Position numbers and translations under genes: made by a program. DNA of 48,653 nucleotides from a candidate division WOR-3 bacterium (GTDB lineage Bacteria; Hydrothermota; Tepidihabitantia; Tepidihabitantales; CAIPLT01): contig JAOABV010000004.1 of NCBI GenBank assembly GCA_026418155.1, forward strand, positions 15,458 to 64,110. Reading direction: 5' to 3'. The notes beneath the pieces were generated by a model that saw only the letters and a list, made by a program, of their open reading frames with translations, had not been told where the DNA came from and ran no database searches. Shown piece by piece: positions 1 to 48,653 of this stretch (its first letter is position 1; every line of letters starts with the position of its first letter).

Positions 1-1736
1 TCTTAACAAAAGATAAATCCTATTGGCATCGGTTTCTCCATTATATCTTAATCTCTATATTTAGCCTACTTTTATTTTTTTCTTCTTCAGTTGAGGATTG
101 GATAAACAAGCAAAATTATCGTAATTACGAAGTACTCCTATCAACTAATACTATCTATAGTAACATCAAAGTTATTAGAAGAGAGGAACAGTATACTTTT
201 TTAATTGATGGAGTTCCAACACTTTTAACACCATATCCAGATATTAATTTTGTTGAGGATTATGTTCATTTTGCGTTATTGTCTCATCCTTCACCTAAAA
301 AGATATTACTTATTAGTGGAGGCATCGGCGGAGTTTTAAGTGAGATTTTGAAGCATCCGGTGGAGAGAGTCGATTATCTGGAATTAGACCCACATTTGAT
401 TGAAATTGCTAAAAAATTTCCTACAACATTAACCACTCAAGAATTGTCTGACCCAAGAGTTAAAACAATAAATATTGATGCTAGAGCATTTTTGCAAAAC
501 TGCCAAGAAAGATATGATGTGATTTTTATCAACTTTCTTTCGGCTTTAACCCTACAAATCAACCGATTTTTTACTAAAGAGTTTTATGCGGTCTGTAAAG
601 AAAAATTAAATCCTAATGGCATCTTAACAACTGTCTCACTTGGTTCTTTAAGTTATATTAATCCTCAGTTACGCAATGTAATAAATTTGCATATTACAAC
701 TGGCAAAAGTATTTTTCCGAAATTGATAGTCATACCAGGTGATTTTAATCTCTATTTAAGTTTTAATGCAGTTGATTCGATAAATAGGAATCATTCGCTA
801 ATATCTGAAACATTATTTCAAAGATTGCAAACACGACAGGTCCAGACACATTTGTTTAATTTGAATTATATCCGATATCGAACTAATGACTATTGGCAGG
901 ATTGGCTAAGAGAATCGCTTCAATCAAAAGACCAAAATCAAACTCTATTAAATCAAGACGGACATCCTGTTGGGTTGTTCTACAACTTAGTTTATTACAA
1001 CACAATTGCAAATCCATCTTTACAGACGATTTTATCAATTATAACTAAAATTAATTTGAAAATAGTCTTAATTTTGTTAATAGTAGTATTTATTGTGCTG
1101 TTATTTTTTACCAGACATTATCGTCATAAAGTTTTTTTGCCGATGACAATCTTTACGACAGGCATTTCAGCAATGATTTTTACGCTAATTTTTTCACTGG
1201 GATTTCAAGTTCGCTATGGTTATCTCTATTATCAAATAAGTATTCTTTTAACAATATTTATTTTAGGTGGTGTATTGGGTAGTTTAATTGGCTCTCGCAT
1301 CAACAACATAAAAGTTAAGTATCTACTTTATGCCGAACTATTGCTAATTGGTTTTATCATATTAATTATATTACTCCTCTATAATAGAACCTATCCTGTT
1401 TTTTTAAATTCGCAAATAGATTTTTATATTTCGCTTTTGATTGCTGGACTCTTTACTGGTATAGAATATCCCTTAGCGACTCGGATTTATCATCAGTTCA
1501 AATTGGCTATAATTAATTCTCAAGATGAATTTCTAAAGAAACGAGAGCGTATGGTATCAGAAACCGCGGGAAGTTTATATGCAGCAGATTTATTGGGTGG
1601 ATTTATTGGTGCAATTTTAATATCGGCGATCTTTATACCCATTCTTGGTATTTACCAAACTTTAGTTTTGTGTTTGGGGTTAAAAATTTTCAGTCTGCTG
1701 ATAGTATTGACAGGTAAACCTTTTTCTATAAAATAA
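1..1736 (+). CDS. Membrane-fused spermidine-synthase-like protein (5' end outside window)
   Basis: The frame is open from the left edge (first full codon at base 3) to the TAA at 1734-1736, so about 577 codons are visible and the true start lies upstream. The visible part begins with one hydrophobic helix. It is followed by the small beta domain typical of spermidine synthases (around VIRREEQYTFLIDG) and a Rossmann methyltransferase-like core. The core has a GGIGG glycine loop and the acidic strand end YLELD. The C-terminal third holds about six to seven membrane helices. This order matches the family of spermine/spermidine synthase domains fused to transporter-like membrane segments. Aminopropyl transfer is not proven, and many fused members have unknown substrates. 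The TTG at 279 is not a plausible start because it would cut off the beta domain. The next gene follows 55 bases downstream on the same strand. Confidence 0.8.
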   Translation, partial: LTKDKSYWHRFLHYILISIFSLLLFFSSSVEDWINKQNYRNYEVLLSTNTIYSNIKVIRREEQYTFLIDGVPTLLTPYPDINFVEDYVHFALLSHPSPKKILLISGGIGGVLSEILKHPVERVDYLELDPHLIEIAKKFPTTLTTQELSDPRVKTINIDARAFLQNCQERYDVIFINFLSALTLQINRFFTKEFYAVCKEKLNPNGILTTVSLGSLSYINPQLRNVINLHITTGKSIFPKLIVIPGDFNLYLSFNAVDSINRNHSLISETLFQRLQTRQVQTHLFNLNYIRYRTNDYWQDWLRESLQSKDQNQTLLNQDGHPVGLFYNLVYYNTIANPSLQTILSIITKINLKIVLILLIVVFIVLLFFTRHYRHKVFLPMTIFTTGISAMIFTLIFSLGFQVRYGYLYYQISILLTIFILGGVLGSLIGSRINNIKVKYLLYAELLLIGFIILIILLLYNRTYPVFLNSQIDFYISLLIAGLFTGIEYPLATRIYHQFKLAIINSQDEFLKKRERMVSETAGSLYAADLLGGFIGAILISAIFIPILGIYQTLVLCLGLKIFSLLIVLTGKPFSIK

Positions 1737-1791
1737 ACAATATAATAGAAAAAGTTGTGATAACACTTAATATAAGATTTAAGTTTTGATA

Positions 1792-3057
1792 ATGCTTAAA
1801 ATATTATTAACAATTTTTTATCTCGGACAGATTGCCGGGTCTACTCCGAGTACAACAACTCCATCCGAAGTAATTGGATTAGAATCACCAATTATTTCTG
1901 AAGAATATAAATTATTTCCCGGTGATGGTCTTTTAGTAACGATTACGGGTAAAAGCAATTATTCGTATCACGCAACAGTAACTTATGAGGGAAAAATAAC
2001 AATCAATCTTCCCGTTGGCTCCACTATTAGTGAACAGGGTTTAGTTATACCACGCTACGATGTAGTCAATACGGTTAAAGTCTCAGGTTTAACATTGAAA
2101 TCAGCGCAAGAAACATTATCTAATGTGTTTAATAATTATTTAAAATCAGTATCGGTAAAACTAACCCTGCTTTCAATGCGGCAAGGTGCGGTCTTTGTTA
2201 GCGGTGAAGTTCAAAGTCCTGGCGTCTATTATGTATCACCGGTTGAAAGAGTATCTCAGGTCATTAATAAAGCCGGTGGCATAACTCCTATTGGTTCAAA
2301 GGCGAATATCAAATTGGTTCGTCAAGGAAGTGAAAATCAAACAGTCGATTTGGATAGATTTGAACGAACCGGCGACTTAGCGAACAACCCTTTTATCGAA
2401 ACCGGCGACATTATAATCGTTCCTAAAGTTCAAGGAATAGTTACTGTTAAAGGTGCAGTATTTGGCCGAGGTGAAACGAAACTTAGACATTCAGTTTTAA
2501 CCACTGAGAAAGAGCGAATTTCTGAAGGTGTCTATGAGTTAAAACCAAATGACAGAATTTCTGATATGATAATTAAAGCCGGTGGGATTACTCCTTGGGC
2601 TGACCTGACCGCAGGTTATATTGAAAGATTGGACACGAATGGTAAACATCGGATGAAGATTCCGATTGATCTCTACAAAATAATTTTTGAGCAGGACTCA
2701 ACAAAAGACTTGATTATGCGCAATGGCGATATTTTAGTGATACCGCCCTTAAATACATTAGTTTATGTTCAAGGTGAAGTTAACCGACCTGGTTCCTTTC
2801 TATTTTCACCTAATCTTAAAAGCAGTGATTATATTGGACAGGCAGCTGGTCCAACCAATTATGCTAATATCCGAGGTGCGTATTTGCGTCGAGGTCAGAA
2901 GAAAATTTCTCTAAAAAAAGACCCTTTAGTTGAACCTGGTGATATAATATTTGTTCCCAGAACTACCTTCAAATGGTGGCAGGATTATGTTACTATTATC
3001 AGCGCCATCGCAATTCCGATTGCTACCGCATTACTTTATTTACGGGTTTCTCCATAA
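1792..3057 (+). CDS. SLBB-domain polysaccharide export protein (Wza-like)
   Basis: This 421-residue protein starts with a hydrophobic signal-like segment (MLKILLTIFYLG). A polysaccharide-export domain follows at about residues 35-130. Three SLBB-type beta-grasp repeats are seen, each built as V.GEV..PG.......S..I..AGG: about 132-180 (VFVSGEVQSPG), 220-285, and 325-372 (VYVQGEVNRPG). A C-terminal hydrophobic helix ends the protein (TIISAIAIPIATALLYL). Family members form the outer-membrane or periplasmic channel for capsule or exopolysaccharide export. The C-terminal helix fits the helix that in Wza crosses the outer membrane, but no polymerase or Wzc-like kinase is nearby. An in-frame TTG at 1786 is possible. 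The ATG at 1792 is preferred because it begins directly at the signal segment; no clear ribosome-binding site precedes either. Confidence 0.85.
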   Translation: MLKILLTIFYLGQIAGSTPSTTTPSEVIGLESPIISEEYKLFPGDGLLVTITGKSNYSYHATVTYEGKITINLPVGSTISEQGLVIPRYDVVNTVKVSGLTLKSAQETLSNVFNNYLKSVSVKLTLLSMRQGAVFVSGEVQSPGVYYVSPVERVSQVINKAGGITPIGSKANIKLVRQGSENQTVDLDRFERTGDLANNPFIETGDIIIVPKVQGIVTVKGAVFGRGETKLRHSVLTTEKERISEGVYELKPNDRISDMIIKAGGITPWADLTAGYIERLDTNGKHRMKIPIDLYKIIFEQDSTKDLIMRNGDILVIPPLNTLVYVQGEVNRPGSFLFSPNLKSSDYIGQAAGPTNYANIRGAYLRRGQKKISLKKDPLVEPGDIIFVPRTTFKWWQDYVTIISAIAIPIATALLYLRVSP

Positions 3058-3070
3058 ATTGTCATTTGTT

Positions 3071-3170
3071 AGTTATATAAAGTTCTCTTCTATTATATAA
3101 AGTTTTCTTCTGCTATATAATGTTCTCTTCGGTTATATAAAGTTCTCTTCGGTTATATAAAGTTCTCTTC
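3071..3170. repeat. Five-copy 20-bp tandem repeat across a stop codon
   Basis: Five consecutive 20-base units with consensus GGTTATATAAAGTTCTCTTC start at 3071, 3091, 3111, 3131 and 3151. The last two are identical and the first three differ at one to four positions. The minus-strand gene that ends at 3133 runs through the last two units and uses the TAA built into one of them. Because 20 is not a multiple of three, each added or lost unit changes the C-terminal residues. No spacers separate the units, so this is not a CRISPR array. Confidence 0.95.
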
Positions 3171-4017
3171 TTCGGGCCTCTAATAATTCTGTCTTTTTCC
3201 CTAAAAATTCTGCCGCCGTTATTAATTTGATTTCTCGGTTAACATTAGTCCGTCGTAGTAAATCCCGTACTTCCTTATAATAAATTTGGTAATTTAAATC
3301 TCGGGTCAAATGATGGTCAATAATAAAAATTTTTGCCTCGGTCTCTTTTATTATTCTTGCCATATTCGCTACCGATTTTTGCCAAGTGCTATCAGAATAA
3401 CGATAACCTTTAAGATATAGAGAAGGACCGTCACAGATAATAATGTCAGGATTATTTTGGATAATAAAAGACAAATGGCTCTCATCAGGAATACCACATA
3501 CATCTGAGGTAAAAAGTAATTTCTCAATTGTATCATCAATTAAAACCTCAATCACATAACCTAAATGATGTGATGTTCCATGATATACTGCTTTAGAGCA
3601 GAAAATTTTAGTCTTATTAAAATAAAAACTTCCCTCTTCTGCAATCTCAATTTTTTTAGTCTTAGAACTGACTCGTTTTAGGAATACTTGAGCACGCTCT
3701 TTTTGACTGAAATTAATATTTTCTGTAGGGTGTTTTACAATAAGAAATTTATCTTGAAATAATTCGGGAAAATCTGGATTGTGATGGTCATAATGATAAT
3801 GAGTAACAATAATAACATCGCAGTTTTGAGCAAAATTAATAATCTGCTGCCAATGTTCATCTCTTCTTTTTATTTCGACAGGATGAGGGGCTAAATTGTA
3901 ACGAAGCGGGGCTAAACGAACTGAAGGGTCGATAAATATTTTTACATCATCTGTTTCAATATAAGTTGCCATTGCTCTTGTGCCTAAACTATCAAAGGCA
4001 ACAGGTATAATCTTCAT
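3133..4017 (-). CDS. UPF0282-family MBL-fold metallo-hydrolase
   Basis: This 294-residue protein has the metallo-beta-lactamase signature THYHYDHH at about residues 72-79. Later ligand-type motifs are TSDVCG, DGPSLYLKGY and DHHLTRD. The N-terminus (SLGTRAMATYIETDDVKIFIDP, split by family memory into SLG.R.MAT and ETDDVKI.IDP) and the stretch RYNLAPHP are what I recall as diagnostic of UPF0282, a family described mostly from archaea. The substrate is unknown; the fold binds two metals and hydrolyses esters, phosphodiesters or lactams. The last dozen residues are encoded by the 20-bp tandem repeat that follows, so the tail is probably not functional. The gene stands alone between a plus-strand exporter and a long non-coding tract. 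Confidence 0.75.
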   Translation of the reverse strand: MKIIPVAFDSLGTRAMATYIETDDVKIFIDPSVRLAPLRYNLAPHPVEIKRRDEHWQQIINFAQNCDVIIVTHYHYDHHNPDFPELFQDKFLIVKHPTENINFSQKERAQVFLKRVSSKTKKIEIAEEGSFYFNKTKIFCSKAVYHGTSHHLGYVIEVLIDDTIEKLLFTSDVCGIPDESHLSFIIQNNPDIIICDGPSLYLKGYRYSDSTWQKSVANMARIIKETEAKIFIIDHHLTRDLNYQIYYKEVRDLLRRTNVNREIKLITAAEFLGKKTELLEARRRELYITEENFI

Positions 4018-4743
4018 AATGATGCTGTGCTGAAAAATATTTGAAGAAATGTCATTAGCATATTACTGATGGTTCTTCGAGTCTAAGAAATGTACGCGTT
4101 TTCTTCAACACAACTTATATTGATAATTAAGAAAGAATACATTTAATATTGGATAATAAAAATGCCACTGATACACAATTTTATTATTAAGTGTTGAAGA
4201 ACATTTTCCGTCAAGTGTCAAAAGGACGAATCAGAATTAAAATTGCTGAAAGCATTTTCTATTTGCATTGTATTTAAACATTATTATGTGATATATCCAC
4301 AAAATTTTTACTTTTTATTATATGGAAAAATATAATGATGTCTACAATTTTAATCAATATGATAATCTCAATCAAGAATTCTTTTATATTGCACCGCTAT
4401 GAAAAAGTAATTTTTACTGATTACCCGCGGCAAACATTCAAACAAAATTTCTGTCTAATTTAACATCAGATTTTCTGACAGTCTTTCTTTTAATTTATTT
4501 CATAGACTACTTATTAAATAAGAAAAGATATCTTTTAGCAGAGAAGGTAAGAGTAGAAGGTTTTTGTTCAAAAGAGAATAGATTATAAGAGATACAGATA
4601 GACGATTTGGGCTAACCGAAAAGCGACTCTCTCTGCGGTATACCAGATAGGATAGATTTTGCCGTATGTTATGATTTGGCTAAGATAGGGTCAGGCCTAC
4701 CCTAGCCCCCCTACTGCTCCCCTACGCCAAGTTATGAAGTTTA
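4018..4743. other. Gene-free AT-rich tract upstream of the UPF0282 gene
   Basis: I see no credible ORF here on either strand. The right half (about 4440-4735) is a degenerate copy of a dispersed element also present near 40640-40925. Part of the minus strand there resembles the translation of a short ORF in the other copy but is broken by stop codons. A C-rich patch (CTACCCTAGCCCC) at 4697-4710 is shared with the second copy. No good promoter for the UPF0282 gene was recognised. Confidence 0.6.
4440..4735 (+). repeat. Degenerate dispersed element, copy A
   Basis: The core (4498-4539) matches 40710-40750 at about 34 of 40 positions, around TTAAATAAG.AAAGATAT. Weaker similarity extends upstream (AGATTTTCTGACAGTC against AAATTTTCGGTCATAC). 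It extends downstream to the shared C-rich patch CTACCCTAGCCCC, which lies about 185 bases away in this copy and about 175 in the other. Both copies sit in gaps, in the same orientation and upstream of a secreted-protein region. Boundaries are approximate because they were aligned by eye. Confidence 0.6.
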
Positions 4744-4810
4744 CTAAAAAGGCAAGGGGGCGAAACTTCGCCCCCTTAGTTTTAGGTCTGGCATCTTTTT
4801 GATGCCAGAC
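4744..4810 (-). terminator. Double-hairpin terminator for the 4821-8957 gene
   Basis: Read on the minus strand just past the stop codon, the first hairpin is GTCTGGCATC / GATGCCAGAC (4786-4810, 10 bp, loop of 5). The second is AAGGGGGCGA / TCGCCCCCTT (4754-4777, 10 bp, loop AGTT). The second is followed by GCCTTTTT, the pattern of a Rho-independent terminator. Both stems are perfect and unusually GC-rich for this DNA. Confidence 0.85.
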
Positions 4811-4820
4811 AAATTCTATT

Positions 4821-7800
4821 TTATTGGACGATGAGTTTAACTTCACAGGAGTTTGTTGCATCTTTATACTTCAAAAAGTAGATACCATTAGCAAGATTCT
4901 TAGCATTCAGTGTAGTTGTGTATGAACCAGCCTTGTGATGTTCGTCAGTTATGGTTTCAACCAGACGACCTGATGCATTGTAGAGTTTGATTGAGACTTT
5001 GCTCGAATTTGGCACATTGTATTTAATCGTGGTCAGTTTGTTAAATGGATTTGGTGTTGCATCAAATTTGAAGTTGAGAGCGCCTGTAATATCTGAAGTC
5101 ATAACTGCAGTTTGGGTTGTAGCAACTGACGCTGTTGCTAATTCAGCATAGATTGGTCCGTATCTCATCACTTCTAAGGTATTATTGCCTTTTAAGAGAT
5201 AGACATAGTTATTGCCATAGGCCAAAGCAGCACCAGTCTTAGGAGTTCCTTTTTTACCAAGCACGCCTTTGGGAATAGTTTCCAGACCAATCCAAGTGCC
5301 TTTGCCAGGTTCATATTTCCAAAAGTCCTGAGCACCACCGCCTTTAATCGCATAGATTGTTGAACCGTTCGTTGCCATTGCACCACCATCTTTGACTATC
5401 GCTTTCTTTGTTAATCTCGGATGGAAGAGAGGTATCGTCTCTTTTTCAAACCAATTTGTGCCATCAAATGCATGGAAATAGTTATGTTTGCCACCACCTT
5501 TTAAGACATAAACTCTATCACCAAGCGCTATAATGCAACTACCATCTTTATAAGGTTTGCCATCAGGTGCTGTGGGTGCTTTAAGTAGTGTGGTCCAAGT
5601 CTTATTTGTTGTATTATAGGCAAAGAAGTTATCAAATTCTGGCTTTAATCCGCCGACTAAGACATAGAGCAGACCATCTTTATAGGTTAGTGCGGTTCCG
5701 CCTTTGGCACCTTTGAGTGAAGGTAGCCAGTTTTCAAAATACCAGTGTCCGTCATTCAGATTATATCTCCAAAGTTCAAATGTGCCATTACCTTTAGTCG
5801 CATAGATTGTGCTTGCGCCATCCCAACAGAGTGCTGCACCTTTGCCGGGAACCTTTTTGTTATATTTGGAACTATCAGTCACAGGATATTTTAAGCCAAA
5901 GCCAATGGTCTCAACCTCAGTCCAGGAAGGTTCAACATATTTTACGAACTTTTTAGACTTATTACCAGGGAAAGCATAAAGAACAGCAGATTTGGTTTCC
6001 ACTGCAGTCATTGCGCCACCGGCTTTGACGCCTTTACCAGGTGCTGGTTCAATGATATTTGCAATCCAAGACCAAGTTGCTGCTGGTGCTTCAATAACAT
6101 TGAAACTACCTGCAGGTGCGGAATTATTATTAGGATTAGCATCTCCCGGTAATGCAGTCCAAGCATTAGTTGTGAATTCGCCTAAAGTAGTTGCATTATA
6201 TAAATCAAATTCCACAGTATCAATTTGGCCAACATCTAAAGTGACCCAGGCAGTATCTACATATTCGCCGTCTTTAGCACTTCCAATTTCAAATACAACA
6301 GGGAATGAACCAGTTGCGACACCATAGTTTTGAACGACAACTTTGGGTCTAACCGAACTACCTCGATAGACATTACCAATTGGAGCAAGAATTGCAGTTG
6401 CGCCAACATCAAATACCGGCTTATAGAAATCGTTCCAAACTCTCGGTAATAATTGGAAAGTATCTTTATAAGCCGAGAGATTGCCGATAATTGATATTGT
6501 ATCAATGGGAATAGTTTGGCCGATAATTTCAGTTGCGCTGGCATCAATTCTTATGCGCACAGAATCAGTTTCATCGTTATTATAAGCCCAATAATTAGTT
6601 GAGCCGGCAAATGTGCCAGTAGTTTTGAAGTGTAAATCATTAATTCTGATTAAACATCCTTCGTAATCTTCAATTACACCAGAAATTGTTCTCAGAGTTG
6701 TACAAGGCAAAGGTCGATTGTTGGCATAAACTCGAACATCGCCATTAAGGTTATAACCAGCGTCGATTTCAGTTAGGGTAAACCATTCTTTAATAATACC
6801 GATGACGCTAACACTATCACCAATATTTAGTTTTGGTAAGGAATCTTGAAACCGGCGGTAAACATAAAGTTCATTGCGAGCACCACCGGGTCTTTGGGCA
6901 ATAAAGAACCGCGAGCCAAAAGTACCAGTCACAATACCTTTGGTGTGGACGTATTTCAGTGTCTCGGGTGAAGATGCACCGGTGCCTTGAATTTGGTCAA
7001 TAGTTAGTTCAAATGGAATTGTGTAGCGAGAAATTCCTGAAATAGTTGTGTATCCGTCTCCATCAGTTGCGTGAATTTTATAAAAGATGGTATCGCCTTG
7101 GGATTTGAATGCTGGAATGGTATAAGTAAAGATTGAATCGCTGGGATTATAACCAGTCTTTAGCACATAGTTCCAGGTAGTTTGAGTATTGACTGCATAG
7201 AATAGAGTATCAGCAATATTGGCTAAAGGAGTCTGCGGGTCATATATTTTTGCCGTGACAGTTACGATTTCACCTGATAAAGGAATTCTCGGAGTTCGAG
7301 TAATCTGAGTAATAATAGGTTCATTTGGAATATCTAAACAGGTGCTATCACCAGCATTAACTGTCCACGGACCAGGAATTTCAGTATAAAATGGCAGAAT
7401 TGCATTAGTTGTTCTATTTCTAACTTGTAAAGAATCAATAATGCCAGATTTCACTGCCATTCTAATATAGCCAGCATTACTGGAATTATAGCCTTCGTCA
7501 ATATTATTATTTTCTGTAGCATAGGCACCGACAACCTCATTACCTTGGTAAGCCAAAACAACGACATTTTCCCGAGCCGGACCACCATTATATTCGTAAA
7601 TATGTCCATAGAGCCAACCACCATCACCTGAAGTCGTCATATTTAAAATCTTAATTGGCAAGGTATCCGAATCATAATTTTGTTCAGCAACAATGTGTCG
7701 CACTCTTAAACATAAGAAGGTATCAACAGGAATGGTTGGTCGTGCTTTCATAAAGACCCAGAATTTAGTTGTATCATCGACCCCACTACAGAATATTTTA

Positions 7801-8957
7801 GATAGACTTGTCCAAGCAGCACCATCATCTGCCCAATTATTACCATTAATGTTCCAGGTTAAACCTCTTCCGCCAATTCTTCCTTTATAATAAAATGAGT
7901 CATTAGCCGCTCCAGGCTTTATTCCAGCATAAAATGCAAAAGGTGTGCCGGTACCTGGTGTTCCTGTAGTTGCACCACCTTGAACATATCTTGGTCTTGT
8001 TATTATTCTCACACGTGGTGGAACAATTACATTATAAGAATATGCTAGAGTTCGAGTCGAAGCCCCTGAATCGTCTTTTGCCCAAACATAATAATAGACT
8101 TTGCTTCCGTTAGGGACTCCGGGAATTGTGTAATAGAATGTAGAATCAGTTTTTGTGCTATCATGATAAACTCTAATCCATGTTGAACTGTCGTTGATTG
8201 CATAATATAAACTATCCACGATATTCGCTAAGGGGCAATAGTCATCATAAATTTTTGCCTTAACTACAACCGCTTGATTTGGTGCTGGTGTTGTTGGTAT
8301 CCTTGTCACACTAAAGATAGTCGGCGGTTGATTTGGTTGTAATATTTCTTGGTTAAAAACATAAATTGAGTCAATATTGAAATAACGGTTTGTCCCTCCA
8401 GATGGTTCAGCATAATTATCGTAATAAATCCAACGAATATTGACACTGTTCTGCCCATTAAAAGGAGTTAAATCACAAGTTAATTTATATCCGGTATCTC
8501 TTACCGCAGTCTGCCGTAAATTATAAATATAATTGCTGTCCAATACCAGAACAGGTGTCCAATTTAAGCCGTTGGTTGAGACTTCAATTTTGATAGTATC
8601 AAGTCTTGTATAAAGTCCATATGCACTACCAGAACCAGGACAACGGAAATAAAAACTTAAAGATTCAACACTTGGAGATGAAAAATTAAGTGTTGGAGAG
8701 ACAAGATAACTTGTTCCTTGAGTATTACCGCCTGATTGTCCATAAAAAATAGCAACTCCAGCGGATGCACCACTACGAAATACCTGGCCTGAAGTTCTTC
8801 TAACCCAGTTCTGAGCCGTTCCAGTTTGACCATTTGTCCAATCTGTCGGCGGAAATGTTGAAGATTCGAAATCTTGATAAAGTAATGTTGCGCCCAAAGC
8901 GATTTGAAGACTAATTAATAGCAATGCGATACTTATGGTTTTTATTTTTTTACTCAT
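4821..8957 (-). CDS. Large secreted multi-domain protein with kelch-like repeats and type A sorting domain
   Basis: The start is set at the ATG at 8957 (1378 residues). It is preceded by GGAGGT eight bases upstream and opens directly into a signal peptide (MSKKIKTISIALLLISLQIA); a 54-codon upstream extension is leader RNA. Domains in order, by residue: a choice-of-anchor-J/MAM-like jelly roll, 25-205 (LLYQDFESSTFPP); an Ig-like domain, 211-300; a second related Ig-like domain, about 542-640; an OB-fold-like domain, 655-760; a CARDB-like domain from about 846; six kelch-like strands, about 960-1270, recurring as G-[GAT]-A-[ML]...IYA.KG; and a C-terminal sorting domain from about 1295 (PNPFNKLTTIKYNVP...GRLV...NGIYFLKY). 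It is probably exported and then anchored or released through that domain. The function is unknown; adhesion or glycan binding is an inference. A double hairpin terminates it. Confidence 0.85.
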   Translation of the reverse strand: MSKKIKTISIALLLISLQIALGATLLYQDFESSTFPPTDWTNGQTGTAQNWVRRTSGQVFRSGASAGVAIFYGQSGGNTQGTSYLVSPTLNFSSPSVESLSFYFRCPGSGSAYGLYTRLDTIKIEVSTNGLNWTPVLVLDSNYIYNLRQTAVRDTGYKLTCDLTPFNGQNSVNIRWIYYDNYAEPSGGTNRYFNIDSIYVFNQEILQPNQPPTIFSVTRIPTTPAPNQAVVVKAKIYDDYCPLANIVDSLYYAINDSSTWIRVYHDSTKTDSTFYYTIPGVPNGSKVYYYVWAKDDSGASTRTLAYSYNVIVPPRVRIITRPRYVQGGATTGTPGTGTPFAFYAGIKPGAANDSFYYKGRIGGRGLTWNINGNNWADDGAAWTSLSKIFCSGVDDTTKFWVFMKARPTIPVDTFLCLRVRHIVAEQNYDSDTLPIKILNMTTSGDGGWLYGHIYEYNGGPARENVVVLAYQGNEVVGAYATENNNIDEGYNSSNAGYIRMAVKSGIIDSLQVRNRTTNAILPFYTEIPGPWTVNAGDSTCLDIPNEPIITQITRTPRIPLSGEIVTVTAKIYDPQTPLANIADTLFYAVNTQTTWNYVLKTGYNPSDSIFTYTIPAFKSQGDTIFYKIHATDGDGYTTISGISRYTIPFELTIDQIQGTGASSPETLKYVHTKGIVTGTFGSRFFIAQRPGGARNELYVYRRFQDSLPKLNIGDSVSVIGIIKEWFTLTEIDAGYNLNGDVRVYANNRPLPCTTLRTISGVIEDYEGCLIRINDLHFKTTGTFAGSTNYWAYNNDETDSVRIRIDASATEIIGQTIPIDTISIIGNLSAYKDTFQLLPRVWNDFYKPVFDVGATAILAPIGNVYRGSSVRPKVVVQNYGVATGSFPVVFEIGSAKDGEYVDTAWVTLDVGQIDTVEFDLYNATTLGEFTTNAWTALPGDANPNNNSAPAGSFNVIEAPAATWSWIANIIEPAPGKGVKAGGAMTAVETKSAVLYAFPGNKSKKFVKYVEPSWTEVETIGFGLKYPVTDSSKYNKKVPGKGAALCWDGASTIYATKGNGTFELWRYNLNDGHWYFENWLPSLKGAKGGTALTYKDGLLYVLVGGLKPEFDNFFAYNTTNKTWTTLLKAPTAPDGKPYKDGSCIIALGDRVYVLKGGGKHNYFHAFDGTNWFEKETIPLFHPRLTKKAIVKDGGAMATNGSTIYAIKGGGAQDFWKYEPGKGTWIGLETIPKGVLGKKGTPKTGAALAYGNNYVYLLKGNNTLEVMRYGPIYAELATASVATTQTAVMTSDITGALNFKFDATPNPFNKLTTIKYNVPNSSKVSIKLYNASGRLVETITDEHHKAGSYTTTLNAKNLANGIYFLKYKDATNSCEVKLIVQ

Positions 8958-8983
8958 TTTTAGATACCTCCAGATACTACTTT

Positions 8984-9061
8984 TGCATTCTGCGAAATGC
9001 ATTTGCTCAGATGGTTTAAACTGTTTTACGAGGTTTTCGGCTACCATCTTTAACCGAAAAC
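8984..9061 (-). promoter_or_regulatory. Structured 5' leader: candidate H-type pseudoknot plus hairpin
   Basis: On the minus strand upstream of the ATG at 8957, stem 1 is GTTTTCGG (9061-9054) with CCGAAAAC (9040-9033). Its loop contains AGATGGT (9049-9043), which pairs perfectly with ACCATCT at 9015-9009. The order S1-L1(TTAA)-S2-L2(AG)-S1'-L3(17 nt, A-rich)-S2' is the geometry of an H-type pseudoknot, with 8 and 7 perfect pairs. A further perfect hairpin, TGCATT-TCGCAG-AATGCA (9001-8984), follows before the Shine-Dalgarno site. It matches no riboswitch class I can name. Confidence 0.5.
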
Positions 9062-9203
9062 ACAGATTAATATGATGGTTGTTTAGATTATAATTAAAAC
9101 TTTTTTTATATTTATACATCGAGTTAATTTTATTTACCCGATGTTAATTTTATATAAACGAATTGTTAAATTTCTGTTAAGTTTTAGTTATTCTTTCAAT
9201 TAC

Positions 9204-9242
9204 AAATGCTAATTCCTTATTTCAGACCAGAAATTAGCATTT
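9204..9242 (-). terminator. Inverted repeat downstream of the 9281-10306 gene
   Basis: AAATGCTAATT (9204-9214) and AATTAGCATTT (9232-9242) form an 11-bp perfect stem with a 17-base loop, 39 bases past the stop codon. The T-run follows the stem on the plus strand only, so it is weak as an intrinsic terminator for the minus-strand gene. It may instead protect the 3' end of the transcript. Confidence 0.45.
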
Positions 9243-9280
9243 TTAATATCGATTAAAAATTAGGGTATTGTTGTTGGTAA

Positions 9281-10306
9281 TTATCTCAGTAGTGTTATCT
9301 TACTAATTTTTCTTTCGCTGTTTGTTTCTAATTGGATAAAGTAAATTCCTGCGGAAAGTAAATTATTCGCTTCATCTCTGCCGTCCCAAATACTGTTTGT
9401 TTCAGTTAAAGTTTTTACAAGATTGCCCGTCGCATCATAGATTTTAATGTTCTTGAAATTTTGGAGATTGCCATTATAACTGATATGAGTATAACTGGTA
9501 AACGGATTGGGCGAAATTCTTAGAGAAGGATTTGTCGAAAATTGGGCGTAATTCTCTTCAATGCAAGTTGGAATTGTTGCCGACCAACTTGTGCCAATTC
9601 GGATACCATCGATAATCACGGTTGGCCCGTTTGCAGCCTGACCTTGACGAAGTGCCACTGAACCAATATTGGCAGGGTCAGCACTGTTAGCAGGAGAAAT
9701 TGGTCCGACAGTTGGGGTTGCAGGTTCTGTTGCCGGAGCGGATGTGTTAAAGACAAATAAACTCAGTTGGTCATTGTTATCTCCAGAGACAATAGCATAT
9801 TTTACGACTAATAGATAAGTCGTGTTTACTGCGTAAGTAAAGCCAGTAAAGGTTGTGTCAGTGTGTCTTTTACCTAAACCAAATGCTAAATTATTCGATG
9901 CATCGCTTTTGATATGAATTCGGGCAAAATATTCGGCCGAACTTAAAGGATTAGTTGATAAATGGAAAAAGTAATCGCCAAGCGGTTTTGCTTTTTCTAC
10001 TCTGAGCATAAATGCGGTATAAATTGTTCCGCTGGTTTGCGCAGTAAAGGTTCGATTAACATCTTCGCCAGTTGAATCAACTCTTGCCGAAAGCCCGATA
10101 CCTGATGATGCATAAGATGGAAATGTTAATCCCACTGTATGCACTTTAATCGGATTTGTGCCACTGGCGCTGTGCGCAGTCCAGCCATTAGCAGTTAGAT
10201 TAGTTCCGGCGGTATAACTGAAGTTTTCTTGGAATAAGAGTTGAGCATCAGCGCTTATTACTAAGAGCGCAATTGCTGATAATATTACTGTGATTATTTT
10301 GTTCAT
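9281..10306 (-). CDS. Secreted LamG-like protein with C-terminal sorting domain
   Basis: This 341-residue protein starts at an ATG preceded by AGGAGG with five bases spacing. It begins with a signal peptide (MNKIITVILSAIALLVISADA). A beta-rich concanavalin/LamG-like region fills about residues 22-250. The last 80 residues are a type A sorting domain with PNPFTSYTHISY, KNIKIYDATGNLVKTL and LLSAGIYFIQLETN. It probably leaves the cell by the same route as the other three sorting-domain proteins in the window. No catalytic motif is recognisable. The gene is monocistronic by spacing: 346 bases separate it from the gene upstream and 323 from the next minus-strand start. Confidence 0.8.
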   Translation of the reverse strand: MNKIITVILSAIALLVISADAQLLFQENFSYTAGTNLTANGWTAHSASGTNPIKVHTVGLTFPSYASSGIGLSARVDSTGEDVNRTFTAQTSGTIYTAFMLRVEKAKPLGDYFFHLSTNPLSSAEYFARIHIKSDASNNLAFGLGKRHTDTTFTGFTYAVNTTYLLVVKYAIVSGDNNDQLSLFVFNTSAPATEPATPTVGPISPANSADPANIGSVALRQGQAANGPTVIIDGIRIGTSWSATIPTCIEENYAQFSTNPSLRISPNPFTSYTHISYNGNLQNFKNIKIYDATGNLVKTLTETNSIWDGRDEANNLLSAGIYFIQLETNSERKISKITLLR

Positions 10307-10652
10307 TGTGCCTCCTAAAAAAACATAATGTTTTGTGTTATTTTTGCTAATTTTTTATATATGTATATGTTATATAATAATGCCACAAGTAATAATTTAT
10401 ATAATATTTTACTATCTAAAATATAATATGTCAAGTCAAAAATAGGATTCATTTTCCGATAAAGTGCTTTCGTTAAATTCATTACTATCTTAATACATAT
10501 GTTATAAGATAATCTTTAACATAGGATTTTCCTTATTCTATCACCATAGTTTCGACCTTGCTAAAAATTAAATAAAAGAAAATAATAATAAATAAATAGA
10601 CGTTAAATTAGATGTAATATTTTAATCTTCAAATGTAAAAGCACCTAATATG
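10307..10652. other. Non-coding gap between mcsB and a secreted-protein gene
   Basis: This is very AT-rich sequence with no ORF. It must hold the promoter of the 9281-10306 gene and the 3' end of the mcsB transcript. A TATATA-rich patch at about 10356-10376 could supply a -10 box, but no convincing -35 partner was seen. There is no recognisable terminator hairpin after mcsB. Confidence 0.5.
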
Positions 10653-11774
10653 CTAATTAGATTGGTCTTGGGTTTGGTTCAATAGTTGTTTAATTAAGAT
10701 TGCCCGTTTTTCATCTCTTTCCGCTGGCGACATCTCTTGATTATAAAATATCTGTAAATTTGCTGGTCTCAGCAAGAGCATTATTTTATTGAGCGTAGCA
10801 AATGAAATGTCTTTGATAAGATTCAAAGCAACACCTAATCTCACCGTGGCAAGTAAATTCAAGGTTTCTTCACTGGTTATAATTCTTGCCGATTTTAAAA
10901 TCGCGTAGGCACGATAGATCTTATCTTCAAGTTCAATTTTAGTATGTTTTAAGAGGTATTCGCGGGCTTTTTGTTCATACGCAACGAGTTGTTCAGTAAC
11001 CTTTTCAATGCCCTCAATGATTTCTTGTTCGGATTGTCCGAGCGTAATAGTATTAGAGATTTGAAAGAAGTAGCCACGAGTTTCTGTGCCTTCACCGAAC
11101 AAACCCCGTACCGCATAATTTATTTGCCAAATACTGCGTAAGGTTTTTTCAATCTCTTTAGTTAAAACTAAACCCGGTAAATGGATTAAGACCGATGCTC
11201 GTAAACCAGTTCCAACATTACTCGGACAAGCAGTCAAAAAACCATACCGTGAAGAAAAAGCATAATGTAAAACAGACTCTATGTGGTCATCAATTTCATT
11301 CAGTTTTGCAAAGCCGGTCTTAAAGTCAAATCCCGAGGTTAAGACTTGGAGTCTTATATGGTCTTCTTCATTAACCATTAAAGTAGTGGTTTCGTCTGGA
11401 CTAATAAAGACACCGCGACCTGTGCCATTGGTAGTTTTTGAAGGTTCTAATTTGGTTATCTGCTGAATAAAATCCGGTGAGATTAAATGCCTTTCCATAA
11501 GAAATTCGGCTTTAAGCGGAGTAATTTTATTAAGCGTAATAAAACCAGATTTAGGAAAGACTTCTTGTAAAAAGGGTTCTTTGGTAATGGCCATTGTGAC
11601 CATATCTAATATTTCAGTAGATTCTTTAGGTGTTAACCGGTTAACAAAATGATAACCCGCAAGATTGCGCGCAAAACGGACCCGACTGGATAAAACAATA
11701 GCCGAACGGGCATCTTGGTCATCAAGCCAAGAAGGTATTGCGCGGTCAATGGCGTCAAAAACTTCGTTTTTCAT
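10653..11774 (-). CDS. mcsB: Protein-arginine kinase McsB
   Basis: This 373-residue protein of the ATP:guanido phosphotransferase family phosphorylates arginine side chains, marking proteins for ClpCP degradation in Gram-positives. Visible motifs are SSRVRFARNL near residue 29, NEEDHIRLQVLTSG around 135 (catalytic glutamate and ATP site) and CPSNVGTGLRASV around 183. Near the C-terminus is RDEKRA (residues 353-358), which fits the RDxxRA phosphoarginine-binding switch of true McsB and is absent from metabolic arginine or creatine kinases. The length and the mcsA gene 149 bases upstream agree with the assignment. No ctsR or clpC lies nearby. The gene closes a minus-strand run lysS-lolC/E-lolD-mcsA-mcsB. 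Confidence 0.95.
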   Translation of the reverse strand: MKNEVFDAIDRAIPSWLDDQDARSAIVLSSRVRFARNLAGYHFVNRLTPKESTEILDMVTMAITKEPFLQEVFPKSGFITLNKITPLKAEFLMERHLISPDFIQQITKLEPSKTTNGTGRGVFISPDETTTLMVNEEDHIRLQVLTSGFDFKTGFAKLNEIDDHIESVLHYAFSSRYGFLTACPSNVGTGLRASVLIHLPGLVLTKEIEKTLRSIWQINYAVRGLFGEGTETRGYFFQISNTITLGQSEQEIIEGIEKVTEQLVAYEQKAREYLLKHTKIELEDKIYRAYAILKSARIITSEETLNLLATVRLGVALNLIKDISFATLNKIMLLLRPANLQIFYNQEMSPAERDEKRAILIKQLLNQTQDQSN

Positions 11775-11809
11775 AAAATAACCACAGACTCACAAAGATA
11801 TAGAAATAA

Positions 11810-11846
11810 ATAACTCTAAGTCCTGATTTCCTTTTTTAAGAGTTAT
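11810..11846 (-). other. Small inverted repeat between mcsA and mcsB
   Basis: ATAACTCTAA (11810-11819) and TAAGAGTTAT (11837-11846) can pair over 8-9 bases around a 17-base loop. It lies in the 149-base mcsA-mcsB spacer and could attenuate or stabilise the transcript. Only the pairing is visible. Confidence 0.35.
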
Positions 11847-11923
11847 CAAACCGCAAAGATAAAATGCAGACATTAGTAATAGCTCGTATTCTTTGTGATT
11901 TAATATGTTAGATATATTAAGAT

Positions 11924-12430
11924 TCATTTCGTTTCGCGCATTCTTTTAATAGTATCGCGAATTCTGGCGGCAGTTTCATAATCTTCATTTTGAATTGCTG
12001 TTTTAAGACCATTTCGTAGCCTTTTCAGTTCAAAATAATCAGCAATGCGTTTTCGGGTATTAGTAATAGTTTTACCTGTGTGATGAGTTGCTCCATGAAT
12101 ACGTTTAATCAATAACTCCAGTTTCGGACCAAAAGATTCGTAGCAGTGTTCACAACCTAAACGAGTTTGTTTTCGAAATTGGGCGTAAGTCAAACCGCAG
12201 CTATTACAAATTAGATTATGGTCTTCTTCAGAAATTTTCTCTTGCAATTCGGATAAAATTTCTTGAACGGTTAGTTTCATCTTTTTAATTTCAGTAACAC
12301 CTTTCTTCTCAGCACATTCTTTACATAAGGCTAAATCTAAAACCTTGCCGTCTTTATCGATTGTGCTGATAATAATTACTACTTCTGGTTTATGGCAGAG
12401 ACTACAGCACTTTATATCTTTATCTTGCAT
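11924..12430 (-). CDS. mcsA: McsA, zinc-finger activator of McsB
   Basis: This 168-residue protein has two paired-cysteine zinc sites. The first is CSLC with CKEC in the first 40 residues. The second is CNSC with CEHC at about 75-97. A C-terminal UVR (UvrB/UvrC-type) helix pair ends it (RLRNGLKTAIQNEDYETAARI). This is the standard McsA layout. McsA binds and activates McsB, and its UVR motif contacts ClpC in Bacillus. The gene lies directly upstream of mcsB and 62 bases after the lolD-like gene. No strong ribosome-binding site is seen. CtsR, the usual third partner, is not in this window. Confidence 0.92.
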   Translation of the reverse strand: MQDKDIKCCSLCHKPEVVIIISTIDKDGKVLDLALCKECAEKKGVTEIKKMKLTVQEILSELQEKISEEDHNLICNSCGLTYAQFRKQTRLGCEHCYESFGPKLELLIKRIHGATHHTGKTITNTRKRIADYFELKRLRNGLKTAIQNEDYETAARIRDTIKRMRETK

Positions 12431-12492
12431 CTGCGATAACCAAGATTAAATGTCGATAATTTCTAATTCCAGTAATTGTTGCATAAGTTTTA

Positions 12493-13179
12493 TTAATTAA
12501 CCGGCCAGAGTTTACCGTCTTTTAACCATAACCGTCGGTTAGCAAATTCAGCAACTTTAGGGTTATGAGTTACAGTAAGTATGGTAATTTTTTTTTCTTG
12601 ATTTAATTTCTGGAATAATTCTAAAAGCATATTAGTACTGATTGCATCTAAATTTCCGGTTGGTTCGTCAGCTAAAATTATTAAGGGATTAGTTACTAAA
12701 GCCCGGGCTAAAGCGACCTTCTGTTTTTCACCACCAGAAAGCTCAGTCGCTCGGGCTTTGATTCGTTCTAAAAAGTTTATTTCCGCAAGAACTTTTTGAG
12801 CACAATCAAAAGCAGTATTTTTATCAACACCACCAATTAATAAAGGCAGGGCGACATTCTCTAAGACATTAAATTCCGGTAAAAGATGATGAAATTGGAA
12901 AATAAATCCGATTGTACGATTACGAACTTCAAAGACTTTGTCTTGGTCAATCTCCATTAAATTAGTATTATCTAATTTTACATAACCAGTGTCTGATGTA
13001 TCTAAACCACCTAAAATATGCAAAAGAGTGCTTTTGCCTGACCCTGACGGTCCGAGAATACATATCCATTCGCCGGAATTGACTTCTAAATCAATTCCTT
13101 TTAATACTTCTAATCGCTCATTTCCAGAAATAAAGGTTTTTGAAATATTTTCGGCTTTAAGCACTATTGAATTTTTCAT
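12493..13179 (-). CDS. lolD: LolD-like ABC transporter ATPase
   Basis: This 228-residue ABC ATPase shows Walker [10 protein letters not shown] (residues 43-51), Q-loop FIFQFHHLLPEF, signature LSGGEKQKVALARAL, Walker [13 protein letters not shown] and the H-loop VTHNP. The stretch FQFHHLLPEF, and the partner permease upstream with LolC/E features, point to LolCDE. That system releases lipoproteins from the inner membrane of diderm bacteria. MacB/FtsE-type ATPases are close relatives, so the assignment leans on the neighbour. It is co-directional with the permease (163-base gap) and mcsA (62-base gap). Confidence 0.85.
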   Translation of the reverse strand: MKNSIVLKAENISKTFISGNERLEVLKGIDLEVNSGEWICILGPSGSGKSTLLHILGGLDTSDTGYVKLDNTNLMEIDQDKVFEVRNRTIGFIFQFHHLLPEFNVLENVALPLLIGGVDKNTAFDCAQKVLAEINFLERIKARATELSGGEKQKVALARALVTNPLIILADEPTGNLDAISTNMLLELFQKLNQEKKITILTVTHNPKVAEFANRRLWLKDGKLWPVN

Positions 13180-13342
13180 ATTATTATTTCACCATTGAGA
13201 TATTAAGTTCAAACCAAAGTATTTATTACTTAAGCTCAACATTAATTTTATCTTCATTATAATTTATTATATTATCCATATCAGATTTAGTCAAGACAGC
13301 AGAAAAGACCTTAACATAAGGATAAACGATGGGCGGAAAAAT

Positions 13343-14551
13343 CTATTCGTTTCTTATGGCTTCAATCGGTGTTAAACTCGCTGCTTTGTATGCCGGATAG
13401 ATTGTTGCCAATAATGAAACAATAAGGGTTACGCTAACAACAAGAATAATATCATTTAGTTCAATTTGCACTGGTAAATTCTTAATAAAATAGACATCGC
13501 CCGGTAAATTGACAAATCGATATTTATCCAATAGTACGCAGGCACTACAACCAAAAATAGTTCCCAGAATTGTACCGATAACTCCAATCATAAAGCCAGT
13601 AAGCACAAAAATCTTAATTATGCTCTTATGCTTTGTTCCCATTGCGGTGAGAATACCAATTTCTTTAGTCTTGCGCATCACCATCATAACCAAAATACCG
13701 ATGATACCAAATGCGGCAACTAAAACAATTAACACTAAAACGATAAAGGTAACAATTTTTTCTAATCTCAGTGCAGCAAAGATGTTGCGATTCATACTCA
13801 TCCAATCAGAAGCACGAAACGGAAAACCGAGTCTAAGGCGAAGACCTTTTGCGATATTGTCTGCTTTATGAATGTCTTTAACTTTGATTTCAAAACCAGA
13901 GACTGCATCTTTCATTCCCAAAAAATCTTGTAAGTTTTTCAATCCAACATAAGCAAAACTTGAATTGTAATCATACATTCCGGCATCAAAAATGCCTTTG
14001 ACCGTATATTTTGTTAGTTTCGGTAAAACACCCAGTGGTGTTGGTTCACCGCCAAAAGGCGCAACGATGTTAATTTCGTCACCAACTTGAGCGCCAACAC
14101 TTCGGGCTAAATCCAATCCGAGAATGATGCTATTATCAGTTAAATCAAAACTGCCCTGAACAATAATCTTTTTTAAGTCAGTAATTTCTGTGCCGGAGTT
14201 CTCCATAATACCCCGAACAACTATACCATCCGAAATATGTTCTTTTCTAATGATGGTTTTTGTATAAATAAATGGTGCTACTGAAACTATACCAGGATAA
14301 CTTTTAATTATGGGAATCAACGAGTCATAATTATCAATTTCTTCATATGAGTATTTGGTAACAATGATATGAGGAGTAAGACCTAATATGCGCTCTTTTA
14401 GTTCTTGATGGAAACCGTTCATTACCGAAAGGACAATGATGATTGCTGCAACCCCGACAAAGATACCAGCAATCGCCGTAGTAGCACTTGCTGAGAAAAA
14501 CTTTCCACTTTTGGCTCGTAAGTAACGACGAGCAATAAAAAATTCAAACAT
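13343..14551 (-). CDS. LolC/E-family lipoprotein-releasing permease
   Basis: This 402-residue membrane protein has one N-terminal helix, a large periplasmic domain (about residues 45-270) and three C-terminal helices with an FtsX domain. The N-terminus FFIARRYLRAK and VMNGFHQELKERILGLTPHI are typical of LolC/LolE. The C-terminus has MRKTKEIGILTAMGT and YPAYKAASLTPIEAIRNE. Only one such permease gene is present, so it may act as a homodimer (LolF-like) with the LolD-like ATPase encoded just downstream. It implies an outer membrane with lipoproteins. Confidence 0.88.
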   Translation of the reverse strand: MFEFFIARRYLRAKSGKFFSASATTAIAGIFVGVAAIIIVLSVMNGFHQELKERILGLTPHIIVTKYSYEEIDNYDSLIPIIKSYPGIVSVAPFIYTKTIIRKEHISDGIVVRGIMENSGTEITDLKKIIVQGSFDLTDNSIILGLDLARSVGAQVGDEINIVAPFGGEPTPLGVLPKLTKYTVKGIFDAGMYDYNSSFAYVGLKNLQDFLGMKDAVSGFEIKVKDIHKADNIAKGLRLRLGFPFRASDWMSMNRNIFAALRLEKIVTFIVLVLIVLVAAFGIIGILVMMVMRKTKEIGILTAMGTKHKSIIKIFVLTGFMIGVIGTILGTIFGCSACVLLDKYRFVNLPGDVYFIKNLPVQIELNDIILVVSVTLIVSLLATIYPAYKAASLTPIEAIRNE

Positions 14552-14680
14552 AATATGTGTTCAATTTACCGATTCAAAGATTATAGATGAACTTCCTAAA
14601 GATTGAATATAGCGATGCGCGAAAAAATCAAACATTATGCAATTTCAGATTCCAGATAATAATATTGCAGATAATTACTT

Positions 14681-16144
14681 TCAATCGGCTATTCGTTTGA
14701 GTTGGGGAAATGGAATTACCTCACGAATAGAATCTGAGTTAGTAAGGAGCATCACGATTCTATCAACCCCTAATCCTAAACCGGCAGTAGGCGGCATACC
14801 ATATTCCAATGCCCGAAGAAAATCTTCATCCAGAGTTGCATATTCTTCTTGCCGTGCTAATTGCTCTTCAAAACGGGCACGTTGTTCGATCGGGTCATTG
14901 AGTTCAGAAAATGCATTACCGATTTCAATGCCACAAATAATTGGTTCAAATCGTTCAACCAATAATGGATTATTACGATGACGGCGGGCTAAAGGTGTCG
15001 TAATTTTGGGATAATCAATAACAAAAGTTGGTTCAATCAACTCTTTTTGGATTAATGTAGAAAACAGTTTATCCAAAAGTTTTGGCAAGGTAATTATTGG
15101 TGCAACATCTTTGTCAATCACTCCGAACTCAATAGCAATTTCTCTCAGTTTTTTAGTTTCGGCTGATAAAACATCAATACCAATTTTTGCCTTCAAACTT
15201 GAACAAAATTCAACCCGCTGCCAAGGTCTGCTAAAATCTAAGGTTTTATCTTGATAAGTTATCGTAGTCGATTGAAATAAATTGGTACATAAAAATCGGA
15301 ACAGTTCTTCAACCAATAGCATCATATCATTGTAATCCTTATAAGCCTCGTATGCCTCCAATTGGGTAAACTCAGGATTATGAAAACGGTCAAGACCTTC
15401 ATTACGAAAGTCTTTACCAATTTCATACACTTTTTCTAGTCCGCCAATAATGAGTCTTTTCAAATATAACTCGTCAGAAATCCGCATAAACATCTTTTCA
15501 TCTAAGGCATTGTAATAAGTTTCAAATGGTCGAGCCGAAGCACCACCATATATCGGTTGTAGTATTGGCGTTTCAACTTCGACAAATCCTTTTGAGTCAA
15601 AAAATTTTCTTAATAGACTAATTATCTGAATTCTCAAAAGCAGAATTTTTTTAGATTCAGGATTAGCAATTAGATCGAGATATCTTTGCCGGTATCTAAC
15701 TTCAACATCTTTTAATCCATGCCACTTCTCAGGCATTGGATGTAAAGATTTATTTAATATTTGATAAGATTTAACTAAGACGGTTATTTCTTGGGTTTTG
15801 GTCTTAAAAACTTCGCCTTCGATACCAAGAATATCGCCAATATCGACCAAATCAAGATTATCGAAACTATCTCCAAGAAAGTCTTTTCTTAAATAGATTT
15901 GGATTTTTCCTGACTGGTCTTGCAAATGAGCAAATTTTGTCTTACCGTGTTCGCGAATAGCGACAATCCGCCCGGCAACCCTTACAGCCATTTTTGTCTC
16001 AGAAAGTTGTGTAAAACTCTTGATAATTTCTTCAGCGGTATGTGTGCGGTCAAAACGGTAAGAAAGGGCATTTTGGGAAATAAGTTTTTGCAGTTTATCT
16101 TTTCGTAAGATAAACTCATCATGAATATGTGTTTTCTCGACCAT
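14681..16144 (-). CDS. lysS: Lysyl-tRNA synthetase, class II
   Basis: This enzyme charges tRNA-Lys with lysine using ATP. The 487-residue protein has an N-terminal OB anticodon-binding domain (VRVAGRIVAIREHGK, HLQDQSGKIQIYL). The class II catalytic core has motif 2 (FRNEGLDRFHNPEFTQLE) and motif 3 (GLGLGVDRIVMLLT). The lysine-site stretch CGIEIGNAFSELNDP is also present. Length and motifs are those of a normal bacterial LysS. The ATG follows directly after the small membrane ORF (stop at 16146) without a clear ribosome-binding site, so the two may be translationally coupled. Confidence 0.97.
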   Translation of the reverse strand: MVEKTHIHDEFILRKDKLQKLISQNALSYRFDRTHTAEEIIKSFTQLSETKMAVRVAGRIVAIREHGKTKFAHLQDQSGKIQIYLRKDFLGDSFDNLDLVDIGDILGIEGEVFKTKTQEITVLVKSYQILNKSLHPMPEKWHGLKDVEVRYRQRYLDLIANPESKKILLLRIQIISLLRKFFDSKGFVEVETPILQPIYGGASARPFETYYNALDEKMFMRISDELYLKRLIIGGLEKVYEIGKDFRNEGLDRFHNPEFTQLEAYEAYKDYNDMMLLVEELFRFLCTNLFQSTTITYQDKTLDFSRPWQRVEFCSSLKAKIGIDVLSAETKKLREIAIEFGVIDKDVAPIITLPKLLDKLFSTLIQKELIEPTFVIDYPKITTPLARRHRNNPLLVERFEPIICGIEIGNAFSELNDPIEQRARFEEQLARQEEYATLDEDFLRALEYGMPPTAGLGLGVDRIVMLLTNSDSIREVIPFPQLKRIAD

Positions 16145-16145
16145 A

Positions 16146-16385
16146 TTAAACTACACTATAATTTGAGTTAAAGGAAAAGTCAAGGTTTTGAATGCAATGT
16201 GTCCAAGAGATACTATACAGTTTATGAGATTTAATTATAATGGAAATGGGTCTGTGGCTAATATCTTCGATTATTCTCTGTTTTTCTCTTTGTTGAGGTA
16301 AAATTCTCGTAATCAATAACCAAATAACCATTATAAGTAGAATTATCATTAAAATCGCAATTATAATATTAATCCGTTCTCGCAT
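16146..16385 (-). CDS. Small predicted membrane protein, unknown function
   Basis: This 79-codon ORF sits exactly between the glycosyltransferase (29-base gap) and lysS (one base before its ATG). It opens with one strong membrane helix (about residues 6-28, IIIAILMIILLIMVIWLLI), followed by a basic stretch (PQQREKQR). The last 30 residues look less protein-like. There is no good Shine-Dalgarno site. The position in a tight co-directional run and the clear helix support a real gene; the low complexity of AT-rich DNA argues for caution. I recognise no family. Confidence 0.4.
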   Translation of the reverse strand: MRERINIIIAILMIILLIMVIWLLITRILPQQREKQRIIEDISHRPISIIIKSHKLYSISWTHCIQNLDFSFNSNYSVV

Positions 16386-16414
16386 TGTTTTGGGAATTAA
16401 AAATCAATAATGGG

Positions 16415-17131
16415 TCAGATTAATCCCAGTAATCGCTCGAATCTTAAACGAAGCACTAACAGAAATGCTTCCCAAATAATATGTTTAGACATTTTAGAGA
16501 TACCAACTCTTCGTTCTTCAAAAACAATCGGAATTTCTTTAATCTTAAAACCCTTACGCCAAATCATAAAATCAATCTCAATTTGAAAACCATAGCCATC
16601 GGATTTTATTCGGTCTAAGTTAATTCCTTCTAATGCCCTTCGTTTATAACACTTAAATCCTGAAGTTAAGTCTCTAATAGGACAGCCGGTAACAATTCGG
16701 GCATACATACAAGCAAAATAACTCAAAAGTAACCTTTTCATTGGCCATCTTATTACCGAGATTCCGTCTGAATAGCGTGACCCAATAATTAAATCGTATT
16801 CATCCAACAATTCAATAAATCGGGGTAAGTCTTCAGGTTTATGCGAAAAATCCGCATCCATTTCAAAGCAAAAGTCATAATCGTGTTGTAACATATACTT
16901 AAAACCAGTAATATACGCAGTTCCTAAACCCAATTTCGCTCGTCGTTTAATTAGATGAACCCGAGAATTAGTCTTCATTATTTGTTCAACTACTTCTGCG
17001 GTTCGGTCAGGTGAATTGTCATCGATGACTAAGACCGACAAATCTTCTGATTGTTTTAATACCGCATTAATTATACGCTCGATGTTTTCGGCTTCTCTAT
17101 AAGTTGGAATTATTACAAGACCTTTTGCCAT
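16415..17131 (-). CDS. DPM1-like polyprenyl-phosphate mannosyl/glycosyltransferase (GT2)
   Basis: This 238-residue GT2 enzyme has the nucleotide-sugar site motifs PTYREAENI (residues 9-17) and DDNSPD, then the catalytic metal-binding stretch MDADFSHKPEDLP near residue 92. SGFKCYKRRAL and GYGFQIEIDFMIWRKGFKIKE (read as two motifs) are typical of dolichol/polyprenyl-phosphate mannose synthases. There is no C-terminal membrane domain, so it is the short soluble or peripheral form. It would transfer a sugar from GDP- or UDP-sugar to a polyprenyl phosphate for later use in glycosylation. A TTGACA-N17-TTAATA promoter ends six bases before the ATG, with no ribosome-binding site close enough to serve it. 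Confidence 0.9.
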   Translation of the reverse strand: MAKGLVIIPTYREAENIERIINAVLKQSEDLSVLVIDDNSPDRTAEVVEQIMKTNSRVHLIKRRAKLGLGTAYITGFKYMLQHDYDFCFEMDADFSHKPEDLPRFIELLDEYDLIIGSRYSDGISVIRWPMKRLLLSYFACMYARIVTGCPIRDLTSGFKCYKRRALEGINLDRIKSDGYGFQIEIDFMIWRKGFKIKEIPIVFEERRVGISKMSKHIIWEAFLLVLRLRFERLLGLI

Positions 17132-17137
17132 TTTATT

Positions 17138-17166
17138 TATTAAACCTCAAAAAATGAAAATGTCAA
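17138..17166 (-). promoter_or_regulatory. Promoter of the DPM1-like gene, leaderless arrangement
   Basis: On the minus strand, TTGACA (17166-17161), a 17-base spacer and TTAATA (17143-17138) are followed by six bases and then the ATG at 17131. A start point seven bases after the -10 box would fall on the A of the ATG. Confidence 0.65.
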
Positions 17167-17858
17167 GAATGAATTGAAATAGGCATCGTCAAGTCCTTGG
17201 TGTAAATACTTTTTTCTTTTATAATGGTCTTGCTTTTCATTGTTTGTTATATTTGTCAAAAAGACTGCATACTCTATCAGAACACAATTTGCATAATTAT
17301 CAAAACTGCCATTAGTTTTATTGATAGCGTAAATTATGAAAATATTCGCCCGAGCACATTCTCGTCTGTAATCACTTCTGTAAACCCATTTATTTCCGAA
17401 AGAAATTCAAAAGTTCCTTCTATATCATGCTCTAAACATTTTTTCTACTCCAGACACTCGCTTTCGCCATACCAGATGTAACAATATATTGTAATTTATA
17501 GTTGTATATATCTCGGAAACTGCTCTTTGATTCTTCCCTCATATCATTAGAATGACAAGTTTGCGTTCTTCCATCACTTCTTTTTTTGAATGACACGAAT
17601 GAATCTCTGGTGTTCAATCTGGTATTTCTGAATACCATACATTTTCAGACTCTCAGTTCATTGAATCTTGACATAATCTCATCTTGAAGTATGATTATGT
17701 GATTTACATTTCTTAAATTATGTTATTTCGCAAGAAAGCAAATTTTTTAACAATTACAACTAAAATGTTAGTTCTGATAGCAAATGATTTGAAAAGTAAG
17801 AAGGTTAAATTTTATCAATTTTGATAATGTTTATATTATTGTATTGATAGGAGGCAAA
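17167..17858. other. Non-coding tract with repeat remnants
   Basis: No credible gene is seen; two short overlapping ORFs here lack start signals and family resemblance. GTCAAG (17188) followed 12 bases later by GTGTAAA and a CTTTTTTCTTTT run repeats, with equal spacing, at 40959. This looks like the terminal inverted repeat of an insertion sequence. At 17531-17557 the minus strand reads CTTGTCATTCT...GAAGAATC, resembling the common GTCATTCTGAGCGAAGCGAAGAATC-type repeat. The Shine-Dalgarno AGGAGG for the Yip1 gene is at 17849-17854. Confidence 0.55.
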
Positions 17859-18515
17859 ATGAATTTTTTTGATATTTATTTAGCACCCAAGAGATTCTTT
17901 ATACAATTAAAGACAAAGCCTCAATGGGTGATTCCGTTAATTCTGGTTGTTATATCGTCGATAATAGTTGCAATGGTTGCGCTTGCGACGTATAGTCCGG
18001 AAGAACGGTTAGCACAACTTCGCGAACGAAATCTAACACCAGAACAATTAGAACGCGCCGAAAAAGTAATCAGCGGACCGATGGTCTGGATTTCAGCGAT
18101 TGTTGCAGCAGTAATCTTTACACCAATATTACTCCTAATAACTTCAGTTATTATAAATTTCTTAATACCATTGTTAGGAAGTAATAGTAATTTTCTTATT
18201 ACCTTTGGTTGCATAACCTCAGCTGCTTTAGTAAGAATTCCCAGCATGTTTGTTAAAGTTATTTTAATGCTTATTAAAGGAACTCCGTTTGTTCATACCA
18301 GTTTTGTGCTTTTTTTCCCGATGCTTTCAAAAGAGTCTTTTCTCTTTAGACTTCTTTCAAGAATAGATTTCTTTACAATTTGGGAAATTGTGCTTATTGC
18401 TCTCGGTTTACAAACAGTTTATGAACTTAAAGACAAAAGAAGTTATTATCTAATATTCGGCATTTGGCTTTTGTATATAATTATAATCTCATTGTTTCCT
18501 GGTCGGGCACAATAA
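17859..18515 (+). CDS. Yip1-family membrane protein
   Basis: This 218-residue protein has a soluble N-terminal segment (FFDIYLAPKRFFIQLKTKPQW) followed by about five membrane helices. An opening of the form F.D....P..FF..L...P.W is characteristic of bacterial Yip1-domain proteins. Between helices 1 and 2 is a charged segment (EERLAQLRERNLTPEQLERAE). The function is unknown; bacterial members are often next to MacAB-type or FtsX-type transporters, as here. The ATG at 17859 is chosen over a TTG at 17844 because AGGAGG lies five bases ahead of it. TolC follows 47 bases later. Confidence 0.8.
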   Translation: MNFFDIYLAPKRFFIQLKTKPQWVIPLILVVISSIIVAMVALATYSPEERLAQLRERNLTPEQLERAEKVISGPMVWISAIVAAVIFTPILLLITSVIINFLIPLLGSNSNFLITFGCITSAALVRIPSMFVKVILMLIKGTPFVHTSFVLFFPMLSKESFLFRLLSRIDFFTIWEIVLIALGLQTVYELKDKRSYYLIFGIWLLYIIIISLFPGRAQ

Positions 18516-18562
18516 ATTGCGCCGTAAAATCAATCCTGAAAATTTTTTTATAAAACTCCATA

Positions 18563-19867
18563 ATGTTGGACAATAAAATGTTCTTTACGGTTTTATTTTT
18601 ACTTTCTTCCATTTCTTTAAGCATTAACCCAAATGATACTCTTTATCTTTCTCTATCCGAAGCAATTATTATGGGACAGAAGTATAGTCCAATTCAACTT
18701 GAAGCAAAGGTTGATAAAAGTAGTAGTTGGTTAAACTTAGCAAGTAGTATCTCAAGAGTTTTACCAACGCCTTCGGTCTCAGTAACTTATACTGAATCTC
18801 AAAGCAATAATTTCGCACCAATCACAACATATAAATATAAAACTTATACAGGTTCAGTCGGATTAAATCAAGTCTTATTCGATGCTGATGTTTTGGCTGG
18901 TGTATATAAAGGCAAACTCTATTATGATTATTATCAATTATTAGCAAAAGATAAAATTGCTAATTTATCTTATAATATCAAAGTAAGTTATTTTACATTA
19001 GGTAAAGCGCATAATTTATATGAGAACGCCGTGATTGCTTTGAAACGTGCTGAGGATAATTATAAACTAGCTCAAGAAAAATATCGGCTGGGACAGTTGA
19101 ATGAATTTGAACTTCTCCGGAGTGAAATTTATAAAACGCAAGCAGAACTTGACCTTTTGAATGCAGAAAAAAATCTTAAAGTTTGTATGGAAGACTTACG
19201 ACGACAAATAGGTATTAAGGAAGGAGTTACAATTAAACCGACATCGACCCCAAGTGTACCTGAGTTGAAAATTGATTGGGAAACAGTTTTTGTTAACATC
19301 TTAAAAGAAAATATTCTTTTGAAATCAAGCAAAAAATATAAGTCAATTAATCAGATGAATTTTGTCCAGTCAATTGCTAATTTATTACCATCAATTTATC
19401 TTTTTGGGAAAAGCACTTATTCTGATTCTTTAAGACCAAGCACAGCCGCTGATTGGAAAGATAAGGATGTTATAAGTTATGGAATTCAGTTAAACTTTCC
19501 ATTTTTAGAAATTAAATCCTATTTGTTGACTATTGCTAATGCACATAATGAAATGAGAAGAAGCCGTATTCAATTAAAGAAATCTGAACTGCTTTTATGC
19601 AATAACGCTATTCATGCAATTTTTAGTTATCAAGAAGCAAAAAAACGTTTGGAGTATGCAGAAAAAAATCTGACATTGAATCAACAATTATTGCAGATGG
19701 CGCAAAAACAGTATCGATTAGGTGGAATTAGTCAATTGGATTTATTTAATGCAGAAATCAATTTTAACACTGCCCAGAGTAGTTATATTAATGCCCTTTA
19801 TGATGCTTATACAAGTTATGCTCAGATTGAATATCTTTTGGGTATCTCAGAGCCAGAAATTAGATGA
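18563..19867 (+). CDS. TolC-family outer-membrane efflux protein
   Basis: This 434-residue protein has a signal peptide (MFFTVLFLLSSISLSI, after a short MLDNK) and two related halves. Each half ends with the coiled-coil signature of outer-membrane efflux proteins: YKLAQEKYRLGQLNEFELL at about residues 170-190 and LLQMAQKQYRLGGISQLDLFNA at about 375-397, each read as a shorter motif. Such proteins form trimeric beta-barrel and alpha-barrel exit ducts. It is followed by an adaptor, an ABC ATPase and a permease, so it is probably the duct of a MacAB-TolC-like tripartite pump. It supports an outer membrane in this organism. Confidence 0.92.
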   Translation: MLDNKMFFTVLFLLSSISLSINPNDTLYLSLSEAIIMGQKYSPIQLEAKVDKSSSWLNLASSISRVLPTPSVSVTYTESQSNNFAPITTYKYKTYTGSVGLNQVLFDADVLAGVYKGKLYYDYYQLLAKDKIANLSYNIKVSYFTLGKAHNLYENAVIALKRAEDNYKLAQEKYRLGQLNEFELLRSEIYKTQAELDLLNAEKNLKVCMEDLRRQIGIKEGVTIKPTSTPSVPELKIDWETVFVNILKENILLKSSKKYKSINQMNFVQSIANLLPSIYLFGKSTYSDSLRPSTAADWKDKDVISYGIQLNFPFLEIKSYLLTIANAHNEMRRSRIQLKKSELLLCNNAIHAIFSYQEAKKRLEYAEKNLTLNQQLLQMAQKQYRLGGISQLDLFNAEINFNTAQSSYINALYDAYTSYAQIEYLLGISEPEIR

Positions 19868-19926
19868 TATTTTATCAGATTGTTACAAAAAAATATAAAA
19901 CTTATGGTTAAGGAGTGGATTATCAT

Positions 19927-21021
19927 ATGAAGAAAAAGGCCCGACTTATTATTATAATTGGAATAGTCGCAATATTGATATTGATTGTAATACTTAATCT
20001 CTCATTCAAAGACCAAGGAATCAAAGTGGAAACAACAGTTGTTGATTACGGTTCAATTATATCAAAAGTTAGTGGTGATGGTCAACTCAAAGCCAAAGCG
20101 CAAATTAATATTCAATCTCAAATTATGGGAACAGTCGAAAAATTATATGTTAAGGAGGGCGATATTGTTCAAAAGGGGCAGTTAATTTGTTTACTGGAAC
20201 AGACAAGCGCTAAGGCAGATTTAATATCGGCTCAGGCTCAATTTGAGCAGAGTCAACAGGTCTTTATCAGAAGTGAAAGTTTATATGCGGTTGGATTAAT
20301 TGCCACACAAGAATATGAACAATTCAAAGCTCAATATCAAATTGCCCAAGCTCGGTTAGCTCAAGCCCAAGATCGGTTTAATAAGACAATGATTACTGCC
20401 CCCATATCCGGAACCGTGACGCAACTTAATATTGAAGAGGGCGAAACAGTAATTGTTGGAACGATGAATAATCTTGGGACTGTGATGATGGTGATTGCGG
20501 ATTTGACTAAGATGCTGGGCGTTATTACTATTGATGAGACGGAAGTTCCTTTTGTTAAGCCAAATGCAAAATCACTGATAAGAATTTCAGCGTTTCCTGA
20601 TACGACATTTGATGGTGTTGTGCGTAAAATCGGCTATATGCCCAAACAAACCGTTGCTTCCAATATCTCTGAACAGAGTACTGATTTCGAAGTTGAAATT
20701 GAACTTGCTCAGACATCACCCCATTTAAGACCGGGAATGTCAATTAATGCGGAAATAATTACTAATGCAAAAGATAGTGTTTTGGTTGTTCCAATACAAG
20801 CGGTCGGACGCAGAAAAATTAAAGATGAAGAGATACAAACTGTTTTTGTGCCTGATAAGGGAGTTGCAAAATTAATACCTGTAAAAACTGGCATTAATAA
20901 TGAATCCCAAATTGAAATTATTGACGGTTTGAAACCAGGTATGCAAGTAATTACTGGTCCCTATAAAGTATTGGCTAAGTTAAAAGATGGTGACCGAGTA
21001 ACGATTGATAGAAGGTCATAG
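19927..21021 (+). CDS. MacA-like periplasmic adaptor (HlyD/MFP family)
   Basis: The ATG at 19927 is preferred to a GTG at 19915 because AAGGAG at 19909-19914 fits it better; this gives 364 residues. An N-terminal anchor helix (LIIIIGIVAILILIVILNL) is followed by a biotinyl-lipoyl half (GTVEKLYVKEGDIVQKGQLI), a short helical hairpin (residues about 90-150), the second lipoyl half (ITAPISGTVTQLNIEEGE) and beta-barrel and membrane-proximal domains. It bridges the inner-membrane ABC unit and TolC. Its 3' end is partly duplicated downstream as decayed sequence at 21060-21205. This copy is intact and ends at TAG 21019-21021. Confidence 0.92.
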   Translation: MKKKARLIIIIGIVAILILIVILNLSFKDQGIKVETTVVDYGSIISKVSGDGQLKAKAQINIQSQIMGTVEKLYVKEGDIVQKGQLICLLEQTSAKADLISAQAQFEQSQQVFIRSESLYAVGLIATQEYEQFKAQYQIAQARLAQAQDRFNKTMITAPISGTVTQLNIEEGETVIVGTMNNLGTVMMVIADLTKMLGVITIDETEVPFVKPNAKSLIRISAFPDTTFDGVVRKIGYMPKQTVASNISEQSTDFEVEIELAQTSPHLRPGMSINAEIITNAKDSVLVVPIQAVGRRKIKDEEIQTVFVPDKGVAKLIPVKTGINNESQIEIIDGLKPGMQVITGPYKVLAKLKDGDRVTIDRRS

Positions 21022-21059
21022 TTAATGGATTTGCTAAATGCTAATTAAGAAATAAAAAC

Positions 21060-21205
21060 CCAGAATGAATAAAGAAACCAAGAGCGAAACTTTGAAGTTT
21101 TGATATCAAGCATGCCGATAATTGTTAATACCTATAAGTATAGGCTAAATTAAAAGATAATGAATTAATTAAATAGATAAAAATCATATTTCGTAGGATT
21201 GTTAA
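21060..21205 (+). pseudogene. Decayed tandem copy of the adaptor gene's 3' end
   Basis: This spacer aligns with the last part of the adaptor gene at an offset of about 168-171 bases. GGTTTGAAACCAGGTATGC at 20926 corresponds to GTTTTGATATCAAGCATGC at 21097. CTATAAAGTATTGGCTAAG at 20961 corresponds to CTATAAGTATAGGCTAAAT at 21132. The duplicated unit ends with the start of the ATPase gene: AAATGCTAATTAAG occurs at 21036 (dead, stop after a few codons) and at 21204 (the live ATG at 21206). Each gene therefore kept one intact copy after a tandem duplication. Confidence 0.75.
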
Positions 21206-21892
21206 ATGCTAATTAAGACTGAAAATCTTGCTAAAGTTTACAAATTAGGTAAAGCAATTGTCTCAGCCTTAAGAGGGATTAGCGTTGAAATTGATAAAGG
21301 TGAATATGTTGCTATTACAGGTCCGTCAGGGTCAGGAAAATCTACTTTTATGCATTTATTAGGTTGTCTTGATACGCCTAGTTCCGGCAAATATTTTTTT
21401 CAAGGAAAAGATGTAACTCGCCTTTCTGATATTGAACTTTCTCGCTTGAGAAATAAAGCAATTGGATTTGTTTTTCAAACTTTTAATCTTCTACCCAGAT
21501 TAACTGTGCTAAAAAATGTTGAGTTACCATTGATTTACGCGAAAGTTGATTCTAAAATCAGAATAAAAAAAACAGAAGCAATGTTGGAGAAAATTGGACT
21601 CGAGCATCGCAAATCGCATCGGCCAAATGAACTTTCTGGTGGCGAAATGCAAAGGGTTGCGATTGCTCGAGCGTTAATAAATAATCCTGAAGTTATTTTT
21701 GCAGATGAACCAACCGGTAATTTAGATTCCCAAACTGGTAAGGAAATTATGACACTCTTTAATGAACTTGCTAAAGAAGGTAACACAATAATTTTAGTTA
21801 CTCATGACCCGAATGTCGCCGGTTATGCTCGAAGGCAACTAAAAATGTTAGATGGGAAAATTACTGAAGATAAAATTATCAGTAAAATATAA
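21206..21892 (+). CDS. MacB-type ABC transporter ATPase
   Basis: This 228-residue ABC ATPase has Walker [10 protein letters not shown] (residues 39-47), Q-loop [13 protein letters not shown], signature [15 protein letters not shown], Walker [13 protein letters not shown] and H-loop VTHDP. It belongs to the LolD/MacB/FtsE subgroup. The following gene encodes the permease as a separate chain, so this is a split MacB rather than the fused type of Escherichia coli. With TolC and the adaptor it forms a four-gene export unit for macrolides, peptides, siderophores or other unknown substrates. Confidence 0.9.
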
Positions 21893-21927
21893 GGTGTCGA
21901 AATCGTAATCATAAGAATCGATGTAAA

Positions 21928-23166
21928 ATGAAAACTAAAGATTTAATTAGTTCATCCTTTAGTATCTTAAAAACACACACCTTACGCTCTTTTTTAACAA
22001 TTTTAGGAATTGTTATTGGTGTAATGACAATTATTTCGATTCTGTCTTTGATTGAAGGAATGAATAGTTCAGTAGAACGACAGATTCAATCTTTAGGCTC
22101 GAATACGATTTTTGTTCAGAAATATCAATGGGGACAGGGCAGAATGGATATTCAAGAACTGACGCGTCGCCGAGATATTACCATTGAAGATGCCTGGGCG
22201 ATTGCCAAATTACCAACAGTAGCAAAAGTTGCTGCCCAAAAGAGTAATGAACTGACCTCGCTAAATTATCAAGGCAAAACTGTTAAGAATATCGAAGTCA
22301 TCGGGTCTACCCCTGATTTACAAGATATTGCTAATTATACAGTTGAAACCGGCCGATTTATTAACCAAGAAGATTATCTTCGGCGGCAGGCAGTTTGTGC
22401 CATCGGAGGTTATGTAGTCGATAATCTCTTTCCTAATGAAGAACCAATTGGTAAATATCTTAATATTCGCGGTAAGCGATTTTTAGTCATTGGAGTCTTA
22501 GGTCGAAAAGGAACTTTTTTAGGGCAAACCCAAGACAACATTATTATTATCCCATTAACGACATTTGAAAAAACATTTCCCAAACCCACTGGTTATGGAG
22601 CGGTTTTTCGGAGTCTCAGTATTCAAGTTTTGCCGAAAAGTGGTAAAGTCTTAGAACAAGCGATTGACCAGATAAGAGAATTGATGCGACGTAGGCGTGG
22701 TTTAGGATATGATAAACCTGATGACTTTGGCATCAATACGCAAGAAAGTCTTCGGCAAATATATAAAAATATTACAAATATTGCTTATATTGTAATGATT
22801 GGGGTTGCGGCGATTTCATTGATTGTCGGTGGCATCGGGATTATGAATATTATGCTGGTTGCAGTTAGCGAACGCACAAAAGAAATTGGCTTGCGTAAAG
22901 CAGTTGGTGCTAATAATCGTGATATTCTATATCAATTTCTTTTTGAAGCGGTAGTGTTATCAATTATAGGTGGTTTGATTGGCGTGATTTTAGGGCTAAG
23001 TATTGCTAAAATCGTCTCAGCAGTTTCACCTTTGCCAGCAGCAGCCCCGTTGTGGACAGTTTTGCTCGGTATCAGTTTTTCGGCTGCAGTAGGAATATTT
23101 TTTGGTATCTATCCAGCGAATCGAGCTGCACAATTAAATCCTATCGAAGCATTAAGATATGAATAA
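21928..23166 (+). CDS. MacB-type ABC transporter permease
   Basis: This 412-residue protein has an N-terminal helix (SFLTILGIVIGVMTIISILSL, shown as parts SFLTILGIVIG and MTIISILSL), a periplasmic MacB-PCD domain (residues about 45-250) and three C-terminal helices with an FtsX domain (GGIGIMNIMLVAVSERTKEI, GLRKAVGA). It ends with the usual YPANRAAQLNPIEALRYE. Family members act by mechanotransmission across the membrane instead of by moving substrate through the bilayer. It begins 35 bases after the ATPase stop codon and ends the plus-strand operon. No hairpin terminator is visible after it. Confidence 0.92.
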   Translation: MKTKDLISSSFSILKTHTLRSFLTILGIVIGVMTIISILSLIEGMNSSVERQIQSLGSNTIFVQKYQWGQGRMDIQELTRRRDITIEDAWAIAKLPTVAKVAAQKSNELTSLNYQGKTVKNIEVIGSTPDLQDIANYTVETGRFINQEDYLRRQAVCAIGGYVVDNLFPNEEPIGKYLNIRGKRFLVIGVLGRKGTFLGQTQDNIIIIPLTTFEKTFPKPTGYGAVFRSLSIQVLPKSGKVLEQAIDQIRELMRRRRGLGYDKPDDFGINTQESLRQIYKNITNIAYIVMIGVAAISLIVGGIGIMNIMLVAVSERTKEIGLRKAVGANNRDILYQFLFEAVVLSIIGGLIGVILGLSIAKIVSAVSPLPAAAPLWTVLLGISFSAAVGIFFGIYPANRAAQLNPIEALRYE

Positions 23167-23282
23167 CATTCTTTCTCAAAAAGTGGTCGGAGGCAAAATT
23201 AAGAATTTAATATTACGTCAGCGTTTTTTTGTAATTAAAATGAGATATAAACTCTAAAAATTAAAAAGAGAAGTTTCTGCGA

Positions 23283-23717
23283 TTAAAAATTGTTGGCTGT
23301 TTTTAATACTTTTATTTCCTTTTTGCCCGTCTCTTCCAACAAATGTAACATCTTTGGAAAATCATATTCATTCCGATATTGGCAAAATTTAATTAACATT
23401 GGTAAATTGACCGGACAGACCAGACCGATTTGTTTGGGTGGTAATTTTTCTTGTTTATCATTAGTTTCAGTTTTCTGATTTCTTAAGATTTTGCTACTAA
23501 CAATACCGCAACTTCCGCCGAATAAATCAGCAAAGATTATTATCTCAGATGCCGGTAATTTCTCAATTGCTAATTCGATTCGTTTTTTTAGGTCATCCCC
23601 AGAACAATCTTGATTGGAAATGACTTCAAAATTAGGGACCTCTCCAAAAATAGATTTAATAATCTCATATAAGGCATAGGGAAATTGACCATGTCCAATC
23701 AAAATACCTGCAATCAT
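23283..23717 (-). CDS. PTS EIIA-Man-family protein
   Basis: This 144-residue protein has the fold and phosphorylation site of mannose-class EIIA. ILIGHGQFPYAL carries the acceptor histidine (His9), and FADLFGGSCG gives the second conserved strand. No membrane EIIC/EIID or EIIB genes are nearby. It lies 95 bases downstream of hprK, and in Geobacter-like and other bacteria a solo EIIA-Man follows hpf and hprK as part of a regulatory, non-transporting PTS. A regulatory role is therefore more likely than sugar uptake. HPr and enzyme I genes are not in this window. Confidence 0.85.
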   Translation of the reverse strand: MIAGILIGHGQFPYALYEIIKSIFGEVPNFEVISNQDCSGDDLKKRIELAIEKLPASEIIIFADLFGGSCGIVSSKILRNQKTETNDKQEKLPPKQIGLVCPVNLPMLIKFCQYRNEYDFPKMLHLLEETGKKEIKVLKTANNF

Positions 23718-23812
23718 ATTGGCGAAAATAATACTTTACTTGTCAATTATAATTCTTGGGACATAGGATACACTGATATTAATCTCATCTTTTATTTAAG
23801 GCAATCACTATA

Positions 23813-24808
23813 CTACTCCATATCATCCGTTATCCAAGGGTCAATTTTCGGTTTGCCCATCAGTTTCATTAGTTCGTCATTAAATGCTTTAGCAGGATGG
23901 TATCCGAAAATCTTTAGGATGTGATTTTTTGCAATCACTTCACAAACTAAAGCTAAATTTTTACCGGCAATAACGGGTATTCTTACCAATGGAATCTTGA
24001 CGCCAAGGATTTCCGTATAATTCTCTTCTAAGCCAATTCGCTCGTAATCTAATTCTTTGGTCCATCGGACTAATTCCACTTGAACTTCAATTCGTTTTTG
24101 GGTACGAACTGCCCGAATACCATACAATGCATAGATGTCCACAATACCAACGCCTCGAATTTCAATATGATGTTGAAGATGAGGGCTTTTGGCTGCGCTA
24201 TAGCCCATAATTATACCTTCGCCGCGTCGAAGAATTCTTATTAAGTCATCGGCAATTAGCCGATGTCCGCGCTCAACCAAATCCAAAGCGCATTCGCTTT
24301 TACCAATACCAGACTCACCAACAATAAGTAATCCGACACCGTAAACATCGACTAAATCACCATGAACATAAGTTTCTGGCGCTAAGCGAAAATCCAAATA
24401 GGCAGTAAGCATATGAATAAATGGAGTTGTGTCTAAAGTAGTTCTTAAGACCGGTACACCATAACGCTCTGCGAGGTCATTAAAAATTTTAGGCACTTCC
24501 AACGCTTTGGCAATAATAAAGCAAGGTGGTTCAAAAGCCATCACTCTTTCAATTGCTTGTTGTTTAGTTTCAGCAGTAAGTGTCTCTAAATATGACAGTT
24601 CCGTCCGACCAATTATTTGAACGCGCTCTTTAAGAAAATTTTCTGTATAGCCAGCTAAGGCTAAACCGGGCCGATAAAAATCCGGAGAGACAATCGTCCG
24701 AGAATCTAAATATGAACTACCGGCTAAAATTTCTAATTGAAAATCGTCTTTTTTTTCCTCATAAAGGGTTTTTACCGAAATTGATTTTAATGAGAAATTA
24801 GACGACAC
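23813..24808 (-). CDS. hprK: HPr kinase/phosphorylase
   Basis: This 331-residue bifunctional enzyme phosphorylates HPr on a serine with ATP or PPi and removes the phosphate with Pi. Visible are the N-terminal domain (1-130), the catalytic histidine in YVHGDLVDVYG (His149), the P-loop GESGIGKSE (164-172) followed by RGHRLIADD, and the family signature EIRGVGIVDIYALYG. The length is normal. Its start overlaps the 3' end of hpf by 11 bases, which suggests translational coupling. A solo EIIA-Man follows it. This ties PTS phosphorylation state to ribosome hibernation in one transcript. Confidence 0.95.
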   Translation of the reverse strand: MSSNFSLKSISVKTLYEEKKDDFQLEILAGSSYLDSRTIVSPDFYRPGLALAGYTENFLKERVQIIGRTELSYLETLTAETKQQAIERVMAFEPPCFIIAKALEVPKIFNDLAERYGVPVLRTTLDTTPFIHMLTAYLDFRLAPETYVHGDLVDVYGVGLLIVGESGIGKSECALDLVERGHRLIADDLIRILRRGEGIIMGYSAAKSPHLQHHIEIRGVGIVDIYALYGIRAVRTQKRIEVQVELVRWTKELDYERIGLEENYTEILGVKIPLVRIPVIAGKNLALVCEVIAKNHILKIFGYHPAKAFNDELMKLMGKPKIDPWITDDME

Positions 24809-25115
24809 TTTTGCTCCGCGAGAACTTTTTTTTGCTTTTCAATTTTTCGTAATGGTGTTTAACTTGCTTGATTAATTTATCTGCCAGCAATCCGATGGCA
24901 AGATAGATGTCGTTAGCTGAGGCTTTCGCCAAAACATAATTTCCTTTGAGATTTACTTTACCTTCAGCAAACATTTGTTTGGAATCTTTGGCTAAAACGA
25001 TGTCAATATTAGTTAATAAATTTTCGAAGTGATTTAGTTTATCTAATTTTTTATGCGTATAGTCTTTTATTTCTTCGGTTAGTTCAAAATGACGAGCGGT
25101 AATATTTATCTGCAT
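24798..25115 (-). CDS. hpf: Ribosome hibernation-promoting factor, short form
   Basis: This 105-residue HPF/YfiA-like protein has the family pattern M.I.ITARHFELT..IKDY at the start, then KLDKL, then DIYLAIGLLADKLIKQVKHH (split in family alignments as D.Y.AI......L..Q). It binds the 30S decoding region and inactivates ribosomes in slow growth. The ATG follows TTAGGAGGCAAA, an optimal Shine-Dalgarno site. It lacks the dimerising C-terminal domain of long HPF. It leads a three-gene operon with hprK and EIIA-Man, driven by a clear promoter. Confidence 0.93.
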   Translation of the reverse strand: MQINITARHFELTEEIKDYTHKKLDKLNHFENLLTNIDIVLAKDSKQMFAEGKVNLKGNYVLAKASANDIYLAIGLLADKLIKQVKHHYEKLKSKKKFSRSKSVV

Positions 25116-25151
25116 TTTGCCTCCTAACGGGTAGTTTATTCATACTTCATA

Positions 25152-25180
25152 ATATTAAATCAGAAAAATTAAAATGTCAA
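25152..25180 (-). promoter_or_regulatory. Promoter of hpf-hprK-EIIA operon
   Basis: On the minus strand TTGACA (25180-25175), 17 bases and TAATAT (25157-25152) make a near-consensus sigma-70-type promoter. It leaves a leader of about 30 bases before the hpf ATG, including the AGGAGG site. Confidence 0.8.
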
Positions 25181-25194
25181 GATAATTATAGGAT

Positions 25195-25253
25195 GATACA
25201 CCTTTATTTTTAACATATCAAGTCTAAATTTACAACAAAATATTATACATTAC
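25195..25253 (+). repeat. 59-bp dispersed repeat, copy 1
   Basis: The segment starting GATACACCTTTATTTTTAAC matches 41050-41107 at all but three positions plus one gap. A third, diverged copy in reverse orientation is at 27930-27973. Copies 1 and 3 bracket the adk-map-infA-rpmJ cluster with their GATACACC ends pointing outward. Confidence 0.85.
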
Positions 25254-25265
25254 CTAAGCGGCAAC

Positions 25266-25311
25266 TTCTGAAAATGAGCCGCTGCGCTACTTGCGTAACA
25301 CTTTTTCAGAA
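25266..25311. other. Hairpin with structured loop upstream of adk
   Basis: TTCTGAAAA (25266-25274) pairs with TTTTTCAGAA (25302-25311) around a GC-rich 27-base loop (GAGCCGCTGCGCTACTTGCG region). A competing pairing joins AGCGGC (25257) with GCCGCT (25278). It begins a few bases after the dispersed repeat and lies about 230 bases upstream of adk. Possible roles are an RNA element or part of a mobile element; nothing decides between them. Confidence 0.4.
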
Positions 25312-25505
25312 CTCTCTCTATACTTCCAATGACACAATTAATTTTCGCAGGATTCTCTTGTTATGAAATAAAAAAACCAAAGTTAATCTAAAACTTATAG
25401 TTAAGATTTGAAATGAAATCGATTATCTTATGTTTCGATTTCTCTTGTTTTTAATTTTTGCTATACTCTATTTACTGATATATTTTTGACCACAATTCTT
25501 CGGGA

Positions 25506-25533
25506 TTGACTTTTATCAATAATCAAGTAAAAT
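25506..25533 (+). promoter_or_regulatory. Promoter of adk, leaderless arrangement
   Basis: TTGACT (25506-25511), 16 bases and TAAAAT (25528-25533) end seven bases before the adk ATG at 25541. No Shine-Dalgarno sequence lies between. Transcription would start at or next to the ATG. Confidence 0.7.
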
Positions 25534-25540
25534 TACCTTT

Positions 25541-26188
25541 ATGAAAATTATTTTATCCGGACCACCAGGTAGTGGCAAAGGCACGCAAGCCGAGATTTTG
25601 GCAAAAGAATTTGACTACGCGCATTTTTCCACCGGTGATGTTTTTCGAGACCATATTGCGCGAAAAACACCTATTGGAATTAATGCGATGCAATATATTA
25701 GTAAAGGGCAACTTGTGCCAGACGAGATTGTTTTAGAATTAGCAAAAGACTTTATTAAAACCAATCAGAAAAAAGGTATTATTTTTGACGGTTTTCCTCG
25801 AACGATTGGTCAAGCGCAAGGTTTGGATAGAATTTTAAGCGAATCTAATGAGCGAATCGACCTCATAATATTTATTGAACTGACCGAGGTAGAAATCATA
25901 AAGCGCCTTACGGCTCGACGCACTTGTCGAAAATGTAATGCAATTTACAATCTTGATTTTAAACCGCCCAAAGTTGCCGGGATTTGTGATATTTGTGGCG
26001 GTGAACTGTATCAACGACCAGACGATACCGAAGAAGTTATTAAAGACCGTTTAGCGGTTTATCAGAATCAAACTGCTGAACTTAAAAATTATTACAAAAA
26101 AAATTATCCCATTTATGAAATTGATGGTAATTTAGGAAAAGATAAGGTATACCAAGAGATTATTAAATTAATTCAGCAAAAATTGTGA
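25541..26188 (+). CDS. adk: Adenylate kinase, zinc-lid form
   Basis: Adk interconverts ATP + AMP and 2 ADP. The 215-residue protein has the P-loop GPPGSGKGT (7-15), the AMP-site stretch FSTGD and DGFPRT, and a long LID domain with four zinc-binding cysteines: Cys129, Cys132, Cys149 and Cys152 (CRKC and CDIC). The long form with structural zinc is typical of Gram-positives and many deep lineages. In most bacteria secY precedes it, but here upstream DNA is non-coding. It heads a plus-strand cluster adk-map-infA-rpmJ. Confidence 0.97.
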   Translation: MKIILSGPPGSGKGTQAEILAKEFDYAHFSTGDVFRDHIARKTPIGINAMQYISKGQLVPDEIVLELAKDFIKTNQKKGIIFDGFPRTIGQAQGLDRILSESNERIDLIIFIELTEVEIIKRLTARRTCRKCNAIYNLDFKPPKVAGICDICGGELYQRPDDTEEVIKDRLAVYQNQTAELKNYYKKNYPIYEIDGNLGKDKVYQEIIKLIQQKL

Positions 26189-26233
26189 ACTTTAATCATA
26201 ACAAAAATTAGGAGATTTAGATTCCACCAATTA

Positions 26234-27043
26234 ATGGGCATCTATATTAAATCGCAAAAAGAGATTGAAAAAATAAGAATTGCTGGTAAAATTGTTGCGC
26301 AGACAATTGATTATATTAACCAGCGTCTAAAACCCCAAATGACACTGGTCGAAATTGAGAAACTTTGTGACGATTTTATTCGCAAACAAAATGCGGTTCC
26401 GGCTTTTAAGGGCTATCGGGGATTTCCTGCATCGGTCTGCATAAGTTTAAATGAAGAAGTTGTCCATGGCATTCCGGATAATCGGCAAATAAAATCTGGT
26501 GATTTAGTTAAGATTGATATTGGCGTCTATAAAGATGGTTATTATGCGGATGCTGCGACAACTATTCCCCTTGGCAAAATCAATTCCCAGGTCCAAAAAT
26601 TGGTAAGCGTTACAGAACAATCCTTATATATAGGAATCAGCCAAGCATATGCAGGTAATCATATCGGCGACATCTCAGCTGCAATCCAAAAGTTTGTCGA
26701 ATCCAACGGCTTTTCTGTAGTACGTGAACTTACTGGACACGGTGTCGGAATTGAGTTGCACGAAGAACCGATGATTCCCAATTTTGGTAATACCGGAAAA
26801 GGCGTTGAACTAAAACCAGGAATGACATTAGCAATTGAACCAATGGTAAATATGGGCACTTATGAAGTAATAACCCTTGAAAATAATTGGACCGTAGTTA
26901 CGAAAGATGGATTGCCTTCAGCCCATTTTGAACATACAATTTTAATTACTGAAGAGGCACCAGAAATTCTAACTGCCCAAAATTTTCGGTTGACGAAAAA
27001 CAATTCTTGTTGTATAACTAATTGGCAAAAAATAAGAATTTAA
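26234..27043 (+). CDS. map: Methionine aminopeptidase type I
   Basis: This enzyme removes the initiator methionine. All five metal ligands are seen in the 269-residue protein: Asp95, Asp106, His169, Glu202 and Glu233. The substrate histidine is His79 (VVHGIPD). Motifs are [27 protein letters not shown] and AIEPMV. About 20 extra residues follow the usual end (from about 250, ending [13 protein letters not shown]), possibly by stop-codon drift. An AGGAG lies about 19 bases before the ATG, rather far. infA follows after seven bases. Confidence 0.96.
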
Positions 27044-27050
27044 TTTTAAT

Positions 27051-27269
27051 ATGGCAAAAAAAGATTTAATCCAATTAGAAGGCACAGTGATTGAAGCATT
27101 ACCCAATGCGATGTTTCGAGTTGAATTAGATAACGGACATCGTGTTCTGGCTCACATTTCTGGCAAAATGCGAATGTATCACATCCGAATATTACCCGGC
27201 GACCGAGTAACGGTTGAATTCTCGCCGTATGATTTAAACCGTGGAAGAATAATTTACCGATTTAAATAG
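27051..27269 (+). CDS. infA: Translation initiation factor IF-1
   Basis: The 72-residue OB-fold protein matches IF-1 over its full length: [20 protein letters not shown], then [21 protein letters not shown], each recognisable in part, and the end GRIIYRFK. It binds the 30S A site during initiation. It starts seven bases after map, as in the common secY-adk-map-infA-rpmJ order, so it is almost certainly co-transcribed with it. Confidence 0.97.
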
Positions 27270-27364
27270 ATAGTATAGATGTCCTGTTCGCTAATTGTAG
27301 AACTGATTATTGTTTATTTAGAGTGTATGTATTTATCTGTTAAATGTAATTTTAAGGAGATAAA

Positions 27365-27481
27365 ATGAAAGTTAAACCTTCAGTAAAAAAGCGTTGTGCC
27401 CACTGTAAAATCATTAAACGACATGGTGTGACTCGGGTTATTTGTAAACGGGACCCGACGCACAAACAAAGACAAGGATAA
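27365..27481 (+). CDS. rpmJ: Ribosomal protein bL36
   Basis: A 38-codon ORF too short for usual cut-offs reads [20 protein letters not shown], then [18 protein letters not shown]. It has the zinc ligands Cys11, Cys14, Cys27 and His33 of the C+ form of L36. AAGGAG lies a few bases before the ATG at 27365. The usual downstream genes rpsM, rpsK, rpsD, rpoA and rplQ are absent; the next 1.65 kb hold only repeats. Confidence 0.97.
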
Positions 27482-27929
27482 AATCAAGAGGCATCTGATA
27501 GAGTGTTATTGAACTTATCAAAGACCAAGAGAAATTAGCAAAATAATTAGTGATTTGTGACAAATTGTTTTGTCAGAATCTCAATAAGGGTTATAAATAA
27601 ATTTAGTATTCTGTAAAAAAGCACAAAACAAAATATTTAGAAAGTTTTTAATATAAGATATATCGATACTGTCATTTTGCTAATAAGGTGTTTTTTTCAG
27701 ATTAGGTCTTATTGATAACTGTTGACTCAATTTCAGACACAGATTTTGCAAACCCGACAAAATACCGATTTCACTTTAATGTTCTAATCTTAGCCCAATT
27801 TTAATCTTTTTCCTTTAATTAATCTGATAGTTTCGCAACAATCTGTAAGTCCTTTTGATATACCAATATTAGTTGCTTATAACTTATGCTGGAAGTAAAT
27901 GCTAAAAGTTATCACTATAATTATACTAT

Positions 27930-27973
27930 GTAGTGTTTAATATCTTGTGTAAATTTAGGATTGATTATGTTAG
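27930..27973 (-). repeat. Dispersed repeat, copy 3 (diverged, reverse)
   Basis: GTAGTGTTTAATATCTTGTG and the following AAATTTAGGATTGATTATG match the reverse complement of copy 2 (GTAGTGTATAATATTTGGTG, AAATTTAGACTTGAGATG) at about 75-80 percent by eye, with one small indel. Confidence 0.6.
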
Positions 27974-28141
27974 CGCAAATGGGTTTCAATAAAGAAATTG
28001 GTTTTTAAACGATTGTAAACTAATTGGTGTAAAATTGATTAACGGATAGATGAGATAATATTTAACACCGTATTAATTGGCTAATACATCCTATAAATTA
28101 ATAATTAATAGAAATTCAATTGTTTTTTTAGTTTTCAGATA

Positions 28142-28263
28142 CAGGCATAATGTTTAAAATATTTTAGTCTAAAAATGAATTTTGACCGGCAAAAGAGGGA
28201 CTTTGAGCTTCACAGTATGATTGCTCAGGCATAATGTTTAAAGTATTTAGTCTAAAAATGAAT
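28142..28263. repeat. 39-bp direct repeat pair
   Basis: CAGGCATAATGTTTAAAATA and its continuation TTTTAGTCTAAAAATGAAT (28142-28180) recur at 28226-28263 with one substitution and a one-base deletion. The start-to-start distance is 84 bases. No third copy was found in the window. Confidence 0.9.
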
Positions 28264-28273
28264 ATTCCCATAA

Positions 28274-28573
28274 GAAAAAAGCAAAGATTGTATCAAAGCA
28301 AATCCAATCTGCTATAAATTTTTATCTGCCGGCCTGTTTGATATAGTAGGCAGAAGATTAGGCAACTTATTCTGTTATCCTATTGATAATCCAGAAGTTA
28401 AATCAATCAGCCGTTTAAAGGATAATCTAAATGTTTATGGATTTGGTAGTCAGGTGGGTATGCCGGCGGGTTGCCGAGGGGTAAGCCTCCCGGCTTGCCC
28501 TCCGGCTTGCCGACCGGCTTACCCTGAGGACAACCGAGAATGTCGAGCCGGTCACTCAAAACGATGATATGAT
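28274..28573 (+). pseudogene. Residual open frame interrupted by a GC-rich element
   Basis: The frame is open for 99 codons before TGA at 28571 but has no usable start. The first two thirds read like real protein (YKFLSAGLFDIVGRRLGNLF, then DNPEVKSISRLKDNLNVYGF). The last third is translated GC-rich repeat (PACPPACRPAYP). This may be a gene fragment truncated by insertion of the palindromic element. I recognise no family, and chance openness cannot be excluded. Confidence 0.35.
28469..28535. repeat. GC-rich palindromic element with 12-bp tandem units
   Basis: The left arm GGTTGCCGAGGGGTAAGCC (28469-28487) pairs with the right arm GGCTTACCCTGAGGACAACC (28516-28535) with few mismatches. The interior and right arm contain three 12-base tandem units starting at 28490, 28502 and 28514 (CCGGCTTGCCCT, CCGGCTTGCCGA, CCGGCTTACCCT). 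It is strikingly GC-rich against AT-rich flanks, as expected of a palindromic repeat element. Confidence 0.85.
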
Positions 28574-28721
28574 TTTTTAGTACTTTTCAATATTAGTAAA
28601 ATCTCGGTCTTTTGGTTTGTATAAGATAAGTATTTTTATTATATTCGTAATTGGTGCCGGCGTTTTTTTTATACCCATCAAATACCATAATTTCAATTTT
28701 CTACAAAATGTAATTATATCT

Positions 28722-28893
28722 CAAACAAGCATAACTTTATTTTTCCCACATAATGGTATTATAACTCGCTCTTACAAATTTTAGTCTTTGGGAGATATAA
28801 GAATAAAAGTAATTCAATTTTCATCTTATTCGGGAAAAATCTTCTTTTCGTTTTCACCAGAACCATTAAAAAATCGTAAATTATGCTTGTTTG
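28722..28893. repeat. 172-bp inverted-repeat element (MITE-like)
   Basis: CAAACAAGCATAACTTTA (28722-28739) is the near-exact reverse complement of TAAATTATGCTTGTTTG (28877-28893). Weaker complementarity continues inward for about 20 bases (ATAATGGT against AACCATTA). The interior has no ORF. Size and ends fit a small non-autonomous element, but no clear target-site duplication is seen. Confidence 0.55.
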
Positions 28894-29129
28894 GTATTTG
28901 GTTTGTTGACAAAAGATATTTTTCTTTGAGATGTTATTATTTCTTATAATTTGTGAACAAAGGTAAGGTTTCTAATTTTGATATCTTTAAGTGTTAAGAC
29001 ATATTGTTTGGTCTGGTGTATCAATCAATAAGTATTGTATTAACAAGTTAGAGTAACGGATGTGAGGTAAATAGTTCTTATAAAATGTAATAGTGGGATA
29101 TTCTAATATATGAGTCTTAACTCATTAAT

Positions 29130-29996
29130 TTAATCCGTAGAGAGTAATGCCTGGACGAATGCTTCAGTGTCAAATTCGTTGATGGCATCTTCGGTTTCTC
29201 CAATTCCGATATATCTGATTGGTAAACCGAGTTCTAATGCCACAGGTATCACGACACCACCTTTGGCTGTGCCATCTAATTTGGTAATAATCACACCGGT
29301 CAAATTTAATTCTTGATGAAAGGTCCGGGCTTGGACAATACCATTTTGGCCAACAGTAGCATCTAAAATCAGCCAAATTTCATCCGGCGCATCGGCACGG
29401 AATTTTTGACACACTCTTTTTATTTTCTTACATTCTTCCATAAGGTCTTTACGGGTATGTAGGCGACCTGCGGTATCAATTAAGACGATGTCAAATTTAG
29501 CAGATTGGGCCTTCTGAATTGTATCAAAAGCGACTGCGCCAGCGTCTTGTCCTTTTTCCGAAAAAACAATGTTAACACCAACCCGTTCGGCCCAGATTTT
29601 CAATTGCTGTGCTGCCGCATCGCGATAGGTATCAGATGCTGAGATAATGACTTTCTTGCCTTGTTTTTGCCAAAGGTTGGCTAATTTAGCAATGGTCGTT
29701 GTCTTTCCTGAACCCGGAACACCAACAATCATTATTATTTCTAAAGGGTAAGCCAAGGGTTTGCTTGGCGAATGTGGTTTTTGGAGAATTTCTTTGATAG
29801 TTTTTATTAAGGCTTGGTAATAATTTGACGGCGCCTGGTCTTTAATTTTATTAATAATGTATTGGGTGCTGGCGACACCGATGTCGGCGCTCAGCAAAAT
29901 TGCCTCTAATTCTTCAAGGCTCTGGGCATTGATTACACCTTGAAAAATCTGACGGGTCTTTTTAAGAGTATTTTTTAATAATTGAAAAAGTGACAT
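29130..29996 (-). CDS. ftsY: Signal recognition particle receptor FtsY
   Basis: This SRP GTPase receives ribosome-nascent chain complexes at the membrane. The 288-residue protein is an NG domain only. The helical N domain spans 1-80. The P-loop GVPGSGKTTT starts near residue 92, then SASDTYRDAAAQQL, DTAGRLHTRKDL and TKLDGTAKGG. The acidic A domain of E. coli FtsY is absent, as in many short FtsY proteins. It lies downstream of smc in the same orientation (133-base gap), a common bacterial pairing. Confidence 0.96.
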   Translation of the reverse strand: MSLFQLLKNTLKKTRQIFQGVINAQSLEELEAILLSADIGVASTQYIINKIKDQAPSNYYQALIKTIKEILQKPHSPSKPLAYPLEIIMIVGVPGSGKTTTIAKLANLWQKQGKKVIISASDTYRDAAAQQLKIWAERVGVNIVFSEKGQDAGAVAFDTIQKAQSAKFDIVLIDTAGRLHTRKDLMEECKKIKRVCQKFRADAPDEIWLILDATVGQNGIVQARTFHQELNLTGVIITKLDGTAKGGVVIPVALELGLPIRYIGIGETEDAINEFDTEAFVQALLSTD

Positions 29997-30077
29997 TTTG
30001 CTGTTTGTGAGATTATTTTAGCATGAGCGTTATCTTCTAAAGAGCAAAAATAGATTTAAAGTATCACAAGATTATTC

Positions 30078-30144
30078 ATAAGACTATATTTATTATTCAG
30101 AGTAAGACTATTTATTATTCAAAGTAAGACTATTTATTATTCAG
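30078..30144. repeat. Three-copy 22-bp tandem repeat across the smc stop codon
   Basis: Three units with consensus AGTAAGACTATTTATTATTC plus AA or AG begin at about 30078, 30101 and 30123. The first is slightly longer and diverged. The smc stop codon (TAG, minus strand, ending at 30130) lies in the unit nearest the gene and the other units lie downstream of it. The layout repeats that at 3071-3170. Confidence 0.9.
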
Positions 30145-33100
30145 ATTGGGTATATCTTTGAAACGCACTGAGACAATTTTAGATACACCAACTTCTTCTG
30201 TCGTAACACCGATAACTGCGGCGGCTGCTTCAATAGTTAGGCGGTTATGGGTAATAATTATTACTTGAGTAGTTTCTGAGACGCGTTTTAGGAATTGAGT
30301 AAATCGTTTGACATTAGCATCATCCAAGGGCGCATCAACCTCATCCATAAAACAGAATGGTGCTGGTTTAATATCATAAAAGGCAAATAATAACGAAAGG
30401 GCTAAAAGGGCTTTTTCGCCATCCGATAACTGGTCCAGTCGTTTCGGAGTTTTTCCGCGGGGTTGAGCAATAATTTTTATCTCGGACTCTAAAGGATTAG
30501 TTTGCGATTCTAAAATCAAATCGGCTTCACCTTCAAGAAATATCTCCTTAAAAATTCTTTGAAAACTTATCCGGACCGCATTATAAGTATCTAAAAACAT
30601 CTGCTGGGCTCGTTGGGTTAATGTCTGTAATGCTTGTGTAAGATTGTCCTGAGCATTAACAACATCAGCACGTTGATTAATCAATTTGTCGAGTTCGGTC
30701 TTTTCTTTTTCATATTCTTCTTTGGCTAAAGGGTTAACCTTGCCGATTAATTCGATTTTTTTCTGGACTGACCGCAAACGATTTTGAATGGTTTCAATCG
30801 TTTCGGACTCGGTTAGTGGTGATTTCAAAATTTCAATTCCATTCGGCAATAAGGAACGGGCTTGTTGTTCAATTTCCTGACGCTTTCGTTCAATTTCATA
30901 TTTCTTAAAAAACTGTTCATTGATTTTCTGTTTTTGATTATCTGCTGTCAATCGAAGTTCCCTAATTTTGGTTTCTAAAGCATCGTATTCTTGGGTTAAG
31001 GTATCTTGAGATAATTCATCCCATTGCTTTTTTAGGTCAGTTAATTTTTCATTGAGTTCAATTATTTGTTGCCGTAATTCATTCTCTTCATTACAAAGAG
31101 TAGATAGCGTATGGGCTAATTTTTCATTTTCGGCTGACATCGAATCTTTGCGTAACTCTTGGCGATTAATTTCATCTTTGAGAAAATCTAATTCGGCACG
31201 AATTTGAATTAATTCCTCCCGTTGTTTAGCAAGGTCGAATACCATATTACCAGCAATTTCTAAATTCTGTTTGACGGTCTTTTTTTTATCGGCAATGATT
31301 TGAGATTTTCGGTTGATTTCAGATTGAAGTTGGATGCGATGTGCTTCTTGAGTTTGTTTCTCTTCTCTAAGCAACTGTAATTTTTGTTCGAACTCTATTT
31401 TTTTGCTGTGGATAATTTCTTTTTCTTTTTGTAGTCCCTGAAGTTTTTCCTGTAATTCGGCGCTTAGTTTTTGTGTCGAAAATTTCCCTGGAAGGACTAA
31501 AAGCCCGGTATAAAATAGAGCGATACCAGATTTAGTTACAAAAGAGCAGTGTGCGTATTTAGGATAGTACATCATAATTTGTGACCAGTCGTCGACGATA
31601 AAAAATGTGTCGAGCATTGACTTTATCAAATTGGGCAATTCAGTTTTATATTCTAATAATTCAGTTAATTGGGGCAATTGGGGAACATCAGATTGATAAT
31701 TAATTTTTTGCCAGGGCCAAGTTTGAAGAATCATTAATAGGTCTTTTTCTTGGGACAGTTCTCCAATAGGCAAATCATCTATCGCATTGATAATAATTGC
31801 TTCTCCAATACCAAAAAGGACAGAATCCAGCATTGGTTTATATTCTGGTTGAATTTTAATGAGGTCTTTTACTGTGCCGATAAAGTTTGGTCCTAATTTT
31901 TCTTTCAGCTGCATTTTATCTTGGATAGTTAATGGTGTAAGCAACTTAGCATCACAGCTCTGAGCAAGAGAAAGTGCGACCAATGAATCTTGAAGGGTTT
32001 CCTGATAGCGTAATAAACTTTCTAATTTCGTCTCGGTTGCCGTTATCTCAGCATTTATTGTTGAGAGCTGGGTAATAATCTGCTTTTCTTGTTCTTGCAA
32101 TTGTTCTAAAGCCAATGATTCGGTAAATATTTCTTGTTCTAAAAATTTAGTTTGTTTACGCAGTTCGTTCAATTCCTGTTCTTTAGCGGTTAATAATTCC
32201 TGAGTTTTAGCAAGATATTGATGCTTCGTCTCGTATTTTTTTTGATTGACAGCCAGGTCTTCAACAATGAGGGTATCGGATTGAATTCGTCGTTGTTGTT
32301 CTTTGAGATAATTTTGTTTATCCTGATTGGCTTTTATGCGCTCTTCACATTTAATCAAGTCTTCGCGCGTAATCTCAATTTCTTTTTGCAGATTTTGGCG
32401 TTGTAATTCTTTTTCGGCCAATGCGGTTTTAAGAACCGTTCGGCGTGATTCTAATTCGTTTATTTTAGCCATGAGGTTTTTTTCTGCTTGTTGGAGCACT
32501 TTAATCTCTTCCGAAACAATCTGTTCGTCAGCGCAAATTTTTTCGTATTCAAATTTCATAAGTTGACATAGGAGTTCTCTTTCTTGTTGCTTAGTGCGTT
32601 CAAAAGCCATTAAGCGGTATGCCTGTCGTTTCAGACTTCGGGTGATGCGATCGCGTTCCTGGATAATATCATTAATGCGAAGTAAATCGTCGGTTGTCAG
32701 TTTTAGTTTTCGTTCGATCTCATTCTTGCGTTCTTCATAGAATGCCAGTCCTGCAGCTTCAATGAATAAGTCTTTCAAATTAGAACTAATGATTTGTCGC
32801 ATTTTAGGCAAATCGAAAATCGAATAAGCATGTCCGGACCCTCCGCCACTGGTAAGCAAATCTTGAATGTCTTTTAATTTACAAGGTTTACGGTTAATAA
32901 AGAATTCTGACTCACCAGAACGAAAGAACCGGCGCTTTATTTCTATTTCGGATGAGATATAAAGGGAAGATGTTGGAATTGAGTTAGTATTGGGAATTGA
33001 AATAGGTTTATCGTTTTGTAAGACTAGAACAACTTCAGCATAATTTATCGGCGCGTATTTAGTATTACCAGAAAAAATTAAATCTTCGGTTTTAGCACAC

Positions 33101-33270
33101 CGCATCTGGGAATAACTGGTTTCACCCATTACCCAGCGAAGACCGTCTAAAATATTGGTTTTACCACATCCGTTAGGTCCGATAATCGCATTAATTGTCG
33201 GCTCAAAAGTAATGGTGGTTTTCTCAGGGAAGGACTTGAAGCCGTTAAGTATTAATTGTTTAATTCGCAT
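30130..33270 (-). CDS. smc: Chromosome segregation ATPase SMC
   Basis: This 1046-residue protein is a full SMC, though shorter than the usual 1150-1200. The N-terminal head has Walker A GPNGCGKT (31-38). A long coiled coil spans about 170-440 and the hinge about 445-595 (LGPNFIGTVKDLI). The returning coil spans about 600-880. The C-terminal head has the signature QLSDGEKALLALSLL and Walker B CFMDEVDAPLDDAN with the catalytic glutamate. The signature reads LSDGE where most SMCs have LSGGE. No ScpA/ScpB genes are nearby. The 3' end sits in a tandem repeat. It is followed by ftsY. Confidence 0.96.
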   Translation of the reverse strand: MRIKQLILNGFKSFPEKTTITFEPTINAIIGPNGCGKTNILDGLRWVMGETSYSQMRCAKTEDLIFSGNTKYAPINYAEVVLVLQNDKPISIPNTNSIPTSSLYISSEIEIKRRFFRSGESEFFINRKPCKLKDIQDLLTSGGGSGHAYSIFDLPKMRQIISSNLKDLFIEAAGLAFYEERKNEIERKLKLTTDDLLRINDIIQERDRITRSLKRQAYRLMAFERTKQQERELLCQLMKFEYEKICADEQIVSEEIKVLQQAEKNLMAKINELESRRTVLKTALAEKELQRQNLQKEIEITREDLIKCEERIKANQDKQNYLKEQQRRIQSDTLIVEDLAVNQKKYETKHQYLAKTQELLTAKEQELNELRKQTKFLEQEIFTESLALEQLQEQEKQIITQLSTINAEITATETKLESLLRYQETLQDSLVALSLAQSCDAKLLTPLTIQDKMQLKEKLGPNFIGTVKDLIKIQPEYKPMLDSVLFGIGEAIIINAIDDLPIGELSQEKDLLMILQTWPWQKINYQSDVPQLPQLTELLEYKTELPNLIKSMLDTFFIVDDWSQIMMYYPKYAHCSFVTKSGIALFYTGLLVLPGKFSTQKLSAELQEKLQGLQKEKEIIHSKKIEFEQKLQLLREEKQTQEAHRIQLQSEINRKSQIIADKKKTVKQNLEIAGNMVFDLAKQREELIQIRAELDFLKDEINRQELRKDSMSAENEKLAHTLSTLCNEENELRQQIIELNEKLTDLKKQWDELSQDTLTQEYDALETKIRELRLTADNQKQKINEQFFKKYEIERKRQEIEQQARSLLPNGIEILKSPLTESETIETIQNRLRSVQKKIELIGKVNPLAKEEYEKEKTELDKLINQRADVVNAQDNLTQALQTLTQRAQQMFLDTYNAVRISFQRIFKEIFLEGEADLILESQTNPLESEIKIIAQPRGKTPKRLDQLSDGEKALLALSLLFAFYDIKPAPFCFMDEVDAPLDDANVKRFTQFLKRVSETTQVIIITHNRLTIEAAAAVIGVTTEEVGVSKIVSVRFKDIPNLNNK

Positions 33271-33436
33271 AAATTAATTTCGTGACATTAATCCTATGAA
33301 AATTAAAAACCGATAAAGGAATATCACAAAATTATTTGTTATCTTGACTCGGTTAATTTCCATTTTTTTTAATTCTATATTATATTATTGTAATATACTT
33401 GTCAATAAGTAAGTTGTTGCATTTAGTAGTTTAACA

Positions 33437-34348
33437 TTATTTATTTAGAAATTTATAAACCTCGTAAGCAGCTAAGGCTCCATCTCCGACCGCGGTTGCG
33501 ATCTGTCGAAGAGATTTTCGGCGGACATCACCGATTGCCCAGATGCCATGAATATTAGTGCTTAAATTCTCATCAGTTATAATATAGCCATTATCATCTA
33601 AAGTGATGAGTGATTTGACGAAATCACTATTCGGCACAAATCCGATATAAACAAAGATGCCATCAACTTTTAATTCTTCAATGCGCTCAGTAGTAGTATT
33701 CTTAATTTTTATCGCCTCAACTCTATTCTCGCCAACTATTTGGTCAATAACACTATTAAGGACGAGTATGATATTCGGGATGTTCTTTATTTGGTCTTGT
33801 AGAATCTTGCTTGCGCGAAACTCGTTACGGCGATGAACTATATAAACCCTAGAAGCAAGACTTGCGAGATAAATACTTTCGGCTAAAGCCGAATCACCGC
33901 CGCCAATTACGGCAACAATCTTATCTTTGAAAAAAGGCCCATCACAGATTGCACAGTAGGACAAGCCTTTTCCGACATAAAAATCTGCGTTTGCAACCGG
34001 TAATTTTTGTGGTGTATTACCAGTGGCAATAATGATTGCTCTTGACCAATATTTTTGATAGGCGCTAATGATTATTTTACGGTCAGCCTGAAGTTCGATT
34101 GCTTGGGCTTCAGCCGTAGCGATTTCGGCGCCAAATTTTTTGGCTTGTTGCTCCATTGCTTTTATCAAATCGATACCTGAAATTTCTTCAGCAAAACCTG
34201 GATAATTTTCAATACGGTAAGTTCTAATTGCTTGTCCGCCTGGAAGCAGTTTTTCTAAGATGAGAGTTTTTAATCCAAAACGCGCACAATATATTCCAGC
34301 AGTTAAACCTGCCGGACCAGCACCAATAATAATGACATCTTTTATCAT
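33437..34348 (-). CDS. trxB: Thioredoxin-disulfide reductase
   Basis: This FAD- and NADPH-dependent flavoprotein reduces thioredoxin. The 303-residue sequence has FAD motif GAGPAGLTAGIY (residues 9-20), redox pair Cys132-Ala-Ile-Cys135 (CAICDG) and NADPH motif GGGDSALAES. The C-terminal FAD motif is GIWAIGDVR. Length and motifs are those of low-molecular-weight TrxB. The gene lies in the minus-strand run between nusB and smc, with gaps of about 170 bases on both sides, so it may have its own promoter. Confidence 0.93.
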   Translation of the reverse strand: MIKDVIIIGAGPAGLTAGIYCARFGLKTLILEKLLPGGQAIRTYRIENYPGFAEEISGIDLIKAMEQQAKKFGAEIATAEAQAIELQADRKIIISAYQKYWSRAIIIATGNTPQKLPVANADFYVGKGLSYCAICDGPFFKDKIVAVIGGGDSALAESIYLASLASRVYIVHRRNEFRASKILQDQIKNIPNIILVLNSVIDQIVGENRVEAIKIKNTTTERIEELKVDGIFVYIGFVPNSDFVKSLITLDDNGYIITDENLSTNIHGIWAIGDVRRKSLRQIATAVGDGALAAYEVYKFLNK

Positions 34349-34517
34349 AGTTGGTGATAAATATGATTTCGTTTGCGATTCATAAATATTATTTCTGGTT
34401 TTTAATATTTCTACCGGTTTTTGAGAAGTTTATATCAAATCTTCGTTTCTTAGTTATAATTTCTAATAGGTATTATTTATATATTTATATCTATATATCT
34501 AAATTAATCATTATCTT

Positions 34518-34934
34518 TTATGATTTCTTATTAAGGTTCTGCTTACAGATTGCGTCGAGTATGCCATTGATGAAACGGGCTGAGTCATCACTACCATATT
34601 TTTTAGCAATTTCGATTGCTTCATTAATAACAACCTTGTAAGGAATTTCCGGAAAATATATTAATTCACTGCTGGCAACTCGTAAAATGGCTCGGTCAAT
34701 TAGTGCTAATCGGGAAAATGACCAATGTTTCAGATGTCTTTTAATGGTTTCGTCAATCGTTGGTAAATTCTGAATAGTAGTTTTCACTAAGTTTTGGAAA
34801 TATCCGTATCCTTGGGGTGTGAATTGTTTCCGATTTTTTATCTCTTCGGTTGTTTTTTCAATAGGTTCACTAACAATGTCGTATCGGTATAAAACTTCAA
34901 TCGCACCTTCTCGTGCCCGTCGGCGTTGGGTCAT
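34518..34934 (-). CDS. nusB: Transcription antitermination factor NusB
   Basis: This all-helical 138-residue protein joins the rRNA antitermination complex with NusE and boxA RNA. The arginine-rich N-terminus [18 protein letters not shown] and the C-terminal motifs [40 protein letters not shown] and GILDAI match NusB over full length. It follows ribH by 29 bases, the very common ribH-nusB order. Confidence 0.95.
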
Positions 34935-34963
34935 ATTTAATACTACTGAAAAAGTAATTAACT

Positions 34964-35437
34964 TTACTTCTTAGTGGGAATTTTCTCCATTAGGTCGGCC
35001 ATTTCAATGGCAGAAAGAGCCGCATTGTATCCTTTATTACCGGCTTTAGTTCCAGACCGCTCTATTGCTTGTTCAATGGTATCAGCAGTAATAATACCAA
35101 AAGTTACTGGTATCATCGTCTCGTAATTGATTTTAGCAATCCCTTTCGATACTTCGGATGCGATGTATTCCGCGTGAGGGGTATCTCCGCGGATAATCGC
35201 ACCTAACGCAATAATTGCCGAATATCGATTAGTATGTGCCAGTGAACGAGCAATGCCGGGAATCTCAAAACAACCTGGTGTCCAGAAAATCTCGACATTT
35301 TCAGCTTGATGTCTTTCTAAGCAATCGAGCGCACCGGACAATAACTCTTTAGTGAGAAATTCATTAAATCGTGAGATAACAATAGCGAAAGATTTTCCCT
35401 TTGCAGTTAAAAATCCCTTAAATTCTTTTTGGGTCAT
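34964..35437 (-). CDS. ribH: 6,7-dimethyl-8-ribityllumazine synthase
   Basis: This enzyme condenses 5-amino-6-ribitylaminouracil with 3,4-dihydroxybutanone 4-phosphate, the penultimate step of riboflavin synthesis. The 157-residue protein has [19 protein letters not shown], then [10 protein letters not shown] and the catalytic [14 protein letters not shown] with His88. The canonical PGAFEIP motif is here [14 protein letters not shown] precedes the ATG, so the start is secure. It follows ribBA by 87 bases, giving ribBA-ribH-nusB; ribD and ribE are elsewhere. Confidence 0.95.
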
Positions 35438-35524
35438 TATTCACCTCCGACTTTTTTTATTAAATTTTGGTTTGAGGGCATAATTCTCTTCAAATTTTTT
35501 AAGTAATAAGTAAAATAAATTTAG

Positions 35525-36787
35525 TTATTTCAATGCTTTTTCAATTGGACCTAACAGATGTCCTAATCGATCCCTTTTAGTTGTGAGATATTTAATGTTC
35601 TTTTTAGTTGGTTTAACGATAATTGGAATTCTTTCAACGACTTTCAGTCCAAATCCTTCTAAGCCAATAATTTTTCTCGGGTTATTGGTTAGAAGCCGAA
35701 TTCGTGAAAGTCCTAAATCGGCTAAAATTTGTGCGCCAATGCCATAATCTCTCAAATCTGGTTGGTATCCCAAAGCGATTGCGGAATCGACTGTATCTAA
35801 ACCTTTATCTTGGAGCGCATAAGACTTTAACTTGCCAAGCAGTCCAATACCTCGCCCCTCTTGTCTCATATATACTAAAACTCCTTCTTTTTCTTGGCAG
35901 ATTTTTTGTAAAGCAGTTTTTAGCTGAGTGCCACAATCACAGCGTAAAGAATGGAACACATCACCGGTTAAACATTGCGAATGGACCCGGACTAAAACAT
36001 TATCCTTTCCTCGAACTTCACCTTTTACTAATGCTAAATGGAGATAACCTTCTGTCTTATCCTCGTAAACATATAAATTAAATTCTCCGAATGGAGTTGG
36101 TAGTTTAGTTTCAACAATTTTATTTACTAACTTTTCTGTCTTTCTTCGATATTCGATAAGGTCTCGAATCGTAACGATTTTCATTTTGAACTTTTGAGCC
36201 ATTTTGATTAAAGCAGGGATTTTTGCCATTTTACCGTTTACATCCATAATTTCACATAAGACACCTGCAGGAAAGAGATTTGCCAGTCGTGCCAAATCAA
36301 CTGCGGCTTCAGTATGTCCAGCTCTTTGCAACACACCGCCAGGAGCTGCTCTTAAGGTAAAGATATGGCCTGGTCGGGCTAAATCACTGGGTTTAGTTTT
36401 GGGGTCAATGAGCACTTTAATGGTTAAGGCGCGGTCATATGCGGAACTCCCAGTTGTTGTGCCTTTAATTGCATCAACAGGAATGGCAAACGGTGTGCCC
36501 AATTTTGCAGTGTTTTCTGTGACAATCGGTGGCAGTTTTAGTCGGTCAAAAAGGTCGGGCGTTCCCGCAAAACATATCAAACCACGGCCATATTGTGCCA
36601 TAAAATTTATCTTTTGCGGAGTTATATATTGAGCCGCACAAACGAAATCACCTTCGTTTTCCCGGTCTTTATCATCTACCACAATAATCATTTTACCTCG
36701 TCTTATCAATTTTATTGCTTCAGGAACTGTGGCAAAAACTTGTTTAAATTCTGAAGTTATAGTTTTACGCTTAGAGATGTTTTTCAT
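35525..36787 (-). CDS. ribBA: Bifunctional DHBP synthase / GTP cyclohydrolase II
   Basis: The 420-residue fusion catalyses two entry steps of riboflavin synthesis. The N-terminal half (about 20-215) is 3,4-dihydroxybutanone 4-phosphate synthase, with DDKDRENEGDFVCAA and RAGHTEAAVDL (His158). The C-terminal half is GTP cyclohydrolase II, with zinc cysteines 272, 283 and 285 (CLTGDVFHSLRCDCG) and RQEGRGIGL. All key residues are present in both halves. No FMN riboswitch was recognised upstream; the gene lies 82 bases after the rfbB-like gene. Confidence 0.97.
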   Translation of the reverse strand: MKNISKRKTITSEFKQVFATVPEAIKLIRRGKMIIVVDDKDRENEGDFVCAAQYITPQKINFMAQYGRGLICFAGTPDLFDRLKLPPIVTENTAKLGTPFAIPVDAIKGTTTGSSAYDRALTIKVLIDPKTKPSDLARPGHIFTLRAAPGGVLQRAGHTEAAVDLARLANLFPAGVLCEIMDVNGKMAKIPALIKMAQKFKMKIVTIRDLIEYRRKTEKLVNKIVETKLPTPFGEFNLYVYEDKTEGYLHLALVKGEVRGKDNVLVRVHSQCLTGDVFHSLRCDCGTQLKTALQKICQEKEGVLVYMRQEGRGIGLLGKLKSYALQDKGLDTVDSAIALGYQPDLRDYGIGAQILADLGLSRIRLLTNNPRKIIGLEGFGLKVVERIPIIVKPTKKNIKYLTTKRDRLGHLLGPIEKALK

Positions 36788-36869
36788 GTAATGGCTTTAG
36801 GCTGTTTTTAGTTTTAGTTTCGGGCACTGAATTGTTTCTCATATAATAGTTTTTGGCTGTTCTGTAGTT

Positions 36870-37901
36870 TTAATGTTGTGTTTTGAGTTGTTGTTCATAC
36901 CACTGCTGATAAAATCTTTGGTATTCTTTGCGTTTTTTTATTTTCTGCCACCACCATATATTCTTTTCATACCACTTAATTGTCTTCAGAATACCAGCAG
37001 TAAATTCAGTTTTTGGTTCCCACTTGAGTATTTCTTTAGATTTTTTTGTGCTGGAAATTAGGCGTTCGACATGCCCGGGACGGTCCGCAATCATTTTAAT
37101 AAAGGATTTCGGTTTATTAAAATAATTCAGAATAATATCAGCAATTTGTAACACATTATATTCTTTACCTGAACCAATATTAAAGACCTCGCCTTTAATT
37201 TTATTGACATCAATTTCTAAAATTCTTTTTAGTGCCTGAGCACAGTCTTTAACATAAATCCAATCGCGGGTATTTTTTCCGGTACCATAAACAAAAAGTG
37301 GTTTATTTTCGATGGCGTTGGTAATAAAAAACGGCAATAATTTTTCGGGGTATTGGTTTGGTCCGTAATTGTTGAATGGTCGGACAATAACGATGGGCAA
37401 TTTATATGTTTGGAAAAAAGCATAAGCCATACGGTCGGCACTGGCTTTAGTTGCTGCATAAGGACTTTGCGGCGCGATAGGATGGTTCTCAGTCATTGGT
37501 ATACTTTGGGCACTTCCGTAAACTTCGCTGGTTGAAATTTGGATAAAGCGCTCGCGAGGATTTTTGCGAAATTCATCTAAAAGGACAAAGGCACCAATAA
37601 AATCAGTTTTAACAAAAGGTGTAATATCGACAATTGAACGGTCAATATGAGTTTCTGCCGCAAAGTTTATTATTACATCAACACGCTTAATCAATTTTGA
37701 GACCAGAGTTCTATTGACAATGTCACCTTTAATAAATTCAAAGCGCGGACTATTCATTATTTCTTCTGAGAAATTATCGAGATTTCCGGCATAAGTGAGT
37801 TTATCAAGAACTATAACTTGATAATCTTTATCTTTTAGTAGTTCTTTAGTAAAATTAGAACCAATAAAACCTGCACCACCGGTTACTAAAACTTTTGTCA
37901 T
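36870..37901 (-). CDS. RfbB-like NDP-sugar 4,6-dehydratase (SDR)
   Basis: This 343-residue extended SDR has the NAD motif GGAGFIGSNF (8-17), the active-site pair Tyr148/Lys152 (SPYAATKASADRM), and RPFNNYGPNQYPEKL and YGTGKNTRDWIYV as in dTDP-glucose 4,6-dehydratases. The catalytic triad, however, reads Thr124-Ser125-Glu126 (STSEVYGS), where RmlB has Thr-Asp-Glu. TSE occurs in GDP-mannose 4,6-dehydratases, LegB-type enzymes and UDP-glucuronate decarboxylases, so the substrate is open. The neighbour upstream is an RmlC-like epimerase; no rmlA or rmlD is present. It probably makes a deoxysugar for surface glycans. Confidence 0.85.
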   Translation of the reverse strand: MTKVLVTGGAGFIGSNFTKELLKDKDYQVIVLDKLTYAGNLDNFSEEIMNSPRFEFIKGDIVNRTLVSKLIKRVDVIINFAAETHIDRSIVDITPFVKTDFIGAFVLLDEFRKNPRERFIQISTSEVYGSAQSIPMTENHPIAPQSPYAATKASADRMAYAFFQTYKLPIVIVRPFNNYGPNQYPEKLLPFFITNAIENKPLFVYGTGKNTRDWIYVKDCAQALKRILEIDVNKIKGEVFNIGSGKEYNVLQIADIILNYFNKPKSFIKMIADRPGHVERLISSTKKSKEILKWEPKTEFTAGILKTIKWYEKNIWWWQKIKKRKEYQRFYQQWYEQQLKTQH

Positions 37902-37972
37902 TGCTGGTATTTTAAGAGACTAAAAATGTGAATTTATTCAAGTTCCAATTAGATAGTTTTATCCAATTGTCG

Positions 37973-38428
37973 CTATCCATGCTTTAGGTCCCATTTATAA
38001 GGTATTTGAGGGTCAAATGGGTCGATTCGATATTCATCCGGTTGTTGGTAATTATAGGTTTCAGTCGGACAATTTATAAGATAGGCTGGTTCGATTCCGA
38101 TGCCTTTCATACCATGCACAACCAAAGGAGGAATGACAACCAAACAAGGATTATGTTCACCTAAGAAAAATTCATTTATCTCTTTATAGGTTGTCGAATT
38201 CGGACGCTGGTCATATAGCACAACTTTTGCCATTCCTTTAATAACCGCAAAATGGTCAGTTTGGATTTTATGGTAATGCCAGGCTTTAATTACATTGGGA
38301 TACACCATTGAAAGATAAACTTGACCAAATTTCTGAAAGAAACTGTCATCAGCACGAAGAATTTCCATAACTAAACCTCGTTCGTCAGGAATAACTCGGA
38401 GTTTTTTAATTTCTACGCCTTGAATCAT
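37973..38428 (-). CDS. RmlC-like cupin, dTDP-4-dehydrorhamnose 3,5-epimerase family
   Basis: This 151-residue cupin resembles RmlC: DERGLVMEILRADDSFF, then VIKAWHYHKIQTDHFAVIKG and VIPPLVVHGMKGIG, ending with NCPTETYNYQQPDEYRIDPF. It is shorter than classical RmlC (about 180) and has AWHYHK where RmlC has GLHYQ, so it may be a single 3- or 5-epimerase or a related sugar isomerase. It precedes the rfbB-like gene by 71 bases in the same direction. A TTGACT-N16-TAAACT promoter ends eight bases before the ATG, and no ribosome-binding site is seen. Confidence 0.75.
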   Translation of the reverse strand: MIQGVEIKKLRVIPDERGLVMEILRADDSFFQKFGQVYLSMVYPNVIKAWHYHKIQTDHFAVIKGMAKVVLYDQRPNSTTYKEINEFFLGEHNPCLVVIPPLVVHGMKGIGIEPAYLINCPTETYNYQQPDEYRIDPFDPQIPYKWDLKHG

Positions 38429-38436
38429 TAATATGT

Positions 38437-38464
38437 AGTTTAATAATTAATCTTAAAAAGTCAA
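38437..38464 (-). promoter_or_regulatory. Promoter of the rmlC-like gene, leaderless arrangement
   Basis: On the minus strand TTGACT (38464-38459), a 16-base spacer and TAAACT (38442-38437) end eight bases before the ATG at 38428. No Shine-Dalgarno sequence is present. Confidence 0.6.
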
Positions 38465-38885
38465 CAATAATTATAAAAGAACTCGGGAAAAATCACAAAG
38501 ATACAAAAACATCCCCAAAACATCTAATTTTAAGTTATGCTATTTCGTTCCTACATATTTTTAGTAGGTTTTTTATCTATTTCATACCTTCGTTTACATC
38601 CATTGTATTCTTAGAAACTTGATATAGGATAGACTTGTTTATGCTTCGCTTTGCATTTCGTGATTAAAAGATTTCTTCAGAAAGTCTCATATCGGTAGTT
38701 AAAATAATTTTTTGTAAATTTAGGAGTAATAAGTCAAAATCAAAGAGATACCCCTAAATAGTGAATAATTTTAATAATAAGAAAGAGAAAACACACCTAT
38801 GAAGCAATATAATTCACATCAAGTAAAATATAATGTTCATAGTTAATCATAATTTTTATTTTTAGTTGATAATCAATGATTGTTT

Positions 38886-38925
38886 AAAGCCAAGAACGAG
38901 ACAATAAAGCCAAGAACGAGACAAT
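38886..38925. repeat. Perfect 2 x 20-bp tandem duplication
   Basis: AAAGCCAAGAACGAGACAAT occurs twice back to back without a mismatch in non-coding DNA. The identity suggests a recent duplication, unlike the other decayed repeats in the window. Confidence 0.95.
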
Positions 38926-39536
38926 GACGAGTTATGTAATGCAGGGAAGAAACCGATTTTCTGTCACCTTTTAAGTGTCGAGGTTAACTCTAATGAAACA
39001 GAATTGGTCTTATTAATAGTAAGGCATTGAAAAGTTGTGTCAAAAAATATCATGAGGTTTAGATAAGAATATAAAAGAAACTTTTGAATTTCTTTAGGGA
39101 AGATGCTGATTTACAGAAGAGATTACAGACGACGAATGTGGATTTCGTGATTTACGGATGCACTAAAACTAATGGGCAGTTTGAGGTATAATCGAATTTT
39201 GTAAGAAATTGGAGATACGGTACTTTATGAGTATAATAAAATGGTGGCACCGGTCCGACAAGCAGGCTTCAGACGAAAAGGAACATACAATGATGTGTAT
39301 TATGTACGTTGTAACCAGATAGTGCATGTGATTTGAGAGATTGTCAATATTGCGGGATTCTGATAAACTAAAGATAAGCATATTCTTTACAGGATATGGT
39401 CAATGTTTGTGGAATTTCTTGTAAGCCAAAGGTAAGCATACTCTTGGCTTCTGTTTTTAATGATTTAACAAATATCACAAGCATTAGGTGAATAATACTT
39501 ACCTGCTTACTTGATTATGTGCTTGCTTACTTACCC

Positions 39537-39566
39537 TTGACAACAGGTCATTTCTTTATATTGTAT
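39537..39566 (+). promoter_or_regulatory. Promoter of mscS, probably leaderless
   Basis: A perfect TTGACA (39537-39542) is followed by overlapping -10 candidates TATTGT (39559-39564, spacing 16) and TTGTAT (39561-39566, spacing 18). The ATG is at 39571, only 4-6 bases later, with no ribosome-binding site. Confidence 0.5.
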
Positions 39567-39570
39567 TGTT

Positions 39571-40407
39571 ATGCTGTGGCAAAAATTTTGGAACGAAATT
39601 TATAGCCGGTTTGTGAGTCCGGAACGAATCGCACATTTTTTAGTTAAAATACTCACAATCTTGTTGATAGTTGCATTAGGCATTATTATCTATCGAATAG
39701 TGACCTGGATTTTATCTCGGGTATTAAAAAAGCATCAAGAACCAAAAGCATTAACGATAATTCCTTTAACCAATAGTATTCTAAAATATCTTACTTTCTT
39801 TATTGTTTTAATTGCAGTTCTGCGTGAATTGGGCGTTAATTATGGTGCAATTTTAGCGGGAGCCGGCGTTGTTGGTTTAGCAGTCGGATTTGGCGCACAA
39901 ACTTTAATTAGAGATATCATCTCAGGGTTCTTTCTTTTGTTTGAAAACTTAATAAGCGTCGGCGACGTCATTGAAGTTGGACAAGAGAGCGGAGTTGTCG
40001 AACGCATCGGCCTTAGAACTACTCAATTTCGCGATTACTCAGGTGTTTTAAGAACAATCCCTAATGGCGAGTTAACTCGTTTTGGTAATTACAATCGAGA
40101 TTTTATGCGGGTGTTAATAACCGTTGATTTTGATTATGATTCTGATATCAGAAAAGGAATGGCAGTTGCTGATAAAGTAGCAAAAGAGTGGGCAAAGAAT
40201 AATCCCGAAATTGTTTTAGAAGAACCCGAAGTGCAAGGCATTTTAGGTTTTTCTCCTTCAGGGATGACGATTAGAGTTGTGGCTAAAGTTAAACCACAAA
40301 CTCAATGGGATGCAGAAAGAGACTTGCGCCGACTTTTGAAATTATCTTTTGATGAGCACGGTATCAAAATACCTGCAGAACGCCGAATGATTTATCTCCA
40401 AAAATAA
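39571..40407 (+). CDS. mscS: MscS-family mechanosensitive ion channel
   Basis: This 278-residue small-conductance channel is opened by membrane tension and relieves osmotic downshock. It has three membrane helices. The pore helix TM3 reads AGAGVVGLAVGFGAQTLIRD, with the Ala/Gly packing typical of MscS. The signature FENLISVGDVIEV and the cytosolic beta and alpha/beta domains follow (IPNGELTRFGNYNRD). Length is like E. coli MscS (286). It is a single gene between two gene-free tracts. Confidence 0.95.
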   Translation: MLWQKFWNEIYSRFVSPERIAHFLVKILTILLIVALGIIIYRIVTWILSRVLKKHQEPKALTIIPLTNSILKYLTFFIVLIAVLRELGVNYGAILAGAGVVGLAVGFGAQTLIRDIISGFFLLFENLISVGDVIEVGQESGVVERIGLRTTQFRDYSGVLRTIPNGELTRFGNYNRDFMRVLITVDFDYDSDIRKGMAVADKVAKEWAKNNPEIVLEEPEVQGILGFSPSGMTIRVVAKVKPQTQWDAERDLRRLLKLSFDEHGIKIPAERRMIYLQK

Positions 40408-40639
40408 ATATAATATGTAACCATAACGAATTTACAAAAAACAAAGGTTTACAAATTAGATTAATCATTTCATCGGTCAGTATTTTAGAAATGTCTATCA
40501 TTTCAGTCTTATTACAGGTCGGGCCTGTTTGGTAAAAACTCAACAGAGATAAGACCAAGAAATACTAAAAAGAAGTAAGAATGATAAGAGTTGAACGCAG
40601 AGTAGGAGATATGACTTGTTCGATATACCTCAAGAATGA

Positions 40640-40925
40640 GATTGGATGTTTTCTTAGAATTACTTTCTGATTTAATTTCAAATTTTCGGTCATACTTTGT
40701 TTTACGCCATTTCATAAACAACCTGTTAAATAAGTAAAGATATTTTTTATGATAGATTGTTAAACTGGTAGTCTTTTGCATATAAAAATGAATAGTTTAA
40801 GATATTTTGATAGAGAACCGATGTTAACCCGTATGCAACCTACTATACGGTTTACAGGTTAAATTGATATTTGCAAAATGCTCGTAGACGAATAGGTCCG
40901 GGCTAGCCCTACCCTAGCCCCTTAT
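40640..40925 (+). repeat. Degenerate dispersed element, copy B
   Basis: This aligns with 4440-4735. The best block is 40710-40750 (TTAAATAAGTAAAGATAT), and the shared right end is a C-rich patch GGGCTAGCCCTACCCTAGCCC, which can also fold as GGGCTAG/CTAGCCC. A further hairpin CCGTAT/ATACGG lies at 40829-40850. Limits are approximate. Confidence 0.6.
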
Positions 40926-40958
40926 ACCGCGCTTTTCAAAAAATAATACTATAATAGC

Positions 40959-41058
40959 GTCAAGAATTTTGTGTAAAATTCTTTTTTTCTTCCATTAGGT
41001 GTATTCTTTTTTCTTCTTACTTATTTATTAAAATTGTCCATCAGAAGAGGATACACCT
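40959..41058. repeat. TIR-like motif and long-loop inverted repeat
   Basis: GTCAAGAATTTTGTGTAAAA (40959-40978) with a following T-rich run matches GTCAAGTCCTTGGTGTAAAT at 17188 in sequence and spacing. AGGTGTAT (40997-41004) is the perfect complement of ATACACCT (41051-41058), which begins the 59-bp repeat. The arrangement resembles the eroded ends of an insertion sequence; mutator/IS256-type ends are one possibility from memory. Confidence 0.45.
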
Positions 41059-41107
41059 TTATTTTTAACATCTCAAGTCTAAATTTACACCAAATATTAT
41101 ACACTAC
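41050..41107 (+). repeat. 59-bp dispersed repeat, copy 2
   Basis: This is nearly identical to 25195-25253 (three substitutions, one gap). It lies 25 bases upstream of the promoter of the C25 peptidase gene. Confidence 0.85.
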
Positions 41108-41132
41108 ATTTCTTTACCTCATCAAAGCAGTA

Positions 41133-41160
41133 TTGACTTTAAATATCAAAGAAGTATAAT
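41133..41160 (+). promoter_or_regulatory. Promoter of the C25 peptidase gene
   Basis: TTGACT (41133-41138), 16 bases and a perfect TATAAT (41155-41160) give a leader of about 57 bases, ending in GAGAGGAG seven bases before the ATG. In contrast to adk and others, this promoter produces a normal leadered mRNA. Confidence 0.85.
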
Positions 41161-41224
41161 TTTTAGTAATAATCAAACTTTCTTCTTTTATGATGTTAAT
41201 AAAATTTTACTGAGAGGAGTTTTT

Positions 41225-44200
41225 ATGAAAAAATCTTTTTATTTTTTATTAGCGGGATTATTTATTTCCAGTACTCAAGCAGGAACCATCACGAAAACAT
41301 TTAATTTCTATGAATCGGATTTATCTTTTTTTCGTTATGAAAATTATCTTATTCCCAAACTGATTGATAGAAATTATAAATTACCCACAACTTGTGAATA
41401 TACTAATGAAGTTGGTAATCCTTATTTGCCAATTGGTCTTTATACAGTTTTAGTGCCCGCAAATTCTAAAGTTACTTCAGTTTCCATAGTAAATAGTGAA
41501 AGGATTGAGATTGCGGGTGAATTTGATATTTTGCCAACACCTCAACCCCAACCATTCTCTTTAAGTACGGGCAAACCGATTATTATTCCTAATGATGATG
41601 TCTATTCTAATTCCCAGCCCTATCCCGCAAAACTAATTGATTTTGGTAATACGGGTGATAAGAGTGGGTTTCGGCTATGCCCAATTGTAATATATCCGCT
41701 TCAATATTTTCCGGCCGAAAAACGATTATTGCTCTATAAAAAGATTACGATACAAATTAATTACCAAGAACATTTCACTGAGCCGACTTTTTTAACGCCA
41801 AAACAAAAAACTATCTTTGAAAAAGAAATTAAAAGTATCGTAATCAATCCTGAAGATATTAACCGTTTTGCGCCAACCGTAACCCGAAAACTCCGTGAGT
41901 GTGAGTATTTAGTTATTACAACTGAGACTTTAAGTTCTTCACTCCAACCATTAGTTAATTGGCGCACCAAACAAGGTTTCAAGGCAGAAATCACAACCGT
42001 CAGTCATCTGACCGCAAGTTATCCAGGTCGAGATGTTCCGGAAAAAATTCGGAATGGGATTATTGATTACTATCGTAACCGGGGATTAATCTTTGTCGTA
42101 TTAGCCGGTGATAGTCAATTAGTACAGCCACGATTAGCACGAGTTGTTGCCAGTTCTTATACAGGTAATATTCCAAGTGACTTATATTTTTCGGATTTGA
42201 ATGGTTCTTGGGATGGTAATCGCAATAATATTTTTGGCGAAGTGCCCGGTGATTCGATTGATATGTATCCTGATGTCTATGTTGGTCGAGCATCAATTGA
42301 TAATGTTACTGAAGGTAATACATTTGTTAATAAGGTTTTGACTTATGAAAAGAATCCAGTCACTGACTATCTTAAAAAAGTTCTGTTGCCATCAGTGCCT
42401 CTTTTTACCAACTATCATGGTCGAATTGTAAATGATACGATTGCTACAATTACACCAGTAGGTTGGTTTGATGCGAATATGATTGACCCAAGTGGCACAA
42501 CACCAATGCGCGATTCTATTAATAATGGTTTCCATTTTTGCCATATTTCTGCGCATGGCAGTGAAACTGGGGTCGGTTATCAAAATGGTTCTTTGATTTA
42601 TAATAATTCCGCTGCATCATCGCAGACTAATGGGAATCGTTTGGTAATTGTAAATTCTATTGCTTGCAATGCCGGCGATTTTGGGTATGGACCGTCTGAT
42701 TGTTTAGCCGAGATAATTGCGAATAATCCTAATGGTGGCGGTGTTGCAGTAATTATGAATTCAAGATATGGTTGGGGCAGTCCGCCTAATTTCGGCCCTT
42801 CGGAAAGAATGGACATTAAGTTTTACGATTTCCTCTTTAATGCAGATTCATTTCTAATTGGCATTGCCCATACCCGAAGCAAATCAATTTTTACAAGTTA
42901 CGGTTTATCTGATGCGGTTTGGCGTTGGTGTATTTATGCACTCAATCTATTTGGTGACCCAGCAATGCCAATGTGGACTGAAGTGCCACAAAATATGATT
43001 TGCCAATTTCCACAAGTTGTTCCACTCGGTCCTTCTAATTTCTCAGTGCAAGTAAATAATACCAGTGGTATGCCAGTTAGCAGGGCTTTAGTTTCGTTAC
43101 AAAAGGGCAATGAGATTTATGTTCAAAGTTATACTAATAATTCAGGTTTTGCGCAAATTCCGATCACGCCCTTAACCCCAGGTAGGCTCTATCTAACTAT
43201 TACTGCTCATAATTGTTATCCATTTGAAGATAGTATTTTAGTCCAGTCAAGTGGAGCGTATGTTTCATATCTCCGTTCCATAATCAATGATAGTATTGGT
43301 GGTAATGGTGATGGCATTCCTAATCCTGGTGAAATGATTAATTTGAGAACCTGGGTTAAAAACTGGGGTAATATTTTAGCCTCTAATGTTATAGGAAAAC
43401 TTCGGACTAACAGCACATCAGCAACTATTCAAGATTCAGTTAAAACCTTTGGCAATATACCGGCAAATGATTCAGCATTTACTGGAATTAATGGATATAT
43501 ATTTACAATTGCGCCGAGTTGCACTAATGCGCAACAAGTACCTTTTCGGCTTTATTGTCAGGATGCCTTAGATTCTATTTGGATTTCTTATATTAATCTC
43601 AGAATCGGCACACCTGTTTTAACAATTAAGGATAAAATTATCAATGACCAGACCACTGGTAATAATAATGCTCGGCTTGACCCAGGAGAGACCGCAAATT
43701 TACTATTGATTTTACGCAATCAGGGATTGGGCAATGGTTATAATGTTCAAGCAACTTTGCGTTCAATGGATTCCAGATTGGTTGTGTTAGATTCTTTTGG
43801 TGAATTTGGCACAATCTATCATGAAACTACTGGCGTGAATGTAACTAATCCGTTTACGATTTATGCTTCTTTTACGATTTCGCCAGGAACGCTAATACCG
43901 TGTTCGCTCAAGATAATGGCTGACAATAATTATCAAAGAACCGTTGGATTTAATATCGTGGTTGGAGAGTTTCGACCTGTTGACCCAATTCCTGATGGAC
44001 CAAGAATACCGCCACTTTATTGGGCTTATGATAATACCGATTCCCTTTATAGCGAACGACCGATTTATAACTGGATTGAAATTAAAAATATTGGCACACG
44101 GCTACTTTTTGACCATAATGACCAGGTAAGAATAGTTGAACTTCCTAACACTTTTGGAACAATAAAGTTTTACGGACAGCGTTATAATGCGATTAGCGTG

Positions 44201-44974
44201 AGTGTCGATGGTTTTATCAGATTAGGTGCAGATACAACACGCGATTATACTAATAGCCCAATACCTGACCCAGATGGACCAGCACCAATGATTGCAGTCA
44301 ATTGGGATGATTTGTATCATTCTAATACTGGAATTGGCGGAGTTTATGTTGGGTATATTATAAATCCATATCCACCTTGCGCAATGATAATCGAGTGGGA
44401 TAGTCTCTACTACTATCAAGCAACTTCAGTCCGTGATAAGTTCCAAGTGATTATTTTAGACTCGACCGTCACTACACCTACCGGTGATAATGTCATTATT
44501 TTTCAATATATGACCGCAAACCGTTATACGAGTTCAACTATCGGTATTGAAGACCCAACTGAGACCATCGGAATTCAGTACTTATTAGACGGAATGTATC
44601 ATCCAGCATCCGCAGGCATTGTTCCAGGCAGAGCAATTAAGTTCACAACATCAGCACCAATGACCGGCAACAATGAGAATTATCCGAATATGACTATCAT
44701 AAATAAGATTTTTGCCAATCGTCCCAATCCATTTAAGACACAAACGCAAATTCAGTATTCGTTGTCAAAAGATAGCAAAGTTTCATTGCAAATTTTTGAT
44801 GTTTCGGGACGATTAATTAGAACTTTAATTAACCGACATCAAACAACGGGTATTTATACTGTCAACTGGGATGCTAAAAACGAACAAGGTGAAAAAGTTA
44901 GCCAAGGTATATATTTCTGTAACCTTAAAACAGAGACCGATAATTCAATCCGAAAACTAATAGTTGTTGAATAG
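41225..44974 (+). CDS. Gingipain-like C25 cysteine peptidase with sorting domain
   Basis: This 1249-residue secreted protease has a signal peptide (KKSFYFLLAGLFISSTQAG) and a propeptide-like N-terminal beta domain (to about 230). The C25 catalytic domain (about 230-590) has VVLAGDSQ and YPDVYVGRAS, the catalytic His444 in HISAHGSETG and the nucleophile Cys481 in SIACNAGDFG. The His-Cys order and spacing are like those of gingipains. It is followed by Ig-like domains (from about 600), two CARDB-like repeats that share a GDG-x-PNPGE / NARLDPGE motif, a beta domain at about 920-1140 and a type A sorting domain (RPNPFKTQTQIQYSL...GIYFCNLKT). It probably acts at or outside the cell surface. Promoter and Shine-Dalgarno site are strong. 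Confidence 0.92.
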   Translation: MKKSFYFLLAGLFISSTQAGTITKTFNFYESDLSFFRYENYLIPKLIDRNYKLPTTCEYTNEVGNPYLPIGLYTVLVPANSKVTSVSIVNSERIEIAGEFDILPTPQPQPFSLSTGKPIIIPNDDVYSNSQPYPAKLIDFGNTGDKSGFRLCPIVIYPLQYFPAEKRLLLYKKITIQINYQEHFTEPTFLTPKQKTIFEKEIKSIVINPEDINRFAPTVTRKLRECEYLVITTETLSSSLQPLVNWRTKQGFKAEITTVSHLTASYPGRDVPEKIRNGIIDYYRNRGLIFVVLAGDSQLVQPRLARVVASSYTGNIPSDLYFSDLNGSWDGNRNNIFGEVPGDSIDMYPDVYVGRASIDNVTEGNTFVNKVLTYEKNPVTDYLKKVLLPSVPLFTNYHGRIVNDTIATITPVGWFDANMIDPSGTTPMRDSINNGFHFCHISAHGSETGVGYQNGSLIYNNSAASSQTNGNRLVIVNSIACNAGDFGYGPSDCLAEIIANNPNGGGVAVIMNSRYGWGSPPNFGPSERMDIKFYDFLFNADSFLIGIAHTRSKSIFTSYGLSDAVWRWCIYALNLFGDPAMPMWTEVPQNMICQFPQVVPLGPSNFSVQVNNTSGMPVSRALVSLQKGNEIYVQSYTNNSGFAQIPITPLTPGRLYLTITAHNCYPFEDSILVQSSGAYVSYLRSIINDSIGGNGDGIPNPGEMINLRTWVKNWGNILASNVIGKLRTNSTSATIQDSVKTFGNIPANDSAFTGINGYIFTIAPSCTNAQQVPFRLYCQDALDSIWISYINLRIGTPVLTIKDKIINDQTTGNNNARLDPGETANLLLILRNQGLGNGYNVQATLRSMDSRLVVLDSFGEFGTIYHETTGVNVTNPFTIYASFTISPGTLIPCSLKIMADNNYQRTVGFNIVVGEFRPVDPIPDGPRIPPLYWAYDNTDSLYSERPIYNWIEIKNIGTRLLFDHNDQVRIVELPNTFGTIKFYGQRYNAISVSVDGFIRLGADTTRDYTNSPIPDPDGPAPMIAVNWDDLYHSNTGIGGVYVGYIINPYPPCAMIIEWDSLYYYQATSVRDKFQVIILDSTVTTPTGDNVIIFQYMTANRYTSSTIGIEDPTETIGIQYLLDGMYHPASAGIVPGRAIKFTTSAPMTGNNENYPNMTIINKIFANRPNPFKTQTQIQYSLSKDSKVSLQIFDVSGRLIRTLINRHQTTGIYTVNWDAKNEQGEKVSQGIYFCNLKTETDNSIRKLIVVE

Positions 44975-45310
44975 ATAAACAAAATTTAACTAATTATTCA
45001 GTTAGATTTTCAAGATAACTTGGAATTAATGCTTTTTTAAGTGTCTATAAAAATATTTTTCAGTTCCGCTATTTTATTTTTGACTGACAAACTAAAGTAT
45101 CTGTGTAAAATGTCATGATTTAGGTATAGAATGTATTTTAAGGTATTATTCTATTTACAAATTACGCTTAGATTGCAAGTAGGACGACTATTTTATAAAT
45201 TGTAAACGAGCAAAATTATTAATAACATCACTAATCCTTACGAAACAGATACATTTATCTAAATTTGAAATCAGGATTACAATTACTTCTTATCTTAAAT
45301 TAAAATCCCT
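44975..45310. other. Convergent gap between the C25 and M14 peptidase genes
   Basis: Two convergent genes end here. Apart from the hairpin at 44981-45010, I see only AT-rich sequence. A GTGTAAAATGTCATGATTTAG stretch near 45102 (shown here as GTGTAAAATG) weakly resembles the TIR-like motif at 40971. Confidence 0.5.
44981..45010 (+). terminator. Terminator hairpin after the C25 peptidase gene
   Basis: AAAATTTAACT (44981-44991) pairs with AGTTAGATTTT (45000-45010) with one mismatch around an 8-base loop, seven bases after the stop codon. The stem ends in a T-run, so it can act as an intrinsic terminator. Confidence 0.65.
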
Positions 45311-47380
45311 CTATCTTATAATTGTAAAACGACTAAAGGTATTTTCCATACCATTAATTTTTACAAAATAAACTCCGGTCTTAAGATTGGAAATTGGAAT
45401 TTGGCAAATTGAGGATTGACCTTTAGAAACAGTTATAGTTTTTATAACTTGTCCTAATGAGTTATAGATTATGAGTTTAATTTCTTGTTCTTTAGGATGG
45501 ACACAATAAATTATTGGTGATGAACTGATACTGGGAACTATTTTAAGATTATATTCGTTTTGAACATCAAGTATCGGTGCTGATGTTTCAATACTCGTGA
45601 CTGAGAAATTTTCTATTGCGTCAAAAACAAAATTTCCGTTTGATTCTAAACGGATATAGCGAACTGAATCAAATGATACTGATGCAAGGTCAAAACTACT
45701 TTGGGCACTGTTAGCCGTGCCAATTTGGGTCCAAGGACCTTTCCAATTATTAGAAACTTTAACTACTGCTGAACCAGTTCCTGAAGAACGGTAAATAGTG
45801 AAGTCATTACCGGGCACATTCTGTATCGGTTTCCACATATCAATTATAATCCATTTAGTATTATCTAACTGATAACCGACAGTATCACGAACCCCTAAGG
45901 CACGCACCGGATAGGTTCTGTTAGAACTTGTGGTTACAAATCGCGTAGCAACAACCCGCATACCAAAATTAGTTGGATTAGAAATGGGGTTAAGTCGAAT
46001 ATTTATGTTTATCGAAGAGTCACGAGAATCAGGTACTGTGACATTAAGAGTTTTTTCTTCATAACCAGGACTACGCACCTTTAAGGTATAATTACCAGGC
46101 AAATAGAACCGATGAAAATCACCATTAGTCGGCGAAGAATAACTAAGCCAATTTCTTGGTAGAACCCAGATTTGAGCGTATAAAGGTTCGCCCGTAATTG
46201 AATCCGTTACAAATCCATGAATTCCTTTACCTGCATTATGAATTAAATATAACATCGCATCCCGATTGATATTGAATGTTGGGTCAATGGCAGATGCTGG
46301 TGGTGTTTTAATATTATGCACTTCAATTGACCAACTTACTTCACCGGCAACACCATAACAATAATCTTTGCTGGAACCATTAATCGTATACATAATAAGC
46401 GAACCTTGACCATAAGGATAATTATTACCGCGTTGGGAATAACCCTGAGCCAAATGCCAAATTAAAAACTTTTCCGGAACACTATCGTATGTTGTATAAC
46501 TCCAAGGATTAGAAATGACACTATCGCCCGCATGATAAGTTGTGTAAACTACAAAGGGCTGTCTGACAAACAAATTGTAAAATGCTGTGGCTTCATTTTC
46601 ACTAAAAGCATCAGAACCACAAGCGGATTCATTGCCCCACATCCATCCAAAATTTCGGTTCAGATCAACTTGCCGGCCATTATAACGAGAACTTGAAACA
46701 TAACCATCAGGATTAATCATTGGCACCAGCCAAATTTCCCGATTATTTATCAGATAGGTTACGGTTGCATTGGTTGGGTAATTGGTTATCAAGTATTTTA
46801 TAAATTCAAAACAGACTGCCCAGCCAATCTTTTCATCACCATGAATATTACCATCAAAATATACTGCAGGTTCTGGTTCATCAATAGCAACACTGTCCGA
46901 TATCTTCATTGCTAAAATTAATCGGTTGTTATGACTGAGTCCCAGTGTTTCTAATTTACAGAATGAAGCGTTGTTGATTGCAATTATATGCATTGTGTCA
47001 ACAAATTCGGTGTAGGTCAAATATCTTCCTCTTTCGGCTTTGGTAAAAAAATTCTCATAATACATACCGCTGATGTTTTCTTGCAAAGTTGTAATCTTAT
47101 ATCCTTTACGGATTAAATCACTAATCATATCAGGTGTTGCCTCGGCAATGCAGTAATTATCTCGTACTTTATTGATAATAACACCCATCTGGTCAAAAAT
47201 TTTTACTTGTTCAGGATTGACAATCTCAATGCGAACTAAATCCAAACGCGATGGCATAAGCATTTCAGTTCGTGCTTTTTCTTCTCTTAAAACATCTAAG
47301 TCGGTTCTGTTTAATGTCAAATTAGCTAAACTTAAATTTAATCCCAAAGAAAATATTCCTATTAAAAGTATTTTTTTCAT
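45311..47380 (-). CDS. Secreted M14 zinc carboxypeptidase with sorting domain
   Basis: This 689-residue protein has a signal peptide (KKILLIGIFSLGLNLSLA) and a propeptide-like segment (about 40-110). The M14 catalytic domain (about 120-385) has zinc ligands His180 and Glu183 (GNIHGDEKIG) and His283 (TTYHAGD). The substrate-binding stretch is NPDGY...VDLNRNF and the general base is Glu353 (WSIEVHN). A carboxypeptidase-regulatory beta domain follows (GFVTDSITGEPLYAQIWV, about 385-460), then an F5/8-type-like beta domain and a weak type A sorting domain (LGQVIKTI...GVYFVKIN). It would trim C-terminal residues of peptides, possibly those made by the neighbouring C25 protease. GAGGTG precedes the ATG. 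Confidence 0.92.
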   Translation of the reverse strand: MKKILLIGIFSLGLNLSLANLTLNRTDLDVLREEKARTEMLMPSRLDLVRIEIVNPEQVKIFDQMGVIINKVRDNYCIAEATPDMISDLIRKGYKITTLQENISGMYYENFFTKAERGRYLTYTEFVDTMHIIAINNASFCKLETLGLSHNNRLILAMKISDSVAIDEPEPAVYFDGNIHGDEKIGWAVCFEFIKYLITNYPTNATVTYLINNREIWLVPMINPDGYVSSSRYNGRQVDLNRNFGWMWGNESACGSDAFSENEATAFYNLFVRQPFVVYTTYHAGDSVISNPWSYTTYDSVPEKFLIWHLAQGYSQRGNNYPYGQGSLIMYTINGSSKDYCYGVAGEVSWSIEVHNIKTPPASAIDPTFNINRDAMLYLIHNAGKGIHGFVTDSITGEPLYAQIWVLPRNWLSYSSPTNGDFHRFYLPGNYTLKVRSPGYEEKTLNVTVPDSRDSSININIRLNPISNPTNFGMRVVATRFVTTSSNRTYPVRALGVRDTVGYQLDNTKWIIIDMWKPIQNVPGNDFTIYRSSGTGSAVVKVSNNWKGPWTQIGTANSAQSSFDLASVSFDSVRYIRLESNGNFVFDAIENFSVTSIETSAPILDVQNEYNLKIVPSISSSPIIYCVHPKEQEIKLIIYNSLGQVIKTITVSKGQSSICQIPISNLKTGVYFVKINGMENTFSRFTIIR

Positions 47381-47544
47381 TTACACCTCTTTCTAAATTC
47401 TAATTTTTAACATTTTCAGACCAAATTATATTTTTTAATTAATATAAAATTATAGCCACTAATTACTAAATTTGTCAATCATTCTATTTGGATTCACAAT
47501 TTATTCTTATCTTTAAGAATAGAATATTATGAATTTGTCTTAGA

Positions 47545-48018
47545 TTAAGGATTTAATTGCCAAAGCATAAAATTAAGCACTGAAGCAAAACTTACCCATA
47601 AAATATATGGTATTAATAATATTCCTGCGGCGATTGAGATATTTGTAAAATGGATAATCGTTAAAAGTATTAAGAGCCAAAGGGCAATGATAACAAAAAA
47701 ACCAGCGGATGGTGATTTTAATCCAAAAAAGACTAAAGACCAAGATATATTTACTATCAACTGTATAATAAATATTATCAGGGCAATCCGAACCCGAGGA
47801 TTAGCGAGATCATAACGCCAAACAAGATATGCGGAAATTCCCATTAGCAAAAATAATATTGTCCAAACCGGTGCAAATAACCAATTCGGTGGAGTAATAC
47901 TCGGTTTTTTTAATGTAGCATACCAAACTGGAATATTCGGCGTTGTAAATATCGAGCCAACAAAACCAGCACCTTGACAAACAATAATACTAATTAATAA
48001 CTTAATAATATCTTTCAT
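47545..48018 (-). CDS. TspO/MBR-family membrane protein
   Basis: This 157-residue protein has five membrane helices. The TspO family pattern is present: GSIFT at about 21, WYATLKKPSITPPNWLFAPV at 31-50, WTILFLLMGISAYLVWR, and an aromatic-rich helix (NISWSLVFFGLKSPSAGF). TspO proteins bind porphyrins and sterols and catalyse or sense tetrapyrrole breakdown in stress. GGAG precedes the ATG. It lies 92 bases downstream of the b561-like gene, so a shared transcript is possible and a haem/tetrapyrrole link between them is an inference. Confidence 0.92.
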   Translation of the reverse strand: MKDIIKLLISIIVCQGAGFVGSIFTTPNIPVWYATLKKPSITPPNWLFAPVWTILFLLMGISAYLVWRYDLANPRVRIALIIFIIQLIVNISWSLVFFGLKSPSAGFFVIIALWLLILLTIIHFTNISIAAGILLIPYILWVSFASVLNFMLWQLNP

Positions 48019-48110
48019 CTTAATCTCCTATTTATAGAATAGAATTGAATTGTATCTTTGAATAAGACAGATATCAGCGATTTATAGTGATACGGATTCA
48101 CTAAGATTTT

Positions 48111-48524
48111 TTACCAACCAATGAACTTAAATATCACAAGAAAAAGTTGGGCAAATATTGTACTGACCGCTATTACGCCCAACCATGGATGAAGAAATTG
48201 AAACCATTGAAGATATTTGGAATGTGATTGTCTAAGAAGTCCTGAGAGGATAGTTAGACTTGCCAAAATAATAATTGTAATTGCTAAACCCGGATGGCCA
48301 CTTAAACGGAAATTTATCCCTTGACTTCGCATCACTGCATTTGTTTGCCATCCAATTAAACCGCCAGATAATATGAAAATATAAAACAACAATCCTAATC
48401 GGCGATGTTGTCGCAAGGGAAAAGTCCAAGATTCAGTTTTAGTAAATCCAGTTGATAAATTTTTAATGCCTAAAAACAACCCGAATAATTGCCATAAAGG
48501 ATGGATAAACGCATACCAGGGCAT
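48111..48524 (-). CDS. Four-helix b561/DUF4079-like membrane protein
   Basis: This 137-residue protein has four membrane helices, each entered or ended by a histidine: FIHPLWQLFG, RQHRRLGLLFY, SGHPGLAITI and LHPWLGVIAV. Such a pattern is typical of cytochrome b561-like di-haem proteins and of DUF4079, so it may bind haem and carry electrons across the membrane. An upstream TTG (48557) could extend it by 11 codons. But that TTG is part of TTGACT, the -35 box of a promoter whose -10 TAAAAT ends five bases before the ATG at 48524. The ATG is therefore chosen. Confidence 0.65.
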   Translation of the reverse strand: MPWYAFIHPLWQLFGLFLGIKNLSTGFTKTESWTFPLRQHRRLGLLFYIFILSGGLIGWQTNAVMRSQGINFRLSGHPGLAITIIILASLTILSGLLRQSHSKYLQWFQFLHPWLGVIAVSTIFAQLFLVIFKFIGW

Positions 48525-48529
48525 ACGAT

Positions 48530-48557
48530 ATTTTAATGAAGATAGAATAAAAGTCAA
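48530..48557 (-). promoter_or_regulatory. Promoter of the b561-like gene, leaderless arrangement
   Basis: On the minus strand TTGACT (48557-48552), 16 bases and TAAAAT (48535-48530) end five bases before the ATG at 48524. It is nearly the same as the adk promoter in boxes and spacing. There is no ribosome-binding site. Confidence 0.7.
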
Positions 48558-48653
48558 TGTATTCTATTGAAAGAAAAATATCTAACAAATGTTTTTGATA
48601 TTTAGTAGTAAGGATTGATATAATTATAAAAAAAGCCTTTGTTAATCTGTCTC

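Follow-up and report, generated by a model that had tools for sequence, protein, structure and literature searches.

Several riboswitches, i.e. preQ1-I, SAM-II/V and guanidine-III, are built on an H-type pseudoknot (PMC11625349, PMC6061858), and some preQ1-I types control translation through the Shine-Dalgarno (SD) sequence (PMC11625349). Another leader pseudoknot has been described in the odc1 (uORF) motif of alphaproteobacteria, where a leader hairpin with a loop pseudoknot goes along with an additional start codon ahead of the main one. In that motif the 5' end is the partner of the loop, the UUG start adjoins that of the main gene and the leader encodes a conserved peptide (PMC8632094). 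Many of the remaining RNA classes have been argued to be rare and narrowly distributed (PMC8632094). As regards cargo of the type IX secretion system (T9SS), one literature search listed no paper joining it with a leader RNA.

The locus described here lies in a stretch of 48,653 nt from a candidate division WOR-3 bacterium (hereafter the window), for which an earlier note had proposed a pseudoknot in the leader ahead of the coding sequence for a large secreted protein. The knot is probably a real and so far unlisted control element. Our main reading, to which we assign a probability of roughly 0.6, is that of a conserved cis-acting leader pseudoknot belonging to one large type IX-secreted protein gene within one family, and probably acting on translation.

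The knot lies on the minus strand, i.e. that of the gene, the earlier note having given no strand, and from 9061 to 9009 its order is GTTTTCGG-TTAA-AGATGGT-AG-CCGAAAAC-CTCGTAAAACAGTTTAA-ACCATCT. Two perfect interlocking complements of 8 bp (S1) and 7 bp (S2) are present in pseudoknot order as claimed, as are loops of 4, 2 and 17 nt, the last of which (L3) is A-rich. S1 is extendable inward by a U·G and a U-A pair (9053-9052 with 9042-9041), giving 10 pairs and reducing L1 to 2 and L2 to 0. The minimum-free-energy fold of the window leader, together with a by-eye comparison of the leaders, further suggests an outer helix, P0, with tentative counterparts in two related genomes, i.e. CTG/CAG in G003 and GCCC/GGGT in G002. 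The 6-bp hairpin and the SD site that had been noted downstream of the knot were likewise found, the latter 37 nt away and thus outside the knot; the hairpin is absent from the G002 leader and hence no conserved part of the element. Upstream of S1, at 9073-9084, the window carries a second copy, AAACAACCATCA, identical over 12 nt to the S2 3' region of G002, which could compete for GAUGGU; no copy of this type was seen in the G002 or G003 leaders.

Besides the T9SS sorting domain, the 1378-aa product of the downstream gene has kelch and DUF5689 matches, both below cut-off. The ORF finder places its start at 9119, giving a longer product in the same frame. We consider 8957 to be most likely the main start, because of the signal-peptide-like MSKKIKTISIALLL with GGAGG in front (Table 1).

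Table 1. Positions of the knot, its surroundings and the loci compared
Feature	Sequence	Position	Strand	Remarks
S1, 5' arm	GTTTTCGG	9061-9054	-	Seen in the sequence; covarying across three genomes
S1, 3' arm	CCGAAAAC	9040-9033	-	Seen in the sequence; covarying across three genomes
S2, 5' arm	AGATGGT	9049-9043	-	Contains AUG at 9047-9045
S2, 3' arm	ACCATCT	9015-9009	-	ACCATC same in all three genomes
L3		9032-9016	-	A-rich; TAAAACAGTT common to G003, TAAAAC common to G002
Candidate outer helix P0, 5' arm	CTGT	9062-9065	-	Partner ACAG 9024-9021 within L3; tentative
3' hairpin	TGCATT/AATGCA	9001-8984	-	6 bp
SD site	GGAGG	8971-8967	-	Ahead of ATG at 8957
Candidate leader start frame		8957-9047	-	Open in three genomes
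Large downstream gene		4821-8957	-	1378 aa; T9SS sorting domain above cut-off
Small upstream T9SS-sorted gene		9281-10306	-	341 aa
T9SS loci compared		Window 4821-10306; L106 (G003) 4810-10672; L107 (G002) 3530-8905		

The same knot occupies the same place in the leaders of the homologous genes of G002 and G003, which represent two other genera of the family, and in the three genera it lies ~23-51 nt upstream of the main start. The G002 leader reads UUUUUAGUUG-AA-GAUGG-CAACUGAAAAA...ACCAUC, that of G003 GAUUUUGGUU...UGGUGGU-AACCAAUAUC...ACCAUCA. A covariance model of all three leaders (R1) found exactly these in their genomes, the other matches being weak and, on inspection, without a knot. 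When one leader was left out, the model of window and G002 (R2) recovered that of G003 with 32.2 bits (E 2e-4, 31 kb searched), and that of window and G003 (R3) picked the right hairpin of G002 as the best of four sources, at a weak 15.3 bits (E 0.11). Given this weak match and a genome-wide R3 search that gave weak matches without the G002 leader among them, G002 is the weaker member by sequence. Plain alignment of the intergenic regions gave a match confined to the element between window and G003 (score 42 vs a null maximum of 34) and nothing significant between window and G002. A descriptor calling for a hairpin with a stem of at least 8 pairs and GRTGG in its loop, followed 5-22 nt further on by CCATC, was matched by these leaders alone in 1.16 Mb of sequence (both strands) and at five places in 20 Mb of random sequence of the same dinucleotide make-up, or ~2.5e-5 per 100-nt leader, a figure that is an estimate and no blind test, the descriptor having been written after the members were seen.

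Alignment A6 comprises three rows (window, G002 and G003) and has small power; 92 % of its cells pair. Three pairs in S1 and one in S2 change on both sides with pairing kept, and one further pair per stem changes on a single side, in S2 from A-U to G·U. Across the three genomes S2 keeps GRUGG/CCAUC and the letters of S1 differ. With the partners slid by 1-3 columns as a control, 29-57 % of cells paired with 0-1 compensated changes, while 29 of 500 shuffles of the 3' letters reached as many double changes as the alignment itself. RNAalifold returned S1 unprompted from A6, an alignment that had been fitted to S1. In sequence, S1 is less conserved than the loop, L3 and ACCAUC, and the strength of the case lies in covariation taken together with position and with sequence conservation in L3 and S2. 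Covariation had been named in the earlier note as the check to be made, and the compensated pairs in both stems, from three sequences, support its leader pseudoknot as a conserved element.

In all three genomes the knot stands between a small T9SS gene on its upstream side and the large one downstream, an order that holds despite differing N-terminal modules and the entry of other DNA into the G002 gap. The large proteins of window and G003 are ~48 % identical where alignable. Between the genomes, the small and large T9SS genes have apparently exchanged N-terminal modules, the knot staying with the large gene. The G002 gap, which separates the knot from the small T9SS gene, contains a gene for a 23S rRNA-intervening-sequence-type protein (L107 4628-5026; PF05635, E 3.8e-32) flanked by inverted AGTTTTAGAG.../...CTCTAAAAC, which by its sequence looks like an insertion. 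G003 carries GAGATTGCCGCGCCTTCGGCTCGCAATGAC between the small and the large gene (L106 5856-5885); it looks like a dispersed repeat and was found at no other place in the compared loci.

How such a knot might act is suggested by the AUG that the S2 5' arm contains in all three genomes, a start that S2 may cover and that speaks for translation control no less than for an aptamer. In the folded knot, S2 would bury this leader AUG (GAUGGU) and tie up ACCAUC, which could otherwise pair near the main SD; in the unfolded knot, the leader AUG would be exposed and free ACCAUC would block the main SD. The folded state would favour the main start, and what shifts the balance might be a ligand, a protein or temperature, or nothing at all. 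When the two S2 arms were barred from other pairing in folding, the predicted openness of the SD rose from 0.31 to 0.71 in G002 and from 0.68 to 0.92 in G003, but no release was predicted in the window (0.30 to 0.29). A simple SD switch is thus predicted for G002 and G003 but not for the window, and for this reason we hold an action on translation of the downstream gene with moderate confidence only. Transcription attenuation is spoken against by the lack of terminator-like sites in the three leaders, in which promoter-like sites were no more frequent than by chance. Programmed frameshifting was also rejected (G002 is without a coding frame into the knot; an in-frame TAG lies just ahead of the leader AUG).

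An alternative is a passive role, in which the knot would stabilise the 5' end of the mRNA or serve as a ribosome-standby structure, guarding the leader against nucleases or mispairing with no switch involved. The very stable S1, the SD outside the knot and the gain in SD openness in two of the three genomes with the S2 arms occupied all agree with such a role, whereas a plain hairpin would suffice for stability and the sequence conservation of S2 and L3 suggests something more specific; we regard it as possible, if rather unlikely. It is also tempting to speculate on a new class of leader pseudoknots that would regulate a secreted surface protein through a decoy AUG hidden by S2. The frame of this AUG runs on to the main start, and the ribosome would use one start or the other according to whether the knot is folded, a proposal that we put forward as doubtful.

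A riboswitch is possible and not favoured. The earlier note had thought of a cis-regulatory RNA, possibly of a new class; covariation upholds the conserved leader element, but its occurrence as a single copy before one gene of no metabolic function, in one family and with no clue to a ligand, argues against the riboswitch. A new H-type ligand riboswitch, with the A-rich L3 in the groove of S1 and a metabolite stabilising the knot and changing access to the main ribosome-binding site, would match known H-type aptamers in topology and size (PMC11625349, PMC6061858) and would suit a loop, L3 and ACCAUC better conserved than S1. On the other hand, no relation to Rfam was found: Rfam 15 gave nothing relevant for window 8850-9290, whether at gathering thresholds or with E relaxed to 10, or for the loci of G002 and G003 with E up to 1. 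The preQ1-I and SAM-II/SAM-V covariance models were unmatched in the window, G002 and G003 loci, and instead of queuosine biosynthesis or transport genes a T9SS-sorted protein lies downstream in all three genomes. Taken together, we judge a riboswitch of this kind improbable.

The narrow distribution emerged from several searches. The element is single-copy per genome and present in three of the four genera of the family; R1 found no fourth member in 147 genomes of the phylum or in ~390 genomes of relatives, and no second copy in the window's genome, despite 79 T9SS sorting-domain matches there. Searching 61 relatives with the leader DNA returned nothing useful, the exact pattern GATGG-TAAAAC-CCATC occurred in the leader arrangement only in the window and G002 among 150 genomes, and none of 22 exact matches to the conserved L3-S2 pattern in viral contigs had a hairpin. 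Both stems are paired in G002 and G003; the leader of the full-length ortholog of G001 (58 % identical) is without the knot, which speaks against the main reading. That leader (L006 1361-1440) has a GCAACGG/CCGTTGC hairpin of its own, the loop of which, TTGTCAT, is complementary to an upstream ATGACAA. The G004 leader falls outside the comparison, its contig starting inside the gene.

Alternatively, the conserved part could be coding, with translation from the loop AUG yielding a leader peptide or extending the protein N-terminally, and with the pairings secondary. In each of the three genomes the frame of this AUG indeed reaches the main start without a stop (shuffle product ~0.002; noticed after the fact, the frame counts as a lead), and in G003 it comprises 25 codons with its final TGA overlapping the main ATG. 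Against this, the peptides are unlike among the three genomes and the AUG-to-ACCATC distances of 32, 30 and 33 nt do not keep the frame, which makes a conserved leader peptide unlikely as far as the sequences tell; moreover, no good SD precedes the leader AUG and the compensated changes of S1 would be left unexplained. We rate a coding role as quite improbable.

G·U pairs occur in S1 of window and G002 and in S2 of G003, and would be A·C on the opposite strand; as those of all three genomes fit the sense strand only, the conserved RNA is that of the gene-sense strand. A DNA-level inverted repeat, serving as an operator or recombination site without any RNA, could draw on the DNA palindrome that the S1 arms also form and on the exchange of N-terminal modules next to the element, but it is very unlikely, since the S1 sequence differs per genome, which an operator would not tolerate, the G·U pairs break the DNA symmetry and S2 interlocks.

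As a single sequence the knot is unremarkable and within chance, and the case rests on the comparison with relatives. Its stacking energy of -29.2 kcal/mol ranks third in the window (both strands), one knot at least as strong turned up in a total of six first-order Markov shuffles of the window, and z is -1.85 for the leader when folded by minimum free energy alone; both the shuffle frequency and this z make the single sequence insufficient to claim a feature. The strongest knot scores of the window belong to a G+C-rich, internally repeated stretch at 28465-28533 (both strands), probably repetitive DNA of a coding or spacer region. That AT-rich DNA gave rise to the complements by chance, with ~0.2 knots this strong per shuffled 48-kb window, is hardly credible in view of the same motif with compensated changes in the leaders of two further genera and the descriptor expectation given above.

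With T9SS cargo genes numbering dozens per genome in the family, a pseudoknot bound to a single one of them offers a control element of uncultured bacteria that is small and open to testing. It also shows that there are leader RNAs specific to one family and present once per genome, which searches that rely on many members would miss. Compared with the H-type riboswitches, i.e. preQ1-I, SAM-II/V and guanidine-III, the topology is common and the model and genes differ. Like preQ1-I, the element is a small H-type pseudoknot in a 5' leader, but S1 has 8-10 bp, the SD is remote in the window where that of preQ1-I is inside the knot, and the gene served encodes a secreted protein, not queuosine functions. 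SAM-II and SAM-V share the H-type pseudoknot as a leader element (PMC6061858) but differ in that no methionine-related gene is found here, and the 2-4 nt of L1 could not accommodate the SAM-V third strand (G5-G11). Closest in idea is odc1, a leader pseudoknot beside a second start codon, with the differences that here the loop pairs downstream, the AUG lies inside S2 and 60-90 nt upstream, and the open frames encode peptides that are unlike, where odc1 has a conserved one. The knot would fit the description of a rare, narrowly distributed RNA class.
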